A DNA stretch of 64,000 nucleotides, from the NCBI RefSeq assembly GCF_023913735.1, contig NZ_JAMXBH010000005.1, forward strand, positions 62,001 to 126,000, read 5' to 3'. Every line of letters begins with the position of its first letter. Position 1 is the first letter of the stretch. The position numbers were made by a program, and so were the translations under genes. The notes beneath the pieces are model-generated. The model was not told where the DNA came from. It saw only the letters and a program-made list of their open reading frames with translations, and made no database searches. Of this stretch, positions 1 through 64,000 are shown piece by piece. Source of the DNA: Pseudarthrobacter raffinosi. Lineage in GTDB: Bacteria > Actinomycetota > Actinomycetes > Actinomycetales > Micrococcaceae.

Positions 1-829
1 CAACGAGCGGCGCCCGTCCGGGCGGGAACATGTCGGTCAGGACGGCCTCAGCACGGTCCTGGACACCGAGGTTCCGGAAATTCTCACCGGCGCAGGCGAT
101 GGCACGCGGTTCATTGTCCGTCGCTACCACGCGGTGGACGCCGCTGCGCGCGAGGACGGCAGCGAGCACCCCGGTGCCGGTTCCGACGTCGAACGCCAGC
201 GTGTCCGAGGGCAGCGGCGCGGCGGCCACGAGATCCACATACTCACTCCGGGTGGGGAAGAACGTGCCATAGTGCGGGTGGATGCGGCCCTGCAGGGCAT
301 CGACGTAGACGCCGTTCCGTCGCCACTCGTGGGCGCCAATTGCCCCGACAAGCTCATGCAGGGACACAACGGAAGATTCGCGGATATCGCCGTACGCTTC
401 AGCGGCGGCCTCCCGGATATCCGGTGCGCGGCGCAGCGGCACCACAGGGCCCGGATCAAGAGGAATCAGCAGCAGGCCGAGAATGCGTGCACGATGCGAG
501 CGGGACTGGCGATGCCGATAGAACTTTTCGGCCGGAGTTCCTGTGATCTTCTTTCCGGCACCTACCCGCCGGTCCATGGCGTTGAGGATCTGCCGCCCGT
601 TGTGGAAGTCGCCGTGCCAGAGCATCGCGATCCCCTGTGACGCCAACCGGTTCGCTTCATCGGCCGTGAGGGAGTCGGAGACCACTTCGACGCGCGTCGG
701 CGCTGGTCTGCCGTTCGCCGAACGCCATCGCGCGGTCATACTGACACCCGCCTCGGCCCAGGTCACGACGGCGGGCTCATCCACCGCAGCTCCGCGCGGG
801 GGCTGGAGGGCCGACGTCGGGATTCCCAC
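1..829 (-). CDS. class I SAM-dependent methyltransferase (C-terminus outside window)
   Basis: The minus-strand frame runs off the left edge, so the C-terminus is missing. It encodes a Rossmann-fold methyltransferase: the SAM-binding motif I AFDVGTGTGVLAAVLARSG lies at about 160-215, followed by a motif II-like VVATDNEPRAIACAGENF. An N-terminal part of about 150 residues (HGDFHNGRQILNAMDRRV and more) precedes the fold. The start is uncertain: the frame is open back to a stop at 950-952, with GTG at 829 and TTG at 868 as candidates; the only in-frame ATG (739) would cut off conserved-looking sequence. The methyl acceptor cannot be told. The neighbouring hydrolase is divergent, so the two are probably independent. 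Confidence 0.78.
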   Translation of the reverse strand, partial: MGIPTSALQPPRGAAVDEPAVVTWAEAGVSMTARWRSANGRPAPTRVEVVSDSLTADEANRLASQGIAMLWHGDFHNGRQILNAMDRRVGAGKKITGTPAEKFYRHRQSRSHRARILGLLLIPLDPGPVVPLRRAPDIREAAAEAYGDIRESSVVSLHELVGAIGAHEWRRNGVYVDALQGRIHPHYGTFFPTRSEYVDLVAAAPLPSDTLAFDVGTGTGVLAAVLARSGVHRVVATDNEPRAIACAGENFRNLGVQDRAEAVLTDMFPPGRAPLV

Positions 830-1121
830 GGGAGCTGGCGAGTCAGTAGTGATATAGATCCATTCCAAGAGTCCGGGGGCCGATCGGCGACTGACGATTG
901 CGGCGGTGATTCCACGACGTGGAAGGCGACGGCCCAAGATTCCGGACCGTCATCCGGCCGCGAACCGAGCTTGGTTGATGGCCGCTGGAACCATTCAACC
1001 TGCATTGTCAGGATACAGGGGTGCACTTGCCGCAACCGCCGCCCGACTGCATGGATGCATTGTTTTCCACCTGGCCAGGCCATACCGTGAAGGGACGGTC
1101 AGCCGAAGTGCAGGTGCGGGC

Positions 1122-2714
1122 ATGCGAGCTATTTCCTGGTCAGCGCCCTGTATCCTCATGTGCTTCCTGACCGTGGGGATCCTCGGCGGCGCCACCACAC
1201 CGGCACCGGCCCCTGCCGGCCCGCCGGCCACAGGACCCGCGAGCCCCGAGCAGACCTACGACGCGCTGGACACCTTCCTCCGGGAGCAACTGGACATCCT
1301 CGGGATTCCGGGCGCCGCCATCGCCGTCGTCCGGGACGGCGTCCAGGTGCACTCCGCCACATTTGGACGCGCCGACGACTCCGGGCGCCCGATGACCGCC
1401 CAGACGCCGGTGCTGCTGGCCTCCACCAGCAAGTCCCTCACCGCCATCGCCGTGATGCAGCAGGTGGAGGCCGGCCGGCTGCGGCTGGACGAGCCGGTGC
1501 AGACGTACCTGCCTTGGTTCACCCTGAACGACAGCCGCTCGCAAGCCATCACGGTCCGTCACCTGCTCCACCAGGCCAGCGGCATGTCATCCAAGGACAC
1601 GGCCTTCGAAGCCTCAGACGCGCAGGGCCCGGAGGCTCTCGAAGAAGGGGTCCGCGCCCTGTCGGGCTCCGCGCTGGCCGGTGAACCGGGCGAGGCCTTT
1701 CACTACGCCAGCGCCAACTTCAACATCCTGGGCCTCCTGGTGCAGACAGTCTCCGGCCAGCCTTTCGGGGAGTACCTGGAGCAGCACGTCTTCGGACCGC
1801 TGGAGATGACGCACACGCATCCCACGCAGGCTGCCGCCCGCGCGGACAAGGCGGCCGCCGGCTACTCGCTGTGGTTCGGCTCCTTCTGGCGCCAGACCGG
1901 CGTGCCCGCACCCACCACCGGCATGCCGTCGTCCACCCTGTACGCCTCGGCCGAGGACCTCGGCCACCAGCTGATCGCGCTGCTCGACGGCGGACGGTAC
2001 GGCAATGCCCGCATCCTCCGGCCCGGGAGCTTGGAGGCGATGTTCGAGCCGGGGGTGCAGGTGGACGGGTCCAAGGGGTACGCCATGGGGTGGTTCACCC
2101 GGCCGCTCGTGGAGTCCACCGATCCCGCAGCGCCGCCAGTCCCGGAGGCGGACCTGCCGCTGCTGCTGGAGCATCAGGGCGAATGGGGCAACAGCCACAC
2201 CTATCTGGCTTTGGTTCAGGAGTCTCGCCTCGGCGTCGCGCTGGTCATCAACGGCAACGACACCGCTGCCCCGTCGCGGCTCAAGGCCATCGACACCAAC
2301 GTCCTGCGGATCCTGCACGGGCAGTCCCCTGTGCCCGCAGTTGTGTTCGAGGACTGGCTGCAGCGCTACAGCTGGGCGGTGGCCCTGGCCCTGCTCCTCG
2401 CTGAGCTGGTGAGCCTGTGGCTGGTGCTGCGGTTTTTGCTCCGGCGGCGTGCCGCGTCCCGGAAGCGCTGGGTGCTTCTGATTTGGGGAGTTGCGGCTCT
2501 CGTGCTCGACGGGTTCGCCCTCTGGCTGTGCCTCGTCTACGCCCCCGCACGGTTCGACACCCACCTGTTCGTGATCATCCGCCAGTTTCCCGACGTCGGC
2601 GTCTCGCTGGTGCCTGTGCTCGTGCTGGCCATACTCTGGCCGATCCCGCGGACGGTCTGGCTGCTCGCGCGACTGCGGGGCGCCGCCGCTACCGAGCCGT
2701 CGCAGCCACATTGA
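1122..2714 (+). CDS. serine beta-lactamase-fold hydrolase with C-terminal membrane anchor
   Basis: 530-residue class C beta-lactamase/D-Ala-D-Ala peptidase-fold hydrolase. The ATG at 1122 was chosen because it begins a clear signal peptide (hydrophobic residues 8-24, then a Pro/Ala linker); the frame is open further upstream. Active-site elements are visible: SxxK is S101-T-S-K104, the YxN position is Tyr195 (here Y-A-S rather than Y-x-N), and a His351-Gln-Gly triad takes the KTG place. After the catalytic domain come three hydrophobic helices (about residues 410-520), an arrangement seen in actinobacterial surface esterases and peptidases. It probably acts outside the membrane on peptides, esters or cell-wall precursors. 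Substrate unknown; antibiotic hydrolysis should not be assumed. Confidence 0.85.
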   Translation: MRAISWSAPCILMCFLTVGILGGATTPAPAPAGPPATGPASPEQTYDALDTFLREQLDILGIPGAAIAVVRDGVQVHSATFGRADDSGRPMTAQTPVLLASTSKSLTAIAVMQQVEAGRLRLDEPVQTYLPWFTLNDSRSQAITVRHLLHQASGMSSKDTAFEASDAQGPEALEEGVRALSGSALAGEPGEAFHYASANFNILGLLVQTVSGQPFGEYLEQHVFGPLEMTHTHPTQAAARADKAAAGYSLWFGSFWRQTGVPAPTTGMPSSTLYASAEDLGHQLIALLDGGRYGNARILRPGSLEAMFEPGVQVDGSKGYAMGWFTRPLVESTDPAAPPVPEADLPLLLEHQGEWGNSHTYLALVQESRLGVALVINGNDTAAPSRLKAIDTNVLRILHGQSPVPAVVFEDWLQRYSWAVALALLLAELVSLWLVLRFLLRRRAASRKRWVLLIWGVAALVLDGFALWLCLVYAPARFDTHLFVIIRQFPDVGVSLVPVLVLAILWPIPRTVWLLARLRGAAATEPSQPH

Positions 2715-2750
2715 ACAGCACCGAGGCGCCCCTCTTCCGCTTCGACGCTG

Positions 2751-2768
2751 AACCCCGCCACCGGGGTT
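2751..2768. terminator. short hairpin between convergent genes
   Basis: Perfect 7-bp arms AACCCCG/CGGGGTT around a 4-base loop, lying between the hydrolase stop (2714) and the stop of the convergent gene at 2786. There is no T-run, as is common in high-GC actinobacteria. Possible bidirectional terminator. Confidence 0.4.
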
Positions 2769-2785
2769 ACGCCGAGGTTCTTCTG

Positions 2786-3538
2786 TCAGCTGCCCAGGTG
2801 CCACGAATAGCTAGCATCATTCCAATTGACAGTTGCCGAGAAACGGTAGCCCGATGACGAGCCATCCGGTTCGGTCTTGTTGACTGCGATGCATTGGAAC
2901 GTGCCAGTGATAGCCGTCAAGTCATCGGAGGAACCTCCTCCTAGCGGAGTGCAGGAAGCCCGCGTGATCGGCCACTCCAGGACACCCTTGGTGACACGTG
3001 ACTCTGCGTCCTTCAGAACTGAGTCCTCCAGCGCTGTGATAATCAGCTTTCGTTGTGCCCGCTTGCCCGTATCAGCGGCTTGTTTTGCAGCAGTCGCAGC
3101 GGCCGCTGCCCTCGTGGCCTCGGTCTGCCGCTTGTTTTCGGCTTCAGCCGCTGACGCCGCGGCAGCCTGCTCGGCGTTGACCTGGTTTGTATGCTGAATG
3201 TTTAGCGTGATTCCAATTCCCGCGATCACAACAATGAGAACAGCTGCCGCAATAAGGACAATGCGCTTGTTTACGTTAGCGAAGCGGCTTCGGGCGATGT
3301 ACGGGGTGCCGCAACTCGGGCAATAGCCACCAAGCGTCAGACTTTGGACACTGCATTTTTGGCAAATCTTGGTCTGCGGTTCGTGTGGCTCTCTTGAGTC
3401 CGGTGCTCCGACTGCTGTCGAACTGTTGGCAAGGCTGTTCGGTTCCGGGTGAGGTTCCTCTGATTGACGTGGCTCGTCCTGCGGCGAATTGTTAGCTTCT
3501 GAAGTGTTCACAGGCGGTATCTCCTTGTCGGATGTCAT
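2786..3538 (-). CDS. zinc-ribbon membrane protein with Ala-rich segment
   Basis: 250-residue protein of unknown role. In order: an acidic Pro/Ser/Glu-rich N-terminus, a zinc ribbon (CQKC...CPSCG, with nearby Arg/Lys residues), one transmembrane helix (IVLIAAAVLIVVIAGIGI), an Ala/Glu-rich probable coiled coil (about residues 125-165), and a C-terminal globular part with two Cys (ASCTPLGG, FQCIAV) that could pair outside the cell. The ATG at 3538 was preferred because upstream sequence in this frame overlaps the next gene. It is the last of four same-strand genes (22 bp behind the DUF4234 gene). This stretch is visibly richer in A/T than its surroundings, which may indicate transfer. Confidence 0.72.
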   Translation of the reverse strand: MTSDKEIPPVNTSEANNSPQDEPRQSEEPHPEPNSLANSSTAVGAPDSREPHEPQTKICQKCSVQSLTLGGYCPSCGTPYIARSRFANVNKRIVLIAAAVLIVVIAGIGITLNIQHTNQVNAEQAAAASAAEAENKRQTEATRAAAAATAAKQAADTGKRAQRKLIITALEDSVLKDAESRVTKGVLEWPITRASCTPLGGGSSDDLTAITGTFQCIAVNKTEPDGSSSGYRFSATVNWNDASYSWHLGS

Positions 3539-3560
3539 GTGGCCAGCACTTGCCCGTATA

Positions 3561-3890
3561 TCAGGCGGAGACAGACACGCTAAGGGAAGCCGGCGAAATC
3601 TTCCTATTGAATTCGTGCTGCACAATAGCTGAGCCGATGGAGCCCAAGAGGAACATAAGCCAGAAGGCGGCGTGACGTCCGAGGCCTTGGCGAGTGAACA
3701 CCTCAACGCCGACTGAATACTTCCACAGCCAGACAATGTTGGCGATCGGCACGATCAGCAACCACGCCGTGGGTATTGCAGTGCCGTACTTATTCATTTC
3801 GTTCTTTGTCTTTACACTCCACACCAAAGAATAAATACCGAAGGTGATGAGAGGCAAAAGTAAGGGCGCTGCGATGCTGCGATATTTCAT
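3561..3890 (-). CDS. DUF4234-like small membrane protein
   Basis: 109-residue integral membrane protein. The ATG at 3890 follows an excellent ribosome-binding site (AGGAGA, 5 bases upstream), which fixes the start against a longer alternative. Hydrophobic helices lie near residues 8-25, 42-62 and 75-95. The opening with LITFGIYSLVW and later AIPTAWLLIVPIANIVWLWKY has the pattern of the DUF4234 family. Function unknown. It sits between two cell-surface genes on the same strand and may be part of their operon. Base composition is clearly more A/T-rich than the flanking genes. Confidence 0.75.
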   Translation of the reverse strand: MKYRSIAAPLLLPLITFGIYSLVWSVKTKNEMNKYGTAIPTAWLLIVPIANIVWLWKYSVGVEVFTRQGLGRHAAFWLMFLLGSIGSAIVQHEFNRKISPASLSVSVSA

Positions 3891-4010
3891 GATTCTCCTA
3901 TTGATTGAGCATTCCAAAAACGTTCGCACTGTTGGCCTTCGAACGCCTTTTGGCTCCCGGGTCTGTTCGCGAACGAAAACAGCGCATGCAAGCTAAGTCG
4001 AGAGGTGGCG

Positions 4011-4673
4011 CTAGCTCTCACAGGCAACGCCGTCCTTGTCCCGGTCAAGCGCCGCCCGGTAGCCGGCCTGCCCGGCAAAGAGCGGTGCTGCCCCGGCAGC
4101 CTTGGCCTCGGCACAGCTGCCGAAGTAGGCCGCTGCCGGTGCCGGGGCTGGTGCCTGGACTACGGGTGCTGGCTTTACGACCGCCTGCTGGGCAGCCTGC
4201 TGTGCGGCTGCCTCGGCTGCTTTCTGGGCTGCAACCTGCTGCGCGGCTGCCTGATCTGCCGCAGCTTTGTCCGCCACAACCTTTGCTGCAGCAGCCGCCT
4301 CTGCTGCAGCCTTGTCAGCTGCGGCTTTATCAGCGGCGGCCTTTTCCGCCGCAGCCTTTTCAAGGTTCTTGACGCCGAGGTGAACGGTGGAGCCCTTTGC
4401 CACCTGTGCGCCTTCGGTTGGGTCTTGGGACGTCACCTGCCAGTTCTTCTTTACGATGATGGACTTGCCATCGGCAGTGTCCGCAGCTTCGACCTTGAAC
4501 CCGAGATCTTCCAGTTGCTCCGTGGCTTTGTCCAGAGTCAGGCTCAGCACCCCTGGAACCGTGACAGCATCTGCAACCACTGCAACAGCGGTTGACGTTG
4601 ATGACGCCTGCTTACCACTGCATCCCGTCAGCATGAGGCCGGTCAGCACAATTAATGTCAGTGTCTTCTTCAT
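4011..4673 (-). CDS. PASTA-domain lipoprotein with C-terminal excalibur Ca-binding domain
   Basis: 220-residue lipoprotein. The signal peptide ends in a lipobox (LMLTGC, Cys18), so it should be anchored to the outer face of the membrane. Residues about 35-102 form a PASTA-like domain (VTVPGVLSLTLDKATEQLEDLG...VTSQDPTEGAQV), a fold known to bind peptidoglycan or beta-lactams in other proteins. A long Lys/Ala helix with AADKAAADKAAAE repeats (about 105-165) acts as a spacer, then a Pro/Ala linker leads to an excalibur domain ending DRDKDGVACES. A good ribosome-binding site (AAGGGGGA) precedes the ATG. The same C-terminal domain ends the nuclease encoded 49 bp upstream, so the two proteins are probably targeted alike. 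Confidence 0.85.
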   Translation of the reverse strand: MKKTLTLIVLTGLMLTGCSGKQASSTSTAVAVVADAVTVPGVLSLTLDKATEQLEDLGFKVEAADTADGKSIIVKKNWQVTSQDPTEGAQVAKGSTVHLGVKNLEKAAAEKAAADKAAADKAAAEAAAAAKVVADKAAADQAAAQQVAAQKAAEAAAQQAAQQAVVKPAPVVQAPAPAPAAAYFGSCAEAKAAGAAPLFAGQAGYRAALDRDKDGVACES

Positions 4674-4722
4674 TTTTCCCCCTTGGAAAATTTTCTAAAT
4701 AGGTGGAGTAATTTGGGCGTGG

Positions 4723-6084
4723 CTAGCTCTCGCAGGCCACACCGTCGGAATCGCGGTCCAGCCCGGCCCGGTAGCCGGCCTGCCCCGCATAGATCGGTGC
4801 GGCGCCGGCCGCCTTGGCCGCCGTGCAGTTGGCGTAATAGACGGCGGCCGGCGCTACAGGAGCAGGTGCCGGCACAACAGGAGCGGGAGCAACCGGGGCA
4901 GGAGCAGGCACCACAACCACTGGGACAGGAGCGGGAGCTACCGGGGCGGCCGCCGGTGCAGGTGCCGGCACCGCGGCGACTGGTGCCTGCTCGTTTGTTG
5001 GTGCGAGCTGCCCGGAGCAGTCGGCCAGGATCCTGGCCATCGCGTCGTGCTCCGCCTGGGTGACCCACAGGCTGTACGTTGCCTTCACCGAAATCTGCCG
5101 GGCCACGTATTCGCACCGAAAGCCCTTGTTCGGCGGCAACCACGTGGCGGCGTCGCCGTCGCCCTTTTTCATGTTGGTGGGACCATCCGTGGACTGGAGG
5201 TTCAGGGAGTCATTCGCGAAGGCCGTCCGCTGCTCCGTGGTCAGCTGCTGCGCGCCCTTCTGCCAAGCGTCGCTGAGTGCAACAACATGGTCGATCTGGA
5301 CGGCGCTGCTGGTGGCACTCCCCCGCAGGAATCTGATGGTGCTACCCGTGTAGGGGTCCGCCAGCGTTCCGGACTGAACCTTGCAGGGCACGCTGTTGGT
5401 GTACGCGATCCCTGTTAGGTCGCGTTTGAGCATGTCGTTCCGGGTGTCGCAGCCATTGCGGTCAACGTCCATCCACGCCTGCCCGAACAGCGCGCGGTCA
5501 TATCCGGTCTTGGGCGCCCGGCCCTTGACGGGAAGGGCCGCCAGCAGGTCGATCGCTTTGGTAGCAAACGCCGGCTGCGTCTTCGGAGCCGTTGCGCTGA
5601 CGCCGTTCGCCAGGGCGAAAGCCGTCTCAGGATCGAGCGGGGCGCCCGTCGCCTGCGCAGTTGGAGCGGACGACGGCGTCGGCGAACCTGCGGAAGAGGC
5701 ACTCGCTGTGGCCGTTGCTGGTGAGGCATTCCAGTCTGAGGAGGCTGCCTCAAGGTCATCCGCATTCGTCCGCGGCAACGCGGCCGCACCGCCGATGAAG
5801 AGAACAAAGGAAACCCCCAGGGCGATGGCCCCTGCCTTCCGCTTGGCCGGGAGCCACGCCCAGGACCGGCGTCCGGTGGCCAGGACATACAGGCCGGTGA
5901 TGGCAGCCGAGATGGCCAAGACAACCAGGGCGCCCCCGAACCCGCCGCTGAAGGCACCAATAATCACGAAGAGGGCTGTGATGCCGCCGACGACGAACGT
6001 CGAAGCGCGTGGCCTGCGGGGCGGATTAGGTCCGGGCGCAGGAGCAGATGGTGCTGACCCGAAAAGGGTCTGATAGTTCGACAT
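4723..6084 (-). CDS. membrane-anchored HNH endonuclease (DUF1524-like) with excalibur domain
   Basis: 453 residues. An N-terminal cytoplasmic stretch is followed by two or three transmembrane helices (about 28-100), a Ser/Ala/Thr-rich linker, then an HNH-type nuclease domain of the secreted actinobacterial DUF1524/GmrSD C-terminal class: MDVDRNGCDTRNDMLKRDL, the metal/catalytic motif IDHVVALSDAW, and DSLNLQSTDGPTNMKKGD with the conserved Asn. A Pro/Ala/Val repeat linker (about 365-415) leads to an excalibur calcium-binding domain ending DRDSDGVACES. Topology suggests the nuclease faces outward. It is first in a minus-strand run of four surface genes. Roles could include DNA scavenging, competition or envelope DNA processing; none can be chosen from sequence. 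Confidence 0.85.
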   Translation of the reverse strand: MSNYQTLFGSAPSAPAPGPNPPRRPRASTFVVGGITALFVIIGAFSGGFGGALVVLAISAAITGLYVLATGRRSWAWLPAKRKAGAIALGVSFVLFIGGAAALPRTNADDLEAASSDWNASPATATASASSAGSPTPSSAPTAQATGAPLDPETAFALANGVSATAPKTQPAFATKAIDLLAALPVKGRAPKTGYDRALFGQAWMDVDRNGCDTRNDMLKRDLTGIAYTNSVPCKVQSGTLADPYTGSTIRFLRGSATSSAVQIDHVVALSDAWQKGAQQLTTEQRTAFANDSLNLQSTDGPTNMKKGDGDAATWLPPNKGFRCEYVARQISVKATYSLWVTQAEHDAMARILADCSGQLAPTNEQAPVAAVPAPAPAAAPVAPAPVPVVVVPAPAPVAPAPVVPAPAPVAPAAVYYANCTAAKAAGAAPIYAGQAGYRAGLDRDSDGVACES

Positions 6085-6538
6085 TCTTTTTCCCCAATAC
6101 GGCCGGGTTAGCCTGACCCATTCCTTGAAACTTCACGTAAATGCCGAGCCTATTTCTTGGGGAGCTGGGGAAACCGAAACTTCGACGAACCTCGCACAAC
6201 GTTGATTGAGTCTTGAGCTGATCTTGATCGGAGCACTGCCGCGCAGGATCATTTCTGACGCAGTAGCTGAAAACCCGGACACAATCTCCAAGGCGACCGA
6301 CGCTGCCCAAGCCGCGCACCGCCGTCGTAAATTATCGATGGCGCGTGGATTCCCTCTTATCGCTATTTCGAACTCACTGCAGTACGTTGGGCCGACGCCG
6401 TGCGAATAGGGTGCTGTTGGGCACCGTTATTCCGGCCGCCAACTCTCGGAAACTTCGATTTGCGCATAAGGCTGGGGGTTCCTGGACTGACGCAACCCCG
6501 GGCGAGCGCGCGAGCGCACAGACCAGAGAGCAAAACTC
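6085..6538. other. intergenic region, no gene recognised
   Basis: About 450 bases between divergent genes (nuclease on minus, DUF2306 protein on plus). It must hold both promoters. Short open frames exist but none has convincing codon bias or a recognisable product. Confidence 0.5.
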
Positions 6539-7237
6539 ATGAAATCTGCATCCCTTCCCCGCTCCCGTCAAAGCCCCCGGACCCGCTGGCTCGTACCTGC
6601 CGCCCTGATCCTCCTCAGCCTCGTCCCGGTCATCGCCGGGGCCGGGCGCCTGACCGAGCTCTCGGGAGGTCAGATCACGCCGGATAACGCGCGGTTCTTT
6701 GATTCGCCAGTCCCCGTGTTGATCCATATCCCCACCGTCACGGTGTACCTGGTGCTGGGGGCGTTTCAGTTCGTTCCCTCGCTTCGACGGGGCAAGCGCG
6801 GCAGGGCCAGCTGGCACAAAATCGCGGGACGCATTCTTGCCCCCACCGGCCTGCTCGCCGCCCTGTCGGGTTTGTGGATGGCAGTTTTCTACGATCTCCC
6901 GCCCCTGGACGGGCCGCTTCTACTTGTCCTTCGGCTGGCCTTCGGGTCCGCCATGGTGGCGTTCATTGTCCTGGGATTCATCGCCGTGCGGCGCCGGAAC
7001 TACGTCCGGCACAGCGAATGGATGTCCCGGGCGTACGCCATCGGCATCGCCCAGGAAACCATTGTTGTGGTGACCATTTCGTGGATTCTCCTGGTTGGAC
7101 CGGTTGACGAACTGACCCGGGCGCTTCTGGTTGGCGCATCATGGGCACTCAGCCTGGCGGTGGCCGAATACTTCATCCACCGGCGCGCCCAAGTACCAAC
7201 GCGAGCGGCGCTCCTAAGCCGTGCGCCGTCGTCGTAA
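6539..7237 (+). CDS. DUF2306-like multi-pass membrane protein
   Basis: 232-residue integral membrane protein with about six hydrophobic helices. The layout fits the DUF2306 family: an N-terminal helix, the loop PDNARFFDSPVPVLIHIPTV, a Lys/Arg-rich cytoplasmic loop (RRGKRGRASWHK), and later RRNYVRHSEWMSRAYAIG. The conserved His residues (LIHI, SWHK, RHSEW) are family hallmarks but their role is not established. The ATG at 6539 has an AGAGAG ribosome-binding site. It is a single-gene unit followed by a hairpin overlapping its stop codon. Confidence 0.8.
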   Translation: MKSASLPRSRQSPRTRWLVPAALILLSLVPVIAGAGRLTELSGGQITPDNARFFDSPVPVLIHIPTVTVYLVLGAFQFVPSLRRGKRGRASWHKIAGRILAPTGLLAALSGLWMAVFYDLPPLDGPLLLVLRLAFGSAMVAFIVLGFIAVRRRNYVRHSEWMSRAYAIGIAQETIVVVTISWILLVGPVDELTRALLVGASWALSLAVAEYFIHRRAQVPTRAALLSRAPSS

Positions 7238-7248
7238 TTACCGACGGC
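7225..7248 (+). terminator. hairpin overlapping the DUF2306 gene stop
   Basis: Arms GCCGTCG/CGACGGC with a 10-base loop containing the TAA stop. It shares its stem core with the much stronger hairpin at 26016-26051, which suggests a common terminator type in this genome. Confidence 0.5.
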
Positions 7249-7275
7249 GGCCGCTGGCCAGGTGCCTAAGGTTTA

Positions 7276-7289
7276 GTAAGTGCACTTAC
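7276..7289. promoter_or_regulatory. 14-bp perfect palindrome GTAAGTGCACTTAC
   Basis: Perfect dyad about 22 bases before the small membrane ORF at 7312. Size and symmetry fit an operator for a dimeric TetR- or MarR-type repressor. No regulator gene is adjacent, so the partner is unknown. Confidence 0.4.
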
Positions 7290-7311
7290 GGGTTGGGATC
7301 TAAACTTAATC

Positions 7312-7560
7312 ATGGACACGATCCCGGCGGTTTTCCTCGTCATCGGGGCAGCGTTCGCCTGGCTGGGCGTGACGCTAGTCGTCATTCTCCGCTCTCGGCG
7401 CCGAAGGAGTGCATCGAGGCCGGTACATCCAACGCATCCCACGGACCAGGCTCACCCCCGGACCGGCATGCGCTGGCGCCGCCTCCGCCGGATCGCGGAC
7501 CAGAACACTGGAACTCCGTCGAGACGACACAGTCTGAAAATCAGGAAGGTCCGCCATTAA
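7312..7560 (+). CDS. hypothetical small single-pass membrane protein
   Basis: 82-residue frame. Residues 5-26 (IPAVFLVIGAAFAWLGVTLVVI) form one good transmembrane helix, followed by a basic cluster RSRRRR and an Arg/His/Pro-rich tail. There is no clear ribosome-binding site, so expression may be leaderless or the call may be wrong. The palindrome at 7276-7289 sits where an operator would be. No family recognised. Confidence 0.4.
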   Translation: MDTIPAVFLVIGAAFAWLGVTLVVILRSRRRRSASRPVHPTHPTDQAHPRTGMRWRRLRRIADQNTGTPSRRHSLKIRKVRH

Positions 7561-7593
7561 GGGCCCGGTGGTTTAGCTCAATCACCGAAACCG

Positions 7594-7737
7594 TCAGGAC
7601 ACGCGGCGGAACTCCCCCGGCCGGAGCTGGACATGGATGGGCAGCACCAGCTGGATGTGGGTGTCGCCGATGGGCTTGTCGAGCAAGTCGTTGATGGAGG
7701 TCTGCCCTTCCAACTCGCTGTGCTGGTTTTTGCCCAT
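7594..7737 (-). CDS. hypothetical 47-residue protein
   Basis: Small minus-strand frame beginning MGKNQHSELEGQTSINDLLD and ending HVQLRPGEFRRVS. It has balanced composition, acidic and amphipathic, unlike the Arg/Pro/Ala-rich shadow frames around it, which is the main argument that it is real. The ribosome-binding site is weak. It fills most of the gap between the small membrane ORF and the phosphotransferase. No family recognised. Confidence 0.45.
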   Translation of the reverse strand: MGKNQHSELEGQTSINDLLDKPIGDTHIQLVLPIHVQLRPGEFRRVS

Positions 7738-7878
7738 GTATCGAGCTTATGTGCGCCACGGCGGGAGTGAATCCTAAGACACGCGTGAGCTATGGCCTCT
7801 TGTCTGCGGCAGTGCCAGTATGTGGAGAATCAGGTTCGCTGCAGGCGCCCCATAACCGGGCAGTAAGGACGCGCAGTC

Positions 7879-10563
7879 ATGACCTACGTCAACAGTTTGG
7901 CCGATGTGGGAGCAGCCGACATCGCCATGGCCGGCGGCAAGGCCGTGGGACTGGGCGGCCTCCTTCTGGCCGGGCTGCCCGTCCCCCCGGGGTTTGTGCT
8001 GAACACCGCAGCTTATTCGCACTTTGTGGAAACCAACCACAATGAGGCACGCATCCAGGAACTGGCAACTGTGCCGCCGGATGCCACGCCACAGGACTAC
8101 GAGGACGCCTCGGAGCGGATCCGAACCCTGTTCACGGCCGGCACCATGTCGGCCGCCGTCGCAGCGGAACTCGGCGCCGCCTACGGGCGTCTTGGCGACG
8201 CGCGTCTCGATGACGGCGGGGAAACAGCCGTCGCGGTGCGTTCCTCCGCCACGGCCGAGGACCTCGCCGCAGCCAGCTTCGCCGGGCAACAGGAAACCTA
8301 CCTGAATGTCCGCGGGGCCGAGGCGCTGGCCGCGGCCGTGATCGATTGCTGGGCCTCCCTGTGGACGGCGCGGGCCATGGCCTACAGGGCCCGCGAAGGC
8401 ATCGGACCGGACTCGGTGCGGCTCGCCGTGGTGGTCCAGCGGATGGTCCAGGCCGACGCCGCCGGGGTGATGTTCACCGCCAACCCGGCCAACAGGCGCC
8501 GCGACCAGATCGCCATCAGTGCCGCGTGGGGACTGGGCGAATCCGTGGTCAGCGGGTCGGTCACCACGGATGACCTCGTGGTCGACGCCGGGACTGGCAC
8601 CGTGGTGTCGCGGCACACGGCCGACAAGGCGGTTATGACTGTCTACGCTGAGCACGGCACCCGGGAGCAGCCGGTGGCGGCAGCCCGCCGTCGTGCGCCC
8701 GTACTGGACGACCGGGCCGCAGCCGAGCTCGCCGGCTACGGGACGCGGAGTGCGGATCATTTCGGGGCACCGCAGGACATCGAGTGGGCGCGGGCCGGGG
8801 GCGAGTTTTTCATCCTGCAATCCCGGCCCATCACCGCGCTCCCCGAACCGGCGGCCGACATCCCGGACACCTGGCCCGTGCCGTACCCGAAGGGGATGTA
8901 CTTCAGGGCGAGCATCGTGGAACAGTTGCCCGACCCGCTCTCGCCGCTGTTTGCCGACCTCATTGACGGCTCGGTGTCCAGGTCGCTGCGAGCCTTGATG
9001 AACGAGGCCGTCGGCACGAACGTCATCCGCGAGGACGACGTGGGGCTGCCCACCATCAACGGCTACGCCTATTACTACTACCGCACCTCCGGAATGTGGC
9101 GGGTAATGGGCAGGGCGCTGACGGCGGTACGCGCACTGGCCCGCGGCCAGGCGCACATGGGAGTGGCCGGCTGGCGCGAATTCTCGCATCCCCGCTACGA
9201 ACGCGTGATCAAAGACTGGCAGGCGAAGCCCGCCGCGGAGCTCTCCGGTGCGGAACTGCTGGACGGCGTGCAGGCGCTGCTGGACGCCGGCACCGTGTAC
9301 TACACAGCCGTGCAGTCAGTCATTGCGCTCGCCGCGACCAGCGAAATCTCCTTCGGTGCGTATTACGACAAGTTCGTCCGCCGCGAGGGGGATCCCCCCG
9401 CCCTGACGTTCATCCTCGGCTACGACAGCGAACCCATCCGGGCGGAGAAGTCTCTGTACGACCTGGCAGCCTGGGCCCGCGGCGTCCCTGGGCTCGCCGC
9501 GGCGATCCTCCATGAACCGACGACGGCGTTGGCCGAGTCCCAGCGCACGGGGTTCCCGCCTGCCGGGTTCAGTGAGCCGTTGTGGCAGTTGTGGCGTCCT
9601 CGCTTCCAGGACCACCTCGGCCGGTTCGGCCATGCGGTGTACAACCTGGACTTCGCCAGCCCCGTGCCAGCCGACGATCCGTCAGCGTTGCTGGGCGCGG
9701 TGAAGTTCTATCTGCGGGGGCAAGGTGCTGACCCGCACGAGCGGCAGCGGCTGTCGGCCGCCCGCCGGGAGGACGAAACCAGCCGGATCAGCACCCGGCT
9801 CGGGCCGCGCCGCCGGGCCGCGTTCCTCCGTTTGCTCCGGTGGGCACAGAACACCGCGCCGATCCGCGAGGATGCCTTGGCCGACGTCGGTCTGGCCTGG
9901 CCGCTGCTGCGGCGGATGCTGCTGGAACTGGGACAGCGGCTGGTGGACTCCGCTGTCATCACCGAGCCCGCCGACGTGTTCTGGCTGCGGCACCAGGAGC
10001 TGCGCAGCGCCATCGAGTTCGGACTGGCCGCGCCGGGCACCCCGGCGGCCGTGGCCATTACCGGAGCGAACCGCCCCGTCCGCGCCGCCGCGGTTGAGGA
10101 GCGCAAGATGCTGTGGCGGGGCCAGGTGAAGGCCGCTGCCCCGCAACTGCTCCCGGAGAGCCGGTGGATGGAAAAGGCCTTCGGGTCCATGATGCCTGCA
10201 GGCTCGCAGCACCAACTCGGCGACATCATCAAGGGCACGGGCGCGAGCCCGGGCCGGGTCAGCGCTCCGGCCCGCGTCCTGCGGGGGCCCCAGGATTTCG
10301 CCCTGATGGAGCCCGGAGAGGTCCTGGTGGCCCGCATCACCACGCCCGCCTGGACCTCGCTGTTCGCGATGGCCTCCGCCGTGGTGACCGATGTGGGCGG
10401 CCCGTTGAGCCACAGCTCCATCGTGGCCCGGGAGTACGGCATCCCGGCCGTGCTCGGCACCGGAGTTGCCACCCAGCGGCTCACCAGCGGCCAGCAGATC
10501 CGCGTCGACGGCGACGCCGGCACCGTCACGATCGAGCATCCAAGCCCTACGCAGGAGCCGTGA
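7879..10563 (+). CDS. rifampin phosphotransferase-like PEP synthase-family enzyme
   Basis: 894 residues with the three-domain order of rifampin phosphotransferase (Rph) and related PEP-utilising enzymes. Residues 1-330 are an ATP-grasp PEP/pyruvate-binding domain (GGKAVGLGGLLLAGLPVPPGF, VRSSATAEDLAAASFAGQQE, FILQSRPITALPEP). The middle (about 340-780) is a divergent helical domain, the rifampin-binding part in Rph. The C-terminus is the swivelling phosphohistidine domain with GGPLSHSSIVAREYGIPAVLG; His845 should carry the phosphate. Length is close to Rph (about 865). An AAGGA ribosome-binding site precedes the ATG. No rifamycin-associated element is visible upstream, so induction by rifamycin is not supported and the true substrate may differ. 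Confidence 0.82.
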   Translation: MTYVNSLADVGAADIAMAGGKAVGLGGLLLAGLPVPPGFVLNTAAYSHFVETNHNEARIQELATVPPDATPQDYEDASERIRTLFTAGTMSAAVAAELGAAYGRLGDARLDDGGETAVAVRSSATAEDLAAASFAGQQETYLNVRGAEALAAAVIDCWASLWTARAMAYRAREGIGPDSVRLAVVVQRMVQADAAGVMFTANPANRRRDQIAISAAWGLGESVVSGSVTTDDLVVDAGTGTVVSRHTADKAVMTVYAEHGTREQPVAAARRRAPVLDDRAAAELAGYGTRSADHFGAPQDIEWARAGGEFFILQSRPITALPEPAADIPDTWPVPYPKGMYFRASIVEQLPDPLSPLFADLIDGSVSRSLRALMNEAVGTNVIREDDVGLPTINGYAYYYYRTSGMWRVMGRALTAVRALARGQAHMGVAGWREFSHPRYERVIKDWQAKPAAELSGAELLDGVQALLDAGTVYYTAVQSVIALAATSEISFGAYYDKFVRREGDPPALTFILGYDSEPIRAEKSLYDLAAWARGVPGLAAAILHEPTTALAESQRTGFPPAGFSEPLWQLWRPRFQDHLGRFGHAVYNLDFASPVPADDPSALLGAVKFYLRGQGADPHERQRLSAARREDETSRISTRLGPRRRAAFLRLLRWAQNTAPIREDALADVGLAWPLLRRMLLELGQRLVDSAVITEPADVFWLRHQELRSAIEFGLAAPGTPAAVAITGANRPVRAAAVEERKMLWRGQVKAAAPQLLPESRWMEKAFGSMMPAGSQHQLGDIIKGTGASPGRVSAPARVLRGPQDFALMEPGEVLVARITTPAWTSLFAMASAVVTDVGGPLSHSSIVAREYGIPAVLGTGVATQRLTSGQQIRVDGDAGTVTIEHPSPTQEP

Positions 10564-10583
10564 CCGGGTGGCATGATGGGCGC

Positions 10584-11165
10584 ATGAGCCGAGTCACGTG
10601 CGACCTGACCATCTCCCTCGACGGCTTTGTCGCCGGCCCGAACCAAAGCCCGGCGGAGCCGCTGGGCGAGGGCGGCGAGCTCCTGCACCGGTGGATGTTC
10701 GAGGAACCCGAGGCCAACGCGGCCGCGATCGAAGGCATCCTCGCTTCCGGCGCCTACATCATGGGACGGAACATGTTCGCAGGTCCCGGGGCGTGGGATG
10801 AGGACTGGCGGGGCGAGGAGCCGCCCTATCACGCACCGGTTTTCGTTCTCACCCATCAGCCACGCGAGCCCCTGCAGATGCAGGGCGGCACCACGTTCAA
10901 CTTCGTGACCGACGGCATCGAATCGGCACTGGCCCAGGCACGGGAGGCCGCCGGCAGCAAGGACGTGGCCATTGCCGGCGGAGCGCAGACCGCCCAGCAA
11001 TACCTATCGGCGGGGCTGATCGACGAGCTGCGGCTCCACACCGCGCCCATCATCCTGGGGGCGGGCGAACGGCTGCTCGACGGCGTCGCGAACCTCACGC
11101 TGGAGCCGACAGAAGTGAGCGGCACCGCCCTCGTCACGCATGTGCGCTACCGGGTGATCCGCTGA
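10584..11165 (+). CDS. dihydrofolate reductase-family protein (RibD C-terminal fold)
   Basis: 193 residues, full length for the RibD-C/DHFR-like family of NADPH-dependent reductases of unknown substrate. Typical motifs: the N-terminal SLDGFVAGPNQSP, ASGAYIMGRNMF, and the cofactor-binding segment KDVAIAGGAQTAQQYLSAGL followed by DELRLHTAPIILGAGERLLDG. The ATG at 10584 sits 20 bp after the preceding stop. An 85-base stretch (10956-11040) recurs without a mismatch in a relic at 23147-23231, so this gene has been duplicated or has converted sequence with a decayed copy. Confidence 0.87.
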   Translation: MSRVTCDLTISLDGFVAGPNQSPAEPLGEGGELLHRWMFEEPEANAAAIEGILASGAYIMGRNMFAGPGAWDEDWRGEEPPYHAPVFVLTHQPREPLQMQGGTTFNFVTDGIESALAQAREAAGSKDVAIAGGAQTAQQYLSAGLIDELRLHTAPIILGAGERLLDGVANLTLEPTEVSGTALVTHVRYRVIR

Positions 11166-11295
11166 AAACTGATGCTCGATCTGCATCAGGACCACGGCCA
11201 AGCTAGGCCCCAAGTGTCGCCGGCACGGCCCGGTCGAATGGTCCGCTGCCCCTGATCCGATCGACCACCTCAGTTCCGCGGACGCCTCACTTGCC

Positions 11296-11802
11296 GTGCT
11301 CCTTGGTGTGCTGCGCAAGCTCACGCCGGAGGACCGCGACAAGCCCACGCCGAGCGAGGCGTTCACCGCCCACGAGCTGCTTGAGCACCTGTCCGGATCG
11401 CTCAGAAACATGGGCACCGCCCTCGGTGCCGACATCACGGACCGCAGAGATGCTGCACCCGAGGTCCGGATCGCCGAACTGGCGCAACCCGTACTGGAAG
11501 CCTTCGCCCGCCGCGGCGTTGACGGAACCATCGATATGGGCTTCGCCGAGCTCCCCGCGACTATGGTGGCCGGCATCCTGAACCTCGAACTGCTCGTGCA
11601 TGCGTGGGACTTCGCGAAGGCAAGCGGCCAGCAGCTGGCCGTGTCCGACGTCGTCACCGACTACGTGGAAGGGCTGGCCCTGGCGACGATCTCCGAACAG
11701 GTCCGCTCCGGTGGCAGCTTCGCACCCGCCCAACCCGTCGCGGAGACCGCCGGCAGCCTCGAGCGTCTCATCGCCTTCACCGGCCGGACCGTCACAGTCT
11801 GA
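11296..11802 (+). CDS. TIGR03086-type mycothiol/DinB-like metal-binding protein, 5' end damaged
   Basis: 168 residues from a GTG start. The sequence matches the TIGR03086 branch of the DinB/maleylpyruvate isomerase N-terminal superfamily: HELLEHLSGSLRNMG, ELPATMVAGILNLELLVHAWDFA, and a typical C-terminus. Members are helical bundles that bind a divalent metal through His residues; many are thiol transferases. In-frame sequence upstream of the GTG (DPIDHLSSADASLAVL, about 11251-11298) looks like the normal N-terminus, but no ATG, GTG or TTG exists there before a stop at 11170. The native start seems lost, so the product may be shortened or the gene decaying. Confidence 0.65.
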   Translation: MLLGVLRKLTPEDRDKPTPSEAFTAHELLEHLSGSLRNMGTALGADITDRRDAAPEVRIAELAQPVLEAFARRGVDGTIDMGFAELPATMVAGILNLELLVHAWDFAKASGQQLAVSDVVTDYVEGLALATISEQVRSGGSFAPAQPVAETAGSLERLIAFTGRTVTV

Positions 11803-11855
11803 CCGTTTCCGCCAGGCAAACAACAGAAACAGCAATCACGAAAGAAGGACCGAAA

Positions 11856-12191
11856 ATGTCAAAGTTTCTCTTTGTTTACCACGCCCCGATGACTCCCGCA
11901 GAGGCCGCGCCGGCACCGGAAGACATGGCAGCCGTTATGGCGGAGTGGAACGCCTGGGCTGCCAAAGTCGGCGACGGGATGGTCGACTTCGGAACCCCGC
12001 TGGCCAACGGCGTCCGCGTTTCGCCCGGCGGAGCCACGGCACCGAGCCAGCGCGAGGTCGCCGGCTACAGCCTCATCGAGGCCGAGAACGTCGAAGCAGC
12101 CTTGGAGCTCGCCAAGCAGCACCCGCACCTGAACATGCCAGGTGGCTGCGAAATCGAGGTCCACGAGGCCCAGCAGATCCCCGGAATGTAG
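11856..12191 (+). CDS. YCII-related domain protein
   Basis: 111 residues: a complete YCII-like ferredoxin-fold protein (MSKFLFVYHAPMTPAE, SPGGATAPSQREVAGYSLIE, AKQHPHLNMPGGCEIEVHE). The family is small and usually dimeric, with a conserved His-Asp proposed as catalytic in some members; it is often seen near ECF sigma factors. Strong AAGGA ribosome-binding site. It lies 53 bp after the DinB-like gene and may be co-transcribed with it. Function unknown. Confidence 0.83.
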   Translation: MSKFLFVYHAPMTPAEAAPAPEDMAAVMAEWNAWAAKVGDGMVDFGTPLANGVRVSPGGATAPSQREVAGYSLIEAENVEAALELAKQHPHLNMPGGCEIEVHEAQQIPGM

Positions 12192-12279
12192 TCCTGGCTC
12201 CCTATGGATTAGGCCGGTGTCCGCCGCCCTTCACGGCAGCGGCGGGCACCGGCGACGCACAGATTGGAATTCCCATGTC

Positions 12280-12564
12280 ATGAGCATCGACGGAACCGCG
12301 ACAACAAGAGTCACGACTTTCAGCCGGACATTCACCCTGAAAATCAAGGAATTTTCACCGACTGCACGGCTGGCACGGGGTGACGCGCTCGGAACCCGCG
12401 TCTACACTCTCAAGGAAACCGGCCCAGGAAAGACCCGTTTCGAGATGTCTGAACGTATCGGCGGGCCGGTGTTTCCGCTGTTCGCGAGCAAGATTCCGTC
12501 CTTCGACGCCAGCTTCTCCCAGTTCACCTCCGACCTGAAAGCGGCAGCCGAAGCGAAGGGCTGA
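12280..12564 (+). CDS. SRPBCC-domain protein, C-terminal half only
   Basis: 94 residues matching the C-terminal half of START-like SRPBCC proteins: FTLKIKEFSPTARLARGDALG, ETGPGKTRFEMSERIGGPVF, SKIPSFDASFSQFTSDL. Full-length members have about 150 residues and begin with a first beta strand and helix pair not found here in any frame, so this is probably a 5'-truncated gene. A start at 12280 is possible but no good ribosome-binding site is seen. Confidence 0.55.
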   Translation: MSIDGTATTRVTTFSRTFTLKIKEFSPTARLARGDALGTRVYTLKETGPGKTRFEMSERIGGPVFPLFASKIPSFDASFSQFTSDLKAAAEAKG

Positions 12565-12655
12565 TTCGATGGACTGATCCGCGCAACCCGGACCCTCACC
12601 GGGGTTTCCATAGGCGAAACTCTACCGAGGGCGGCCCGGGGCGTAGCCTGAATCT

Positions 12656-13477
12656 ATGGACTCCGAAGTCCGCGATCTCAGGCTCCACACCGGCATCACG
12701 GTGCCGTGCCTCGTCCACGGCGACGGCGACGCAAAGCCGGTGCTGCTGCTGCACGCGTGGGGCGAATCCCGCGGCAGCTTTGACCGCCTGATTCCCCTGT
12801 TGACCGGTTTCCGGGTCTACGCGCCGGACCTCCGCGGGCAAGGCGAGGCGGACAAACCGGAGCGCGGCTACTCCCTGGCGGAACAGGCCGAGGACGCAGC
12901 CGCAATCCTGGAGGCCCTCAACGTGCCGAGCGCCGTCGTCGTCGGCTCCTCAAGCGGCGGCTACGTTGCCCAGCAGCTCGCCATTGCCCACCCACAAAAG
13001 GTCGCTGCACTGGTGCTGGTGGGTGCTCCCTGGAGCCTCCACGGGCGGACCGCCTTCGCAGACGAAGTGGACGCCCTGGCTGACCCCCTCGACGAGGACT
13101 GGGTACGGGCGTCCCTGGCCTGGTTTCCCCTGCTGCACGAGGTTCCCGCCTGGTACATCGAGGACCGCGTGCGCGACGGTCTCAGGATGCCGGCCCATAT
13201 GTGGAAAGGCATCCTGAACGGGCTGTGCGAGGCCACGCCACCCACGGAAACGGGAACCATCCACGCCCCCACGCTGATCCTGTGGGGCGCCCAGGACAGC
13301 TTGCTGCCACGCCGCGACCAGGAAACCCTGGCGGCCCGGATCCCCGGCTCCGTGCTGAAGGTCTACCCCGATGTGGGGCACCCGGTGCTGTGGGAGTGCC
13401 CGGAACAGGTCGCAGAAGATACGACGGCGTTCCTCGCCTCCCTCTTTGACGCCCGCAAGCCATCGGACGTACTGTGA
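12656..13477 (+). CDS. alpha/beta-fold hydrolase
   Basis: 273 residues, a complete alpha/beta hydrolase. Visible elements are an oxyanion-hole region LLLHAWGES, the nucleophile elbow VGSSSGGYVAQQLA with Ser99, a cap region (residues 125-195), the acid in ILWGAQDSLLP and the catalytic His in YPDVGHPVLWECPEQV. Substrate unknown; the sequence class includes esterases and epoxide hydrolase-like enzymes. Its stop overlaps the GTG of the methyltransferase downstream by 4 bp, so the pair is translationally coupled. A frameshifted, 5'-truncated paralogue lies at 25503-25998. Confidence 0.88.
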   Translation: MDSEVRDLRLHTGITVPCLVHGDGDAKPVLLLHAWGESRGSFDRLIPLLTGFRVYAPDLRGQGEADKPERGYSLAEQAEDAAAILEALNVPSAVVVGSSSGGYVAQQLAIAHPQKVAALVLVGAPWSLHGRTAFADEVDALADPLDEDWVRASLAWFPLLHEVPAWYIEDRVRDGLRMPAHMWKGILNGLCEATPPTETGTIHAPTLILWGAQDSLLPRRDQETLAARIPGSVLKVYPDVGHPVLWECPEQVAEDTTAFLASLFDARKPSDVL

Positions 13478-14046
13478 CGGCCCGTTCTGCAAGCTCGCCA
13501 GCCAGGCGGTTGAAGGAGGTTTACGACAACCTCCCGCTGCCACTGCCTATCGTGGCCGCGCTGGCCCTGGATCTCCTCCTTGACCGGGTCCGTCCAATGC
13601 CGCTTCCCGGCTCCCGCTCCCTCCACCGGATAGCGGGGGCGGCACTGCTGCTCGCCGGCGTCGGCCTGAATCTTTGGGCGCTGGCTGAACGGCGACGCCG
13701 CTCGGCGGGCCCCTTCGCGCTGGAGCGGCCGGTGGAGCTGGTCATCACCGGCCCGTATGCAATCACCCGCCATCCGATGTATGTCGGCTGGTGGCTCATC
13801 CAACTGGGCGCGGGAACCTTGGCCGGTTCATCATGGGTCCTCGCGACGCTGCCGGCCGAATTGCTTGTGGAACACCGCTTTGTCCTCGGCGAAGAGACCA
13901 TGCTGGCCGAGCTCTTCGGACGGTCCTACCGTGATTACGCGAAAAAGGTTCCGCGCTACCTCGGGTTCCCGATGAGGCACAGTCCGCCAGATGCATTGCC
14001 CTGCAAAGTGCCGGGGCATTGCTTGCGCGGCGGGCTCGCTATTTAG
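13474..14046 (+). CDS. isoprenylcysteine/phospholipid methyltransferase-family membrane protein
   Basis: 190 residues. Starts with GTG inside the hydrolase stop (GTGA). About four hydrophobic helices, then the SAM-binding signature of the ICMT/PEMT group: VITGPYAITRHPMYVGWWLI and later EETMLAELFGRSYRDYAKKV followed by PRYLGF. Bacterial members methylate small hydrophobic or lipid substrates at the membrane; the true acceptor is unknown. The last 20 residues (SPPDALPCKVPGHC...) are not typical and may be a shifted or extended end. Confidence 0.78.
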   Translation: MTARSASSPARRLKEVYDNLPLPLPIVAALALDLLLDRVRPMPLPGSRSLHRIAGAALLLAGVGLNLWALAERRRRSAGPFALERPVELVITGPYAITRHPMYVGWWLIQLGAGTLAGSSWVLATLPAELLVEHRFVLGEETMLAELFGRSYRDYAKKVPRYLGFPMRHSPPDALPCKVPGHCLRGGLAI

Positions 14047-14088
14047 CGGCAAGAGAACTCTTCAACGGGCATCGCGGGCGGCACTTCC

Positions 14089-14964
14089 TTAGTTCCGGCG
14101 GTGCCGGTGATGACTTTCGTAGCTTTGGAACACTTCTGAGGAGGTTTGGCCGGTGTGTCCGAATTTTCCGCGGAGGACCTCGGCCAGGTCATCCAAGGCC
14201 GCGTGCATCATCCGTCCGGCGAATTGCAGGTCGATGTTCGTGCTTGCCTGCGCTTCTGAGGCCAGTTGGTGCGCATAGGCGACGGTGGCCGGCAGTGATC
14301 CTCTCTGCTGCGCTTCGTGGAAGTAGTACGTTTCGTTGAACGCCAGCAGGTCCATGCTGACCGTGGCTACACTTCTGGCGAATGATTCGAGCAAGGCAGC
14401 GGCATGTCCGGATTCCAACGTCGACATGCCTTGCGGCCCGGCGGCCTGCCTGAACAGGTTCAGCTCGTGGGCAAGGGCGCGGCGTCGGCTGAGGGCGGGG
14501 TACATCTGCAGAATCCAGGAGACCGTGGCCGTAAGCAACCCGAATCCTGTGACGGCCTGTGCAGCGACGACGAACCGAAGTAATGGCGCCGCCGGAACTA
14601 TCTCACCGAAGCCGACCGTGGAGAGGCTGACCATCGAGATATACATGGCCTCGGCAAGGTCCCCTCCCTGGGGGACGCCCGCTGCGTAGACGAACCCGTC
14701 CGGTAAATGCGGTAAATACACCAGTGCCCATCCCATGATGGACAAGGACGCCCAGGCGCCGATCACCGCCGCCATGGCGGCGGGTGCCGCGACAGTGGAG
14801 GCCCGGCCGGCGAATCGTCGGGACAGGAGCCACAGTGCACGCATGATCAGCCTGCACACGGGTCCCGTGCCGTGAGGATAGAGGAGCGTGTGAAAGACAT
14901 CTGCGGCCATCAGCAGAATCAGTCCCGCACCGATGACCGTCAGCACAACGTCCGCAAAGTCCAT
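14089..14964 (-). CDS. two-transmembrane potassium channel-like protein
   Basis: 291 residues. The selectivity filter is in SLSTVGFGEIVPAAPLLRFV (T-V-G-F-G), preceded by a pore helix and flanked by hydrophobic helices at about 5-25, 60-85 and 130-150. The long C-terminal half is soluble and helical, without an evident RCK nucleotide-binding motif. This is the ion_trans_2 channel architecture. A good AAGGTGA ribosome-binding site precedes the ATG. The gene is convergent with the methyltransferase at 13474 and stands alone. Confidence 0.83.
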   Translation of the reverse strand: MDFADVVLTVIGAGLILLMAADVFHTLLYPHGTGPVCRLIMRALWLLSRRFAGRASTVAAPAAMAAVIGAWASLSIMGWALVYLPHLPDGFVYAAGVPQGGDLAEAMYISMVSLSTVGFGEIVPAAPLLRFVVAAQAVTGFGLLTATVSWILQMYPALSRRRALAHELNLFRQAAGPQGMSTLESGHAAALLESFARSVATVSMDLLAFNETYYFHEAQQRGSLPATVAYAHQLASEAQASTNIDLQFAGRMMHAALDDLAEVLRGKFGHTGQTSSEVFQSYESHHRHRRN

Positions 14965-15115
14965 GCTTCACCTTAGGCGTTGGGTAGCTGCCCCGGAGCA
15001 CCCAAGGCCCGGCAGGGATCGAATGCGACGGCGGGCACCCTTCAACTATTGAAAAGGGTGCGCCATGAAGGCACGCGGCCGGTGCCGCCTCTGCGGTCGG
15101 CATCACGGGTCGGCA

Positions 15116-16497
15116 TCACGCGGTGAGGTCACGGCGCCGGAGCCGGTAGGCAGCGATCCCTGCCCCGGCGAGGGCGATGACGGTCATGGTCAGGGCAGGC
15201 GCGGGGTTGAAGGCTTCGACTGGCATCGCCGCCGAGTGACGGAAAGGGCTCGCGTCCTGCAGCCAGGCCGGCAGGCGCAGAAGTTCACCGAACTGGCCCA
15301 GGACAAGGCCGGCGGCCAGCATGCCCCAACCCAGTGGAATACTCACTCTGGGTGCCGCTGCAAAGAGGACCGCGGTTGCCGCGACGAAGACGACGGCGGC
15401 CGGGACGTGCCCCAAAGCGGCGCCGACCAGCAGGCCTGGCGGGCCGTTTTCCGCTCCGGCCAGGGCAAGACCGATGGTGGCTGCGGTCCCGGCGACGACG
15501 GCCACCGCTACTGTCGAGGAGGCGGCGAGGATCAGGTTCGCGCCAAGCCACCGGGCCTTGGTTCTGGGTGCGGCAAGGAGAAGTTCGGCCCGGCCCTCGG
15601 CCTCTTCTGCACGGAGCCGCAGCACCGCCTGGATGCCGGCGGCTGCGGCGAGGACACCGGCGATGCCCAGCAAGGCTGCGGTGAAGACATCGATCATCCC
15701 TGCCCGGGCGCCCGGGACGAGCCGGTTGATCAGCTGCCGTAGTGAGTCATTGCCGCCGATCACGTCGCTGACCGCGGGCCCGAGGCCCCCAGCGATGCCA
15801 CCCAGGAGGGCTGCGGCGACGGACCAGCCGATCAGGGTGGGCAGCTGCTGGCGCCAGGCAAGGCCAAGGAACGAAGCACCCCCGGCCCCAGCGCGTTCCG
15901 GGCCCGCGCGTTCGGGCAGGAGGCTGGCGCCCAGATCCCTGCGGCTCCTGAGTACCATGACCGCACCGGCCAGGACGGCTGCGGCCGCGGTCAGGATCAG
16001 CAGCGGTGCGGGATCGGCGGCCGTGAAAGGCCGGGAACGCTGCCCCCATCCGATAGGCGAAAGAAGCGAAACCCACCCGCTGGTGACATGGGCCGGATCG
16101 GCGCCCCGCCAAGGATCAGGGTTGCCGTCAACGACGCGGCGCGCCGGACCGGTACGGACCCGACCAGCTCTGCCCGTCCGAGCTCTTCATCGGTGCGGGT
16201 ATGCCGGATGACCAGAAACGTGCTCATTAATCCTGCGAGCACGGCGGTGAAGGAATAGCCCTGGAAGAACACCAAAGCTCCGATACTGGTGCCGTCGGGC
16301 AGTCCGCGGATGAACCGGAACGCCGGGCTCGCCACAGACATTCCGATGATCGCAGCCCGCTCGGACTCGTCAGCGAACTCCGTGGCAACCGCCCCTGCGA
16401 TGGCAAACCCCAGAAAAGCGATGCCCAGAATCCATGCTGGCAGCACGATCCGGTCCCTGCGCGCCTGAATCAACAGCAAAGTCATGACTCCGGACAT
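15116..16497 (-). pseudogene. ABC exporter permease, internal deletion and frameshift
   Basis: The reading frame starting at 16497 gives the N-terminus of an ABC-2-like exporter permease (LVIRHTRTDEELGRAELVGS, typical of actinobacterial drug/antibiotic exporters) but leaves frame near 16100 and stops at 15997. The C-terminal half continues in another frame (GWVSLLSPIGWGQRSRPFTA, then RSRRDLGASLLPERAG) to a stop at 15116. The stretch that should link the halves, roughly 60-80 residues with two helices, is absent, so both a deletion and a frameshift are present. The intact ATPase gene overlaps the start codon. The transporter is probably inactive unless another permease substitutes. Confidence 0.82.
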
Positions 16498-17405
16498 CAG
16501 CGCACCTGCCCATTGGAATCGCTGTAGTGGCTCAGGAACAGGGACTCCAACGACGGCGGAGAGACGATCAGTCCGCTGATCCCCGCCGCGGCGACCGCTT
16601 GCAAAACCGGGGCAAGGTCCGCTGGGTCCACGTCAAACTCGACCACGTCCCCGTCGGTCAGAACCCCCTGTACGCCGGGCAGGGCTGCCAGCAGTGCAGC
16701 GTCAGCGCCCTCGAGCCTGAAATGGGTGAGTTTCAGATGCCTCAGCTCAGCCAGGGTCCCCGATTCCACGGCCCGGCCGGAGCGGATGATCGTCACCCGG
16801 CCGCAGAGCTGCTCGACTTCGCTGAGGATATGGCTGGAGAGCAGAACAGTGGCGCCGTCCGCGCTGACGCGCCGGACCTGCCGGCGGAACACCGAATCCA
16901 TCACCGGGTCCAGGCCGGCGCTGGGCTCATCGAGCAGATAGAGGCGGGCCGGGCGGGCGAAGGCCGCGATCAGTGCCACCTTCTGCCGGTTTCCCTTGGA
17001 ATACGTACGGGCCTTGCGCCGCGGGTCGAATTCGAACTCGTCGATCAGTTCCCGGCGCAGCCGCTCATCGGATCCGCCGCGCAGTCCGGTAAGCAGGTCA
17101 ATGACTTCACCGCCGGAGAGGTTCGGCCAAAGGCTCACGTCCCCGGGAACGTAGGCGACGTCCCGGTGGGCCCGGACCGGGTCCCGCCAGGGATCCAGCC
17201 CGAACACACGCGCGGTTCCCGATGTCGGCCGGATCAGCCCGAGCAGCACTCTGAGGGTTGTTGATTTGCCCGCGCCGTTGGGACCAAGAAACCCGTGGAC
17301 CTCGCCCGGACCAACGCGCAGATCAAGGTTGTCCAGTGCCCGGGTCCTGCCGAAAGTCTTCACGAGCAGGGTGGCGTCAATGACCGGTTCCGTTGCGGAT
17401 GTCAT
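16497..17405 (-). CDS. ABC transporter ATP-binding protein
   Basis: 302 residues: Walker A GPNGAGKSTT, signature YSKGNRQKVALIAAF, Walker B LYLLDEPSAGLD and switch His in LLSSHILSEVEQ, followed by a C-terminal domain common in drug-export ATPases of the CcmA/DrrA type. The ATG at 17405 follows GAGGGAA; longer upstream sequence is not conserved-looking. It is first in an operon with the damaged permease, with a one-base overlap. A MerR regulator gene lies immediately upstream on the same strand (159 bp), which may govern the exporter. Confidence 0.88.
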   Translation of the reverse strand: MTSATEPVIDATLLVKTFGRTRALDNLDLRVGPGEVHGFLGPNGAGKSTTLRVLLGLIRPTSGTARVFGLDPWRDPVRAHRDVAYVPGDVSLWPNLSGGEVIDLLTGLRGGSDERLRRELIDEFEFDPRRKARTYSKGNRQKVALIAAFARPARLYLLDEPSAGLDPVMDSVFRRQVRRVSADGATVLLSSHILSEVEQLCGRVTIIRSGRAVESGTLAELRHLKLTHFRLEGADAALLAALPGVQGVLTDGDVVEFDVDPADLAPVLQAVAAAGISGLIVSPPSLESLFLSHYSDSNGQVR

Positions 17406-17563
17406 GGTGGGTTCCGTTCCCTCGGTCCAGCGATAACGACCGAGGCGGCTGCCATGGCGTTCCGCGGGCACAGCTTCCCGCGGGCCGACCAGGCTTCCCG
17501 GCTCTCCGATCCACAGCCTACGTCCGGCCAACCCGCCAGGGAAGAGCTACCGGCGCAGGCCCG

Positions 17564-17947
17564 TCACGGCTGTGCGTTGAGCCGTTGGATGAACTCGTCC
17601 GCTTGGGCCAGGTTCCGGGCCATTTTGGCCCGCTGGCGGACGGCCTGCTCCAAGAAATCCGAGAGCCTCGCCCGGCCTTCCTCTGGAACTTCATGGCCCT
17701 GACCTGCGGCGAGGATGCCAAGGATCTCGGCCATTTCCTCGAGCGAGAACCCCAAAGGCTTCATCTGCTTGATCACCATGAGACGGTCGAAGTCATCTTC
17801 CGAATAGACCCGGAACCCACCGTCAGTGCGTGCGGTTGCAGGCAGCAGACCCACGTCGTCGTAGTGCCGGATGGTCCGCAGGGACAAGCCCGTCCGTTCT
17901 GCCAGTTCGCCGATGTGCATGGTGGTGCTGCCGGTTTTGGCCGTCAT
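17564..17947 (-). CDS. MerR-family transcriptional regulator
   Basis: 127 residues. N-terminal winged helix HIGELAERTGLSLRTIRHYD with the wing DVGLLPATARTDGGFRVYSE, then the typical dimerisation coiled coil with MKPLGFSLEEMAEIL. There is no C-terminal metal-binding Cys cluster, so a metal sensor role is unlikely. The ATG at 17947 is fixed by GGAGG. Its promoter region carries a 28-bp inverted repeat (17976-18003) and is shared with the divergent SulP transporter; autoregulation and control of the transporter are inferred. Confidence 0.86.
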   Translation of the reverse strand: MTAKTGSTTMHIGELAERTGLSLRTIRHYDDVGLLPATARTDGGFRVYSEDDFDRLMVIKQMKPLGFSLEEMAEILGILAAGQGHEVPEEGRARLSDFLEQAVRQRAKMARNLAQADEFIQRLNAQP

Positions 17948-17975
17948 CAGGGACCTCCGTTCCTTGTCCGGGTAC

Positions 17976-18003
17976 AACTCTACCATCACGTTAGGGTAGA
18001 GTT
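17976..18003. promoter_or_regulatory. probable MerR-type operator, 9-bp arms
   Basis: Perfect inverted repeat AACTCTACC / GGTAGAGTT separated by 10 bases, 29 bp upstream of the merR start and 122 bp upstream of the sulP start. MerR regulators bind such dyads within promoters of unusually long spacing. Confidence 0.65.
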
Positions 18004-18125
18004 CGTGGTGAGTGGTGAGACCTTCAAGGATAGATGCCCACTTCCCGGCGCGGCGCTGCGCCCCCTGCATTCTTCGAAAAAGCGAAGACACTCTCGTGTC
18101 TTCCTGACCATGAACGGAGCCAGCA

Positions 18126-19649
18126 ATGGCCGTCAAAACCGCCGGGGAAGCCTCAGCCTACACACCCGAACAGCTGCAATCTGTCCGGGAAACCCTGAAG
18201 TCTCCGCGCCGGCTCAAAACCGAAGTCTTCGCCGGGCTGGTCGTCGCCCTGGCGTTGATCCCGGAAGCGATCGCGTTCTCGATTATCGCCGGGGTGGATC
18301 CGCGGCTGGGATTGTTCGCCTCCTTCACGATGGCCGTCACCATTGCGTTCGTTGGCGGCCGGCCGGCGATGATCTCCGCCGCCACCGGTGCGATCGCCCT
18401 CGTCATTGCCCCACTGGTGAAGTCCCACGGTGTGGACTACTTCATCGCCGCCGTGATCCTCGCAGGAGTCTTCCAGGTCATCCTGGGCCTGTCCGGGGTG
18501 GCGAAGCTGATGCGATTCATTCCGCGCTCGGTGATGGTGGGCTTCGTCAACGCCCTGGCAATCCTGATCTTTATGTCCCAGGTCCCCGAGCTGCTCGGTG
18601 TCCCCTGGCTGGTTTACCCGCTGGTGGCCCTGGCACTGGTGATCGTGTTCGGCCTGCCCAAACTCACGAACGCCATTCCCGCCCCGTTGGTCGCGATTGT
18701 GGTCCTGACCCTCATAACGGTGCTTGCCTCCGTCGCCGTGCCGACCGTGGGTGATAAGGGCGACCTGCCCGATTCGCTGCCCTCGCTCTTCATTCCGAAT
18801 GTTCCGTTCAACCTCGAGACGCTGCAGATCATTTTCCCCTTCGCGCTGGCCATGGCGTTCGTCGGCCTCCTGGAATCCCTCATGACCGCCAAGCTTGTCG
18901 ATGACGTCACGGACACCCGCTCCCATAAGACCCGCGAAGCGTGGGGCCAGGGCGTGGCCAACATCGTCACCGGCTTTACCGGCGGCATGGGCGGTTGCGC
19001 GATGATCGGCCAGACCATGATCAACGTCAAAGCCTCCGGCGCGCGCACCCGCATCTCCACCTTCCTCGCCGGGGTCTTCCTGCTGATCCTCGTCGTAGCC
19101 TTGGGCGACATCGTTTCGCTGATCCCCATGGCCGCGCTCGTCGCAGTGATGATTTTCGTTTCGTGGGCCACGTTCGACTGGCACAGCATCCACCCCCGGA
19201 CGCTGAAGATGATGCCCAAGAGCGAAACGATGGTCATGGTCGCCACCGTCATCGTTACCGTCGCCACCCACAACCTCGCCATCGGCGTCGGCGTCGGCGT
19301 CCTCGTCGCGATGGTTCTCTTCGCCCGCCGGGTGGCCCATTTCGTCACGGTGGAGCGGACAGCCAAGACCGTTGACGGTCATGAAACCGCTACCTACGTC
19401 GTAGACGGTGAGCTGTTTTTCGCCTCGTCCAACGACCTCTATACCCAGTTCGAATACGCCCTGGACCCCAAGGAGGTCATCATCGACATGCACGCCTCAC
19501 ACCTCTGGGACGCCTCCACCATCGCTGCCCTGGATGCGATCACCGAAAAGTACCGGCACCACGGCACGGAAGTGAAGATCATCGGCCTCAACGACGCCAG
19601 CGAACTCATGCGCCAACGCCTCGGCGGGAAACTCGGCGCCGGGCACTGA
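18126..19649 (+). CDS. SulP-family anion transporter with STAS domain
   Basis: 507 residues: a SulP (SLC26-like) inner-membrane transporter with 10 or more hydrophobic helices. Family motifs include VVALALIPEAIAFSIIAGVD, RFIPRSVMVGFVNALAILI and VTGFTGGMGGCAMIGQTMIN. A C-terminal STAS domain follows from about residue 405 (DGELFFASSNDLYTQF, IIDMHASHLWDASTIAALDA). Substrate could be sulfate, bicarbonate or an organic anion. Ribosome-binding site GGAG. Divergent from merR with an operator dyad between, so its expression may be inducible. Confidence 0.88.
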   Translation: MAVKTAGEASAYTPEQLQSVRETLKSPRRLKTEVFAGLVVALALIPEAIAFSIIAGVDPRLGLFASFTMAVTIAFVGGRPAMISAATGAIALVIAPLVKSHGVDYFIAAVILAGVFQVILGLSGVAKLMRFIPRSVMVGFVNALAILIFMSQVPELLGVPWLVYPLVALALVIVFGLPKLTNAIPAPLVAIVVLTLITVLASVAVPTVGDKGDLPDSLPSLFIPNVPFNLETLQIIFPFALAMAFVGLLESLMTAKLVDDVTDTRSHKTREAWGQGVANIVTGFTGGMGGCAMIGQTMINVKASGARTRISTFLAGVFLLILVVALGDIVSLIPMAALVAVMIFVSWATFDWHSIHPRTLKMMPKSETMVMVATVIVTVATHNLAIGVGVGVLVAMVLFARRVAHFVTVERTAKTVDGHETATYVVDGELFFASSNDLYTQFEYALDPKEVIIDMHASHLWDASTIAALDAITEKYRHHGTEVKIIGLNDASELMRQRLGGKLGAGH

Positions 19650-19653
19650 ACCG

Positions 19654-20325
19654 TCAGGTCGACTTCACGGCACGCTGGGTGTCAGGGACGGATGCCGTCG
19701 GATGCTTCCACATGCTGTACGCCATGGGCAGCATGGCCACGAGAGCGGCGACACCGTGGACGTAGAACTGGACGGCGGACAGCGGGACAACACGCGACAG
19801 GGCCATGACAAGCAGCGCCACGACGACGACCCAGGTAAGCCAAAAGCTCAGCAGTCCGCTACGCGAGACACTGATGGCAAAGCCGACCATCCCGACAGCA
19901 AATGTGACCGCCGCGGCGATCAGCAGCGGGATGAACCATGGGAGCAGGGCAACTTGAGCCGCCCCGACGTCTCCGCCCGTTTCACTCGCGGCGAGCGGTG
20001 CGAATTCCATTGCCGGCAGCATCGCGTAGAGCGTGCTGCCGATGACGACGAAGGGCAGCGCGGCGGCGCTCCAGCGGTCTTCGCCTAGCTCGTGCAGGTG
20101 GCTTCTGATCGCGAGGAATGCCACGGCCAGGACTGCTGAAGCGACTCCCGTCGCCAAGTGCACAACCCCCCAGCGCGTCGGGTCGGCGGTGACCTCCGCA
20201 ACCAACGCATCAATGTTCGGCTGTGGACCAGGCAGGTACGGGTGGTAACTGAGAGCGGCGAGCAGGATCACTGGCGCGATCGCCACGACGCCTGCGCGAA
20301 GCGAATACTTGGCCTGGATAGACAT
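19654..20325 (-). CDS. hypothetical multi-pass membrane protein
   Basis: 223 residues with about six hydrophobic helices, no recognised family. The ATG at 20325 follows a perfect AGGAGG. Notable stretches are the N-terminal LLAALSYHPYLPGPQPNIDA and SFWLTWVVVVALLVMALSRV. It converges on sulP with only 4 bp between stops, and is divergent from the kinase gene (20575). Confidence 0.75.
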   Translation of the reverse strand: MSIQAKYSLRAGVVAIAPVILLAALSYHPYLPGPQPNIDALVAEVTADPTRWGVVHLATGVASAVLAVAFLAIRSHLHELGEDRWSAAALPFVVIGSTLYAMLPAMEFAPLAASETGGDVGAAQVALLPWFIPLLIAAAVTFAVGMVGFAISVSRSGLLSFWLTWVVVVALLVMALSRVVPLSAVQFYVHGVAALVAMLPMAYSMWKHPTASVPDTQRAVKST

Positions 20326-20574
20326 GAGGGCCTCCTGCAGCAGGTGCCACGCCGGGCTCCCTCCCACAGGAGTCGCAGTTCTGGAATCTCAGTATAGACC
20401 GTGAGCCATGGGAACGATGCGGGCGCCACTCGCCGGTTCCTTGAGGGTGCACAACATCGCCGGTTCCTGATTTCGACGGCCATCCGGTGATGGCTGGCCT
20501 CGCGGAGTGGCCAGTATAGTAAGTTGCCTTATGATTTTGGTATATACATTGCCGCAGCGCCGGAAGGAACGGGT

Positions 20575-21837
20575 ATGGTGGCGGAATCGCCGAGCTCCAA
20601 CAGAATTGACGTGGTTGGCGGACGTTACCGGCTGGGCGAGGTGATCGGCCGCGGCGGCATGTCGTCCGTCTACCGTGCAAGGGATAAGAATCTGGGTCGC
20701 GACGTGGCATTGAAGCTCTTCGCACCCCAGGCCCCCGACGCAGACGAGTTGAAACGCCAGGAAGCTGAAATAACGCTGCTGGCGACGCTGAACCATCCCA
20801 GCCTCGTGACATTGTTCGATGTCGGCGTCGACGTACGTATCCCGGAGGAGCCCCGGCCGTTCCTGACGATGGAACTGGTCGAGGGACAGGATCTGCGCAG
20901 CCGGATCAGGCACAGTAAAGTCCCCCTGGACGAGCTCGCCGTCATAGGAGCCGGCATCGCCGACGCACTGGCCTATGTCCACGGCCTCGGCATCCTCCAC
21001 CGCGATATCAAGCCGGGCAACATCCTCTTGGTGCAGATCCGACCCGGGGAGCCACTGCGGGCCAAGGTCGCAGACTTCGGCATAGCACGAATCGCCGACG
21101 CAACACGCCTGACCGTTACGGGGGCAATGGTGGGCACCGCGGCGTACCTCAGCCCCGAACAGGCCATGGGTTCCCCGCTCACCCCTGCCACAGACATCTA
21201 TTCGCTGGGGCTGGTCCTGCTCGAATGCACCAAGCAGACAATGGAGTACCCCGGCAGCGCCGTGGAATCTGCGGTGGCCAGGCTGCACCGCGCGCCCAAA
21301 ATTCCTGCGGATCTCCCTGCCGAGTGGGCAGACCTGATCCGCTCGATGACGGCAATCGAGCCGCTGGAACGCCCGACAGCTGCGGACATCGAGACGGTGC
21401 TGCGGCAGGCCCTTGTCTCGCCGACATCCACTCCCGGCGACCTTGCACCGGAAACCACGCGTGTGCTGCCGGCCATGCCGTTCAGGACGCCGTCCGTCAC
21501 AGGAGAGTCGCCCTCCCCTAATCTGCGCGCAAGGCCGACCAACGAAGGCCCCAACGGTGAGGATTCCGCCAACGCCGCCCAGTCACGGCCGGTGCCTGGC
21601 GCCTATCAGCCCAGCAGCCCCCTGGGAGTGCGCCGACGGAGGTCGGCCCGTGCGGGACAGAAGATGCGGCGGCTCCCGGTGGTGGCCATCCTGATCCTTG
21701 TTGCGCTGGCAGGCGGGGCCGCGGCACTGACAGCGGGCCAGGCGCCAGAGTCCACATCCGGCGTCGTGCCTTACCCCGCGGTGAGCGGCACGCTGGGTGA
21801 CCACCTCCTGGAACTTCAGAAGAGTGTGGAACCATGA
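20575..21837 (+). CDS. transmembrane Ser/Thr protein kinase (PknB-like catalytic domain)
   Basis: 420 residues. Hanks-type kinase domain: Gly loop IGRGGMSSVYRAR, ATP-binding Lys47, catalytic loop HRDIKPGN with Asp144, DFG Asp167, activation loop GAMVGTAAYLSPEQAMG. A Pro/Ser-rich juxtamembrane linker and one transmembrane helix (VVAILILVALAGGAAALTAG, about 365-385) follow; the outer part is only about 35 residues with no PASTA repeats. ATG 20575 has AAGGA; an earlier in-frame start at 20524 is less likely. The stop overlaps the next gene by 4 bp. Role is probably sensing or relay at the envelope. Confidence 0.88.
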   Translation: MVAESPSSNRIDVVGGRYRLGEVIGRGGMSSVYRARDKNLGRDVALKLFAPQAPDADELKRQEAEITLLATLNHPSLVTLFDVGVDVRIPEEPRPFLTMELVEGQDLRSRIRHSKVPLDELAVIGAGIADALAYVHGLGILHRDIKPGNILLVQIRPGEPLRAKVADFGIARIADATRLTVTGAMVGTAAYLSPEQAMGSPLTPATDIYSLGLVLLECTKQTMEYPGSAVESAVARLHRAPKIPADLPAEWADLIRSMTAIEPLERPTAADIETVLRQALVSPTSTPGDLAPETTRVLPAMPFRTPSVTGESPSPNLRARPTNEGPNGEDSANAAQSRPVPGAYQPSSPLGVRRRRSARAGQKMRRLPVVAILILVALAGGAAALTAGQAPESTSGVVPYPAVSGTLGDHLLELQKSVEP

Positions 21838-22361
21838 CCGGCTTTTACTCCACAGGCCAGCGCGCCGGAGCACGGGGAGCCGGCTTTGCCGCCACCTTGG
21901 TGCTGGCGGCATCGCTCGCCGGCTGCGGCCCGGCCGCTACCGGCCTGCAGCGCGACACGGCCTCCCATCTTCAGGAACTCGTGCTCGGCGTAAGCCAGGC
22001 AGCGGCCGCCAACGATCACGCGGCCGCGCTCACGGCACTGGAGAATCTGGAAGCGGACCTGGCGACTGCAGCCGGCAGCGGCCAGGTCTCCGAGGAACGG
22101 CGCCGGAGCATCATGACCAGCATCACCGCCGTCAGGGCCGACCTCAATGCCGCCGTAGAAGCCGCCGCCGCGGCAGCGAAGGCAGCTGAAGAAGCAGCGG
22201 TTGCCGCGGCAGAAGCGGAAAAAGCCAAGGCCGACGCGGAAGCCGCGCAGGCCGCCCAGGAAAACACTGCGCCCGTCGTGCCGGAACCTATACCGGCACC
22301 AGCTCCTGCACCGGAACAGGCAAAAGGCGCCGAGGGGAAAGGCAAAAACAAGAACGGCTGA
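21834..22361 (+). CDS. lipoprotein with Ala-rich coiled coil, coupled to the kinase
   Basis: 175 residues. Signal peptide with lipobox SLAGC (Cys at about 30) predicts attachment outside the membrane. The body is a helical region (LQRDTASHLQELVLGVSQAA, then VEAAAAAAKAAEEAAVAAAE) followed by a Pro-rich tail and a Lys/Gly C-terminus. Start overlaps the kinase stop (ATGA), so the two are translationally coupled, and the lipoprotein may be a partner or ligand of the kinase. No family recognised. Confidence 0.78.
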   Translation: MTGFYSTGQRAGARGAGFAATLVLAASLAGCGPAATGLQRDTASHLQELVLGVSQAAAANDHAAALTALENLEADLATAAGSGQVSEERRRSIMTSITAVRADLNAAVEAAAAAAKAAEEAAVAAAEAEKAKADAEAAQAAQENTAPVVPEPIPAPAPAPEQAKGAEGKGKNKNG

Positions 22362-22406
22362 CGATTTGCCGTCCACCCTGGCGGACCCTTCGACTACGCT
22401 CATGTG

Positions 22407-22717
22407 ATGCCTGTTCTCATCGCTCCGGACGTCAGTTATCACTCCTCCTGGGTGGAAGGATCCACGGAATTTGGCGGCGCCAACCGGGACGGTGGGGGCC
22501 CGAGGACTGGTCCTTGGAAGCACTCAAAGATGCCCAGACGTTCCGCCGCTTTGTCGATGCCCTCGTCAACGATGCCCTGCAGGAGAGCCCGCGCAAGCCG
22601 GGGTACGTGCCCTGCACCTACTTATGGATTGTGGAGGGTGACACGTTCCTTGGCTCGCTGGCCATCAGGCACGAGCTGAAAGATTTTCTCCCCAACGAGG
22701 GCGGGCACATCGGCTAA
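22407..22717 (+). pseudogene. GNAT acetyltransferase relic
   Basis: Begins MPVLIAPDVSYHSSWVEGST, continues to GGANRDGGG, then loses frame by one base near 22500 and resumes in another frame as EDWSLEALKDAQTFRRFVDA ... FLGSLAIRHELKDFLPNEGG, ending HIG-stop at 22717. In GNAT proteins this is the first half; the acetyl-CoA-binding half is missing. A one-base deletion plus truncation makes it nonfunctional. Confidence 0.8.
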
Positions 22718-22748
22718 GGTGCTTAGGCAAACACTCATTGGGGGAATT

Positions 22749-22831
22749 ATGAACTGTTTCGACTTGCGCTGATCCTGGGCTTCCTTGCTGCAGGCCTTAC
22801 CGGCTGCACCTACTCATCCCCTCCTTCGTAG
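22749..22831 (+). pseudogene. lipoprotein signal-peptide relic
   Basis: After ATG, one missing base (ATGAA-CTG instead of ATGAAACTG) breaks the frame; corrected, it reads MKLFRLALILGFLAAGLTGC followed by TYSSPPS-stop, a textbook lipoprotein signal peptide with lipobox. No mature domain follows. Confidence 0.6.
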
Positions 22832-22839
22832 GCTGGAAG

Positions 22840-23053
22840 CACGCACACGGAATTGCCGGCGCTGTCCACACCTGCCCCGTTAACCATGGCAACCTACAAC
22901 CGCAGGGGTCCGCGACGCCTTTCTCGATGGATACCAAACAGTGCGACGACTCACCCGACTCGAACACAAATGGCTGCACGCACTCGTGCTGTTGCCGGGA
23001 ATCCCAGCCATCCCACCCGGCGATGACCCCGCCGGGTGGGCCAGCGCTCTGTA
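22840..23053 (+). pseudogene. coding relic, possibly aminoglycoside phosphotransferase-like C-terminus
   Basis: One frame gives NHGNLQPQG near 22883-22910, and a second frame gives VRDAFLDGYQTVRRLTRLEH then KWLHALVLLPGIPAIPPGDD ending at a TAA near 23053. HGxLxPxN and the DGY segment recall the APH/choline kinase family, but the match is short and frame-broken. Treat as decayed coding sequence of uncertain origin. Confidence 0.35.
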
Positions 23054-23144
23054 AGCCGGTGACTGGTGGAGAAGTTCCTATATCGGCTTCCCGCTATGCC
23101 AGGCGAGAAACTGGCCTTCCGCGCGCACATCCTGGGTGGGATGA

Positions 23145-23312
23145 GGAGCAAGGACGTGGCCATTGCCGGCGGAGCGCAGACCGCCCAGCAATACCTATCG
23201 GCGGGGCTGATCGACGAGCTGCGGCTCCACATCTCGCCAATCCTCCTGGGAGCGGGCGAACGGCTGCTCGACGGCGTCGCGAACCTCAAGCTTGAACCGA
23301 CGGAAATGCGGC
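23145..23312 (+). pseudogene. dihydrofolate reductase-family relic, paralogue of the gene at 10584
   Basis: Encodes SKDVAIAGGAQTAQQYLSAG ... DELRLHISPILLGAGERLLD ... LKLEPTEM, i.e. only the C-terminal third of the intact protein. 23147-23231 is identical over 85 bases to 10956-11040; a further 37-base block matches after a diverged gap. Both ends join unrelated sequence. Confidence 0.85.
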
Positions 23313-23317
23313 TGCCG

Positions 23318-24313
23318 CTAGACGCGCGTTGGGAAGGACTCCACCTTGGCTGGATCCCGCTCGACGACGTCGCCCAGCACCCCGTCAATACGGTCCAGAG
23401 TGTCCTGGCCCAGCGGGAGGTCGGCGGCCTTGACAGTGTCGTCGAGCTGCTCAGAGCGGCTGGCGCCGACAATCGCCGCGGAAACGTTGGGGTTCGCCAA
23501 CACCCAAGCCACGGCCAGGGTAGCCAGCGGCACACCGAGGTCCGCGGCAATCGGCTTGAGCTTCTCCACCCGCTCCAGCACCTCGGGTTGCATGAACTTG
23601 TGCTCAGTCTTCAGCCCGCCGTCGTCGGCGGTGAATCGGCTGCCGGCCGGTACGGTGGAGGCACCGTACTTGCCGCTCAGCACGCCTTGGGCCAGCGGCG
23701 ACCAGCACACCTGGGTGATCCCGAGCTCTTCGCAGACCGGCACCACTTCAGGTTCGATCACGCGCCACAGCATGTTGTACTGCGGCTGGCTGGAGACGAA
23801 CTGGATGCCCAGTTCGCCCGCCAACGCGGCGCCCGCGCGGATCTCCGCCACGGTCCATTCCGAGACGCCGATGTAGTGGGCCTTCCCGGCACGGACGATA
23901 TCCGCAAAGGCACCCATCGTCTCCTCGAGCGGGGTCTCGTAGTCATAGCGGTGCGCCTGATAGACGTCCACGTAGTCCGTCTGCAAGCGGCGCAGCGAAC
24001 CGTTGATGGATTCCATGACGTGCTTGCGGGACAGGCCACGGTCGTTCTTCCCGGTGCCGGTTGGGAAGAACGCCTTGGTCATGACCTCGATGCCCTCGCG
24101 GCGCACACCCTTGAGTGCTTCGCCGAGCATCGTTTCGGCCTTTGTGCCTGCGTAGGCGTCGGCGGTGTCGAAAGTGGTGATGCCAAGGTCCAGGGCCTTG
24201 CGCACGCATGCCGTGGCAACATCCTGGTCCACGGTTTCGCCGTGGGTGGCCCAGTTGCCCAGCGCGATCGAGCTGACGTACATGCCGCTGTTGCCGAGTT
24301 TGCGATACTGCAT
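23318..24313 (-). CDS. aldo/keto reductase
   Basis: 331 residues, full-length AKR of the Kv-beta/YghZ-like branch. NADPH-dependent reduction of aldehydes or ketones in the cytoplasm. Catalytic tetrad visible: Asp49 and Tyr54 (TFDTADAYAGTKAE), Lys80 (MTKAFF), His121 (YQAHRYD). C-terminal cofactor segment AAIVGASRSEQLDDTVKAAD. Strong AAAGGAAA ribosome-binding site. It starts 11 bp after the LacI-type gene on the same strand and is the likely target of that regulator; substrate unknown. Confidence 0.9.
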   Translation of the reverse strand: MQYRKLGNSGMYVSSIALGNWATHGETVDQDVATACVRKALDLGITTFDTADAYAGTKAETMLGEALKGVRREGIEVMTKAFFPTGTGKNDRGLSRKHVMESINGSLRRLQTDYVDVYQAHRYDYETPLEETMGAFADIVRAGKAHYIGVSEWTVAEIRAGAALAGELGIQFVSSQPQYNMLWRVIEPEVVPVCEELGITQVCWSPLAQGVLSGKYGASTVPAGSRFTADDGGLKTEHKFMQPEVLERVEKLKPIAADLGVPLATLAVAWVLANPNVSAAIVGASRSEQLDDTVKAADLPLGQDTLDRIDGVLGDVVERDPAKVESFPTRV

Positions 24314-24324
24314 AAAGTTTCCTT

Positions 24325-25392
24325 TCAGAGTTTGCCGGGGTGTCCGGCGGAATACTGAGAATCCGGGGCGGTAAGTGTTGTGCGCAGGGCCCGGGGCGGT
24401 GCGGTGGTCTCCCGTACCACCAGGCGTGCCGGACGGGCAAGGTTGGCCGCTTGCCCTCCATGCATGACCTCCAGGAGGATCCGGGCGACGTCCTGTCCTT
24501 GTTCGGCCACCTCGTGGTCCATCGTTGTCAGGCCCACGACGTCGCAGAGCTCGTGGTTATCGAATCCGACCACAGAGAAATCCCGGGGAACTTCCAGGCC
24601 TGCCTGGCGGAGGACCTTAAGGACCCCGAAGGCCATCTCATCGGAGGCTACAAAAGCCGCGGTCGGAGCGCGTCCAGCGACAAGCAGCCGGGACATGGCC
24701 GCCGCGCCCCCAGCGACACTGTTCTCATCGAATTGTTCAAGGGCGACGTCCAGGGTCAGTCCGGCCTCGGCCAGAGCCTCCCGGTATCCCACCAGCCGCT
24801 CCAAGGGCGGCACACCGCCCAAATTGCTGCCCTCCTCATCACGGATGCCGATGAACGCTATCTGCTCATGGCCTAGGTTCAACAGGTGCCTCACAGCAGC
24901 CCGCCCGGCCCCGACGTTGTCCACAGACACCGATCCGGCGCCCTGCGCTTGAGCCCCAAGCAAAGCCACCGCCTGCCCCTGGGAGGCGAGCGATTCCAGC
25001 TCCTCCCTGCTCGGCTGCAGGGCCATGATGATGACCCCGTCCGTACGGCCATGCAAATGCACGGTGCCGAAGAACCTCTGACGCTGTCCGGCAGTGGCGA
25101 GCTCGTAGAGGAGCACATCGAATCCGGCCTCCCGGAGCGTGTGTGTGGCCTCGCCAATAACCTTTCCGAAAAACCACTTGGCCAGCACCGGTACCACGAT
25201 GCCCACGGTCATCGTCCGGCCTGTCGCAAGACGCGACGCAGCCGGGGATGCCGAATACCCTAGCTCATCGGCCGCCTTCTGCACGCGCTTGCGAGTTGCC
25301 GTCGAAACACCCGGAACGGAACGCAGCGCACGGGAGACTGTTGATATGGAGACCCCAGCACGTTCCGCCACTGATTCAACGTTTGCTACCAT
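24325..25392 (-). CDS. LacI-family transcriptional regulator
   Basis: 355 residues. N-terminal HTH SVAERAGVSISTVSRALRSV with hinge helix ASPAASRLATG, then a periplasmic-binding-like effector domain (MTVGIVVPVLAKWFFGKVIG; DGVIIMALQPSREELESLAS; FVASDEMAFGVLKVLRQAGL). Start ATG 25392 places the HTH at the N-terminus as usual; the frame is open upstream through the promoter. It is transcribed with the aldo/keto reductase. A LacI-type palindrome upstream (25426-25437) suggests autorepression relieved by a sugar-like effector. Confidence 0.9.
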   Translation of the reverse strand: MVANVESVAERAGVSISTVSRALRSVPGVSTATRKRVQKAADELGYSASPAASRLATGRTMTVGIVVPVLAKWFFGKVIGEATHTLREAGFDVLLYELATAGQRQRFFGTVHLHGRTDGVIIMALQPSREELESLASQGQAVALLGAQAQGAGSVSVDNVGAGRAAVRHLLNLGHEQIAFIGIRDEEGSNLGGVPPLERLVGYREALAEAGLTLDVALEQFDENSVAGGAAAMSRLLVAGRAPTAAFVASDEMAFGVLKVLRQAGLEVPRDFSVVGFDNHELCDVVGLTTMDHEVAEQGQDVARILLEVMHGGQAANLARPARLVVRETTAPPRALRTTLTAPDSQYSAGHPGKL

Positions 25393-25425
25393 GCAACCTA
25401 TGCTAGACAAGCATTCCGCAGTAAC

Positions 25426-25437
25426 GCAAGCGCTTGC
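25426..25437. promoter_or_regulatory. LacI-type operator GCAAGCGCTTGC overlapping a -35
   Basis: Perfect 12-bp palindrome with the central CG typical of LacI/GalR sites. On the minus strand it overlaps a possible -35 TTGCGT, with TAGCAT 18 bases downstream as -10, ahead of the lacI-type gene (start 25392). Position suits autorepression. Confidence 0.65.
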
Positions 25438-25502
25438 AATGCGTTCAGCGCGTCGCTGACTCCAATGCCGACGCCGGGGACTCATAACCGGGCTGACCAG
25501 CC

Positions 25503-25998
25503 TCCGGCTACATCGCCCAGCAGCTCGCCATTTCCCATCCACAAAAGGTTGCCGCACTGGTGCTGGTGGGCTGTCCCCTGAGCCTCCACGGGCGGGCACC
25601 CTTCGCCGACGAAGTGGACCGCCTGACGGACCCCCTCGACGAGGGCTGGGTCCGGGATTCCCTGACCTGGTTTGCCCTGCTGCACGATGTTCCGCGGTGG
25701 TCGCTCGAGGACCGCGTGCGCGACGGTCTCAGGATGCCAGCCCACGTGTGGAAAGCCATCCTGAACGGCCTGGGCGAGGCCACCCCGCCCACGGAAGCGG
25801 GAACCATCAACGCCCCCACGCTGATCCTGTGGGGCGCGCAGGACGGCTTGCTGTCACGCAGCGACCAGGAAACCCCTAGCCACCCGGATCCCCGGCTCCG
25901 CGCTGAAGGTGTACCCCGGAATGGCACATCTTGTGCTGTGGGAGTGCCCGGAACAAGTGGCGGAAGATACGACGGCGTTCCTCAGCTTGCTCGGTTGA
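25503..25998 (+). pseudogene. alpha/beta hydrolase relic, paralogue of the gene at 12656
   Basis: Starts inside the nucleophile elbow region (SGYIAQQLAISHPQKVAALV), so about 95 N-terminal residues and the nucleophile Ser are missing. It parallels the intact enzyme through ILWGAQDGLLSRSDQET, then has a frameshift near 25875 (CCCTAGCC where the intact gene has CCTGGCG). The corrected frame gives ALKVYPGMAHLVLWECPEQV and ends at 25998. Confidence 0.85.
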
Positions 25999-26015
25999 GG
26001 TCAGGCACCAAACCA

Positions 26016-26051
26016 GCGGCCGCCGTCGTGATTCCCGACGACGGCGGCCGC
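26016..26051. terminator. strong bidirectional hairpin, 14-bp stem
   Basis: Perfect arms GCGGCCGCCGTCGT / ACGACGGCGGCCGC with an 8-base loop, between the hydrolase relic and the convergent formaldehyde dehydrogenase stop (26063). No T-run. Confidence 0.7.
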
Positions 26052-26062
26052 CCGGCAGGCGC

Positions 26063-27274
26063 TCAGCTGAGGTATCCGTTCGGGTTGAGGACGTACTTGG
26101 TGGCCGCTCCGGCGTCGAACTCGGCATAGCCCTTGGGCGCATCCTCCAGGCTGATCGCCTTCGCGTTCACGTTCTTGGCGATGCTCACCTTGTCGTGCAG
26201 GATGGCCATCATCAGTTGCCGGTTGTACTTCATCACCGGGCATTGTCCGGTGGTGAAGCTGAGCGACTTGGCCCAGCCAGTGCCCAGGCTCAGGCTCAGC
26301 GCACCCTTCTTGGCAGCTTCGTCCACGCCGCCCGGATCGCCGGTGACGTACAGCCCGGGAATGCCCAGCGCACCGCCGGCCGCGGTGATTTCCATCAGCG
26401 AATTCAGCACCGTAGCGGGCGCCTCCTTGGCGTCATGGCCGTGGCCGCGCGCTTCGAAGCCCACCGCGTCCACGCCGCAGTCCACTTCCGGGACGCCCAG
26501 GATCTGCTCGATCTGCTCCGCCGGGCCGCCCTTGCTCAGGTCAATCGTTTCGCACCCGAAACTGCGCGCCTGCTTCAGCCTGTCCTCGTTCAGATCGCCC
26601 ACAATCACGACGGCGGCACCCAGCAAGTGCGCGCTGGTGGCCGCTGCGAGGCCAACAGGCCCAGCGCCGGCCACATACACTGTGGAGCCGACGCCCACCC
26701 CGGCCGTCACGGCGCCGTGGAAGCCGGTGGGGAAAATGTCCGACAGCATGGTCAGGTCCATGATCTTTTCCAGGGCCTGGTCCTTGTCCGGAAACTTCAG
26801 CAGGTTCCAGTCTGCGTACGGGACCAGCACATAATTGGCCTGGCCGCCCACCCAGCCGCCCATATCCACATAGCCGTAGGCGCTGCCGGGGCGGTCCGGA
26901 TTAACGTTCAGGCAGATGCCGGTCTTGCGTTCCTTGCAGTTCCGGCAGCGGCCGCAGGCGATGTTGAAGGGCACCGAACAGATGTCCCCCACTTTGATGA
27001 ACTCGACGCCGGGACCAACCTCCACCACCTCGCCGGTGATCTCGTGCCCCAGCACCAGGTTGGGCGGCGCCGTGGTGCGCCCGCGGACCATGTGCTGGTC
27101 CGAACCGCAGATGTTGGTGGCCACGGTTTTCAGGATGACCCCGTGGGGTACTGTGCGCCCCACGTTCGCCGGATTCACGCCCGGGCCGTCTTGGAGTTCG
27201 AAGCTTGGATAGTCGATGTCGATCAGTTCGACCTTGCCCGGTTCTTTGTAGGCAACGGCTTTGTTCCCAGTCAT
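26063..27274 (-). CDS. fdhA: glutathione-independent formaldehyde dehydrogenase
   Basis: 403 residues, a zinc-dependent MDR enzyme of the Pseudomonas FdhA type that oxidises formaldehyde (or related aldehydes by dismutation) with tightly bound NAD. Zinc ligands are visible: NICGSDQHMVRG and LGHEITG for the catalytic zinc, CGRCRNCKERKTGIC for the structural zinc. NAD-binding VYVAGAGPVGLAAATSAHLL. The insertion VGFEARGHGHDAKEAPATVL is characteristic of FdhA. ATG 27274 has AGGAGAG. Monocistronic, ended by the hairpin at 26016-26051. Confidence 0.92.
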   Translation of the reverse strand: MTGNKAVAYKEPGKVELIDIDYPSFELQDGPGVNPANVGRTVPHGVILKTVATNICGSDQHMVRGRTTAPPNLVLGHEITGEVVEVGPGVEFIKVGDICSVPFNIACGRCRNCKERKTGICLNVNPDRPGSAYGYVDMGGWVGGQANYVLVPYADWNLLKFPDKDQALEKIMDLTMLSDIFPTGFHGAVTAGVGVGSTVYVAGAGPVGLAAATSAHLLGAAVVIVGDLNEDRLKQARSFGCETIDLSKGGPAEQIEQILGVPEVDCGVDAVGFEARGHGHDAKEAPATVLNSLMEITAAGGALGIPGLYVTGDPGGVDEAAKKGALSLSLGTGWAKSLSFTTGQCPVMKYNRQLMMAILHDKVSIAKNVNAKAISLEDAPKGYAEFDAGAATKYVLNPNGYLS

Positions 27275-27537
27275 CAGTGCTCTCCTCTGGTCAGAACGGC
27301 GAAGCCCAGTGGGGCCGCCATGAATCATGAGTGTTGCGATGGATCCCCACGTGCAGGGCCTGCCCGTTGCTTGAGCAGCTGGATGTTTTCCTGGCGTTGG
27401 GGGTCCGGCCAGTCTAGGCATGCCGGCCCGAAGGGTCCATAGCCCGAACCCCTTATTTGCTCCCCTGCCGGGGGCCGTCTGGCCTGGCGGGGCAGGTTGG
27501 CCTGGCGGAATTCAGGCCGGCCGGCCTGGACCGGATG

Positions 27538-28690
27538 CTAATTGAAGGTCCAGGCGGGCAACTCCGCCTTGCCCCGTCGTCGCCGCCGCAGCACCGCGAT
27601 CAGGGCACCGGCGCCGCCCAGCAACAGGGCCGCCGCCCCGGCGGCGATCGCCGTAAGTCCGAGACCGGAGACTCCGCCAGTGGTACCCCCGGCTGAAGAA
27701 CCTCCGCCGGACCCCGGGGACTCCGCGCTGGGCTCCCCGCCGTCGGGCGTTCCCGCACCAGGCGCGGGCGCACCTGCAGCGGCAATCAACGTCAGGGACC
27801 TGCCGCCCCTGTTGACCACCACCACGGAGCCGTCGGCCCGGACCGCTATACGGCCGGGGTCCTCACTGGTGGGAATCGCCGCCGCCGCGGCCGTGGCCCC
27901 GGGCGGGATGACCGAGACCGTGTTGTCCGCGCTGTTGGTCACGTAGACCGCGCTGTCCGGAGTGGCCACCACCTCCTGCGGTGCAGCGCCCACGGGGATC
28001 CGCCGCGCCACTGTGGCACCGCCCGGTTCGATGACCGCCACGTCGTTTCTGAGGATGTTTGCCACATAGACGGTTCCGTCCGGCGCGGCGGCAATCCCGT
28101 GCGGGTGGTCCTTCGCGCCGACGGTGATGGTGTGGGAGGGGCTCGGCGAACCGGCGGCCACCACTGTGACAGTGCCCTCGTACTCGTTGGTGGCGTACGC
28201 CGTCCCGTCCTTAGCCAGGGCCACCTCCACCGGGTAAGGCCCCGCCTGGATAGCGCGCTCGGTCCATACACCGCCAGGCGGCACCACCGAAAGGCTCCCT
28301 TAGGCCGGGTTGGCCACGTACAGCGATCCGTCCGGTCCGGCCGTCAGCCAGTGCTCGCCCGGGGTCACCCCGATCGCAAAGCCCGCTTCAGCCGCACCGG
28401 GGGCCACCACGCCGATCTGGGCCTGCCCGGACTCTGTCGACTGGAGCACGTAAAGGGTCCCGTCCGTCGTCACCGCCAGCGACGAGGGAAAACGTCCCAC
28501 CTTGATGGTGCGGGAAGCGCGCGTTTCGCCGGGCTTGAAAACGCTGACGCCGCCCGCCCAGTGGTAAGCCGGCGTCGATCACCGTGGTTTCAGTGACGGC
28601 CGGATCAGTCGCCGTCGGGTCCTCGGCGGACGCCGGGAGCGCGACGACGGCGGGGCCCAGCAGGAGCCCGGCCGCGGCCAGCAGCGCCAT
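27538..28690 (-). pseudogene. YVTN beta-propeller surface protein, broken by a frameshift and a stop
   Basis: Signal peptide MALLAAAGLLLGPAVVALPA at 28690, then a frame change near 28570 to AYHWAGGVSVFKPGETRASR. An in-frame TAA at 28300-28302 interrupts ANPA-stop-GSLSVVPPGG. Beyond it are repeated YVTN-type blades (DGTVYVANILRNDVAVIEPG; DSAVYVTNSADNTVSVIPPG), a Gly/Ser/Pro linker, and a C-terminal transmembrane helix with RRRRRGK anchor. Restoring both lesions gives about 380 residues of an envelope-anchored beta-propeller. Confidence 0.82.
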
Positions 28691-29017
28691 GCCTGCGCGC
28701 AGCGACGTTGGTGTCTTCGTGCCCTCCTACCTGTCGCCGTTAGCGCTGTGGCCGCTGGGGGTGAAACTTGGCTGAGGATGGCGGTTCAAGTGTCGCTCAA
28801 GCCGAGGGCTGGGATTACTAGTGCCCTAAGTTCCAGGAACAATGAGGTCAGCCCGGAGGCGTGTCCCGTCAGCGGCGAAGAACCTGTCCTCTTCATCCAT
28901 CCAACGACCCAAAGCGCCCTGTGACCTTCTCCGTCCCGATCTATGCCGCGTCGCATACGCTCGTCCTTTTGGGCCTCCACCCATATCGCGAAGGCAATCT
29001 TCGCCGAGGCTCTCCCG
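28691..29017. other. eroded non-coding stretch with coding-like remains
   Basis: No intact gene. A minus-strand frame ending near 28830 reads RWMDEEDRFFAADGTRLRAD and may be a gene tail; another gives FAIWVEAQKDERMRRGIDRD. Neither could be assigned to a family. Confidence 0.35.
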
Positions 29018-29302
29018 TCAGGTACAGGTAACGCCTTCGATGAGCAGCACCGGACTCCAGCTCACTGTTGTCCGACGACCCAGGAGATCACCGAATATGT
29101 CCTTGGCCCAGGACGGCACCAGGCCCCAGCGGGCAACGAGCAGGTGCCGGTCAATCGCCCCGTCCTCAAGCCGCTCGGCAAAAATCGGCACGCCCTGGGT
29201 GGGCACCACGTTCCAGCTCGGCGCCGGCGGAGTCCCCTCCACCTCGTTGGCATAAGTGCGATTGCTAAGTTGTTTGGCGGTGAACGAAAGCGCAGTTCGC
29301 AT
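29018..29302 (-). pseudogene. SRAP (SOS-response-associated peptidase) relic
   Basis: The core VEGTPPAPSWNVVPTQGVPI, FAERLEDG, RHLLVARWGLVPSWAKDI matches the N-terminal third of YedK/HMCES proteins, which crosslink abasic DNA through Cys2. The normal MCGR start with Cys2 is replaced by MRTALSF, and after AKDI the sequence is unrelated up to the stop. Active-site Cys and C-terminal two thirds are missing. Confidence 0.78.
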
Positions 29303-29352
29303 TGGCGGTTTGTGTTGAAGATCCTGGGTTGCGGTGTTGTTTGCGGCCTTTT

Positions 29353-30030
29353 CTAGGCTTTGAAATCCGAGATGAGTTTCGCACTCCGTGCCCGGATTGG
29401 GGCTAGATGTTCGCCAATGCCGCTGAGCACAATGCCGGCGTCGGCCGCCTGGAGCGCGGATTCCGGGATGGACAGCCCGTCTGCGCGGAGGCTGATTAGG
29501 GTCTCCACGAGTCGAAAGGCCAGATCTCCGTTCTGGCCGGTGGCGGTCCAGTCGTTCTCGGGGAGTGCTGCCCCCAGGCGTTGGTACAGTCCCCGGAGTT
29601 CCCGTCTGTCTTTAGTGAAGCTGTGGAACCGTTCGCTGCGTGATTCCGGGAGGTTGTAGAGCACGCCGACGTTCCAGCGGGCATTGCACAGTTGGGTTCC
29701 GTCAAACAACGCGACGGCGTGGAGCCGGGCACCAGCCGATACGGGGTCGCGATCGCCGTCGGCCCCCGCGCAGATGCCGCGGGCAAAACCGAGGCCGCTG
29801 GATACTGTGCCCGCGAGCAGCACCTCAAGAATGTCGTCCTTGGTCTTGAAGTGGTGGTACAGCGAGGACTGGCGGATCCCCACGGCCTCCGCGATGGACC
29901 GCGTCGACGTGGTGGCATAGCCCTGGATGGTAAAGAGTTCGGCGGCGGCGTCGAGGATTTCTTCACGTGCGGTGGCTCCCGGGCGGGAGGGTTGCTGATT
30001 ACGGGGGCGTCCGGGGCCGGTTGTTGTCAC
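29353..30030 (-). CDS. TetR-family regulator of the guanidine operon (inferred)
   Basis: 225 residues from GTG 30030; ATG at 30060 and 30117 are in-frame alternatives. N-terminal HTH: EEILDAAAELFTIQGYATTS, TRSIAEAVGIRQSSLYHHFK, then a helical ligand-binding domain with VSAGARLHAVALFDGTQLCN. It is divergent from the permease gene that opens the guanidine/allophanate operon, and the space between holds a large imperfect inverted repeat. Regulation of that operon, with guanidine or an intermediate as effector, is inference from position. Confidence 0.82.
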   Translation of the reverse strand: MTTTGPGRPRNQQPSRPGATAREEILDAAAELFTIQGYATTSTRSIAEAVGIRQSSLYHHFKTKDDILEVLLAGTVSSGLGFARGICAGADGDRDPVSAGARLHAVALFDGTQLCNARWNVGVLYNLPESRSERFHSFTKDRRELRGLYQRLGAALPENDWTATGQNGDLAFRLVETLISLRADGLSIPESALQAADAGIVLSGIGEHLAPIRARSAKLISDFKA

Positions 30031-30109
30031 TGCATTATTCTTGCACTCCGGGCGCACCATCTGCTGCCGCCTCGGTGGCGGTGAGGAGCCCGAAATGTGG
30101 TGGAAATGA

Positions 30110-30181
30110 ACCGTCAATCAACTCTTTACAACGGGGAAACGAGTTCGGGATCGCGGCCTGTAAAACTATCAATTGACCGGT
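30110..30181. promoter_or_regulatory. imperfect inverted repeat, candidate TetR operator region
   Basis: Left arm 30110-30130 (ACCGTCAATCA...TTTACA) and right arm 30159-30181 (TGTAAA...TCAATTGACCGGT) are imperfect reverse complements around a 28-base centre; the right arm contains the dyad TCAATTGA. It lies between the tetR start and the permease start. No guanidine-I, -II or -III riboswitch motif is seen here. Confidence 0.55.
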
Positions 30182-30259
30182 ATTCCGCAGCGCCGGCACC
30201 ACAGCGCTGCTTGTGCCGGAAAGCTTTGTCCCAACGCCGTCCCAGCCCCGGAGATCCCG

Positions 30260-31777
30260 ATGACATCCACTGTTCTTCCCAGATCCGCGCAGGCGGATGA
30301 TGCAGACCTTACGTCTCTTGGCTACCAGCCGTCCCTGCACCGCAAGCTCGGCCGCTATGCTTCATTCGCGGCAGGCTTCTCCTTCGTGTCCATCCTGACC
30401 ACCATCTTCCAGCTCTTCGCGTTCGGCTACTCCTTTGCCGGACCGGCCTTTTTCTGGACCTGGCCAGTGGTCCTGCTCGGCCAGCTTCTTGTGGCCCTGA
30501 ATTTTGCAGAGCTTGCCGCCCGCTACCCGCTCTCCGGCGCCGTGTATCAGTGGGCGCGGCGTGTGGGCGGCGAAACGGTTGGCTGGTTTGCCGGCTGGTT
30601 CATGGCGCTGGCTCAGGTTGTCACAGCTGCCGCTGCGGCCATTGCCCTGCAGGTGGTCCTTCCCCAGCTCTGGGGCGGCTTTCAGCTGGTTGGTGGCGAC
30701 GCCGCACTGAACACTGTCTCGGGTGCCGCGAACGCCGCGGTCCTGGGCGCCATTCTGCTGGTGGTCACCACGGTGATCAACTCCATGGGAGTCAGGCTGA
30801 TGGCCCACGTGAACTCCGTCGGCGTGACGTGCGAGATCGTCGGCGTCATAGCGGTGGTCCTCGCCCTCATCACGGCCGCCCAGCGCGGACCGGACGTCGT
30901 GCTGGACACCGTCGTCCTGCAGGGCTCCGATCTTGGCGCTGTAGGCGCGTTCATGGTTTCGGGCCTGATGGCCGCCTATGTCATGGTGGGCTTCAACTCG
31001 GCCGGGGAACTCTCCGAAGAGACAAAGGACCCTCGCCGGACCGCACCCCGCACCATCCTCTCGGCCCTGATCATCTCCGGCATCGGCGGGGCGCTGATGA
31101 TCATCACCGCGCTGATGGCAGCTCCCAGCCTCGATGACGGCCGGCTCGCCACCGAGGGCCTTCCCTATGTGTTAACTGCCGTCCTCGGGACCTTCTGGGG
31201 CAAGGTACTCCTGGTCGACGTGGCCGTGGCTATCTTCGTCTGCACGTTGGCCATTCAGACGGCCGGCTCGCGGCTGGTGTTCTCCATGGCCCGAGACGGC
31301 AAGCTTCCCGGCTCGGCACTGCTTTCGGCCGTCCATACTACGCGCGGCACGCCGATGTGGCCCTCCATTGCCATCGGCGCACTGGCTGTCGGCGTTCTGG
31401 CGATCAATGTAGGCAATGCGGCGCTGTTCACCACGCTCAGCAGCGTTTGCATCGTGATGGTCTATCTGGCCTACCTCCTGGTCACCGTGCCGCAGCTCCT
31501 CAACCGCCTCCGCGGCGACTGGGACCGGGTCGGCGAGACCATGCCGGGGGGGTTGTTTTCGCTGGGGCGGTGGGGTCTGCCGATCAATATCCTCGCCGTG
31601 CTGTACGGGGCAGTGATGGTGGTCAACCTCGCCTGGCCACGACCCGAGGTCTACGACCCCTCCGGAGAAAACGGAATCCTCCTCTACTCGGCTCCGCTGA
31701 TGGTGGGCGTAGTGCTGCTCCTCGGTGTGTGGGTCCGACGCTCCAGCGCCCGGTCGGCCGCACGCTCGGAAGCCTGA
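30260..31777 (+). CDS. APC-family permease of the guanidine operon
   Basis: 505 residues, about 12 transmembrane helices. APC superfamily, amino acid/polyamine/choline type: SFAGPAFFWTWPVVLLGQLL, ELAARYPLSGAVYQWARRVG, and VGFNSAGELSEETKDPRRTA in the helix 6-7 loop. ATG 30260 follows GGAG. First gene of the operon, 82 bp ahead of the DUF1989 pair, so it probably imports the pathway substrate (guanidine or a guanidino compound) rather than an amino acid; this is contextual. Other guanidine clusters use ABC or other importers. Confidence 0.85.
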   Translation: MTSTVLPRSAQADDADLTSLGYQPSLHRKLGRYASFAAGFSFVSILTTIFQLFAFGYSFAGPAFFWTWPVVLLGQLLVALNFAELAARYPLSGAVYQWARRVGGETVGWFAGWFMALAQVVTAAAAAIALQVVLPQLWGGFQLVGGDAALNTVSGAANAAVLGAILLVVTTVINSMGVRLMAHVNSVGVTCEIVGVIAVVLALITAAQRGPDVVLDTVVLQGSDLGAVGAFMVSGLMAAYVMVGFNSAGELSEETKDPRRTAPRTILSALIISGIGGALMIITALMAAPSLDDGRLATEGLPYVLTAVLGTFWGKVLLVDVAVAIFVCTLAIQTAGSRLVFSMARDGKLPGSALLSAVHTTRGTPMWPSIAIGALAVGVLAINVGNAALFTTLSSVCIVMVYLAYLLVTVPQLLNRLRGDWDRVGETMPGGLFSLGRWGLPINILAVLYGAVMVVNLAWPRPEVYDPSGENGILLYSAPLMVGVVLLLGVWVRRSSARSAARSEA

Positions 31778-31859
31778 CCACACAGCAGGACTGCAACGCG
31801 CGGTTGCAACATCGGATTGTTACACCACCCCCTGCCACGCCAACACCCCCAGGATTGAC

Positions 31860-32735
31860 ATGACATTGACCACTGAAGCACCAGCCACCGCCACCACCGC
31901 CGGAGCCCGCGCCCACGCCCGGGAGCAGCATGGAAGCGCCGCGGACACCATGCGGCACATCCCGGCCATGTCCGCCCCGGAGCGGCTCACCGCCGACCTG
32001 CCGGACAGTGCCAAGGAGCATCTGAGCTGGGCAGAGTCCGTGGCCTTTGGTCGCTACACCGCACTGACGCTGGCCCGGGGGTCCCGGATCCGGCTCACAG
32101 ACACCAAGGGTGATGCCTGCGTCCATGTCCTGCTCTACCGGACCGGGGCCCTGCACGAGCGGCTCAACGTCGCAGACACCGTCAAGGTTCCGTGGCAGGC
32201 GTACCCCACCGCAGGACACCCGCTGCTCTCCGACGCAGGCCGGCTGATGGCCACCATCGTGGCTGACACCTCCGCCAGCCACGATGCCCTGACAGGTGCC
32301 ACCACCCTAGTCGGAAACACCACCCGCTACGGAGCCGGAACCGCCCACAGCAGCTCGCCGGCCGGGCGGGAACTGCTCACCCTTGGTGCGCTGAAGCAGG
32401 GGCTGGGCGTACGCGACGTGGCGCCATCAATCTCGCTGTTCAAGGGGATCCGGGTGGATCCGGACGGCGGCATCCGGTTCACCGGAGGTGCCGGTCCCGG
32501 GGCGGCCGTCGACATCCTGCTGCAGATGGATGCGGTACTACTCCTGGCTAACACGGCCCATCCACTTGATCCGAGGCCCGCTTTTACCGGAACCGCCGTG
32601 GATGTCCTCGCCTGGCACGCCCCCGAAGACCTGGACCTGCTCGCCGCGGGCCATCTTGTTGGGCCGCTCATGCCCGAACACCGCCAGGCCCTGAACAACA
32701 CCGAACACGACCTCACGGCAAGGAACGCACGATGA
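31860..32735 (+). CDS. cgdA: carboxyguanidine deiminase subunit (DUF1989, UAAP1 type)
   Basis: 291 residues of the DUF1989 family, first of a pair long called urea carboxylase-associated proteins 1 and 2. Related pairs were shown to be the two subunits of carboxyguanidine deiminase, which converts carboxyguanidine to allophanate and ammonia. Family segments: ARGSRIRLTDTKGDACVHVL, LVGNTTRYGAGT, LGVRDVAPSISLFKGIRVDP, and TAHPLDPRPAFTGTAVDVLA which marks the UAAP1 type. The N-terminus has about 55 poorly conserved residues. Stop overlaps the next start by 4 bp. Which subunit is called A or B is assigned here by operon order. Confidence 0.83.
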   Translation: MTLTTEAPATATTAGARAHAREQHGSAADTMRHIPAMSAPERLTADLPDSAKEHLSWAESVAFGRYTALTLARGSRIRLTDTKGDACVHVLLYRTGALHERLNVADTVKVPWQAYPTAGHPLLSDAGRLMATIVADTSASHDALTGATTLVGNTTRYGAGTAHSSSPAGRELLTLGALKQGLGVRDVAPSISLFKGIRVDPDGGIRFTGGAGPGAAVDILLQMDAVLLLANTAHPLDPRPAFTGTAVDVLAWHAPEDLDLLAAGHLVGPLMPEHRQALNNTEHDLTARNAR

Positions 32736-33415
32736 ACACCGCCACCGAAACCCGGGCCCCCGTCAACGCAACCGTTAGCCAGACAGCGCTCGTGGCCGGC
32801 ACCGTCATCCTGGACGAATACGTGGAAGCGCGCGGGCCCTGGTCCGCCGTCATTGCCGCCGGCGACGTCCTGACCATTGTGGACCTGGAAGGCAACCAGG
32901 CAGTGGACTGCCTGCTGTACGCCGCCGAGGACACGTCGGTGAGGTACTCAGCCGCCGTCACCATCGCCGCGCAGCGCTCCATCGTGCTGACCACCGGCTC
33001 CGTGCTCCGCTCCGATACCGGCGCCCCGCTGATGACGGTTATGGCTGACGAAGTCGGCGTCCACGACACCATCGGCGGCGCCTGCTCCCAGGAATCCAAC
33101 ACCCTCCGCTATGGCCAGCACACCCGCGAGCAGCACGCCTGCGTCGAGAACTTCCTGATCGAGGGTTCCCGCTGGGGGCTGGACAAGCGCGACCTCGTCT
33201 CGAACATTAACTGGTTCATGAATGTCCCGGTTGACCCGGACGGTGCCCTCGGCATCGTGGACGGCCTCTCCGCCCGGGGCAAACGCGTGGCCCTTCGGGC
33301 GGACATCGACACTCTGGTTCTGGTCTCTAACTGCCCGCAGATCAACAACCCGTGCAACGGCTTCAACCCCACCCCCGTCCGTATGATCGTCACCCGGCCG
33401 GAGGCTGCCCTGTGA
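32732..33415 (+). CDS. cgdB: carboxyguanidine deiminase subunit (DUF1989, UAAP2 type)
   Basis: 227 residues, the second DUF1989 subunit. Typical UAAP2 segments: TIVDLEGNQAVDCLLYAAED, GGACSQESNTLRYGQHTREQ, RWGLDKRDLVSNINWFMNVP, and LVSNCPQINNPCNGFNPTPV with conserved Cys residues that could bind metal. Overlaps its neighbours by 4 bp on both sides, consistent with stoichiometric translation of the heteromeric deiminase with the carboxylase. Confidence 0.85.
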   Translation: MNTATETRAPVNATVSQTALVAGTVILDEYVEARGPWSAVIAAGDVLTIVDLEGNQAVDCLLYAAEDTSVRYSAAVTIAAQRSIVLTTGSVLRSDTGAPLMTVMADEVGVHDTIGGACSQESNTLRYGQHTREQHACVENFLIEGSRWGLDKRDLVSNINWFMNVPVDPDGALGIVDGLSARGKRVALRADIDTLVLVSNCPQINNPCNGFNPTPVRMIVTRPEAAL

Positions 33416-36400
33416 ACCGCTTCGACACCCTGCTCATTGCCAACCGCGGGGAAATCGCGTGCCGCATCATCGAATCCGCGCGGAAGATCGGCCTGCGCAC
33501 GGTGGCCGTGTACTCCGAAGCGGACCGCGGCGCCCGCCACGTCCGGCTCGCCGATGAGGCCGTGCTCTTGGGCCCGGCACCGGCCAAGGAATCGTACCTG
33601 CGCGTCGAGGCGCTGCTGTCGGCCGCTGCGGCAACCGGGGCGGGAGCCATCCACCCCGGCTACGGCTTCCTCTCCGAGGATGCCGGCTTCGCCGAGGCAG
33701 TCGAGGCAGCCGGGCTGGTCTTCGTCGGTCCCACCCCGGAGCAGCTCAGAATCTTCGGCACCAAGCACACGGCACGGGATGCCGCCCGCGCTGCCGGCGT
33801 CCCGATGATCGCCGGCTCCGGCCTCCTCGCAGGCGTGGACGAGGCCGTACTGGCAGCCCGGGACATCGGCTTCCCGCTGATGCTCAAGGCCACCGGCGGC
33901 GGCGGCGGAATCGGGATGACCGTCTGCCGCACCGAGGACGAACTCACCGAGAGCTACCCCCGCGTCGCGCGGCTGGCGGATGCAAGCTTCAGCACGGCCG
34001 GCGTCTTCGCCGAGCGGTACGTCGAGCAGGCACGGCACGTGGAAGTGCAGATCTTCGGCGACGGCGAAGGCAGGGTTGTGAGCCTCGGGGACAGGGACTG
34101 CTCGCTCCAGCGCCGGCACCAGAAAGTCGTGGAAGAGGCACCCGCCCCGGACCTTCCCGAATCCCTCCGCGACGAACTGCACCGCAGTTCGCGGGCGCTC
34201 TGCGCATCTCTGGACTATCGCTCGGCCGGGACCGTGGAATTCGTCTATGACCCGGTCCGCGAGCACGCCTCGTTCCTCGAAGTCAACGCCCGGCTTCAGG
34301 TGGAGCATCCCGTCACCGAAGCCATTACGGGTGTGGACCTGGTCGAGTGGATGCTCCGCCTTGCCCAAGGCGGCACCGAAGCAAACTCGGTGCTGGGCGG
34401 CCGGCCGGACAGCATTCCCGTGACCGGCTACGCCGTGGAAGCCCGCCTTTATGCCGAAGATCCGGCCCGCAACTTCCAGCCCAGTTCAGGGACCGTGACA
34501 AACGCCGTCTACCCCGCAGCCGACGGCGTGCGCGTGGACGCATGGGTGGAAACGGGCAGTGAGGTATCCACCAACTACGACCCCCTCCTTGCCAAGATCA
34601 TCACCACAGGCGCCGACCGGCACCAGGCCTTCGACAGGCTCGGTGATGCGCTGAAGAACACCCGGATCGACGGCATCGAAACCAACCTCGGAATGCTCCG
34701 CGCAGTAACCGGACTGGACGCGGTCCGGAGCGCGGAACATTTCACTGGAACCCTGGATGAGCTGGGTGACCCGGAACCCCGGATCACCGTGGAAAGGCCT
34801 GGGCTGCAGACTTCGGTCCAGGACTGGCCCGGACGGGTGGGCCTGTGGCAGGTCGGTGTCCCGCCCAGCGGTCCTATGGACGACCTCTCTTTCCGGCTCG
34901 GCAACGAGGCGCTGGGCAACGCGGAGGGCGCGCCCGGGCTTGAGTTCACCATGACCGGCCCCTGCCTGCGCTTCAGCCACAGCACCACCGTGTGCGTCAC
35001 CGGCGCGGACGTGGTGGCTACCGTGGACGGTACCGAGATTTCCGCTTGGGAACCAGTGACGGTGCCCGCTGGAGGCACGCTTGACATCGGCACGGCCGAA
35101 GGATCTGGCCTTCGCGGATACATCCTGTTCCAGGGAGGGCTTGACGTGCCCCGGTATCTCGGCAGCGCCTCAACGTTCACCCTGGGCCAGTTCGGCGGCC
35201 ACGGCGGGCGTGTACTTCGCGCCGGCGATGTCCTGAGGGCAGCGACAGTCGACGGCGACGACGCTCCGGCCGTTGCTTTTGGCGGGTCGGGACTGGCCGG
35301 CAGAGTCCCCTTGGACAGCCGGCCTGCGCTGACGTCCGAATGGGAATTGACGGTAGTCGAAGGACCGCATGGCGCGCCGGAGTTCTTCCAGCGCGAGGAC
35401 ATCGAGGACCTGTATTCGGCCAGCTATGAGGTGCACTTCAACTCTGCCCGGACCGGTGTGCGCCTGATCGGCCCTAAACCCCGATGGGCGCGGGAAGATG
35501 GCGGCGAAGCCGGGTTGCACCCCTCAAACATCCACGACACCGCCTATTCCGTGGGAGCCCTGGATTTCACTGGCGACACCCCCATTCTGCTGGGTCCGGA
35601 CGGTCCCAGCCTGGGCGGCTTCGTCTGCCCGGTCACCGTGGTGAGCGCCGACCGTTGGAAGCTGGGCCAGCTACGTCCCGGTGATACTGTGCGCTTCGTG
35701 CCAGTGGAAGCCAGCCGGGCGCCGTCGACCAAGGATCTGGGTCCCGCCCGGCAGTTGGTGCTGCCCGGCGATCACGACTGGGCATCCGGGGCGGTGTCGG
35801 CCCCCGGTCTCCGTCGAGGAGACGGCGACGACGGCGTGCTGGGACGGGTGCCCCAAGCCCCGGGCCGGCCTGCTGTCACGTATCGCCGCTCGGGGGACGA
35901 CAACCTGCTGGTTGAATATGGCGACATGGTCCTTGATCTCAGCCTGCGGGCCCGTGTGCATGCCCTGCACCAGCACATTGAAGGGCTCCGCTTGCCGGGG
36001 ATCGTTGACCTCACCCCCGGCATCCGTTCCCTGCAGATCAAGGTCGACCCTTCGGTGCTTCCGACCCCGAAGCTGTTGGGCCTGGTGCAGGAAGTCGAGG
36101 CTGCCCTGCCGGCAAGTTCAGAGCTGGTGGTGCCCAGCCGCACCGTCCGTCTTCCGCTGTCCTGGGATGACCCGGCCACGCGCGAAGCCATCCAGCGCTA
36201 CATGGCCGGTGTCCGGGATGACGCTCCCTGGTGCCCGTGGAATATCGAATTCATCAGGCGCATCAACGGCCTGGACTCTGTGGACGAGGTCTTTGACACG
36301 GTCTTCAACGCCGAATACCTGGTCCTCGGCCTTGGCGATGTCTACCTTGGCGCCCCGGTAGCTACACCGCTGGACCCCCGCCACCGTCTGGTGACCACCA

Positions 36401-37155
36401 AGTACAACCCCGCCCGGACCTGGACACCGGAAAATGCCGTGGGAATCGGCGGTGCGTACATGTGCATTTACGGGATGGAAGGCCCTGGTGGATACCAGTT
36501 CGTGGGCCGTACCACCCAAGTGTGGTCCCGTTACGCCGATTCCGCGCCGTTCGAGGCCGGTTCGCCCTGGCTGCTGCGGTTCTTTGACCGCATCTCCTGG
36601 TACCCGGTCAGCCCCGAAGAACTGTTGGACCTGCGGGCCGACATGGCCGCGGGCCGGGGCCACGGAGTGGAGATCGAGGAGGGCACCTTCTCCTTGGCGG
36701 ACCATGAGGACTTCCTTGCCCGGAACAGCGACTCGATCGAGGTGTTCCGCGCGAAGCAGGCGGCAGCGTTCACCGTCGAACGCCAAGCGTGGGCCGACGC
36801 TGGTGAGTTTGACCGCGCCGACGCAGCAGCCGCCGTTATTCCGATCGCCGAAGAGCTGGTGGTTCCCGAGGGAGGAACGCTGGTTGCCGCGCCTTTCGCC
36901 GCGAGCGTGTGGAAGGTGGATGTGGCTCCCGGTGACCGGGTCGCCAAAGACCAGCCGCTGGTTTCGCTGGAGGCCATGAAAATGGAAACGGTGTTGGTTG
37001 CCCCGTGCGACGGCGTGGTCCAGCAGGTCCTGCCTGTGGCAGGTTCCCAGGTGGTGCAAGGCGAGGCCCTCGTGGTCATTGCACCACCGGCGGACCAGAA
37101 CGCAACCGGGCACTCCGACGTGGTTAGCGACGAACTGGAAGAGGCTGCAGCATGA
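33412..37155 (+). CDS. guanidine carboxylase (urea carboxylase family, biotin-dependent)
   Basis: 1247 residues, GTG start inside the preceding stop. Residues 1-450: biotin carboxylase with LLIANRGEIACRIIESARKI, ATP-grasp loop KATGGGGGIGMTV, and LEVNARLQVEHPVTEAITGV. Residues about 460-1100: the two KipA/KipI-like carboxyltransferase domains of urea carboxylase (LQTSVQDWPGRVGLWQVGVP; GYQFVGRTTQVWSRY). C-terminus: biotinyl domain, EAMKMETVL with Lys1190 as the biotin site. The family was named for urea; those accompanied by the DUF1989 pair prefer guanidine, which is the reason for this call. Product is carboxyguanidine. Confidence 0.85.
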   Translation: MNRFDTLLIANRGEIACRIIESARKIGLRTVAVYSEADRGARHVRLADEAVLLGPAPAKESYLRVEALLSAAAATGAGAIHPGYGFLSEDAGFAEAVEAAGLVFVGPTPEQLRIFGTKHTARDAARAAGVPMIAGSGLLAGVDEAVLAARDIGFPLMLKATGGGGGIGMTVCRTEDELTESYPRVARLADASFSTAGVFAERYVEQARHVEVQIFGDGEGRVVSLGDRDCSLQRRHQKVVEEAPAPDLPESLRDELHRSSRALCASLDYRSAGTVEFVYDPVREHASFLEVNARLQVEHPVTEAITGVDLVEWMLRLAQGGTEANSVLGGRPDSIPVTGYAVEARLYAEDPARNFQPSSGTVTNAVYPAADGVRVDAWVETGSEVSTNYDPLLAKIITTGADRHQAFDRLGDALKNTRIDGIETNLGMLRAVTGLDAVRSAEHFTGTLDELGDPEPRITVERPGLQTSVQDWPGRVGLWQVGVPPSGPMDDLSFRLGNEALGNAEGAPGLEFTMTGPCLRFSHSTTVCVTGADVVATVDGTEISAWEPVTVPAGGTLDIGTAEGSGLRGYILFQGGLDVPRYLGSASTFTLGQFGGHGGRVLRAGDVLRAATVDGDDAPAVAFGGSGLAGRVPLDSRPALTSEWELTVVEGPHGAPEFFQREDIEDLYSASYEVHFNSARTGVRLIGPKPRWAREDGGEAGLHPSNIHDTAYSVGALDFTGDTPILLGPDGPSLGGFVCPVTVVSADRWKLGQLRPGDTVRFVPVEASRAPSTKDLGPARQLVLPGDHDWASGAVSAPGLRRGDGDDGVLGRVPQAPGRPAVTYRRSGDDNLLVEYGDMVLDLSLRARVHALHQHIEGLRLPGIVDLTPGIRSLQIKVDPSVLPTPKLLGLVQEVEAALPASSELVVPSRTVRLPLSWDDPATREAIQRYMAGVRDDAPWCPWNIEFIRRINGLDSVDEVFDTVFNAEYLVLGLGDVYLGAPVATPLDPRHRLVTTKYNPARTWTPENAVGIGGAYMCIYGMEGPGGYQFVGRTTQVWSRYADSAPFEAGSPWLLRFFDRISWYPVSPEELLDLRADMAAGRGHGVEIEEGTFSLADHEDFLARNSDSIEVFRAKQAAAFTVERQAWADAGEFDRADAAAAVIPIAEELVVPEGGTLVAAPFAASVWKVDVAPGDRVAKDQPLVSLEAMKMETVLVAPCDGVVQQVLPVAGSQVVQGEALVVIAPPADQNATGHSDVVSDELEEAAA

Positions 37156-39008
37156 GCACCGTACCCGTAAGCCGATGCGCCACCGAGCGTGTGCGAGCAG
37201 CACTGGCCGCCATCGACGCCGTCGACAGGCCGGAAATCTGGATTGCGCTGCGCCCGGCGGATCAACTTCTGGCCGAGGCCGGCCGTATCGACACTGCAGT
37301 GGCCGCCGGCGCGGACCTCCCTCTGGCCGGAATGCTCCTTGCCGTGAAGAACAACGTTGACGTGGCGGGGATCAGCACCACGGCGGCATGCCCCGGGTTC
37401 GCCTACATGCCGGAGCAGGACGCCGAGGCCGTAGCCCGGCTGCGGGCGGCCGGGGCCGTGGTTCTCGGCGCCACCAACCTGGACCAGTTCGCCACCGGGC
37501 TGGTAGGGACGCGAAGCCCGCACGGAGCCGTCCGCGATTCCCGCCGACCCGACCATATTTCCGGCGGTTCCAGTTCAGGCTCCGCCGTCGCAGTGGCCCT
37601 GGGGCTCGCCGATGTTGCGATCGGCACGGACACCGCCGGCTCGGGACGGGTACCCGCCGGACTTCAGGGGATTGTGGGCATCAAGGCCACACTCAACGTG
37701 GTTTCCACCGCCGGAGTAGTTCCGGCATGCCGCTCGTGGGACGCCGTCACTGTGTTCGCCCGGGACCTGGCGACAGCCGAACTGGCCATGGGAATCATGG
37801 CAGGGAACGCACGAACCTGGCCGTCGGACGCCAAGCTTGCCGCACCGGCCCGGCCACGAGTTGCCTATCCATCGGCCTTGCCGGAACTTCCGCAAGATTG
37901 GGCTGATGAATTCGGCCGCCAGATTGCCAGGCTTCAGGCTTCGGGAGTTGATGCGGAGCCCATCGAGTTCGACGACTTCCTTGAGGGCGCGCGTCTGCTT
38001 TATGACGGCGGTCTGGTGGCTGAGCGCTATGCCGCCGTCGGAGCATTTGTTGCCTCCGCTACCGCTGACTCCGGCAATTCTGACGGGTTGGATCCCACCG
38101 TGGCCGGAATTGTCCTCCGGGCTGGCGAGGTCCCTGCCCACCGGTACGTTTCGGACACCGGCAGGCTCAACGACCTCAAGAGCCAGGCAATGGCGCATTT
38201 GCGGGGCTTCGATGCACTGATCGTCCCCACAGCACCTTTCCACCCGAGCCTCTCGGACGTCGCCCGCGACCCTGTCGGAGTGAACTCGAAGATGGGGACT
38301 TACACCAATTTCTGCAATCTCTTCGACCTGTGCGCTGTCGCCATACCGGCCGGGGAATTGGACGGCTTCCAGTTCGGGCTCACCGTTGTCGGGCGAACGT
38401 TCGAGGATGCGGTTGCCGCTGACATCGCCCGCAGAATCGAAACAACGCCTGCCCCACCGGCCCAGTTCGCGGCCGGAGCCGTCCAGGCGCCCCCGGCCGG
38501 CCCCCGGAAACCATGGCCGGTGCGGGCGGGCGCCTCCGCTGAGCCGCTCGTCGTGGTTGGGGCACATCGACGAGGGCAGCCCCTGTCCCACGAACTCGAA
38601 ACCTTAGGTGCCGCCTGGGACGGGGATGTGCGTACGGCGGCCTGCTACCGCATGGTCGCACTGGACACCCAGCCACCGAAACCCGGGGTGTACCGGTCAG
38701 AGAACGGGGCGGAGCTCGTGGCAGAGCGCTGGCTGCTGCCGGAAGCGGCGCTGGGACGGTTCCTGGCCGCGCTGCCCGAGCCAATGCTCCTGGGTTCCGT
38801 TCGTCTGGCAGACGGTACTCGCGCTGTCGGCTTCGCCTGCGACGCTGTGGCTGCCTCCACTGGCCAGGACATTACAAGCTACGGCGACTGGATCGCTGCA
38901 ATGGCGGCCGGATTGGAGGGCCCAGGGCAAGACGCCCGCGGTAGCCTCCGGGACTCGCTCCTGACCGGGTTCACCCGGGGTCGCGAGTCAAACACCACAC
39001 GCGGCTAG
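37152..39008 (+). CDS. atzF: allophanate hydrolase
   Basis: 618 residues, full-length AtzF type. N-terminal amidase-signature domain with the Ser-cisSer-Lys triad: Lys66 in AVKNNVDVAG, GGSSSGSAVAVALG (residues 138-151), nucleophile Ser164 in GTDTAGSGRVPAG. C-terminal domain (about 455-600) with GAHRRGQPLSHELETLGAAW, containing the His region that in AtzF handles the second step (N-carboxycarbamate decarboxylation). Converts allophanate to two ammonia and two CO2. Its 4-bp overlap with the carboxylase makes it the terminal enzyme of the operon. Confidence 0.9.
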   Translation: MSTVPVSRCATERVRAALAAIDAVDRPEIWIALRPADQLLAEAGRIDTAVAAGADLPLAGMLLAVKNNVDVAGISTTAACPGFAYMPEQDAEAVARLRAAGAVVLGATNLDQFATGLVGTRSPHGAVRDSRRPDHISGGSSSGSAVAVALGLADVAIGTDTAGSGRVPAGLQGIVGIKATLNVVSTAGVVPACRSWDAVTVFARDLATAELAMGIMAGNARTWPSDAKLAAPARPRVAYPSALPELPQDWADEFGRQIARLQASGVDAEPIEFDDFLEGARLLYDGGLVAERYAAVGAFVASATADSGNSDGLDPTVAGIVLRAGEVPAHRYVSDTGRLNDLKSQAMAHLRGFDALIVPTAPFHPSLSDVARDPVGVNSKMGTYTNFCNLFDLCAVAIPAGELDGFQFGLTVVGRTFEDAVAADIARRIETTPAPPAQFAAGAVQAPPAGPRKPWPVRAGASAEPLVVVGAHRRGQPLSHELETLGAAWDGDVRTAACYRMVALDTQPPKPGVYRSENGAELVAERWLLPEAALGRFLAALPEPMLLGSVRLADGTRAVGFACDAVAASTGQDITSYGDWIAAMAAGLEGPGQDARGSLRDSLLTGFTRGRESNTTRG

Positions 39009-39414
39009 CAGTGGCTGCAATCCTCGGATTACAGGAACCTTGAGGCCAGCCCACAGATCACAAACCCATATTCAGATTCCCCAGCTCTGACAGGGGTGGA
39101 ATGAAACGATCAGAAGAAGATAACCAGCTGGTGGCCACAAATTAGTTTCAGATCTTGCCTTAGCCGCCCGGTGAATCGTCCAACGAACCCGGCGGGCGAT
39201 GCGGAGCGCCAATATTGGTGGCTGCTCCCCGGTGACGCCGCATACGCGATACCGGAAAATGCCCAGTTAGAGGGCGGAGTGATTCAGTCTCCGGCCGTCG
39301 GTTCGTCCAACTCCGTCTGATTGCTCCGATATGGAGATTTGCCCAAACCTAAACGACAGGACGCTCTCCGACGTCTCACGCGCCACTGTCTACCGCGAGC
39401 TCCAACGCGCGCAA
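39009..39414. other. intergenic stretch with possible HTH relic
   Basis: No intact gene. Near 39330-39414 a plus frame reads LSDVSRATVYRELQRAQHL, resembling the C-terminal HTH of a resolvase or transposase, directly before the first repeat at 39415. The rest shows nothing nameable. Confidence 0.35.
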
Positions 39415-39432
39415 CATTTAGCGCTGCGAAAA
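39415..39432. repeat. direct repeat, left copy (CATTTAGCGCTGCGAAAA)
   Basis: 18-base repeat, identical except at one position to 39928-39945, 513 bases apart and flanking the HTH gene and spacer. The core AGCGCT is palindromic. Could be target-site duplication or attachment-like scar. Confidence 0.6.
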
Positions 39433-39738
39433 TGTGGGATCAGAGGTGCCAGCGACGGTGCTTTGCCCGGAGCCGCGAAAGCGCTCGGGCACCGTGTCGT
39501 TCAGTGAGAAGGGGCCCCACGCGTCGCTCTTGGGCAGGGTCTCGTCGATTTCATGCCACCGCTCCCATGCCGCTTGGCGCGTGACCCCGAGAGCGGTGGC
39601 GATCTCTGCCCAGGACAGGCCCGCCTTCCGTGCGTACTTCACGGTCGTGAGTTCGGTGTGGTCGCACGTCTGGCGGACCTGCTGGATAGCCCTCAGGGTG
39701 GCGATTACCTCCGCCTTCCAGCTCTGTGGGCTCGACAT
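39418..39738 (-). CDS. small HTH DNA-binding protein
   Basis: 106 residues. The centre KYARKAGLSWAEIATALGVT then RQAAWERWHEID is a clear helix-turn-helix of the sigma/AsnC-like type found in short actinobacterial proteins. The N-terminus has SSPQSWKAEVIATLRAIQQV. ATG 39738 was chosen so the protein begins just before the helical part. The C-terminal end lies within the left repeat. Regulatory target unknown. Confidence 0.72.
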   Translation of the reverse strand: MSSPQSWKAEVIATLRAIQQVRQTCDHTELTTVKYARKAGLSWAEIATALGVTRQAAWERWHEIDETLPKSDAWGPFSLNDTVPERFRGSGQSTVAGTSDPTFSQR

Positions 39739-39927
39739 GGACGCTCCCGTGGATCGAGGCCCCTTCATTGCCCTATGGACGGTTGGCCCGCCGCTGTATC
39801 TCGCCATAACGTCAGCGTGTCCTTACGACGGCAACCTGTCAAGGCACCTTGGCAAGGTCCCATAAGATCCAGCACCGCCCGAGTGTGGAGCGCCCGGTAA
39901 GGATCGGCTTAGGTGCACCAGGGCTGC

Positions 39928-39945
39928 CATTTAGCGCTGCAAAAA
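39928..39945. repeat. direct repeat, right copy (CATTTAGCGCTGCAAAAA)
   Basis: Partner of 39415-39432 (17 of 18 identical). It ends about 22 bases before the stop of a truncated P-loop kinase relic, suggesting that an insertion or deletion event occurred here. Confidence 0.6.
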
Positions 39946-39967
39946 CACCGCCACTTACCACTGCGAT

Positions 39968-40105
39968 TCACAGCAATTGGGCCAATTTCCCCGCCCACGC
40001 ACTCTTGCCGGACCCGGAAGGCCCAGCAATGCCGACTATCCTGATGCCACCAACGGCCGATGCACTCAGCACGGCGTTCCGGATGGCCTCCAAAGTGTTG
40101 TTCAC
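39968..40105 (-). pseudogene. P-loop kinase N-terminal relic
   Basis: From GTG 40105: VNNTLEAIRNAVLSASAVGG, then [20 protein letters not shown] with a perfect Walker A motif, then LAQLL-stop. Uridine kinase-like proteins begin this way and run to about 200 residues; everything after the P-loop is absent. Confidence 0.65.
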
Positions 40106-40254
40106 GCGACAATCCTTCGTGCCAATTGGATCCAGCTCTCTGGCTGACCGGCCAGCGCTGTTAGCGCAGCCGGATAGACCAGCGTTGGTCTTCGCGCCAT
40201 TCAAAGCTGATCGTCATGCGAACAGCATTCCAGACGCTCTTGGGCGCCGCTCCT

Positions 40255-41018
<764 letters not shown>

Positions 41019-41022
<4 letters not shown>

Positions 41023-42002
41023 CCTTTGCCTCCCAAATCATTGCCCATTGGCGCAGCAGTCATTGCCGCCGCCCCAGGATCACTTTCCGACGCCGGTCCC
41101 GCCTGCCGCCGTCCCGTTCCGCGTGAGAAACGCTTCTCGATGAAGTGCTGCCCCACCATCAGGACAGACGTGAACAGGAGGTACCAGATCGATGCCACGA
41201 TGAGCAGCGGAACGGGGGTGAAGGTCACCGCGGAGATGCCGCGGGACACCCCGTAGAGGTCGATGCTGAGCGGAATGGCCGCTACGAGCGAGGTGGTTTT
41301 GAGCATGGAGATCACCTCATTGCCTGTGGGCGGAATGATGATCTTCATGGCCTGCGGAACCACCACGTAACGCATGGTCTGGCCCCATGACATGGCGAGC
41401 GCCGTCGACGCCTCCTCCTGGCCCTCATCCACGGACAGCAGTCCCGCGCGGACAATCTCGGACATGTAGGCGGCCTCATTCAGCGCCAGTCCGATCACCG
41501 CGGTGATGTAGAGGTTGGTGAACACGTCGTTGGGAATGGTGATCCACGGCGTCATGAATGGTATCCCGATGGTGAACACGGGGTAGATGAGCGCCACGAT
41601 GCCCCAGAACACCAGCTGGACGTAGACCGGGGTCCCGCGGAAGATCCACAGGTACAGCCAGGCGATGCTCTTGACCACCGGGTTCGGCGAGAGCCGCATG
41701 ATGGCCAGAAGGAGCCCCAGGACGATAGCGCCGATCATGGCGTAAATGGTGAGCGTCAGGGTCACCCAGGCCGCCTGGCTGATCCGGCGGTCGAAGAGGT
41801 ACTTGCCCACCTCCGCCCAGCCGTAGTCGGGCCGCTGCGACGCATCCACGATGAACAGCGCCAGCAGGAACACCAGGACGACGGCGATCGAGATCCGCCA
41901 GGGGTGGCGCAGGGGAACGGCCACAATGGCGTCCCCCTGCGCTTGAGTTCCGCCGGTTGCGGGGTTGGGCCGCGCCACGGCGGCATGTTTGGGAAGAGTC
42001 AC
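41019..42002 (-). CDS. polar amino-acid ABC transporter permease
   Basis: 327 residues of the HisM/GlnP type with five to six helices in the core ([60 protein letters not shown]). The EAA-like loop [20 protein letters not shown] contacts the ATPase. Unusually long hydrophilic N-terminus (about 33 residues) and C-terminal tail (about 35). A single permease implies a homodimer. Confidence 0.9.
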
Positions 42003-42008
42003 GGCTGG

Positions 42009-42911
42009 TTACTTGGCCGACGACGCCACGTTGAGCGCCGCCGTCTTCACGCCGCCGCTTTCCACGCCCCATTTGGACAGGATCCTGTTGTAGGTGCCGT
42101 CGTCGATCAGGGCCTGCAGCGCCTTCTGCAGCACCGGGGTGAACGCGCTCCCCTTGTCCACCGGAATCCCGTAGGGCGCCACTTCAAAGGCATCCCCCGC
42201 GGTCTGCAGCTTCTCCTTTGTCTGCGAGATCGCGTAGAGGGTCACCGGCGAGTCCGCACTCATGGCGTCCACCTGGCCCACCACCAGGGCGTTGGTGGCC
42301 TGGTCCTGCGCGTCGTACTTGAAGATCTCAATCGCGGGTTTGCCCGCATCCGTGCACGCCTTGGACTTGGCCGGCACCTCGTGGGTGTCCTCATAGGTGG
42401 TGGCCTGGACGGCAACCTTCAGGCCGCAGGCGTTGTCCGGGTCCACGGTCTTGCCCTTCGGCGCCGCCCACTGGATGCCCGCCGAGTAGTAGTTCACAAA
42501 ATCCACCTGCTTTTCGCGTTCCAGGGTGTCGGTGAACGACGACATGCCCATGTCGTCCTTGCCCGCCTTGACGGACGGCAGAATGTTGTCGAACGTGCCG
42601 ATATCAAAGTTGACCTTCAGCCCGAGCGAGGCACCCAACGCATTGGTGAGGTCCACCGACCAGCCGGCCGGGGCGCCGTTGCCATCCTTGAATTCGTTGG
42701 GCGGGTAATTGTTGGCCATGCCCACGTTCAGGACGCCCGCGGATTTCATTTTCTCCGGCAGCAAAGCCGCAAGTTCCTCATTCTTCTGGACTGCGGTGTC
42801 CGCGGAAGCAGACGCTTTATCCGCCGCCGCCGGCGCGCTGTTGTCCACACAACCCGAAAGCATGAGTGCTGTTGCAGCGGTCAGGGCAGGGATTAGATAG
42901 CGGTTGCGCAT
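42009..42911 (-). CDS. amino-acid ABC transporter substrate-binding lipoprotein
   Basis: 300 residues. Lipobox LMLSGC at the end of the signal peptide; type 3-family binding protein (LLPEKMKSAGVLNVGMANNY, GWSVDLTNALGASLGLKVNF, GMSSFTDTLEREKQVDFVNY). AAGGATCC ribosome-binding site ahead of ATG 42911. First gene of the three-gene transporter, 6 bp ahead of the permease. The ligand pocket cannot be typed by eye; it may be linked to nitrogen supply like the guanidine operon nearby, but nothing proves it. Confidence 0.9.
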   Translation of the reverse strand: MRNRYLIPALTAATALMLSGCVDNSAPAAADKASASADTAVQKNEELAALLPEKMKSAGVLNVGMANNYPPNEFKDGNGAPAGWSVDLTNALGASLGLKVNFDIGTFDNILPSVKAGKDDMGMSSFTDTLEREKQVDFVNYYSAGIQWAAPKGKTVDPDNACGLKVAVQATTYEDTHEVPAKSKACTDAGKPAIEIFKYDAQDQATNALVVGQVDAMSADSPVTLYAISQTKEKLQTAGDAFEVAPYGIPVDKGSAFTPVLQKALQALIDDGTYNRILSKWGVESGGVKTAALNVASSAK

Positions 42912-42993
42912 TGGATCCTTAAGTGGTTGAAGATAAAGGTCCGGCACCGCGAAAAATGTGCGATTCCTCGGGATTGCGAAATCAGTGAGGAAT

Positions 42994-43104
42994 TCAGTGG
43001 GGCGGCATGGCACCCGTCAATCGGACCGCATTCCGTAAGTCACGGATAGCTTCCGGGCCTCTGGCCTTCAACTCGGAGATAGTGGATGCGCCTACCAGCG
43101 CCAT
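42994..43104 (-). pseudogene. unidentified C-terminal coding relic
   Basis: The minus frame SRPFLQRIAPSMALVGASTI, SELKARGPEAIRDLRNAVRL, TGAMPPH-stop has coding-like composition and resembles the tail of a TIM-barrel enzyme. Upstream the frame becomes shadow sequence of the dehydrogenase gene, so no complete gene exists. Confidence 0.35.
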
Positions 43105-43169
43105 GCTAGGCGCAATTCGTTGGAGAAAAGGCCTGGACACGGCTCGCCCCCGGAATGCGCAGGCCGCCG

Positions 43170-44117
43170 CTAACGCCCAGCAAGCCCGCCCAGCACCACG
43201 TTCACCGGCTCCTGCCCGGCCTGCAACAAACCGATTTGCTTCCGGATCAGCCGCGCCACCCGCGGCAGCATGGCCGAGCTGGCCCCGCCCACGTGCGGGG
43301 TGATGAGGACACCGGGCACGGTCCACAGGGGATGATCGCGCGGCAGCGGTTCCGGATCCGTCACGTCCAGGGCGGCCCGGAGCCTGCCGGACGACGTCTC
43401 GCGCAGCAATGCCTCGGTATCGGCCACCGGCCCGCGGGCCACGTTCACCAGCAGTGCGCCGTCCGGCATCGCCGCCAGGAACCGGGCGTCAACCAGGTGC
43501 CGGGTCTGCTCGCTCAGGGGAACACTGACCACCACAATGTCGTGGAGCGGCAGTTGCTCATACAGGGAATCAATCCCGTGGATCCTGCCGCCCTCATCGT
43601 CGCGGCCGCGGCTGGCCAGCCGCGTCACCTCGGTCTCGAACGGCAGCAGCCGGGCCTCAACCGCCTTCCCCACTCCCCCATAACCCACCAGGAGCACCCG
43701 CCTGTCGGCCAGGCTAGGGCGCTCGCGGTGGTCCCAGGTTCCCGTCGCCGAATTCCGCACAAAGTCCGGGATCCCCCGCTGGCTGGCGATGATCATGCCC
43801 AACGCAAGTTCCGCCGTCGACGTCTCATGCACTCCCGCCGCGTTGGCGAAAAGGCACCCCGCGGGCAGCACCGCCTCGACGCCGTCGTAACCGATCAGCT
43901 GGCTCTGCACCAGGCCGACGCCCACGGAGTCCAGCGCAGCCAGCGCCCCCACCCCGCCCATGTAGGGCGGCACCACAATGTCGAACTGCTCCGCCGGCGC
44001 CGGGCCGGTCAGGTCCCACAGGAAGAGTTCGACGCCGGCGGACGGCTCGAGTGCGTCCACCAGGTTCTGGCTGGGCAGACTCACCCGTAGTTTCGGTGAT
44101 GCGGGCAAACCGGACAT
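43170..44117 (-). CDS. D-2-hydroxyacid dehydrogenase (NAD-dependent)
   Basis: 315 residues of the D-isomer-specific 2-hydroxyacid dehydrogenase family. NAD-binding VLLVGYGGVGKAVEARLLPF, catalytic Arg in LLVNVARGPVADTEALL, Glu in ALDVTDPEPLPRDHPLW and His in GVLITPHVGGASS. Excellent GAAGGAG ribosome-binding site. Substrate unknown; the sequence is closest in feel to phosphoglycerate/hydroxypyruvate-type members. Follows the cupin gene by 45 bp, probably one operon. Confidence 0.9.
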   Translation of the reverse strand: MSGLPASPKLRVSLPSQNLVDALEPSAGVELFLWDLTGPAPAEQFDIVVPPYMGGVGALAALDSVGVGLVQSQLIGYDGVEAVLPAGCLFANAAGVHETSTAELALGMIIASQRGIPDFVRNSATGTWDHRERPSLADRRVLLVGYGGVGKAVEARLLPFETEVTRLASRGRDDEGGRIHGIDSLYEQLPLHDIVVVSVPLSEQTRHLVDARFLAAMPDGALLVNVARGPVADTEALLRETSSGRLRAALDVTDPEPLPRDHPLWTVPGVLITPHVGGASSAMLPRVARLIRKQIGLLQAGQEPVNVVLGGLAGR

Positions 44118-44162
44118 GGGTGCTCCTTCTCTCGACTTTCCTGCCAGTTAACCAGCCCAGCG

Positions 44163-44498
44163 CTACCGGTCGGTCTTGACCACCGTGAACAGCACCGCCG
44201 AGTCCTCTTCCGCTTCCAGGCTGTGCAGCCCGTCCGGCACGATCAGCAGGTCTCCGGCTTTGCCCTGCCACGACTCCCCGCCAGCCCTCAGCCAGACCGA
44301 TCCCTTCAGCACGTAGACCGTTGCCTCGCCGGGGTTCTGGTGCTCGCTGAGCTGCGTGCCGGCACGGAAGGCCATGACGGTCTGGCGCAGTTTCTTCTCA
44401 TGCCCGCCGAACGCTGTATCGGCTGCCCGCCCGCTCGGTGCCGCAACAGCGGCAGCGATCTGCTGACGGGCCAAAGCCTCAATCGATATCTTTTGCAT
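44163..44498 (-). CDS. cupin-domain protein
   Basis: 111 residues: a single small cupin barrel with motif 1 GTQLSEHQNPGEATVYVLKG and motif 2 GDLLIVPDGLHSLEAEED. Metal ligands are reduced (motif 1 has one His and a Glu), so it may be a binding rather than catalytic cupin. Cupins of this kind are often attached to small-molecule metabolism; here it precedes the hydroxyacid dehydrogenase. Confidence 0.82.
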   Translation of the reverse strand: MQKISIEALARQQIAAAVAAPSGRAADTAFGGHEKKLRQTVMAFRAGTQLSEHQNPGEATVYVLKGSVWLRAGGESWQGKAGDLLIVPDGLHSLEAEEDSAVLFTVVKTDR

Positions 44499-44560
44499 GA
44501 CGCAACCGTACCTACGATTGACGGCGTTGCCGAGGGCCGTTCACTCACCGTCCTGCGGTG

Positions 44561-45274
44561 CTACCCGTGCGTGACGGCAGCCCCCAGAAGCCCGAACAGC
44601 GTTCCGGCCGCCAGGGCAATGAGGGCGCGCCTCCGCGTGGGATACAGCCAGCGCACTGCAAAAACAGCCACCGTGAGAATCAACCCGTTCACCACGCTCA
44701 TGGTGACCGCCAACCATTCGGTACCGGTGGACACCCCGAAGCCTCCACCGCTGCAGCCGCTGATCCCGCACCAGGCAAGACCCGCCACGAGCCACTGCGG
44801 AAAGCTCAGCAGGACAGCGAGGGGCACGGTCCACCAGAGGTGCCGAACGTTCCGGGTGACCCCGTGAATTGTCACCCCCGGAACCTGAGGCATAGCGAGA
44901 GGCCTGGCGGCTGGAACCGGCTTCCGGATGCTCAGGACCATCCACCGGAAGAGCGCTGCGTTGACCACCGCAAGGGCGAGGAATCCCAGGTAGTGGATAA
45001 CCGTCGTCGGCCTCAACCCACCCTGCGGCGGCGGACCCGACGAATCAAGGAGGAAGACCACGGCGAAATACGCCGCCGAAACGGGCAGCGTCAGAACCAC
45101 CACGGCCAGCCACAGCCGCTCCCGGAACACGGCATCCAGCCCCGTTTCGAAGGAACCGGTGACGAGCGAAGCCCCGACAGCGGCAACCGTCACCGCCAGA
45201 TAAACGGCGACGGCGATCCTGGCCCAGCGCGGTAGCAACCCCTTATCCGGTAAGGATCCTGTCCGCATAGTCAT
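44561..45274 (-). CDS. hypothetical multi-pass membrane protein
   Basis: 237 residues, about five to six hydrophobic helices (IAVAVYLAVTVAAVGASLV, LWLAVVVLTLPVSAAYFAVV, VVNGLILTVAVFAVRWLY). A loop holds GLAWCGISGCSGGGFGVSTG with two Cys. No family recognised. ATG 45274 overlaps the end of the truncated acetyltransferase (ATGA), so it was translationally coupled to that gene. Confidence 0.72.
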   Translation of the reverse strand: MTMRTGSLPDKGLLPRWARIAVAVYLAVTVAAVGASLVTGSFETGLDAVFRERLWLAVVVLTLPVSAAYFAVVFLLDSSGPPPQGGLRPTTVIHYLGFLALAVVNAALFRWMVLSIRKPVPAARPLAMPQVPGVTIHGVTRNVRHLWWTVPLAVLLSFPQWLVAGLAWCGISGCSGGGFGVSTGTEWLAVTMSVVNGLILTVAVFAVRWLYPTRRRALIALAAGTLFGLLGAAVTHG

Positions 45275-45626
45275 GACCGGGCCCTCGCCGGACGGACCAT
45301 GCGGATTTTGGGCAGCTCTTCCCACTCGGGTGGCAGCTGGCCGCGCGTGCCGTCAGGGCGAAAGCCGTGTTTGAGGTAGAAGGCCTGCGCCCGGGGATTG
45401 TTCTCCAGCACCCAGAGATAAGCCGGACTCTCACCGATGGCCGCGCTCAGCAACGCGGCCCCCAGCCCGCTTCCGTGCGTCCGCCGGAGTGTGTACAGCG
45501 AATACAGTTCCAGCGCCTCCGGGCCGTCCTCATCCCGTGCGGGACCCGAGTCGGCGAGACCCACCACTTCATGGTTGGCGTCCACGGCAATGATCCGCGG
45601 GTCGCTGCCGGCCAGGAATGGTCGAT
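45271..45626 (-). pseudogene. GNAT acetyltransferase, N-terminus deleted
   Basis: YRPFLAGSDPRIIAVDANHE, LYSLYTLRRTHGSGLGAALL (acetyl-CoA motif A, here G-S-G-L-G-A), ENNPRAQAFYLKHGFRPDGT are the C-terminal two thirds of a GNAT enzyme. The first 40-50 residues are missing; the sequence joins directly to a hydrolase gene in another frame at about 45620. Confidence 0.8.
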
Positions 45627-46434
45627 ACTGTGCATCGCGCCCATGTGATCCAGGCCCGGCAGGACGCGGACGTCCCACCCGGCTTTGGTCAGGGACGCTT
45701 GATGCCTCGCCAGGGGCTCCCCGATGGACACCCGCACTCCGCCCCAGACCGGTTTGTAGTCAATCTGGTCCTCGGCGCCGGCGAACGCGAGTTTGGGCAG
45801 GTCCCCCGGGAGCACTGCGGCGGAATCGTCAAAGTCCTGCAGCGCTTCGTACAGGGTGACGAACTGCTGCGTCTGCGCCTCGGTGGTCTGGACCGACACC
45901 GAATCCCAGTCGCCCGGTTCAGGTTCCGTGACCTGGCCTGCCGGTTCGCCGGCCTTTTCCACGGACATGGCGTGCGGGGCGCGGGTGACGGCCAGCATGC
46001 TTCGGTACGGACCCTCGAGCGGCGGGAACCCGCCCAAGGCGAGCGCCCGCAGACGGTCGGTGCGGAGTGCGAGCTGCAGGCCGCACAGCGCCAGCCAGGA
46101 GTAGCCGTAGTAGGCAAAACGGTCGACGCCGGCGGCATCGGCAATTGCCAGCAGATCCTTCGCGATGTTCCCCGGGGTGAAGCGTCTGCGGCGCCGGGTG
46201 GGCCATGCGGTGCGCTTCGTAGTACGCGGCTATCACCCGGTTGGTTGGTGCCAGTCCGTTGATGAGGTTTGGTCCCAGGTCCGGGTCCCCGCCCCACTGG
46301 CGCAGCGTCTCCGCCTCCGCCGCGGTGTGGGGCGCCAGGCTGACCGGCAGGAGGACTCCGGGTCCGTCTCCCTGAACCGTGACGGGGATGGTTGAGCCGT
46401 CATGGAGAACTGCCTCAACTGTTTCCGTGCCCAT
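45621..46434 (-). pseudogene. alpha/beta hydrolase, frameshifted and 3'-truncated
   Basis: Begins MGTETVEAVLHDGSTIPVTV at 46434. Frame is lost near 46180, and continues as FTPGNIAKDLLAIADAAGVD, RFAYYGYSWLALCGLQLALR (nucleophile region G-Y-S-W-L), to KAGWDVRVLPGLDHMGAMHS with the catalytic His, ending ID at 45621 where acetyltransferase sequence begins. The last 20-30 residues are lost. Confidence 0.82.
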
Positions 46435-46592
46435 TGGCTGCCTCTTCCTCCGCGGTATTCACAGAGGGCATCCCCGTTCGTTGACACTCCTCTACGGCGG
46501 ACGTGTACTTAAAATGGCGCCTGTGATTGCAGGGACAAATCACGAAGCGGCCCACGCTTCCGTGCGGCCGCCCTCAACACATGGAGGTCGAA

Positions 46593-47027
46593 ATGGGACA
46601 GGCACGCGAGGTCATGGACCGCTTAACCACGGCCATGGCAGCAAAGGACAAGGAAACACTAGCGGGGTGCTACGCCGAGGACGCCGTGGCCTTTACTCCT
46701 GATGAAGGCGAGCTCACCGGGCGGGAGGGAATCACCAACTACCTCTTCCATTTCTGGGAAGCGCTGCCGGACGTCACGTATGAGTACGCCGATAAGCATG
46801 GGGCCGGGAATGTGGCTATCGATGAGGGTTTCGTCGCCGGAACCAACACCGGGCCGTTGAGCCTGCCTTCCGGCGAAACCCTGCCGGCCACGGGCAAACA
46901 GGTCAGGGTCAGAAGCTGCGACATCGCCAGGGTGGAGGGTGGCCAGATCACATCGCACCACTTCTACTTTGACCAGATGGACTTCCTGGGACAGCTCGGG
47001 CTGCTTCCGGAATTGTCCAAACACTGA
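46593..47027 (+). CDS. SnoaL-like/NTF2-fold protein
   Basis: 144 residues with the SnoaL-like polyketide cyclase/NTF2 fold: MAAKDKETLAGCYAEDAVAF, LTGREGITNYLFHFWEALPD, SCDIARVEGGQITSHHFYFD. Members are small cone-shaped proteins that act as cyclases, isomerases or ligand binders; no active-site assignment is possible. ATG 46593 has GGAGG. Confidence 0.82.
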   Translation: MGQAREVMDRLTTAMAAKDKETLAGCYAEDAVAFTPDEGELTGREGITNYLFHFWEALPDVTYEYADKHGAGNVAIDEGFVAGTNTGPLSLPSGETLPATGKQVRVRSCDIARVEGGQITSHHFYFDQMDFLGQLGLLPELSKH

Positions 47028-47039
47028 TCGGCGCCGGCC

Positions 47040-47363
47040 CTACTTGAGGATCTCGGCACGGCGCAGCCGGACGATGTCCTCCAGCACGTCGTTGGGGAGG
47101 GGATGCGCCGCCGTGAACCGGATGGTCCCTTTGGACAGGGAGTACCCTTCAAGCCGGCCGGCGACGGCGTCAATCACCGCCGGGGAAAACGGGAAGACGG
47201 AGAGGTGCTTGCCTGCCCGGACGACGCCCACGAGAGGCTTTCCCTCAAATTTCAGGGCCGGCATCCCGTAGCTCATCCCCTGCTCGGCCTCCGGCACAAC
47301 GGCCCTTGCAACATCGATCACATGTTGCAGGCAGCCGCGGTCCGGCTCAGGAAGATCGGCCAA
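47040..47363 (-). CDS. DUF1801-like protein, start uncertain
   Basis: 107 residues: GCLQHVIDVARAVVPEAEQG, MSYGMPALKFEGKPLVGVVR, KHLSVFPFSPAVIDAVAGRL are typical of the DUF1801/YdhG-type small proteins, related to frataxin-like iron chaperones. The frame opens with TTG at 47363. A good ATG at 47383 (MGSVD) is out of frame by one base with the conserved LADLPEPDR, which suggests a recent frameshift in the first codons, so the protein may be shortened or not made. Confidence 0.65.
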   Translation of the reverse strand: MADLPEPDRGCLQHVIDVARAVVPEAEQGMSYGMPALKFEGKPLVGVVRAGKHLSVFPFSPAVIDAVAGRLEGYSLSKGTIRFTAAHPLPNDVLEDIVRLRRAEILK

Positions 47364-47393
47364 GGAATGTCAACGGAGCCCATGGCACCCATT

Positions 47394-47433
47394 CTATTCC
47401 TGAGCGTGACGCGCTATTCCTGAGCGTGGCGCG
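47394..47433. repeat. 20-bp tandem duplication
   Basis: Two adjacent copies of CTATTCCTGAGCGTGRCGCG differing at one base, in the gap between the DUF1801 and VOC genes, next to the hairpin at 47435. Confidence 0.8.
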
Positions 47434-47434
47434 A

Positions 47435-47469
47435 GGGGCCGCACCTGCCTTCGCGGCAAGTGCGGCCCC
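47435..47469 (-). terminator. strong hairpin behind the VOC gene
   Basis: Arms GGGGCCGCAC / GTGCGGCCCC (10 bp perfect), with an inner TGCC/GGCA pairing after one mismatch. It lies 29 bp past the VOC gene stop. Confidence 0.7.
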
Positions 47470-47497
47470 TTCGTGCGCCAATCAGCCCTGCGGCTGG

Positions 47498-47878
47498 CTA
47501 CTTGCGCTGGGAGATGTTGAGAATGTTCCCTTCGCTGTCCAGGAACCAGGCGGACTTCCCCCAGTCGTTATCCGCAACGCCGTTCTCCGTCTTCAGGCCG
47601 GGGAAATCGTAGTCTTCAAAGACGACCCCGCGGCCCCGCAGTTCCTCCATCTCGGCTTCGAGGTTGTCCGTTTCCCAGCCCATCTGGGTGTTCTTGGCCG
47701 TCCCGGCATTCTCCGTCTGGTAAATCAGGAAACCCGTTCCGTTGCCGCCGCTGTAAAACAGGCTGTCGTCCTCCATGGAATCGGACGGTTCCAGCCCCAG
47801 CTTGTCCCGATAGAAATCCTTCGCCCTGTTGATGTCCTTCGCAGCGAGAACAGCCATAACGGTTCGATCCTTGAGCAT
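47498..47878 (-). CDS. VOC-family (glyoxalase/bleomycin-resistance fold) protein
   Basis: 126 residues, one VOC domain: VMAVLAAKDINRAKDFYRDK, FYSGGNGTGFLIYQTENAGT, GVADNDWGKSAWFLDSEGNI. Metal-ligand positions are partly replaced, so it may be a binding or sequestering protein. Strong AAAGGAAA ribosome-binding site. Single-gene unit closed by the hairpin at 47435. Confidence 0.85.
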   Translation of the reverse strand: MLKDRTVMAVLAAKDINRAKDFYRDKLGLEPSDSMEDDSLFYSGGNGTGFLIYQTENAGTAKNTQMGWETDNLEAEMEELRGRGVVFEDYDFPGLKTENGVADNDWGKSAWFLDSEGNILNISQRK

Positions 47879-48193
47879 GATGATTTCCTTTGTGCCTTGC
47901 TTTCGCGTTGATGGCGATGCTCTCCCCCGGAGGCGGTTCCGGAACCCCGTTGTCCGGTGCCGCGTGGCCGCCCGTTACGCCAAGTGCCGGAGCGGCCACC
48001 TGGGACTCTCCTGCGCCGCGCCAGCCATCATCAGCGAGAGGATCCCCGAAGCCTATGTGGCCATTATGGAACTGAAAGGGCACTCGCGGATATAGGGGAT
48101 TTCTACCGCTTCGAGCGTCCCTCCCGGAGGCCCCACGGATGCCGGGAACAAGTATGGCATCCGGGGCCGCTGTTGTTGCCGCACACTTAGCTA
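47879..48193. other. intergenic region, no gene recognised
   Basis: Between the divergent VOC and YbdK-like genes. A plus frame near 48030-48094 (IISERIPEAYVAIMELKGHS) looks mildly coding but has no start or family. No clear ribosome-binding site is seen before the GTG at 48194, so that gene may have a short or absent leader. Confidence 0.4.
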
Positions 48194-49351
48194 GTGCGTA
48201 CTTTTGGTGTTGAAGAAGAATTCCTGATCGTTGATCCCTCCAACGGCAGTCCCCTGCCCCTGGCAGCAGACCTGCTGCGCCTCCAGGACCCGGGCGAACC
48301 GGCGGACCTTTCCACGCACCCGGCGCTCGCCGTCGAGCTTCACCAGGAACAGCTCGAAGTGATCACCCACCCGCACAGCACCCTGAGCGGACTCTCCGCC
48401 GAAATCCTGTCAGGCCGCGCCTACGCGGACTCGCTTGCCCGGAAAGTCGGCGCCAGAATCGCCGCGCTTGCCACGTCCCCGTTGGCAGTGACACCCCATT
48501 CCACCAGCAACCCCCGCTATGACGCGCTGCTGGAAAAGTTCGCCCTGACAGCCCGTGAGCAGCTGACCTGCGGATGCCACATCCATGTCTCCGTCGACTC
48601 CGATGAGGAAGGCGTCGCAATCCTGGACCGGATCAGGTCCTGGCTGCCGCCGCTGATGGCGTTAAGCTCCAATTCACCGTTCTGGGACGGCGCTGACAGC
48701 GGCTATGCAAGCTTCCGCACGCAGGCCTGGAATCGCTGGTCCTCGGCCGGGCCGACGGAAATCTTCGGCTCGGCGCAGGCCTACCACCAGCGCGTGGCGG
48801 ACCTGGCTGCCACGGGCGTAGTCAACAACCCTGATTTTGACGCCCGCCTCTCCGCCCGCCACCCCACCGTGGAGATCCGGGTATCCGATGTTTGCCTCGA
48901 TCCCCGCGACACCGTCCTGATCGCCGCCCTGGTGCGGGGCCTGGTGGAGACCGCTGCCCGGGAATGGAAATCCGGCCAGGAGCCGGACATGGTTCCGGCC
49001 ATCATCCTGCGCCAGGGGGCCTGGCTGGCCAGCCGGTGGGGAATCCAGGGCGAACTGCTCCACCCGCTGACCCACAAGCCGGAGTCCGCGCGCAATGTCA
49101 TCGCCGCGCTCCACCACCATGTCCGCGACGCCTTGGTCGAGGCGGGCGATGCAGCCTACGTCGAGGAATCCCTGCACCGGATCTTCGCCAACGGAACCGG
49201 CGCCAGGCTGCAGCGGCAGGCCTACGCGCGCCACGGCCGGCTGGCAGACGTGGTGAGCGACGCCGTCGTGGTTACCCACCAGGAACCCGCCATCTACGAG
49301 CCGCTCACCCCGGTTGACCTGTCACTTCTGGTCCCCAACCAGGTGGTTTAG
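48194..49351 (+). CDS. YbdK-type carboxylate-amine ligase (glutamate-cysteine ligase family 2)
   Basis: 385 residues. GCS2 family: FGVEEEFLIVDPSNGSPLPL at the N-terminus with the EEE metal/ATP motif, ELHQEQLEVITHPHSTLSGL, TCGCHIHVSVDSDEEGVAIL, SNSPFWDGADSGYASFRTQA. These enzymes join glutamate or another carboxylate to an amine with ATP; E. coli YbdK has only weak glutamate-cysteine ligase activity. Actinobacteria use mycothiol, so true glutathione synthesis is unlikely. Start is GTG 48194. Confidence 0.87.
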   Translation: MRTFGVEEEFLIVDPSNGSPLPLAADLLRLQDPGEPADLSTHPALAVELHQEQLEVITHPHSTLSGLSAEILSGRAYADSLARKVGARIAALATSPLAVTPHSTSNPRYDALLEKFALTAREQLTCGCHIHVSVDSDEEGVAILDRIRSWLPPLMALSSNSPFWDGADSGYASFRTQAWNRWSSAGPTEIFGSAQAYHQRVADLAATGVVNNPDFDARLSARHPTVEIRVSDVCLDPRDTVLIAALVRGLVETAAREWKSGQEPDMVPAIILRQGAWLASRWGIQGELLHPLTHKPESARNVIAALHHHVRDALVEAGDAAYVEESLHRIFANGTGARLQRQAYARHGRLADVVSDAVVVTHQEPAIYEPLTPVDLSLLVPNQVV

Positions 49352-49395
49352 CCACCAAACCTGATCGAGCAACCCCGCGCGCCTGGGCCTCGCGT

Positions 49396-49489
49396 CGGAT
49401 TCTGCTCAATCATCCACTCCCACCCTGTCGGCAGGGCTGGATTTCCGGGGCGGCCCGCATGCCGCCGTCGAATGATTGAGCAGAATCCG
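49396..49489. repeat. 94-bp element with 18-bp perfect inverted repeats
   Basis: Arms CGGATTCTGCTCAATCAT (49396-49413) and its exact complement (49472-49489). The 58-base centre has its own short stems (CCCTG/CAGGG; GGCGG/CCGCC). It lies 44 bp past the YbdK-like stop and 40 bp before the next ATG. Could be a terminator, an RNA structure or a small mobile/REP-like element. Confidence 0.8.
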
Positions 49490-49529
49490 TCGGCCGCAAG
49501 TGGGCCGGGAACCGCGGGATAATGGAAGC

Positions 49530-49847
49530 ATGAGCAATCAGGACCCGGATCCCTGGGCGGAATTCGACAGGCTCAAGCCCGCAGTCCCGGACCGTGTGGC
49601 CGGCTATCCCGGCGGCGAACCGGTGGGCTTTGGCTTCCGGACGGGTGTGCGCAGCGCCAAAGTGGCCCTCGGCTTCGCCGTGTACGCGCTGGCGCTGGGA
49701 ACCATGCTGGTCCTCACCGGCGCGGTGGTCTTCATCGCGCAGGGGCAGTGGCTGCTGCTCGGGCTGATGGTGCTGATCGAGGCCGTCTTCGTCTATGGAT
49801 TCATCCGGCTGGCACGCCAGGCGCGCGACCGCAGAGTCTCCGGCTAG
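49530..49847 (+). CDS. hypothetical two-helix membrane protein
   Basis: 105 residues. Hydrophilic N-terminus (SNQDPDPWAEFDRLKPAVPD), then two hydrophobic helices (VALGFAVYALALGTMLVLTG and WLLLGLMVLIEAVFVYGFIR), with a basic tail. ATG 49530 preceded by GGAAG. No known function. Confidence 0.72.
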   Translation: MSNQDPDPWAEFDRLKPAVPDRVAGYPGGEPVGFGFRTGVRSAKVALGFAVYALALGTMLVLTGAVVFIAQGQWLLLGLMVLIEAVFVYGFIRLARQARDRRVSG

Positions 49848-49912
49848 TCGCCCCTCCGGTCAGGCGGGCTTCTGGGCAGGCTGCGGGGCAGGCTTCTGAC
49901 CGGGCAGTACGG

Positions 49913-50236
49913 CTAGGACTGCGCGGCGCGGATAGCCCGGGCCCCAGCTGCGCCGGCGGCCAGGATCACCGGGACCAGGCACATCAGGGTGACCACTGTG
50001 TTGGGGCGAAACGCCGCGCGGCCGCCGACGGTCCGGTACACACCCAGCGGCAGCACCATTCCGCCGCCACCCCCGCCGGAGGCACCGTCACCGGCTTCGC
50101 CGCCTCCCCCGAACCCGAAGGACACCAGTGCAACCGGGATGATTTCTTCCCCGCCCACCTGGACGGCCGGGCCATAGGCCTTGGTGACGCCAATGTTTTT
50201 GAAGGTGTCCACGAAGGACGAAAAGGAATCAGACAT
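49913..50236 (-). CDS. GerW/YtfJ-family protein
   Basis: 107 residues: VDTFKNIGVTKAYGPAVQVG, GEEIIPVALVSFGFGGGGEA, a Gly-rich loop, GMVLPLGVYRTVGGRAAFRP and a C-terminal hydrophobic helix with a short basic tail. This is the YtfJ/GerW layout; in Bacillus the protein is linked to spore germination, but actinobacterial homologues have no known role. ATG 50236 chosen at the conserved MSDSFSSF start. Confidence 0.78.
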   Translation of the reverse strand: MSDSFSSFVDTFKNIGVTKAYGPAVQVGGEEIIPVALVSFGFGGGGEAGDGASGGGGGGMVLPLGVYRTVGGRAAFRPNTVVTLMCLVPVILAAGAAGARAIRAAQS

Positions 50237-50404
50237 GACTTCACCATAGGCGCGCGGCGCGGCGATCACCATGGGTGAGCGGCCGACGTCGGGCCTTCCC
50301 CAGCGAGCGGCGCATTGCCCGCGACCCCTGCCTGCAATACTTCGGGGATGTCTGCTCCTTCAGCCGCGTTCGCCGAGAACGCCATCCGCCAGCCCGTGCG
50401 CGCC

Positions 50405-50646
50405 CAACACCTGACGAGTCGTTCATCCTCACGGACCAGGACACCATCGCCAGCGTCCGTCGCGCGCACCGGGAGGCTTGCGAGGCATCGCGCGAGGCGA
50501 CGTCGTTGTTGGAGCTCGACGACGTGCTGCGCGGCAACCGCCGCGGCCCGCTCCCGCTGCATTGGGTGTACCTGCATGTGCTGCGGGAGTTCGCCCAGCA
50601 TTGCGGGCACGCCGATATTCTGCGCGAGCAGATCCTCAACGGCTGA
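50405..50646 (+). pseudogene. DUF664/DinB-family relic
   Basis: FILTDQDTIASVRRAHREAC, EASREATSLLELDDVLRGNR, LPLHWVYLHVLREFAQHCGH, ADILREQILNG-stop is the C-terminal half of a DinB-like mycothiol-dependent transferase. The N-terminal half is missing; upstream sequence in any frame is unrelated. Confidence 0.75.
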
Positions 50647-50679
50647 CGCCGGGCAAGCGCCGGCGTCAGCAGCGCCGGG

Positions 50680-51147
50680 TCAAGCCTTGTTGACCGTCGC
50701 GGCGGCCGAGAGGGCGGCCAGCCCGCGCTCGAAGTCGCCGCCGACCATCTTGTCCATGTTCACGATCATGGCGAAAATCTTCGCGAGCCCCTTGTTCTCG
50801 CCGGTCATCCGCCACGTGACCTGGGTCCCGCCGTCGGCCGGTGTGAACGTAAACGTGGTGGGATTCACAGCCTTGAACGGCTTTGTGAACTCAAGGCGGA
50901 CCTTGATACTCCGGGGAGCATCCGACTCGACGATCTCCATGTTTCCGCTGCCTGCTTTGCGGTTGCCGCTCCAGGCATACTTGGCCCCCACACCGGCGTC
51001 ACTGCCCGAATACGAGCGGTTGAGTTCCCGGTCCACGTTCTCCCAGGGCGACCATTTGGTCCACTCCAGGAAGCTGTTGACCAGCGGAAACACGTGTTCC
51101 GCAGGGGCAGGAATAAGGGCGCTGCGAGTGACTTCGTAAGTTGACAT
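50680..51147 (-). CDS. SRPBCC/polyketide cyclase-like protein
   Basis: 155 residues, a complete START-like domain: LIPAPAEHVFPLVNSFLEWT, KWSPWENVDRELNRSYSGSD, GSGNMEIVESDAPRSIKVRL, and GGTQVTWRMTGENKGLAKIF. Such proteins bind hydrophobic ligands; no catalytic role can be assigned. Independent gene facing away from the phosphatase. Confidence 0.85.
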   Translation of the reverse strand: MSTYEVTRSALIPAPAEHVFPLVNSFLEWTKWSPWENVDRELNRSYSGSDAGVGAKYAWSGNRKAGSGNMEIVESDAPRSIKVRLEFTKPFKAVNPTTFTFTPADGGTQVTWRMTGENKGLAKIFAMIVNMDKMVGGDFERGLAALSAAATVNKA

Positions 51148-51291
51148 GCCGCAATCGTAGGTGGAGGGAGCCGATATTCAGCGAGTCCCGCATGTGGCGT
51201 TCACCAAGTGTTCCGGAACCCGATACCTGTCTTGCGTACTGTCGCAGGATCGACGGCCGGAGGTACGGCCGCATCAGTGAAAGAGGCATCG

Positions 51292-52476
51292 ATGACCACC
51301 GGAATCCACCAGCCCACCCTCAGCCGGCGGGCCGCGCTGGCCGCCGCCGGAACCCTTGGCGCGCTGGGACTGACAGTGGCCGCAGCAGCCGGAAGCTACG
51401 CGGCACCGGGAGCGAAGGCACCCAAGCCCACCCTCGCATTCCGCCCAGACGGCGGCTTCAAAGTGATCCAGTTCAACGACACCCAGGACGACGAGCAAAC
51501 GGACCGCCGCACCATCGAGCTCATGGACAAGACCCTGGACGCGGAGAAGCCGGACTTCGTGGTGATCAACGGCGATGTGATCAACGGCGGCTGCGACTCT
51601 GAGCTGGAGGTCAAGCAGGCACTCAACCACGTGGTCCAGCCCATGGAGCACCGGCAGATCCCCTGGGCCGTCACGTTCGGCAACCACGACGAAGATTCCG
51701 TGGCACGGACGGGCATGACCGAGGCCAAAATGCTGCAGTTTCTGCAGACCTACGAATTCAACATGAACGGCGACTCCACGCCGGGGCTCACCGGGACGTC
51801 GAACTCGCTGCTGCTCGTGCAGTCGGCCAAGTCCAAGGAGCCGGCCTTCGGCCTGTGGCTCATCGACACCGGCCGATATGCCCCGGACGCCATCAATGGA
51901 CAGGACTTCGAAGGCTACCCCGACTGGGACTGGGTACGCATGGACCAGGTCACCTGGTACCGCAGCCTGTCCATCGCCACCGAGCAGAAGTACGGCAAGA
52001 AGGTCCCCTCCCTCATGTGGGGCCACATTGCGCTCCACGAGCACCGCAACATGTGGTTCGCCAGCCTCGACTCGCGGACGGACGCCGATCACACCCGGGC
52101 CCGCACGAAGCACAACATCGTCGGCGAACGGAACGAGGACGAGTGCCCCGGCCCCATCAACTCCGGCCTGTTCAGCGCCTTCCTGGAACGCGGGGATGTG
52201 CTCGGCTACTTTGTGGGCCACGATCACGTCAATACCTACGTGGGCAACTACTACGGGGTGCAGCTCGGCTACGCCCCCGGAACCGGCTTCGGCGCCTATG
52301 GGCTCCCCGGCGCTGAACGGAATCGCCTGCGCGGCGCCCGGGTCTTTGAGCTGGATGAGAACCACCCCGGAATCTACAAGGACACCCGGCTGGTCTTCGC
52401 CAAGGACATGGGCATCGACCTGACGGCCAACGACCAGCCGATCGCTCCCCGGCCACTGGACCCGGCCCAGGCCTAG
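51292..52476 (+). CDS. exported calcineurin-type metallophosphoesterase
   Basis: 394 residues. N-terminal twin-arginine signal (TLSRRAALAAAGTLGALGLT), so it should be exported folded. Dimetal phosphoesterase motifs in order: FKVIQFNDTQDD, DFVVINGDVINGG, VTFGNHDED, WGHIALHEH and YFVGHDHVNTYVG. Similar to actinobacterial and plant-type purple acid phosphatase-like enzymes. Probably frees phosphate outside the cell. ATG 51292 preceded by AGAGG. Confidence 0.9.
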   Translation: MTTGIHQPTLSRRAALAAAGTLGALGLTVAAAAGSYAAPGAKAPKPTLAFRPDGGFKVIQFNDTQDDEQTDRRTIELMDKTLDAEKPDFVVINGDVINGGCDSELEVKQALNHVVQPMEHRQIPWAVTFGNHDEDSVARTGMTEAKMLQFLQTYEFNMNGDSTPGLTGTSNSLLLVQSAKSKEPAFGLWLIDTGRYAPDAINGQDFEGYPDWDWVRMDQVTWYRSLSIATEQKYGKKVPSLMWGHIALHEHRNMWFASLDSRTDADHTRARTKHNIVGERNEDECPGPINSGLFSAFLERGDVLGYFVGHDHVNTYVGNYYGVQLGYAPGTGFGAYGLPGAERNRLRGARVFELDENHPGIYKDTRLVFAKDMGIDLTANDQPIAPRPLDPAQA

Positions 52477-52553
52477 GGACGCTACCGTCGGCGAGGACTG
52501 GGTGCCGCTCCGTGTGGCTCCGGCGGGACTGGCGGGCGAGGGGGTGGGGCGGG

Positions 52554-52769
52554 CTATCCGGCTGTTGGCCGGTTTCTGCCGTCCCATCCCCTGTGCCGCA
52601 GGTTGCGGGTGGCCATCAGCGAGGCGCCGATGAACAGCACGCCCAGGACCACGGTGGCGACGCCCACGTAGAACCATCCACCCTGGCCGAAGATCATCAG
52701 CGCGACGCCCAGCAGGCACAGGCCTTTAGCTGTGATATCCAAGTACAGCTGCGCCTTTGGAGAGTCCAT
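52554..52769 (-). CDS. hypothetical small two-helix membrane protein
   Basis: 71 residues, MDSPKAQLYLDITAKGLCLL, then two helices (GVALMIFGQGGWFYVGVATV, VLGVLFIGASLMA) and a basic end. ATG 52769. No family recognised; it lies just downstream of the glycosidase operon, on the same strand 48 bp after its last stop, and might be read through from it. Confidence 0.6.
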   Translation of the reverse strand: MDSPKAQLYLDITAKGLCLLGVALMIFGQGGWFYVGVATVVLGVLFIGASLMATRNLRHRGWDGRNRPTAG

Positions 52770-52816
52770 ACTTCCACGATAAGCCCGGTGGCGGCATCGC
52801 ACCCCGTGCGCTTTTC

Positions 52817-54724
52817 CTAGTCCGCCCGCTCGAAGCTACTGGTCAGGCGGACAGCGGCCAGGCCCGCGGCCGCAGCCCAGGCCTGCGGCGAACCTGCGTG
52901 ATGGTACGTAACCGGCACAGGGAAATCCGCCCGCGAGAACCCGCCGAACAGTTCCGGCAAGCTGTTGCCAAAGTGCGCGGCCGCCTCCCGGATCCCCGCT
53001 GCCACGGCCCGTGCCTGGTCGGTCAGCCCGTAGGCTGCCATTCCCTCCGCGGCCAGCATGCTGTCATGCGGCCAGACGGAGCCGTTGTGATAGGACATCG
53101 GGTGGTAATAGTGCTGGCCTTCGGCGAGGGTCCGGATCCCCCACCCGGTGAAGAAATCGTCCCGGAGCAACCGGGAAGCGACCGCACGGGCGTCGTCGGC
53201 ATCGAGGATCCCCGCCCACAGCAGGTGGCCGGCATTGGAAGCCAGCGCGTCAACCTGCTGGCCTTCACCGTCCACGGCCAGGGCGGGAAAGTTCTGGTTG
53301 TCCATCCAGAACGCGTCCCGGAACCGGAGCTTCAGCTCCTCGGCGAGCCCGTGAAGGGTGCCTGCCCAGGCCTGGTCATCCCATTGCTCGGCTGCAAGGC
53401 GGGCGCATTCCCTGAGGCCGCGCCAGGTGTAGCCCTGCACTTCGGCAAGGGCGATGGCGCCCACCGGTTCGCGGCCGTCGGCTCCGGCCACGGCGTCGAA
53501 CGAGTCCTTCCAGCCTTGGTGGAGCAGGCCCGCGGGGTCCGGGGTGTAGCGAACAAACCCGGTGTCCTTCAGGCCGCCGTCGCCGAGGATCCACTCGACG
53601 GCGGCCCGGGCGGGCTGCTCCAGGTCGCGGAGCAGCACGGGATCCTCCACTTGCCCCATCGCCATCAGGAACAGCGGGGTGGAGTCCACCGTGCCGTAGT
53701 AGCGGCCGTAGGGAACGGCACCCAGCTGGGCCAGCTCGCTCACGCGCACCTCGTGGACAATCTTCCCTGGCTGCTCCACCCGCGCCGGATCATCCGCTGT
53801 TCCCTGCGTTGCAGCCAACGCGCGGAGCACATCGCCCAGCAGCTGCGGGCATTCTTCACGCGTGAGCATCGACGCCAGCAGGGAATCCCGGCCGAAGAGC
53901 GTGAGGAACCAGGGCAGCCCGGCCGCGGGGATGGTCAGTTCGGGCTTGACGGGGCAGGGCATCAGCAGCGAATCAAGGTCTTTCAGGCTCTGGCGCGCCA
54001 AGGCGGTCAGCCCATCGCCGGAACGTACGACGGCGGCCGGAACCGTCGGGGGTGCCTGCCCGCCACTGGCGACCGCAGAAACAGTCAGGGCCTGCGTCTC
54101 GCCCGCTGCCAGCGCCAGATCCCAGGACAGGGCGGCGCCGACGAAGCGCCCGTCGGCAGGCTCCCTGCGGACCGTTGGCGGGATGCTCGCGGCCAGGCGG
54201 ACGCCGGCCTGGAAGGTCCGGCCCCGGAAAGTGTGGCTGTAATCGAAGGCCAGCGAGCCGTCGTCGTGGACGTCCATGCTGCTGGCGGCGGCGCTGAGAT
54301 CGAAGATCCGGCCGTCGGTGCGGACGGTGAACTGGTCCGCGAAGTCTGTGCCGGCCCGCAGGACCAGGCGGGCGGTGATTGGCTCCCGGCCAAGGTTGCG
54401 GATGCGCAGGGTATCGGTGAGGCCTCCGGCGTCCAGCTCCTGGGTCCGGAGGACGAAGAGGTCGTGCGTCTGGTTCCGCCGTGCCGCCGGACTGAGGGCG
54501 GTCTCGCGGCGGCCCGGTTCACGGACGCTGCCCACATCCCAGAAGGTGGAGTCGTTGATCTCCAGGATCCAACGGGACAGCAGGCGCGTATCGGCAATGT
54601 AGAGGCCTTCGGTTCCCTGCGCGGGTGCGTCTGCCCGGCCCACGCTTCCGTCGGCAGCGCCGCGCATCATGGCGCCGTGGGCCACGAGGACCGAGGCGGC
54701 GGACGGGGGTGCAACGGCGGTCAT
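52817..54724 (-). CDS. amylo-alpha-1,6-glucosidase/glycogen debranching-like glycosidase
   Basis: 635 residues. N-terminal beta-rich GDE_N-like domain (GTEGLYIADTRLLSRWILEI; DTLRIRNLGREPITARLVLR) and C-terminal (alpha/alpha)6 barrel with WFLTLFGRDSLLASMLTREE, GWKDSFDAVAGADGREPVGA, YHPMSYHNGSVWPHDSMLAA; the last is the conserved HNGSVWPHD motif of this clan. Hydrolyses alpha-glucosidic bonds. No signal peptide, so cytoplasmic. Last of a four-gene operon with 4-bp overlaps. Confidence 0.88.
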   Translation of the reverse strand: MTAVAPPSAASVLVAHGAMMRGAADGSVGRADAPAQGTEGLYIADTRLLSRWILEINDSTFWDVGSVREPGRRETALSPAARRNQTHDLFVLRTQELDAGGLTDTLRIRNLGREPITARLVLRAGTDFADQFTVRTDGRIFDLSAAASSMDVHDDGSLAFDYSHTFRGRTFQAGVRLAASIPPTVRREPADGRFVGAALSWDLALAAGETQALTVSAVASGGQAPPTVPAAVVRSGDGLTALARQSLKDLDSLLMPCPVKPELTIPAAGLPWFLTLFGRDSLLASMLTREECPQLLGDVLRALAATQGTADDPARVEQPGKIVHEVRVSELAQLGAVPYGRYYGTVDSTPLFLMAMGQVEDPVLLRDLEQPARAAVEWILGDGGLKDTGFVRYTPDPAGLLHQGWKDSFDAVAGADGREPVGAIALAEVQGYTWRGLRECARLAAEQWDDQAWAGTLHGLAEELKLRFRDAFWMDNQNFPALAVDGEGQQVDALASNAGHLLWAGILDADDARAVASRLLRDDFFTGWGIRTLAEGQHYYHPMSYHNGSVWPHDSMLAAEGMAAYGLTDQARAVAAGIREAAAHFGNSLPELFGGFSRADFPVPVTYHHAGSPQAWAAAAGLAAVRLTSSFERAD

Positions 54725-56049
54725 GGCGTGCTCCGATGATAGGTGGTTTCCAGGGCCAGCGCGGCGGTCCAGCTGAATCTGCGGGTCCCGTGCGCGGCTC
54801 CGGTCCAGGGGTCTACGTACTCGGGGAAGTTGTGCTCCGCTGCGAGCCTGCCGATATTGCCCCGAAGGAACGCCGCCTGGTCGGTGTGGCCAAGCCTGTC
54901 CAGCGCCTCCGCGACCATCCAGGACATGTTGAACCAGGCCGGGCCGCGCCAGTACAGGGCCGGATTGTGGTCCACGGCCGTGGCATCGTAGCTGGGCACC
55001 ATCAGGGCGCGCCCGTCCATGAAGCGGGGTCCGTTCAGGGTCTCCAGCAGGGCGTCGGTGTGGACCTGTCCAGGCAGCAGGAGCGGGATCAGGCCGTTGA
55101 TGGTCGCCTTCTTGACCACTGTTCCATCGGTGATGTCGCGGGCTGAGTAGCAGCCCAGTTCCGGGACGTACAGGTCCTCCAGCGCTTCGGTGATCTGTTG
55201 CGCCCGGTTTCGGTGGGCCTCGCCGGGCAGGCCCACCTCGGCGGCAATGTCCGCCAGGGCCAGCTCCGACACCGCCAGCAGCGTGTTGAACAGCGGATCC
55301 TCCATCAGGAACGGGTAGTCCGCATCGGCGTCGTCGCAGCCGTGGTCCCGGTAGCGCTCAGCCATCCAGAAGTATTTGCCGTACTCCTTCTGGCTGGGCC
55401 GCTCGCCGGCGTCGGCGTGCTGCAGGTCGGGCCGGTTCAGATCGGTTTTGTTGTCCGTCGGGATCCGTTTCATCACCGTGTCCCACAGCGGCGAATTGTC
55501 CGTGCCGGACTCCCAGGGGTGCACGATGCAGGCCAAGCCGGACCCGCCGCGGTCGCGGCGGCCGGACAGGTATTCGTGCCAGTGGACCAGCTTGGAATAG
55601 TTCCGCTCCAGGAAGGACCGGCGGCGGGATTCGGCGGGGTCGGCCTGGTGGATTTTCCAGACAGCCCACGAATGGTTTGGCGGCTGGACCAAGCCTGCTG
55701 TCTCCACCTGCTTCGGGGAGCCGGGAATGAGGCGGGACTGCCAGAACGATGCCCCCGGGGCGTAGTCCTCGTCCCGGTGGGGATCGAAGATGATCTGCGG
55801 CAGCCGGCCGTCATCCCACTGGCCGGCGAAGAGGGCATCCATCTCCTGGCCCGCGCGGCGGGGTGAGATCCGGCTGAGGCCCATGGCAATGAAGGACGAA
55901 TCCCAGCTCCACTGGTGGGGATAGAGGCCGGCGGCCGGAACCGTGTGGGTCGTGCGCCAGTTGGCCTCCAGCACCGCCGTGGAGCGCGCGGCGATCAGCT
56001 CGGCCACTACTGATGACCCGCCGTCGCTGGTCCCCGAAACGGCCGTCAC
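54721..56049 (-). CDS. MGH1/GH63-like alpha-glycosidase
   Basis: 442 residues, a single (alpha/alpha)6 barrel. AAGLYPHQWSWDSSFIAMGL, ALFAGQWDDGRLPQIIFDPH, CIVHPWESGTDNSPLWDTVM, and NPALYWRGPAWFNMSWMVAE match the cytosolic mannosidase/glucosidase-like GH63 group; bacterial members of this length include hydrolases of mannosyl- and glucosylglycerate. The acid/base pair is probably an Asp in WESGTDNS and a late Glu. Overlaps both neighbours. Substrate not deducible. Confidence 0.86.
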   Translation of the reverse strand: MTAVSGTSDGGSSVVAELIAARSTAVLEANWRTTHTVPAAGLYPHQWSWDSSFIAMGLSRISPRRAGQEMDALFAGQWDDGRLPQIIFDPHRDEDYAPGASFWQSRLIPGSPKQVETAGLVQPPNHSWAVWKIHQADPAESRRRSFLERNYSKLVHWHEYLSGRRDRGGSGLACIVHPWESGTDNSPLWDTVMKRIPTDNKTDLNRPDLQHADAGERPSQKEYGKYFWMAERYRDHGCDDADADYPFLMEDPLFNTLLAVSELALADIAAEVGLPGEAHRNRAQQITEALEDLYVPELGCYSARDITDGTVVKKATINGLIPLLLPGQVHTDALLETLNGPRFMDGRALMVPSYDATAVDHNPALYWRGPAWFNMSWMVAEALDRLGHTDQAAFLRGNIGRLAAEHNFPEYVDPWTGAAHGTRRFSWTAALALETTYHRSTP

Positions 56050-56843
56050 AGGTATCGCCCCAACAGGGAGGGCACCCGGGGAAGGACTTCCTCCGCCGGT
56101 CCGGACAGCCGGGATTCCAGGGCCACTGTGCCCTGGTAGCCGATGGATTTCAGCGTCGCACCAAAGAGGGCCCAGTCGATGTGCCCGGCACCGGGTTCGA
56201 GGCGGTTGGAATCGCTTGCTTGAATGTGGCCGATGTATCCGGCGGCGTCCTGGAGGGCCGCTGCAGGGTCGCTTTCCTCAATGTTCATGTGATAGGTGTC
56301 CGGAGCCAGGCGTACGGCGTCCAGGCCCACAAGCGTCAGCAGCCGCACGCCGTCGGCGAGGGTGTTGATCATGTGGTCCTCATAGCGGTTCAGGGGTTCA
56401 AGATAGATCACCACCCCTTCGGCGGCCGCATGCTCGCCAAGCTCCGTGAATGATTCCACCAGCACGGCGGTGTCCTCTTCCTCGGAGCGCGACGGGATGA
56501 ATGGAGGAAGGCGCTTGGAGAACATGCCGTAGGAGGCCGGCGTCATGACGCCCCGGCCGCCGATCTCGGCCATAACGCTCAGCTGCGATTTGAGCTGGAC
56601 GACGGCGTCCTTCCGCAGTTCGTCGTCGAAGGCTCCGACAAAGTGGGGCATCTCCACGCAGGCGGTAGGCATGACCACACCGGCATCCCGGGCCCGGCGC
56701 AGTTCCGGCAGGCGCGCCTGGAACCGCAGCCCGCCGGCGGACCGCAGTTCGATGCCGTCGAAGCCCCAGGCAAGCGCTTGGTCGAATTTCTCTTCCAGGC
56801 TGGTACCGGGCAGGTGCTGCTCCTGGACGGTGATGAGGGTCAT
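56046..56843 (-). CDS. sugar phosphate isomerase/epimerase-type TIM-barrel protein
   Basis: 265 residues of the xylose isomerase-like/AP endonuclease 2 superfamily. FDQALAWGFDGIELRSAGGL, VIYLEPLNRYEDHMINTLAD, LAPDTYHMNIEESDPAAALQ, IGHIQASDSNRLEPGAGHID carry the metal-binding Glu, Asp, His and Glu of the family. Likely isomerises or epimerises a (keto)sugar made by the oxidoreductases of this locus. Overlaps its neighbours by 4 bp. Confidence 0.88.
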   Translation of the reverse strand: MTLITVQEQHLPGTSLEEKFDQALAWGFDGIELRSAGGLRFQARLPELRRARDAGVVMPTACVEMPHFVGAFDDELRKDAVVQLKSQLSVMAEIGGRGVMTPASYGMFSKRLPPFIPSRSEEEDTAVLVESFTELGEHAAAEGVVIYLEPLNRYEDHMINTLADGVRLLTLVGLDAVRLAPDTYHMNIEESDPAAALQDAAGYIGHIQASDSNRLEPGAGHIDWALFGATLKSIGYQGTVALESRLSGPAEEVLPRVPSLLGRYL

Positions 56844-57904
56844 GGGAACTCCAATACCACCTGGAGGGCGGACTCCGGGTCCGTGTCCAGGAGTTCGTAG
56901 GCTTTGGCGGAATCCGCCAGGGAAAAGGTGTGGGTTACCAGCGCCGGCGCGTTCACCCGGCCGTCCGCGAGGTGGTCCACCACGGTCTGCTGCTGCCGGG
57001 GCACGGTCCAGCGGGAGCGGAGCCGGTTAGGAACGGAGCCGATCTGGGAAGCGAGGAGCTGAACCCGGTTATGGTGGAACTCCTCACCGAACCGGACACC
57101 GGCGGCTTCGCCCTGATAGAAGCCGGCGGCGATGACGGTGCCGTCGGCACCTACCGCCCGGGTGGCTTCGTGCAGTGCACGGTAGTTTCCGCTGAGCTCG
57201 ATGGCCACATCCACGCCGGCACCGCTGGTGATGCGCCGGATGTCCCCTGCCAGTTCCGGGGCGGGGCCGAGGGCATGCAGGGCACCCCATTCGAGGGCAC
57301 GCCGGCGGCGGGCCTGGATTCCGTCCACGGCGATCACCTTTGCCCCGTTAAGCACTGCGAAGCGGGTGGCAAGCAGTCCGATGACGCCCTGGCCAAAGAT
57401 GGCCACGGTGGAGCCGGGGCCCAGGTCCGCGGCCAGCACGGCACTCAGGGCGATTGCGCCAACCCGCACGAACGCGCCGGCGAGGGGATCCATCCCTTCC
57501 GGCAGCACGTGGCCCCGCAGTGATTCTGCCGCGAGAACGCCCTCGTCCCGGTGGCCCCAGATCCCCCAGACCATGTCGCCCACCTGCACGGGAGGATCGG
57601 CATCAACGGTGTCCACCGCCTGTCCTGCGGGTGGCGCCAGCTCCACCACTTCGCCGACTTCGGAATATCCCCAGCCATCCAGCGGATACCCAGGGGCCTC
57701 CAGCCCGGGCTCGAACAGCCGCGACGCGGGGTCCCAGATGGATGTCAGGTAGGGGTTGGTGCCGCGGTAGGCAGTGAGCTCGGTGCCCGCCGAGATGCCG
57801 GAATAGATGGTCCGCACCCGCGCCTGACCGGCTTCGAGCGGAACGGAAGGCTGGTCGATCACGGCGACGCTGCGCGGCGCGGCCATGCGGAGGAAGCGGG
57901 ACAC
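56840..57904 (-). CDS. zinc-less MDR-family dehydrogenase
   Basis: 354 residues, GTG start. Medium-chain dehydrogenase fold: N-terminal GroES-like domain, NAD motif STVAIFGQGVIGLLATRF, GAGVDVAIELSGNYRALHEA. At the usual catalytic-zinc Cys (GxCGSD) it has GISAGTELTAYRG, and the GHE motif is replaced (GWGYSEVGEVVEL); the four-Cys structural zinc loop is also missing. This matches the zinc-independent sugar-type branch of MDR. Likely oxidises a sugar or sugar acid. First gene of the operon and divergent from the Gfo/Idh gene. Confidence 0.86.
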   Translation of the reverse strand: MSRFLRMAAPRSVAVIDQPSVPLEAGQARVRTIYSGISAGTELTAYRGTNPYLTSIWDPASRLFEPGLEAPGYPLDGWGYSEVGEVVELAPPAGQAVDTVDADPPVQVGDMVWGIWGHRDEGVLAAESLRGHVLPEGMDPLAGAFVRVGAIALSAVLAADLGPGSTVAIFGQGVIGLLATRFAVLNGAKVIAVDGIQARRRRALEWGALHALGPAPELAGDIRRITSGAGVDVAIELSGNYRALHEATRAVGADGTVIAAGFYQGEAAGVRFGEEFHHNRVQLLASQIGSVPNRLRSRWTVPRQQQTVVDHLADGRVNAPALVTHTFSLADSAKAYELLDTDPESALQVVLEFP

Positions 57905-57955
57905 TTCGGATCGATCCTTAGGTAGGTGAGGTGGCTAGGACTGTGATGCAAACGA

Positions 57956-57975
57956 CATTAGCATAACAACTAGCC
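57956..57975. promoter_or_regulatory. candidate ROK-regulator site
   Basis: CATTAGC, 7 bases, then CTAGCC, in the 116-bp gap between the divergent MDR and Gfo/Idh genes. CATTAGC and CTAGC recur in the control region of the ABC operon (62683-62704). Confidence 0.4.
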
Positions 57976-58020
57976 TACTTGTGTATAGACGTTAGGCAGA
58001 ATCTGCAGTATCTTCATCAC

Positions 58021-59013
58021 ATGGTTTCCGACGCCTCCGCGAGTCAATCCCCTGCCTGCTATCCGGCTGTGAAAGTCGGGCTGGTGGGCGCCGGCCAATG
58101 GGCCGCAACCATGCACGCACCACTGCACAGCGCAGGCGCCGAGACCGAACTTGCAGGCGTGTGGTCCGCGAGCGGGAGCACCGCCGAGACGCTTGCAGCG
58201 AAGCACGGCGTGCGGGCTTTCGGCACGTTCGAAGAGCTGCTCGCGTCCTGCGAGGCCGTCGACTTCGCCGTGCCGCCCCCGGTGCAGGCCGAACTGGCCC
58301 CACGCGCCGCCGACGCCGGCCTGGCACTCCTGCTCGAGAAACCGCTGGGCGCCTCCTTGCAGCAGGCAGTAGCCGTGGCGGACGCCGTACGCCGCAACAA
58401 GGCGGCAAACGCCGTCGTCCTTACCAAGCGCTACCACCAACGGACCCGCAGCTTCCTCGCGGAGGCGACGGAACTGCGCAGCGAAGCGGCCGTCCTCGGC
58501 ATCACCGGCACGTACCTCCACGGCGGATTCCTTGACGGAGGATTCCTCAACACCGGATTCCCGGCCGGCAAAGCCAGCCAAGGCTGGCGCGACGAGCTGG
58601 GCGTGCTGTACGACCTGGGCCCGCACCTGCTGGACCTCATGGAACTCGCCGCCGGACCGATCCAGGCAGTCCGCGCCGAAGGCAGCAAAGACTATGTCAC
58701 GCTGACCACATTCCACCGTGACGGCGCCACCGGCCAGGCGTGCCTGTCCGGCTCCGTTCGGCTGCCCCGGCCCAGAACCGCGCTCAGCGTCTATTCAACA
58801 GCCGGCAGCCTGGACTACACCACCGAGGGGATGGACCACTCCGAATGCTGGCCTGCCCTGCGGCGGGAGTTCGCAGACGCCGTCCGGCTGGGCACCCCGG
58901 TAACAGTCGATGTGGAGCGGGCAGTACACGTCCAGGCGCTGGTTGAGGCGGTGGCCCTCTCCGCCCTCGAACAACGGCGGGTCCCGCTGGCCGAGATCCT
59001 GCCGAACGCGTAA
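58021..59013 (+). CDS. Gfo/Idh/MocA-family oxidoreductase
   Basis: 330 residues. N-terminal Rossmann VKVGLVGAGQWAATMHAPLH, then LLLEKPLGASLQQAVAVADA carrying the EKP motif typical of the family, and TKRYHQRTRSFLAEATEL. C-terminal substrate domain has GVLYDLGPHLLDLMELAAG with the conserved Asp and His. NAD(P)-dependent oxidation of a sugar or polyol, often at C3. ATG 58021 chosen; an upstream frame from 57979 reads into promoter sequence. Faces the MDR operon and probably shares its control. Confidence 0.88.
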   Translation: MVSDASASQSPACYPAVKVGLVGAGQWAATMHAPLHSAGAETELAGVWSASGSTAETLAAKHGVRAFGTFEELLASCEAVDFAVPPPVQAELAPRAADAGLALLLEKPLGASLQQAVAVADAVRRNKAANAVVLTKRYHQRTRSFLAEATELRSEAAVLGITGTYLHGGFLDGGFLNTGFPAGKASQGWRDELGVLYDLGPHLLDLMELAAGPIQAVRAEGSKDYVTLTTFHRDGATGQACLSGSVRLPRPRTALSVYSTAGSLDYTTEGMDHSECWPALRREFADAVRLGTPVTVDVERAVHVQALVEAVALSALEQRRVPLAEILPNA

Positions 59014-59022
59014 TGTGGCGCG

Positions 59023-59145
59023 GTTTGCAGGCGCCGGGCCCAGCCAGGTGTCCGGGCCGGCGCCGCCGTACCGCATGTGCGGCACCATGCCGTTGTCCAG
59101 TTGCCCGGGCAGGACGGCGTCCAGTAGTCGGAGTGGACGGCCTTG
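59023..59145 (-). pseudogene. glycosidase relic (MGH1/GH63-like)
   Basis: One frame reads QGRPLRLLDAVLPGQLDNGM then VPHMRYGGAGPDTWLGPAPA, the segment that in MGH1-type enzymes follows the first helices (compare AGQWDDGRLPQ in the intact gene). No start or continuation remains; it sits between convergent genes. Confidence 0.6.
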
Positions 59146-59163
59146 CGGCCGAATCGCCCGCCA

Positions 59164-60093
59164 TTATCCTTTCTCCGCGCCGGCAGTGAGGCCCTCGGTG
59201 AGGAGCCGCTCAGCAGCGAAGAAGATGATGATGATGGGCAGCGTGAGGATCACCGAACCGGCCATCAGCACGGTGGTGGGCACTTCAATGCTGCCGGCCA
59301 GCTGGGACAGGCCCAGCGAGACGGTCCAGTTGGAACGGGTGTTCACCAGGAACAGCAGGGCGAAGAGGAACTCGTTCCACGCGATCATGAACACGAACAG
59401 GCCGTTGGAAATGATGGCCGGCATGGCCAGCGGCAGGCTGATACGGCGCAGCACGCCGAGCCTGCTGCAGCCGTCCAGGGCCGCGGCTTCCTCCAGGCTG
59501 GTGGGAATGGTGTCGAAGTAATTGCGCAGCATGTAGATGGTGACCGGGATGACCTGGGCCACGTACACGATGAGCAGCGCCACCAGCTGGCCGCGCAGGC
59601 CGAGCCGCGTGAAGAAGGTGAACAGCGGGATGGCCAGCAGGATGCTGGGGAACAGATACACGGCCAGGAACAGCGCACTGATCTGGCGGCGGCCGAAGAA
59701 GTTCAGCCGGCTGATGGCGTAGGAGCCTGGAATGGCCACCAGCAGCGAAATCAGCACCGTTCCCAGCGCCACCATGGCACTGTTGCCCATGAACCTCAGG
59801 AAGCCTTGGCCGCCGTCCTCTTGCGGAGTCATGATGTTGCGGTAGGAACTCCAATCGAGTTCGCCGAACGGAATGGCCAGCGAGCCGGGATCGCGCAGCA
59901 GCGAGTCAAGGGGCCTGAGGGAGAGGATGAACATGTAGTAGAACGGGAACAGCGTCACCAGCACCAGGCCCACGATCACTACCCAGCGGAGCACACCGAA
60001 GACCTTGGTCTCGATCACGTCCCGCGTCCAGCGCGAACCCTCCGGGGGCCGGGACGGGGAGGCCGGGCGTCTCGTTTCGACGGGGACAGCCAT
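59164..60093 (-). CDS. carbohydrate ABC transporter permease (MalG type)
   Basis: 309 residues, six helices. EAA loop EEAAALDGCSRLGVLRRISL, preceded by LRNYFDTIPTSL. Long basic/Pro N-terminus. Typical CUT1-class inner-membrane subunit. Its start overlaps the MalF-type gene's stop by one base; last gene of the transporter. Confidence 0.92.
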   Translation of the reverse strand: MAVPVETRRPASPSRPPEGSRWTRDVIETKVFGVLRWVVIVGLVLVTLFPFYYMFILSLRPLDSLLRDPGSLAIPFGELDWSSYRNIMTPQEDGGQGFLRFMGNSAMVALGTVLISLLVAIPGSYAISRLNFFGRRQISALFLAVYLFPSILLAIPLFTFFTRLGLRGQLVALLIVYVAQVIPVTIYMLRNYFDTIPTSLEEAAALDGCSRLGVLRRISLPLAMPAIISNGLFVFMIAWNEFLFALLFLVNTRSNWTVSLGLSQLAGSIEVPTTVLMAGSVILTLPIIIIFFAAERLLTEGLTAGAEKG

Positions 60094-61094
60094 CAGGAGA
60101 CCTCCTCTTTCTTGCCGAAGAATTTGATGTAGATTCCGACCATCAGGCCGAGGATTACGGCCAGCACCAGCGCCTGGGCAGACGCGGCACCGATATCGCC
60201 GCGCGCGGTCAGGAAGTTGAACACGGTCACGGCCACCACTTCGGTGCCGCCGCCACCGCCGGTGAGCAGGTAGATGTCATCAAAGCTGTTGAACGTCCAG
60301 ATGAACCGCAGGACGGACAGCATGGCGATGGTGGGCAACAGTTGCGGAAGGATGATGTGGACAAAGCGCTGGATGGGGGTTGCCCCGTCCACCCTGGCGG
60401 CCTCCTCCAAGCTGTCCGGAATAGCGTTGATCCGGGCAGTGAGGAACAGGAAGGCGAACGGGAAGGACCGCCACATTTCAAAAACGATAACGGCAATCAG
60501 TGCTGTGGGGATTTCGAAGTTCAGGCCGAGGAAGGAGACTTCCCTGGCCCGCTCGCTGAGGAACGGGATGGATTCCTCCCAGCCGAGCAGCTGCTTTCCC
60601 CAATAGTTGATGAGGCCAAACTGCGGATCCAGCATGGTGGTCCAGGTAAATGTCACGGCCACGATGGGTGATACGTAAGGGATCAGCATGGACGCGCGGA
60701 TCAGGGTCCTGCCCTTGAACGGCTTCCGGAGGGCCAGTGCCGCGATCAGCCCCAGGATGATCGCCCCAGCGGTGCCGAAGATGGAGTAGGCCAGCGTAGT
60801 GCCGAGCGACGTGAAGAAGCTGCTCGAGAACACGCTGTCGAAGTTGGCCACCGTATACGGGCCGAAGATGCCGGCGGCACGGATATTCAGGATCCGCACT
60901 CGCTGGAACGCAAGCAGCAGGGTCCAGAGGATCGGGAGAACCACCATGACCAGGACCAGGACCAGCGTGGGCGAAAGCAACGTAAGTCCGGCCCGCTGCT
61001 CCTCCCTGGCCATCGGTGAAAGCATGCGGCGCCCCCGCGGGCCGGCGGCTGATGCCGCCGGCCCGGCAGGAACGTCTTTTTTGACCGAACTCAC
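60093..61094 (-). CDS. carbohydrate ABC transporter permease (MalF type)
   Basis: 333 residues, six helices after a 30-residue cytoplasmic N-terminus. EAA loop EEAARVDGATPIQRFVHIIL. The middle has IPFLSERAREVSFLGLNFEI, a periplasmic-side loop. Overlaps the binding-protein gene by 4 bp. No ATPase gene is present in the locus, so it would share a housekeeping MsiK-type ATPase, as in other actinobacterial CUT1 systems (inference). Confidence 0.92.
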   Translation of the reverse strand: MSSVKKDVPAGPAASAAGPRGRRMLSPMAREEQRAGLTLLSPTLVLVLVMVVLPILWTLLLAFQRVRILNIRAAGIFGPYTVANFDSVFSSSFFTSLGTTLAYSIFGTAGAIILGLIAALALRKPFKGRTLIRASMLIPYVSPIVAVTFTWTTMLDPQFGLINYWGKQLLGWEESIPFLSERAREVSFLGLNFEIPTALIAVIVFEMWRSFPFAFLFLTARINAIPDSLEEAARVDGATPIQRFVHIILPQLLPTIAMLSVLRFIWTFNSFDDIYLLTGGGGGTEVVAVTVFNFLTARGDIGAASAQALVLAVILGLMVGIYIKFFGKKEEVS

Positions 61095-62503
61095 TTCAGC
61101 GAACCCTGGATGGAGCGAAGGGATTCCGCGGCCTGCTTGGCTGCGGTTTCAGGATCGACTCCGCCGGAAGTGACGTCGCTGACCGCCTTGGCGATGGGCA
61201 GTTCGCCCAAGGCTGCGCCCACCAGGTCGCCCTGGCCCTGGGTGATGCCCCAGCGCTTCAGGTCATCCGGACCCTGCTCAAGGATTGAAAGGACGTCCTC
61301 GGAGTAGAAGTTGCCCAGAGGTTCTTTCCGGTCCACACCGGCGGGCATGGTCTTCCACTTGTCCGAGTATTCAGTCGGCTTGTCCGCCGTTCCCGCACGG
61401 ACCGGAAGCCTGCCTTCGGGGGCGATGGACAGCCAGTCAACATAGCCGTCGGTCATAAAGTACTCCACGAACTTCTTCGCGGAATCCGAGGCAGAGTCCT
61501 TCATGACTGTCCAGGACACAATCTCGCCGAACTGGGCTGGCTGCTCGCCGTCGGGTCCCTGGATACCTGTTACGACGCCCGTGTTCTTGGCGAGGAAGGC
61601 AGGATCGGCAACGCACTCCGGGCACGTGGGCTTGGCGTTGTCACGCAGGCCGGCCATCTCGTCCAGGATGAAGGTGGACCATATAGCCATGGCTGCCTGG
61701 CCGGCGAAGTAGGAAGCGCGGACCGTGTCCACATCCTGGGCGCCCGGAACCGAGTACTGGGTCAGCATGTCGCGGTAGAACTCAAGGGCACCCACACACT
61801 CGGGGCTGTCAAAAGTGATGTCCCCCTGGGCATTGACCATTTCACACCCGTTGCCCTGCGCAATATGTTCGAAGGTCTGCTGGGTAAACGCCTCGCCGGG
61901 CTTATTGGCTGCCGCAAGGCCTGCGAGCTGCGGGGTGTCCAGCTTTTGCGCCGCTGCCTTGATGTCGTCATAGGTCTTCGGTGCCGCAATGCCGGCCTTG
62001 TCGAAGAGGTCTTTCCGATAGTAGAGGAGCTGCTGCCAGGAGGAGTCGGGGACCGACAGCTGCTGGTCGCCGTCCCGCGTCAGCTCGAGGGCCCGCTCGG
62101 AGAATGTGCTTGCACCCAGGCTCTCGATGACCGCCTTGTTGCTTGCGGGGTCCACCAGGTCGTTAGCGGCGAGCGTGCGGACCTGCGCAAGTGAAATGGA
62201 GCCGATGACATCCGGGAGGTCCCCGGCTGCAGCGGATGAGGTCAGGACCTGGTTGAACTGGTCCTCCGGCACGCCCACCAGGTCAACCTGAACGCCCGTG
62301 GCGGCGGTGAACTTGGCGATGATCTCCTCCGTTTTGGCGACGCGATCCGGCAGGGTGTCCGCCGTCCAGACGGTGATCGCCTGCGTGCCGCCAGTGGTTT
62401 GGCCGCCATTCGAACCTTCGTTGGGTGTGCAGCCTGCCAGCATTGCCATGGTCAGCGACGCTGCCGCAATCACGGCCACTTGTGAGCGGCCTCTGGTTCT
62501 CAT
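61091..62503 (-). CDS. carbohydrate ABC transporter substrate-binding lipoprotein
   Basis: 470 residues, family 1 sugar-binding protein. Lipobox MAMLAGC (Cys at about 24), then ITVWTADTLPDRVAKTEEII, DSSWQQLLYYRKDLFDKAGI, AAMAIWSTFILDEMAGLRDN. A Cys-containing loop (TCPECVADPAFL) and another Cys (NGCEMVNA, SPECVGA) suggest disulfides. ATG 62503 with AGGAGC; GTG at 62506 is also possible. First gene of the operon, divergent from the ROK regulator. Ligand unknown. Confidence 0.9.
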   Translation of the reverse strand: MRTRGRSQVAVIAAASLTMAMLAGCTPNEGSNGGQTTGGTQAITVWTADTLPDRVAKTEEIIAKFTAATGVQVDLVGVPEDQFNQVLTSSAAAGDLPDVIGSISLAQVRTLAANDLVDPASNKAVIESLGASTFSERALELTRDGDQQLSVPDSSWQQLLYYRKDLFDKAGIAAPKTYDDIKAAAQKLDTPQLAGLAAANKPGEAFTQQTFEHIAQGNGCEMVNAQGDITFDSPECVGALEFYRDMLTQYSVPGAQDVDTVRASYFAGQAAMAIWSTFILDEMAGLRDNAKPTCPECVADPAFLAKNTGVVTGIQGPDGEQPAQFGEIVSWTVMKDSASDSAKKFVEYFMTDGYVDWLSIAPEGRLPVRAGTADKPTEYSDKWKTMPAGVDRKEPLGNFYSEDVLSILEQGPDDLKRWGITQGQGDLVGAALGELPIAKAVSDVTSGGVDPETAAKQAAESLRSIQGSLK

Positions 62504-62682
62504 CACTTCGATGCTCCTGTCTTCGGCGGCCCCGGAAACGGTGCCGCGGATTCGCGCGCTGGGCCCCCGTTTCCGTCTGGCCCGGACCGCTTCGGCCGGG
62601 CCAGCAAACAGGTACTGAAAAACTTCCCGGCCGTGAGCGCAGTCACAAAGCCGGGACTTGTGCCTAAAGGCTATCCAAATGT

Positions 62683-62715
62683 TGTCTAGCTGTCTAGCAT
62701 TAGCTGCAGAGTCAA
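62683..62715 (-). promoter_or_regulatory. candidate operator and -35 of the sugar ABC operon
   Basis: Two adjacent copies of TGTCTAGC (62683-62698) followed by ATTAGC, just downstream of a possible minus-strand -35 TTGACT (complement of 62710-62715). Repeats would cover the -10 region, suited to repression by the divergent ROK regulator. Confidence 0.5.
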
Positions 62716-62801
62716 TCGACACGGGCGCAAGCAGGTTGTGCCTCCTCCACCTCAGGAGCACCTAGGATTGCCAAAGTGCCTTTAAACCGTAGGAGCCGCA
62801 G

Positions 62802-63950
62802 ATGTACGTGGGACCAGGGGACGTCCTTCAACTGATCCGGTCGGGTAAAGCCCGGACGCGCGGGGACCTCCAGGAGGAAACAGGCATGTCCCGCATGACG
62901 GTGGCACAGCGCGTGGATGCGCTCCTGAAGGCCGAACTGATCCGCGAGGCCGGCACTGCCAGGCCATCCGGCGGACGCCGCCCCACTGACCTGGCCTTCA
63001 ACCTCCAGCACTCCTGCACGATTTCAGCGTCGGTTGAAACAACCTCCACCCGCGTCGCCCTCACCGACCTCAGCGGGGCCATCGTGGCCGATGAGCCCCT
63101 GGATATTGCGGTCGACGACGGACCGGAGAAAGTCCTGCACGGCATCATCGAAGCGGGACACAGACTCCTTAAGCGGTCCAAGACGCCGGCGTCGAAGGTC
63201 TCGGGGGTGGGCGTCTCCATCCCCGGCCCGGTGGATCCGCACACCCTCCGGCCCAGCCAGCCGCCCATCATGCCAGGCTGGGACGCCTACCCGATCGTGG
63301 AGTTCATCCAGGACGCGTTCCCGGTTCCGGTCCTGGTGGAAAACGACGCGGACGCGATGGCTGTCGGCGAATACAGCGCGGGCTTTGCCGGCGTCACCTC
63401 ACTCTGCCTGGTGAAGGTTTCCACCGGCATCGGCACGGGGCTGGTCATCGGCGGGCAGATCTACCAAGGCGTCGACGGCGGCGCGGGCGACATAGGCCAT
63501 GTCCGCCATCCTGCTTTCGCTGGGCTGCGGTGCCAATGCGGGTCCTTCGGCTGCCTGGCCGCGGGAGCCAGCGGAGGCGCCATCGCCCGCGAGCTCGCAG
63601 GCCTCGGCATCGAGGCTTCCTCAGGGCGGGATGTGCGCCAGCAGCTGCTGGCGGGAAACGTCGACACCATGCGGCTGACACACGAAGCGGGCCGGCGGCT
63701 GGGCGAAGTGATGGCCACCGTGGTGTGCCTGCTTAACCCCGCAGTCCTGCTCATTGCCGGAGACCTTGCCTCGTCCTCGCTGATCGGCGGCATCCGCGAA
63801 ACGCTGTACCCCATGTCGCTCCCCCGGGCCACGCGTCACCTTGACGTCCGGCTTGCAGCCCTGGGCGAAGACGCCGGAATCCGCGGGATGTCCTCCCTGT
63901 TGGTGAACCAAGTTTTCTCTGCTTCCGCGGTCAACGCCCGGCTCGGCTGA
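62802..63950 (+). CDS. ROK-family transcriptional repressor
   Basis: 382 residues. N-terminal winged helix (GDVLQLIRSGKARTRGDLQE, ETGMSRMTVAQRVDALLKAE) fused to a ROK sugar-kinase-like domain: VSGVGVSIPGPVDPHTLRPS, VLVENDADAMAVGEYSAGFA, VKVSTGIGTGLVIGGQIYQG, and the zinc motif GLRCQCGSFGCLAAGASGGA. Xylose-repressor (XylR/NagC) class. Divergent from the sugar ABC operon; likely senses the imported sugar or its product and represses the locus. Confidence 0.92.
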   Translation: MYVGPGDVLQLIRSGKARTRGDLQEETGMSRMTVAQRVDALLKAELIREAGTARPSGGRRPTDLAFNLQHSCTISASVETTSTRVALTDLSGAIVADEPLDIAVDDGPEKVLHGIIEAGHRLLKRSKTPASKVSGVGVSIPGPVDPHTLRPSQPPIMPGWDAYPIVEFIQDAFPVPVLVENDADAMAVGEYSAGFAGVTSLCLVKVSTGIGTGLVIGGQIYQGVDGGAGDIGHVRHPAFAGLRCQCGSFGCLAAGASGGAIARELAGLGIEASSGRDVRQQLLAGNVDTMRLTHEAGRRLGEVMATVVCLLNPAVLLIAGDLASSSLIGGIRETLYPMSLPRATRHLDVRLAALGEDAGIRGMSSLLVNQVFSASAVNARLG

Positions 63951-64000
63951 GCGCGGCCGGCAACTGACCGCTACGCCCGAGCGCGCGGGGCCAATGCGGT

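Follow-up and report, generated by a model that had tools for sequence, protein, structure and literature searches.

Predicted AmtR and GlnR control of a guanidine carboxylase operon in Pseudarthrobacter raffinosi

We found that a guanidine carboxylase operon of Pseudarthrobacter raffinosi is divergent to a gene for the repressor AmtR, and that the region between them contains a predicted AmtR operator and a predicted GlnR box. The operon consists of five genes in one direction and occupies positions 30260-39008 of the 64-kb stretch of DNA that was analyzed (the window). Sequence analysis identifies both regulators, the enzymes, the operator and the box, and shows no known riboswitch. Taken as a whole, it is reasonably likely that AmtR represses the operon, that GlnR activates it, and that AmtR is released by a compound of the guanidine pathway.

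The pairing of AmtR with such operons and the binding of GlnR have been published, so the arrangement is already known; AmtR, its pairing with the operon and GlnR control are in print for what is called a urea operon (PMC4222082). New here, as far as the literature searched goes, are the correction of the operon from urea to guanidine, the exclusive association of AmtR with carboxylases that have Asp at position 1330, and the proposal that guanidine is the missing effector of AmtR.

Results

The operon encodes enzymes of the guanidine carboxylase pathway

The genes of the operon, and the codon of one diagnostic residue, are as follows.

30260-31777, + strand: APC permease, probable guanidine importer (TIGR03428, 855 bits, over cut-off)
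31860-32735, + strand: UAAP1, carboxyguanidine deiminase subunit (TIGR03425, 261 bits, over cut-off; PF09347)
32732-33415, + strand: UAAP2, carboxyguanidine deiminase subunit (TIGR03424, 325 bits, over cut-off; PF09347)
33412-37155, + strand: guanidine carboxylase, family name urea carboxylase (TIGR02712, 1773 bits, over cut-off; Asp at K. lactis positions 1330 and 1584)
35563-35565, + strand: codon of Asp718, aligned to K. lactis 1330, which is Asn in urea carboxylase (alignment)
37152-39008, + strand: allophanate hydrolase (TIGR02713, 604 bits, and PRK08186, 693 bits, both over cut-off)

Asp at K. lactis positions 1330 and 1584 separates guanidine carboxylase from urea carboxylase (PMC11410670). 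The carboxylase in the window has both (Asp718 and Asp976, respectively). The subunits of carboxyguanidine deiminase, CgdA and CgdB, were defined from the PF09347 family (PMC11410670). Both are encoded in the operon (TIGR03424 and TIGR03425), together with the allophanate hydrolase (TIGR02713). A first-pass annotation of the window had described a guanidine operon with a divergent TetR gene. Curated family and Pfam matches bear out this gene arrangement. Because CgdAB is beside a carboxylase with Asp1330 and Asp1584, "guanidine operon" is also right as far as sequence can tell, and the substrate would be guanidine rather than urea.

The P. raffinosi genome also contains urease, which offers urea a different route. 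At G000:C33:109596-116063, split urea carboxylase-like pieces (carboxyltransferase parts, biotin carboxylase and biotin carrier) immediately precede the urease alpha gene.

The divergent TetR gene encodes AmtR

29353-30030, - strand: amtR, TetR-family repressor AmtR, 225 amino acids from the likely GTG start at 30030 (PDB 5e57 match and predicted-structure comparison)

The mechanically called reading frame extends to a TTG at 30117 (254 amino acids). Conservation points to the GTG at 30030 as the likely start: upstream of it the reading phase is not maintained among relatives, with 25, 13 and 1 of 39 falling in the three phases. The protein matched M. smegmatis AmtR (PDB 5e57) over the whole chain with 181.9 bits. 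The entries for C. glutamicum AmtR scored 98-114 bits and the next TetR protein 47. The predicted structure (pLDDT 85) gave a Z score of 24.4 to 5e57 (rmsd 2.2, 203 residues), 20.8-22.3 to four C. glutamicum AmtR entries and 16.6 to the best other TetR protein. By these matches and the model, the divergent TetR protein is AmtR, a known family. We rejected an identity as a drug-efflux TetR; the NCBIfam matches covered the DNA-binding part only and were below every cut-off.

Within the Arthrobacter group, permease and amtR were divergent wherever the permease was found, with 29/30 and 25/26 loci in two overlapping sets and the two others cut by a contig end (L030 and L055, which had no permease match, were left out). 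The same order was found in 7/7 Williamsia loci. AmtR was present in 48 of 121 genomes of the same genus and absent from the other 73 (E≤1e-40), and loci were retrieved for 30 of the 48. One record, titled Kitasatospora arboriphila (L078), has an AmtR locus that shares 95% identity with that of Williamsia muralis (L073) across 1500 bases, probably from contamination or a wrong label.

The leader contains a conserved AmtR operator

30162-30183, + strand: predicted AmtR operator AAAACTATCAATTGACCGGTAT, core CTATCA-AT-TGACCG at 30166-30179 (matrix from other taxa, conservation)

We built a symmetric operator matrix from 21 loci outside the Arthrobacter group, many of which have the site as a perfect palindrome, for example ATTTCTGTCGCGCGACAGAAAT. 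Scanning the 64 kb with this matrix gave position 30162 as the best place, with a score of 22.1; the next place scored 3.7. The matrix found the same block in 41/41 aligned intergenic sequences (scores 18.6-22.1). In these 41 distinct sequences, window included, 18 of the 22 positions were invariant and two more were conserved at 0.98. The core pattern had a single match in the window (0.06 expected). The AmtR box of C. glutamicum is tttCTATN6AtAGat/aA (PMC2723105). The site in the window is of this CTAT-N6-ATAG type, with CTAT an exact fit in the left half and a degenerate right half, ACCG. The operator may overlap the -10/+1 region of the operon promoter; a search by consensus found no sigma-70-like promoter in 29900-30400.

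Sites of this kind were also seen away from the operon. The strict pattern occurs at three places in the P. raffinosi genome: the operon site, C50:44972 and C55:23471. The second is a perfect AmtR-like palindrome, CTATCATGTGATAG, within an ORF (C50:44972-44985; L169 1501), and the third is near an ORF end. Six mycobacterial loci (L075-L077, L162, L163 and L167) have a solitary amtR with two AmtR sites approximately 95 bp apart (75 in L163) toward a divergent ABC-transporter ATPase gene, which is of the oligopeptide type by Pfam in L075 and was judged by the look of the sequence in the other loci. This transporter may be another target of AmtR and may import a guanidino compound. In two genomes, G206 (L138 13294) and G260 (L146 13513), the permease gene stands apart as a unit and has a strong AmtR site to itself, which suggests that it is in the same regulon.

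A GlnR box precedes the operator

30125-30140, + strand: predicted GlnR box TTTAC-AACGGG-GAAAC, starting 37 bp before the AmtR operator (consensus fit, conservation)
30081-30096, + strand: possible second GlnR box farther upstream, GTGAG-n6-GAAAT (poorer consensus fit; spaced in 11-bp phase with the main box)

The GlnR box consensus is gTnAc-n6-GaAAc (PMC10704036). All ten letters of TTTAC-n6-GAAAC were invariant in 41 sequences, window included. The pattern alone was found 5 times in the window, not above chance (3.06 expected), so the box call rests on conservation. In the upstream candidate, GTGAG and GAAA were invariant in the 41 sequences.

Similar boxes were found in other taxa. In 19 of 25 promoters of guanidine-type loci (described below), the 110 bp preceding the AmtR site contained a GlnR-like match, compared to 0.075 expected from single-base shuffles. 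Three of these matches (L129, L148 and L158) coincide with a second AmtR site, leaving 16/25, and the other 6/25 promoters had no GlnR-like box. The offset between the two elements was a constant 50 in Streptomyces-like loci and 37 in the window.

The P. raffinosi genome encodes a GlnR orthologue (L171) in addition to the promoter box. It matched PDB 8hih, which we take to be a GlnR complex, with 250 bits over the whole protein, and 4o1h, named GlnR, with 93 bits over the first domain. In M. smegmatis, a GlnR ChIP peak and a gel shift were reported at MSMEG_2184 (PMC3662644). The first-pass annotation had the operon controlled by the TetR protein. AmtR control of such operons is in print (PMC4222082), and to that extent the claim stands; GlnR is a second regulator in the circuit.

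The large inverted repeat is not conserved

The first-pass annotation had also proposed a large imperfect inverted repeat in the leader. The arms are present (30110-30130 and 30159-30181, 28 bases between them) with a complementarity score of 8. In exactly this geometry, a score of 8 was reached at 37 of 9129 sampled window positions. In a free search with arms of the same size, it was reached in 52/60 random 229-bp tiles; this coarser search gave 7 for the tile of the leader itself. The arms scored 1-5 across 40 aligned relatives, below the leader in every one. We therefore rejected the repeat as an operator, since it is no better than chance in the free search and is not conserved. The left arm ends in the GlnR box and the right arm covers the AmtR operator. 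The conserved units are these two separate elements touched by the arms, not one repeat.

A guanidine-III riboswitch precedes probable exporter genes

That the leader has no guanidine riboswitch, as first annotated, held in covariance-model searches. Rfam at gathering scores gave no matches in the whole 64 kb, and at E≤10 in 29950-30400 it gave three (E 7.7-8.6), none from a guanidine family. It might still be argued that an unrecognized riboswitch or attenuator senses guanidine in the approximately 76 nt between operator and start, where there are a few conserved patches (GCTGC, CCGG). However, length and sequence are both variable in the second half of the leader across 41 relatives, and the only terminator-like site in 29900-30400 is inside amtR, with none between 30031 and 30259. 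We regard a leader RNA sensor as highly improbable.

A guanidine-III riboswitch is present elsewhere in the P. raffinosi genome (G000:C49:133840-133905; L161 2341-2406, minus strand). It directly precedes two adjacent small-multidrug-resistance (SMR) genes, which are probably a paired guanidine exporter. P. raffinosi has RNA sensing at exporters and none seen at the catabolic operon.

AmtR is associated with guanidine-type carboxylases

In a class sample of 296 actinobacterial genomes drawn evenly from the class, 33 had a TIGR02712 match (E≤1e-200), 28 had AmtR (E≤1e-20) and 24 had a guanidine-I riboswitch match (E≤0.001), 11 of these over the cut-off. We compared 34 carboxylase loci, including the window and two from one genome (G150). 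The residue at K. lactis 1330 was Asp in 25 loci, Asn in 7 and Met in 2.

We found an AmtR site (matrix score of at least 15 upstream) at 25/25 Asp1330 loci, compared to 0/7 Asn1330 loci (best score 8.1) and neither of the two riboswitch-headed Met1330 loci. The site is close to the first recognized gene at the Asp loci, except in L133, where it is next to amtR, 1.6 kb before UAAP1. Eighteen of the 25 Asp loci had trained the operator matrix. Seven had not (the window, L128, L140, L144, L147, L149 and L160), and these include both loci with amtR elsewhere in the genome. The amtR gene itself was within 23/25 Asp loci and 0/9 non-Asp loci; G268 and G301, the genomes of the two remaining Asp loci, have it at another place. 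The association of amtR with Asp1330 loci gave a Fisher p of 1e-6, ignoring descent (11 genera vs 3, with two genera having both types). G150 has both carboxylase types, with amtR beside the Asp copy only. UAAP1 and UAAP2 were both beside 25/25 Asp loci and 0/7 Asn loci, one of which is cut by a contig end.

The association was also seen from the regulator. Among 201 genomes taken as Mycobacteriaceae, 131 had UAAP2 (E≤1e-40), 141 had AmtR and 128 had both. Of the 13 AmtR genomes without UAAP2, eight belong to one genus, with AmtRs closest to that of C. glutamicum. In the class sample, 3/28 AmtR genomes had no Asp-type carboxylase. These comparisons indicate that AmtR goes with guanidine-type, not urea-type, carboxylases.

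The literature names the operon otherwise. In Arthrobacter Rue61a it was interpreted as a urea pathway (PMC3534580), and that of M. smegmatis was likewise described as urea degradation, with guanidine not among the compounds named as tested in the available parts of the report (PMC4222082). On this reading, AmtR would answer to urea metabolism. However, the operon in P. raffinosi, which has its own urease, combines Asp1330 with CgdAB, whereas 7/7 urea-type loci have Asn and lack both CgdAB and an AmtR site. In addition, binding of M. smegmatis AmtR was unaffected by urea and amino acids, and no effector was found in that 2013 study (PMC4222082). A urea operon is thus very unlikely here.

The two Met loci have a guanidine-I riboswitch just upstream. 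L130 has two UAAP-type genes and L137 has one recognized stretch; in L137 the riboswitch (4402-4508) is directly before a permease 57% identical to that of the window. With Met at 1330, these carboxylases satisfy neither rule, Asp for guanidine or Asn for urea. In L137 the riboswitch occupies the place that the AmtR site has in the window. RNA and AmtR thus appear to replace one another at homologous operons, although the carboxylases at the riboswitch loci are not of the Asp type. Published guanidine-I riboswitch operons share the importer, CgdAB, carboxylase and allophanate hydrolase with the operon in the window and have the RNA sensor in place of AmtR (PMC12186494, PMC11410670).

Four residues of the AmtR effector domain are conserved with the operon

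The effector domain of AmtR in the window contains Asp139, Glu158, Tyr178 and Glu205 (254-residue numbering; 110, 129, 149 and 176 of the model), all in predicted helices. These were kept in 78, 77 (one Asp), 78 and 78, respectively, of 78 readable rows, C. glutamicum excluded. The window protein is counted twice in these rows, and L036, L054 and L067 were left out for gaps at the tested columns. The same four residues were kept in 21/21 further AmtRs (one Asp at 158; L192 left out). In contrast, 8/8 Corynebacterium-like AmtRs from genomes without UAAP2 had Glu or Gln at 139, Val, Ile or Thr at 158, Phe at 178 and Leu or Gln at 205. AmtR in the window matches the operon-linked proteins at these positions, not the Corynebacterium-like ones. 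At 139 most of the changes replace Asp by Glu, and a single clade accounts for the loss of the four-residue set. An exception to this rule could be C. efficiens, for which AmtR and the operon are both listed (PMC4222082, Table 3).

C. glutamicum AmtR shares family, fold and the CTAT half-site with AmtR in the window (box, PMC2723105). It differs in being a global nitrogen repressor under a PII protein (PMC2723105) and in having Glu, Ile, Phe and Met at 139, 158, 178 and 205. It is released by the PII protein (PMC4617892), and since the fold is the same, AmtR in P. raffinosi might likewise read the nitrogen state through GlnK and not a molecule of the guanidine pathway. The residue differences argue against this. 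So does M. smegmatis, in which nitrogen control of the operon was intact in an amtR mutant and lost in a glnR mutant, and microarrays gave no further AmtR targets (PMC4222082). We therefore think GlnK control of this AmtR unlikely. Loss of the four residues appears to go with the AmtR form that answers to the PII protein.

The invariant carboxylates and tyrosine would suit a small cation such as guanidinium and may form its pocket. Catabolic repressors often respond to a pathway intermediate, and the effector might instead be carboxyguanidine or allophanate made in the cell. The acidic set with a tyrosine suits a cation better than the anion allophanate, which weakly disfavors such an effector; we give it a small but real chance.

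Discussion

Based on these results we suggest the following mechanism. When nitrogen is plentiful, AmtR would occupy 30162-30183 at the promoter and keep the operon repressed, with GlnR inactive. Under nitrogen limitation, GlnR would bind 30125-30140 and recruit polymerase. Full expression would require that a compound of the guanidine pathway, most likely guanidine imported by the permease, releases AmtR. With AmtR repression and GlnR activation at one promoter, the operon would therefore respond both to low nitrogen and to a small pathway molecule.

The roles of the two regulators are taken from M. smegmatis. Its operon, msmeg_2184-2189, has the same kinds of genes as that in the window, AmtR repression and GlnR control (PMC4222082, PMC3662644). 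Deletion of amtR raised the transcripts of msmeg_2184, 2187 and 2189, AmtR binds that promoter, and it represses both the operon and its own gene (PMC4222082). By analogy, AmtR and GlnR very probably play the same roles in P. raffinosi. The amtR gene is elsewhere in the genome in M. smegmatis; in Arthrobacter aurescens (AAur_0186-0192), as in the window, it is co-localized with the operon. A. aurescens is one of ten Actinobacteria in which amtR has been linked with this operon type (PMC4222082).

The comparisons above make it likely that a compound of the guanidine pathway releases AmtR. That this compound is guanidine itself is a tentative proposal from comparative evidence, plausible but slightly doubtful. 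Among the papers listed in the literature searched, which has most subscription journals outside its reach, none linked AmtR with guanidine, and no report of an AmtR effector after the 2013 study was found. In its available parts, a 2025 review of guanidine biology names no guanidine-sensing regulatory protein and expects guanidine-binding transcription factors as future findings (PMC12186494).

More tentatively still, AmtR outside Corynebacterium may be a guanidine-responsive repressor, the first guanidine-binding transcription factor, that replaces the guanidine-I riboswitch at carboxylase operons of Actinomycetes while riboswitches keep the exporters. The AmtR of C. glutamicum would then be a derived form in which the cation pocket (Asp139, Glu158, Tyr178 and Glu205) was swapped for GlnK control.

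If the link to guanidine is true, two gaps would close together, the missing effector of AmtR and the missing protein sensor of guanidine. The "urea" operon of M. smegmatis and many other Actinomycetes would gain its true substrate. Protein and RNA sensors of one ligand could be compared at homologous operons, and AmtR would provide a guanidine-inducible protein switch.
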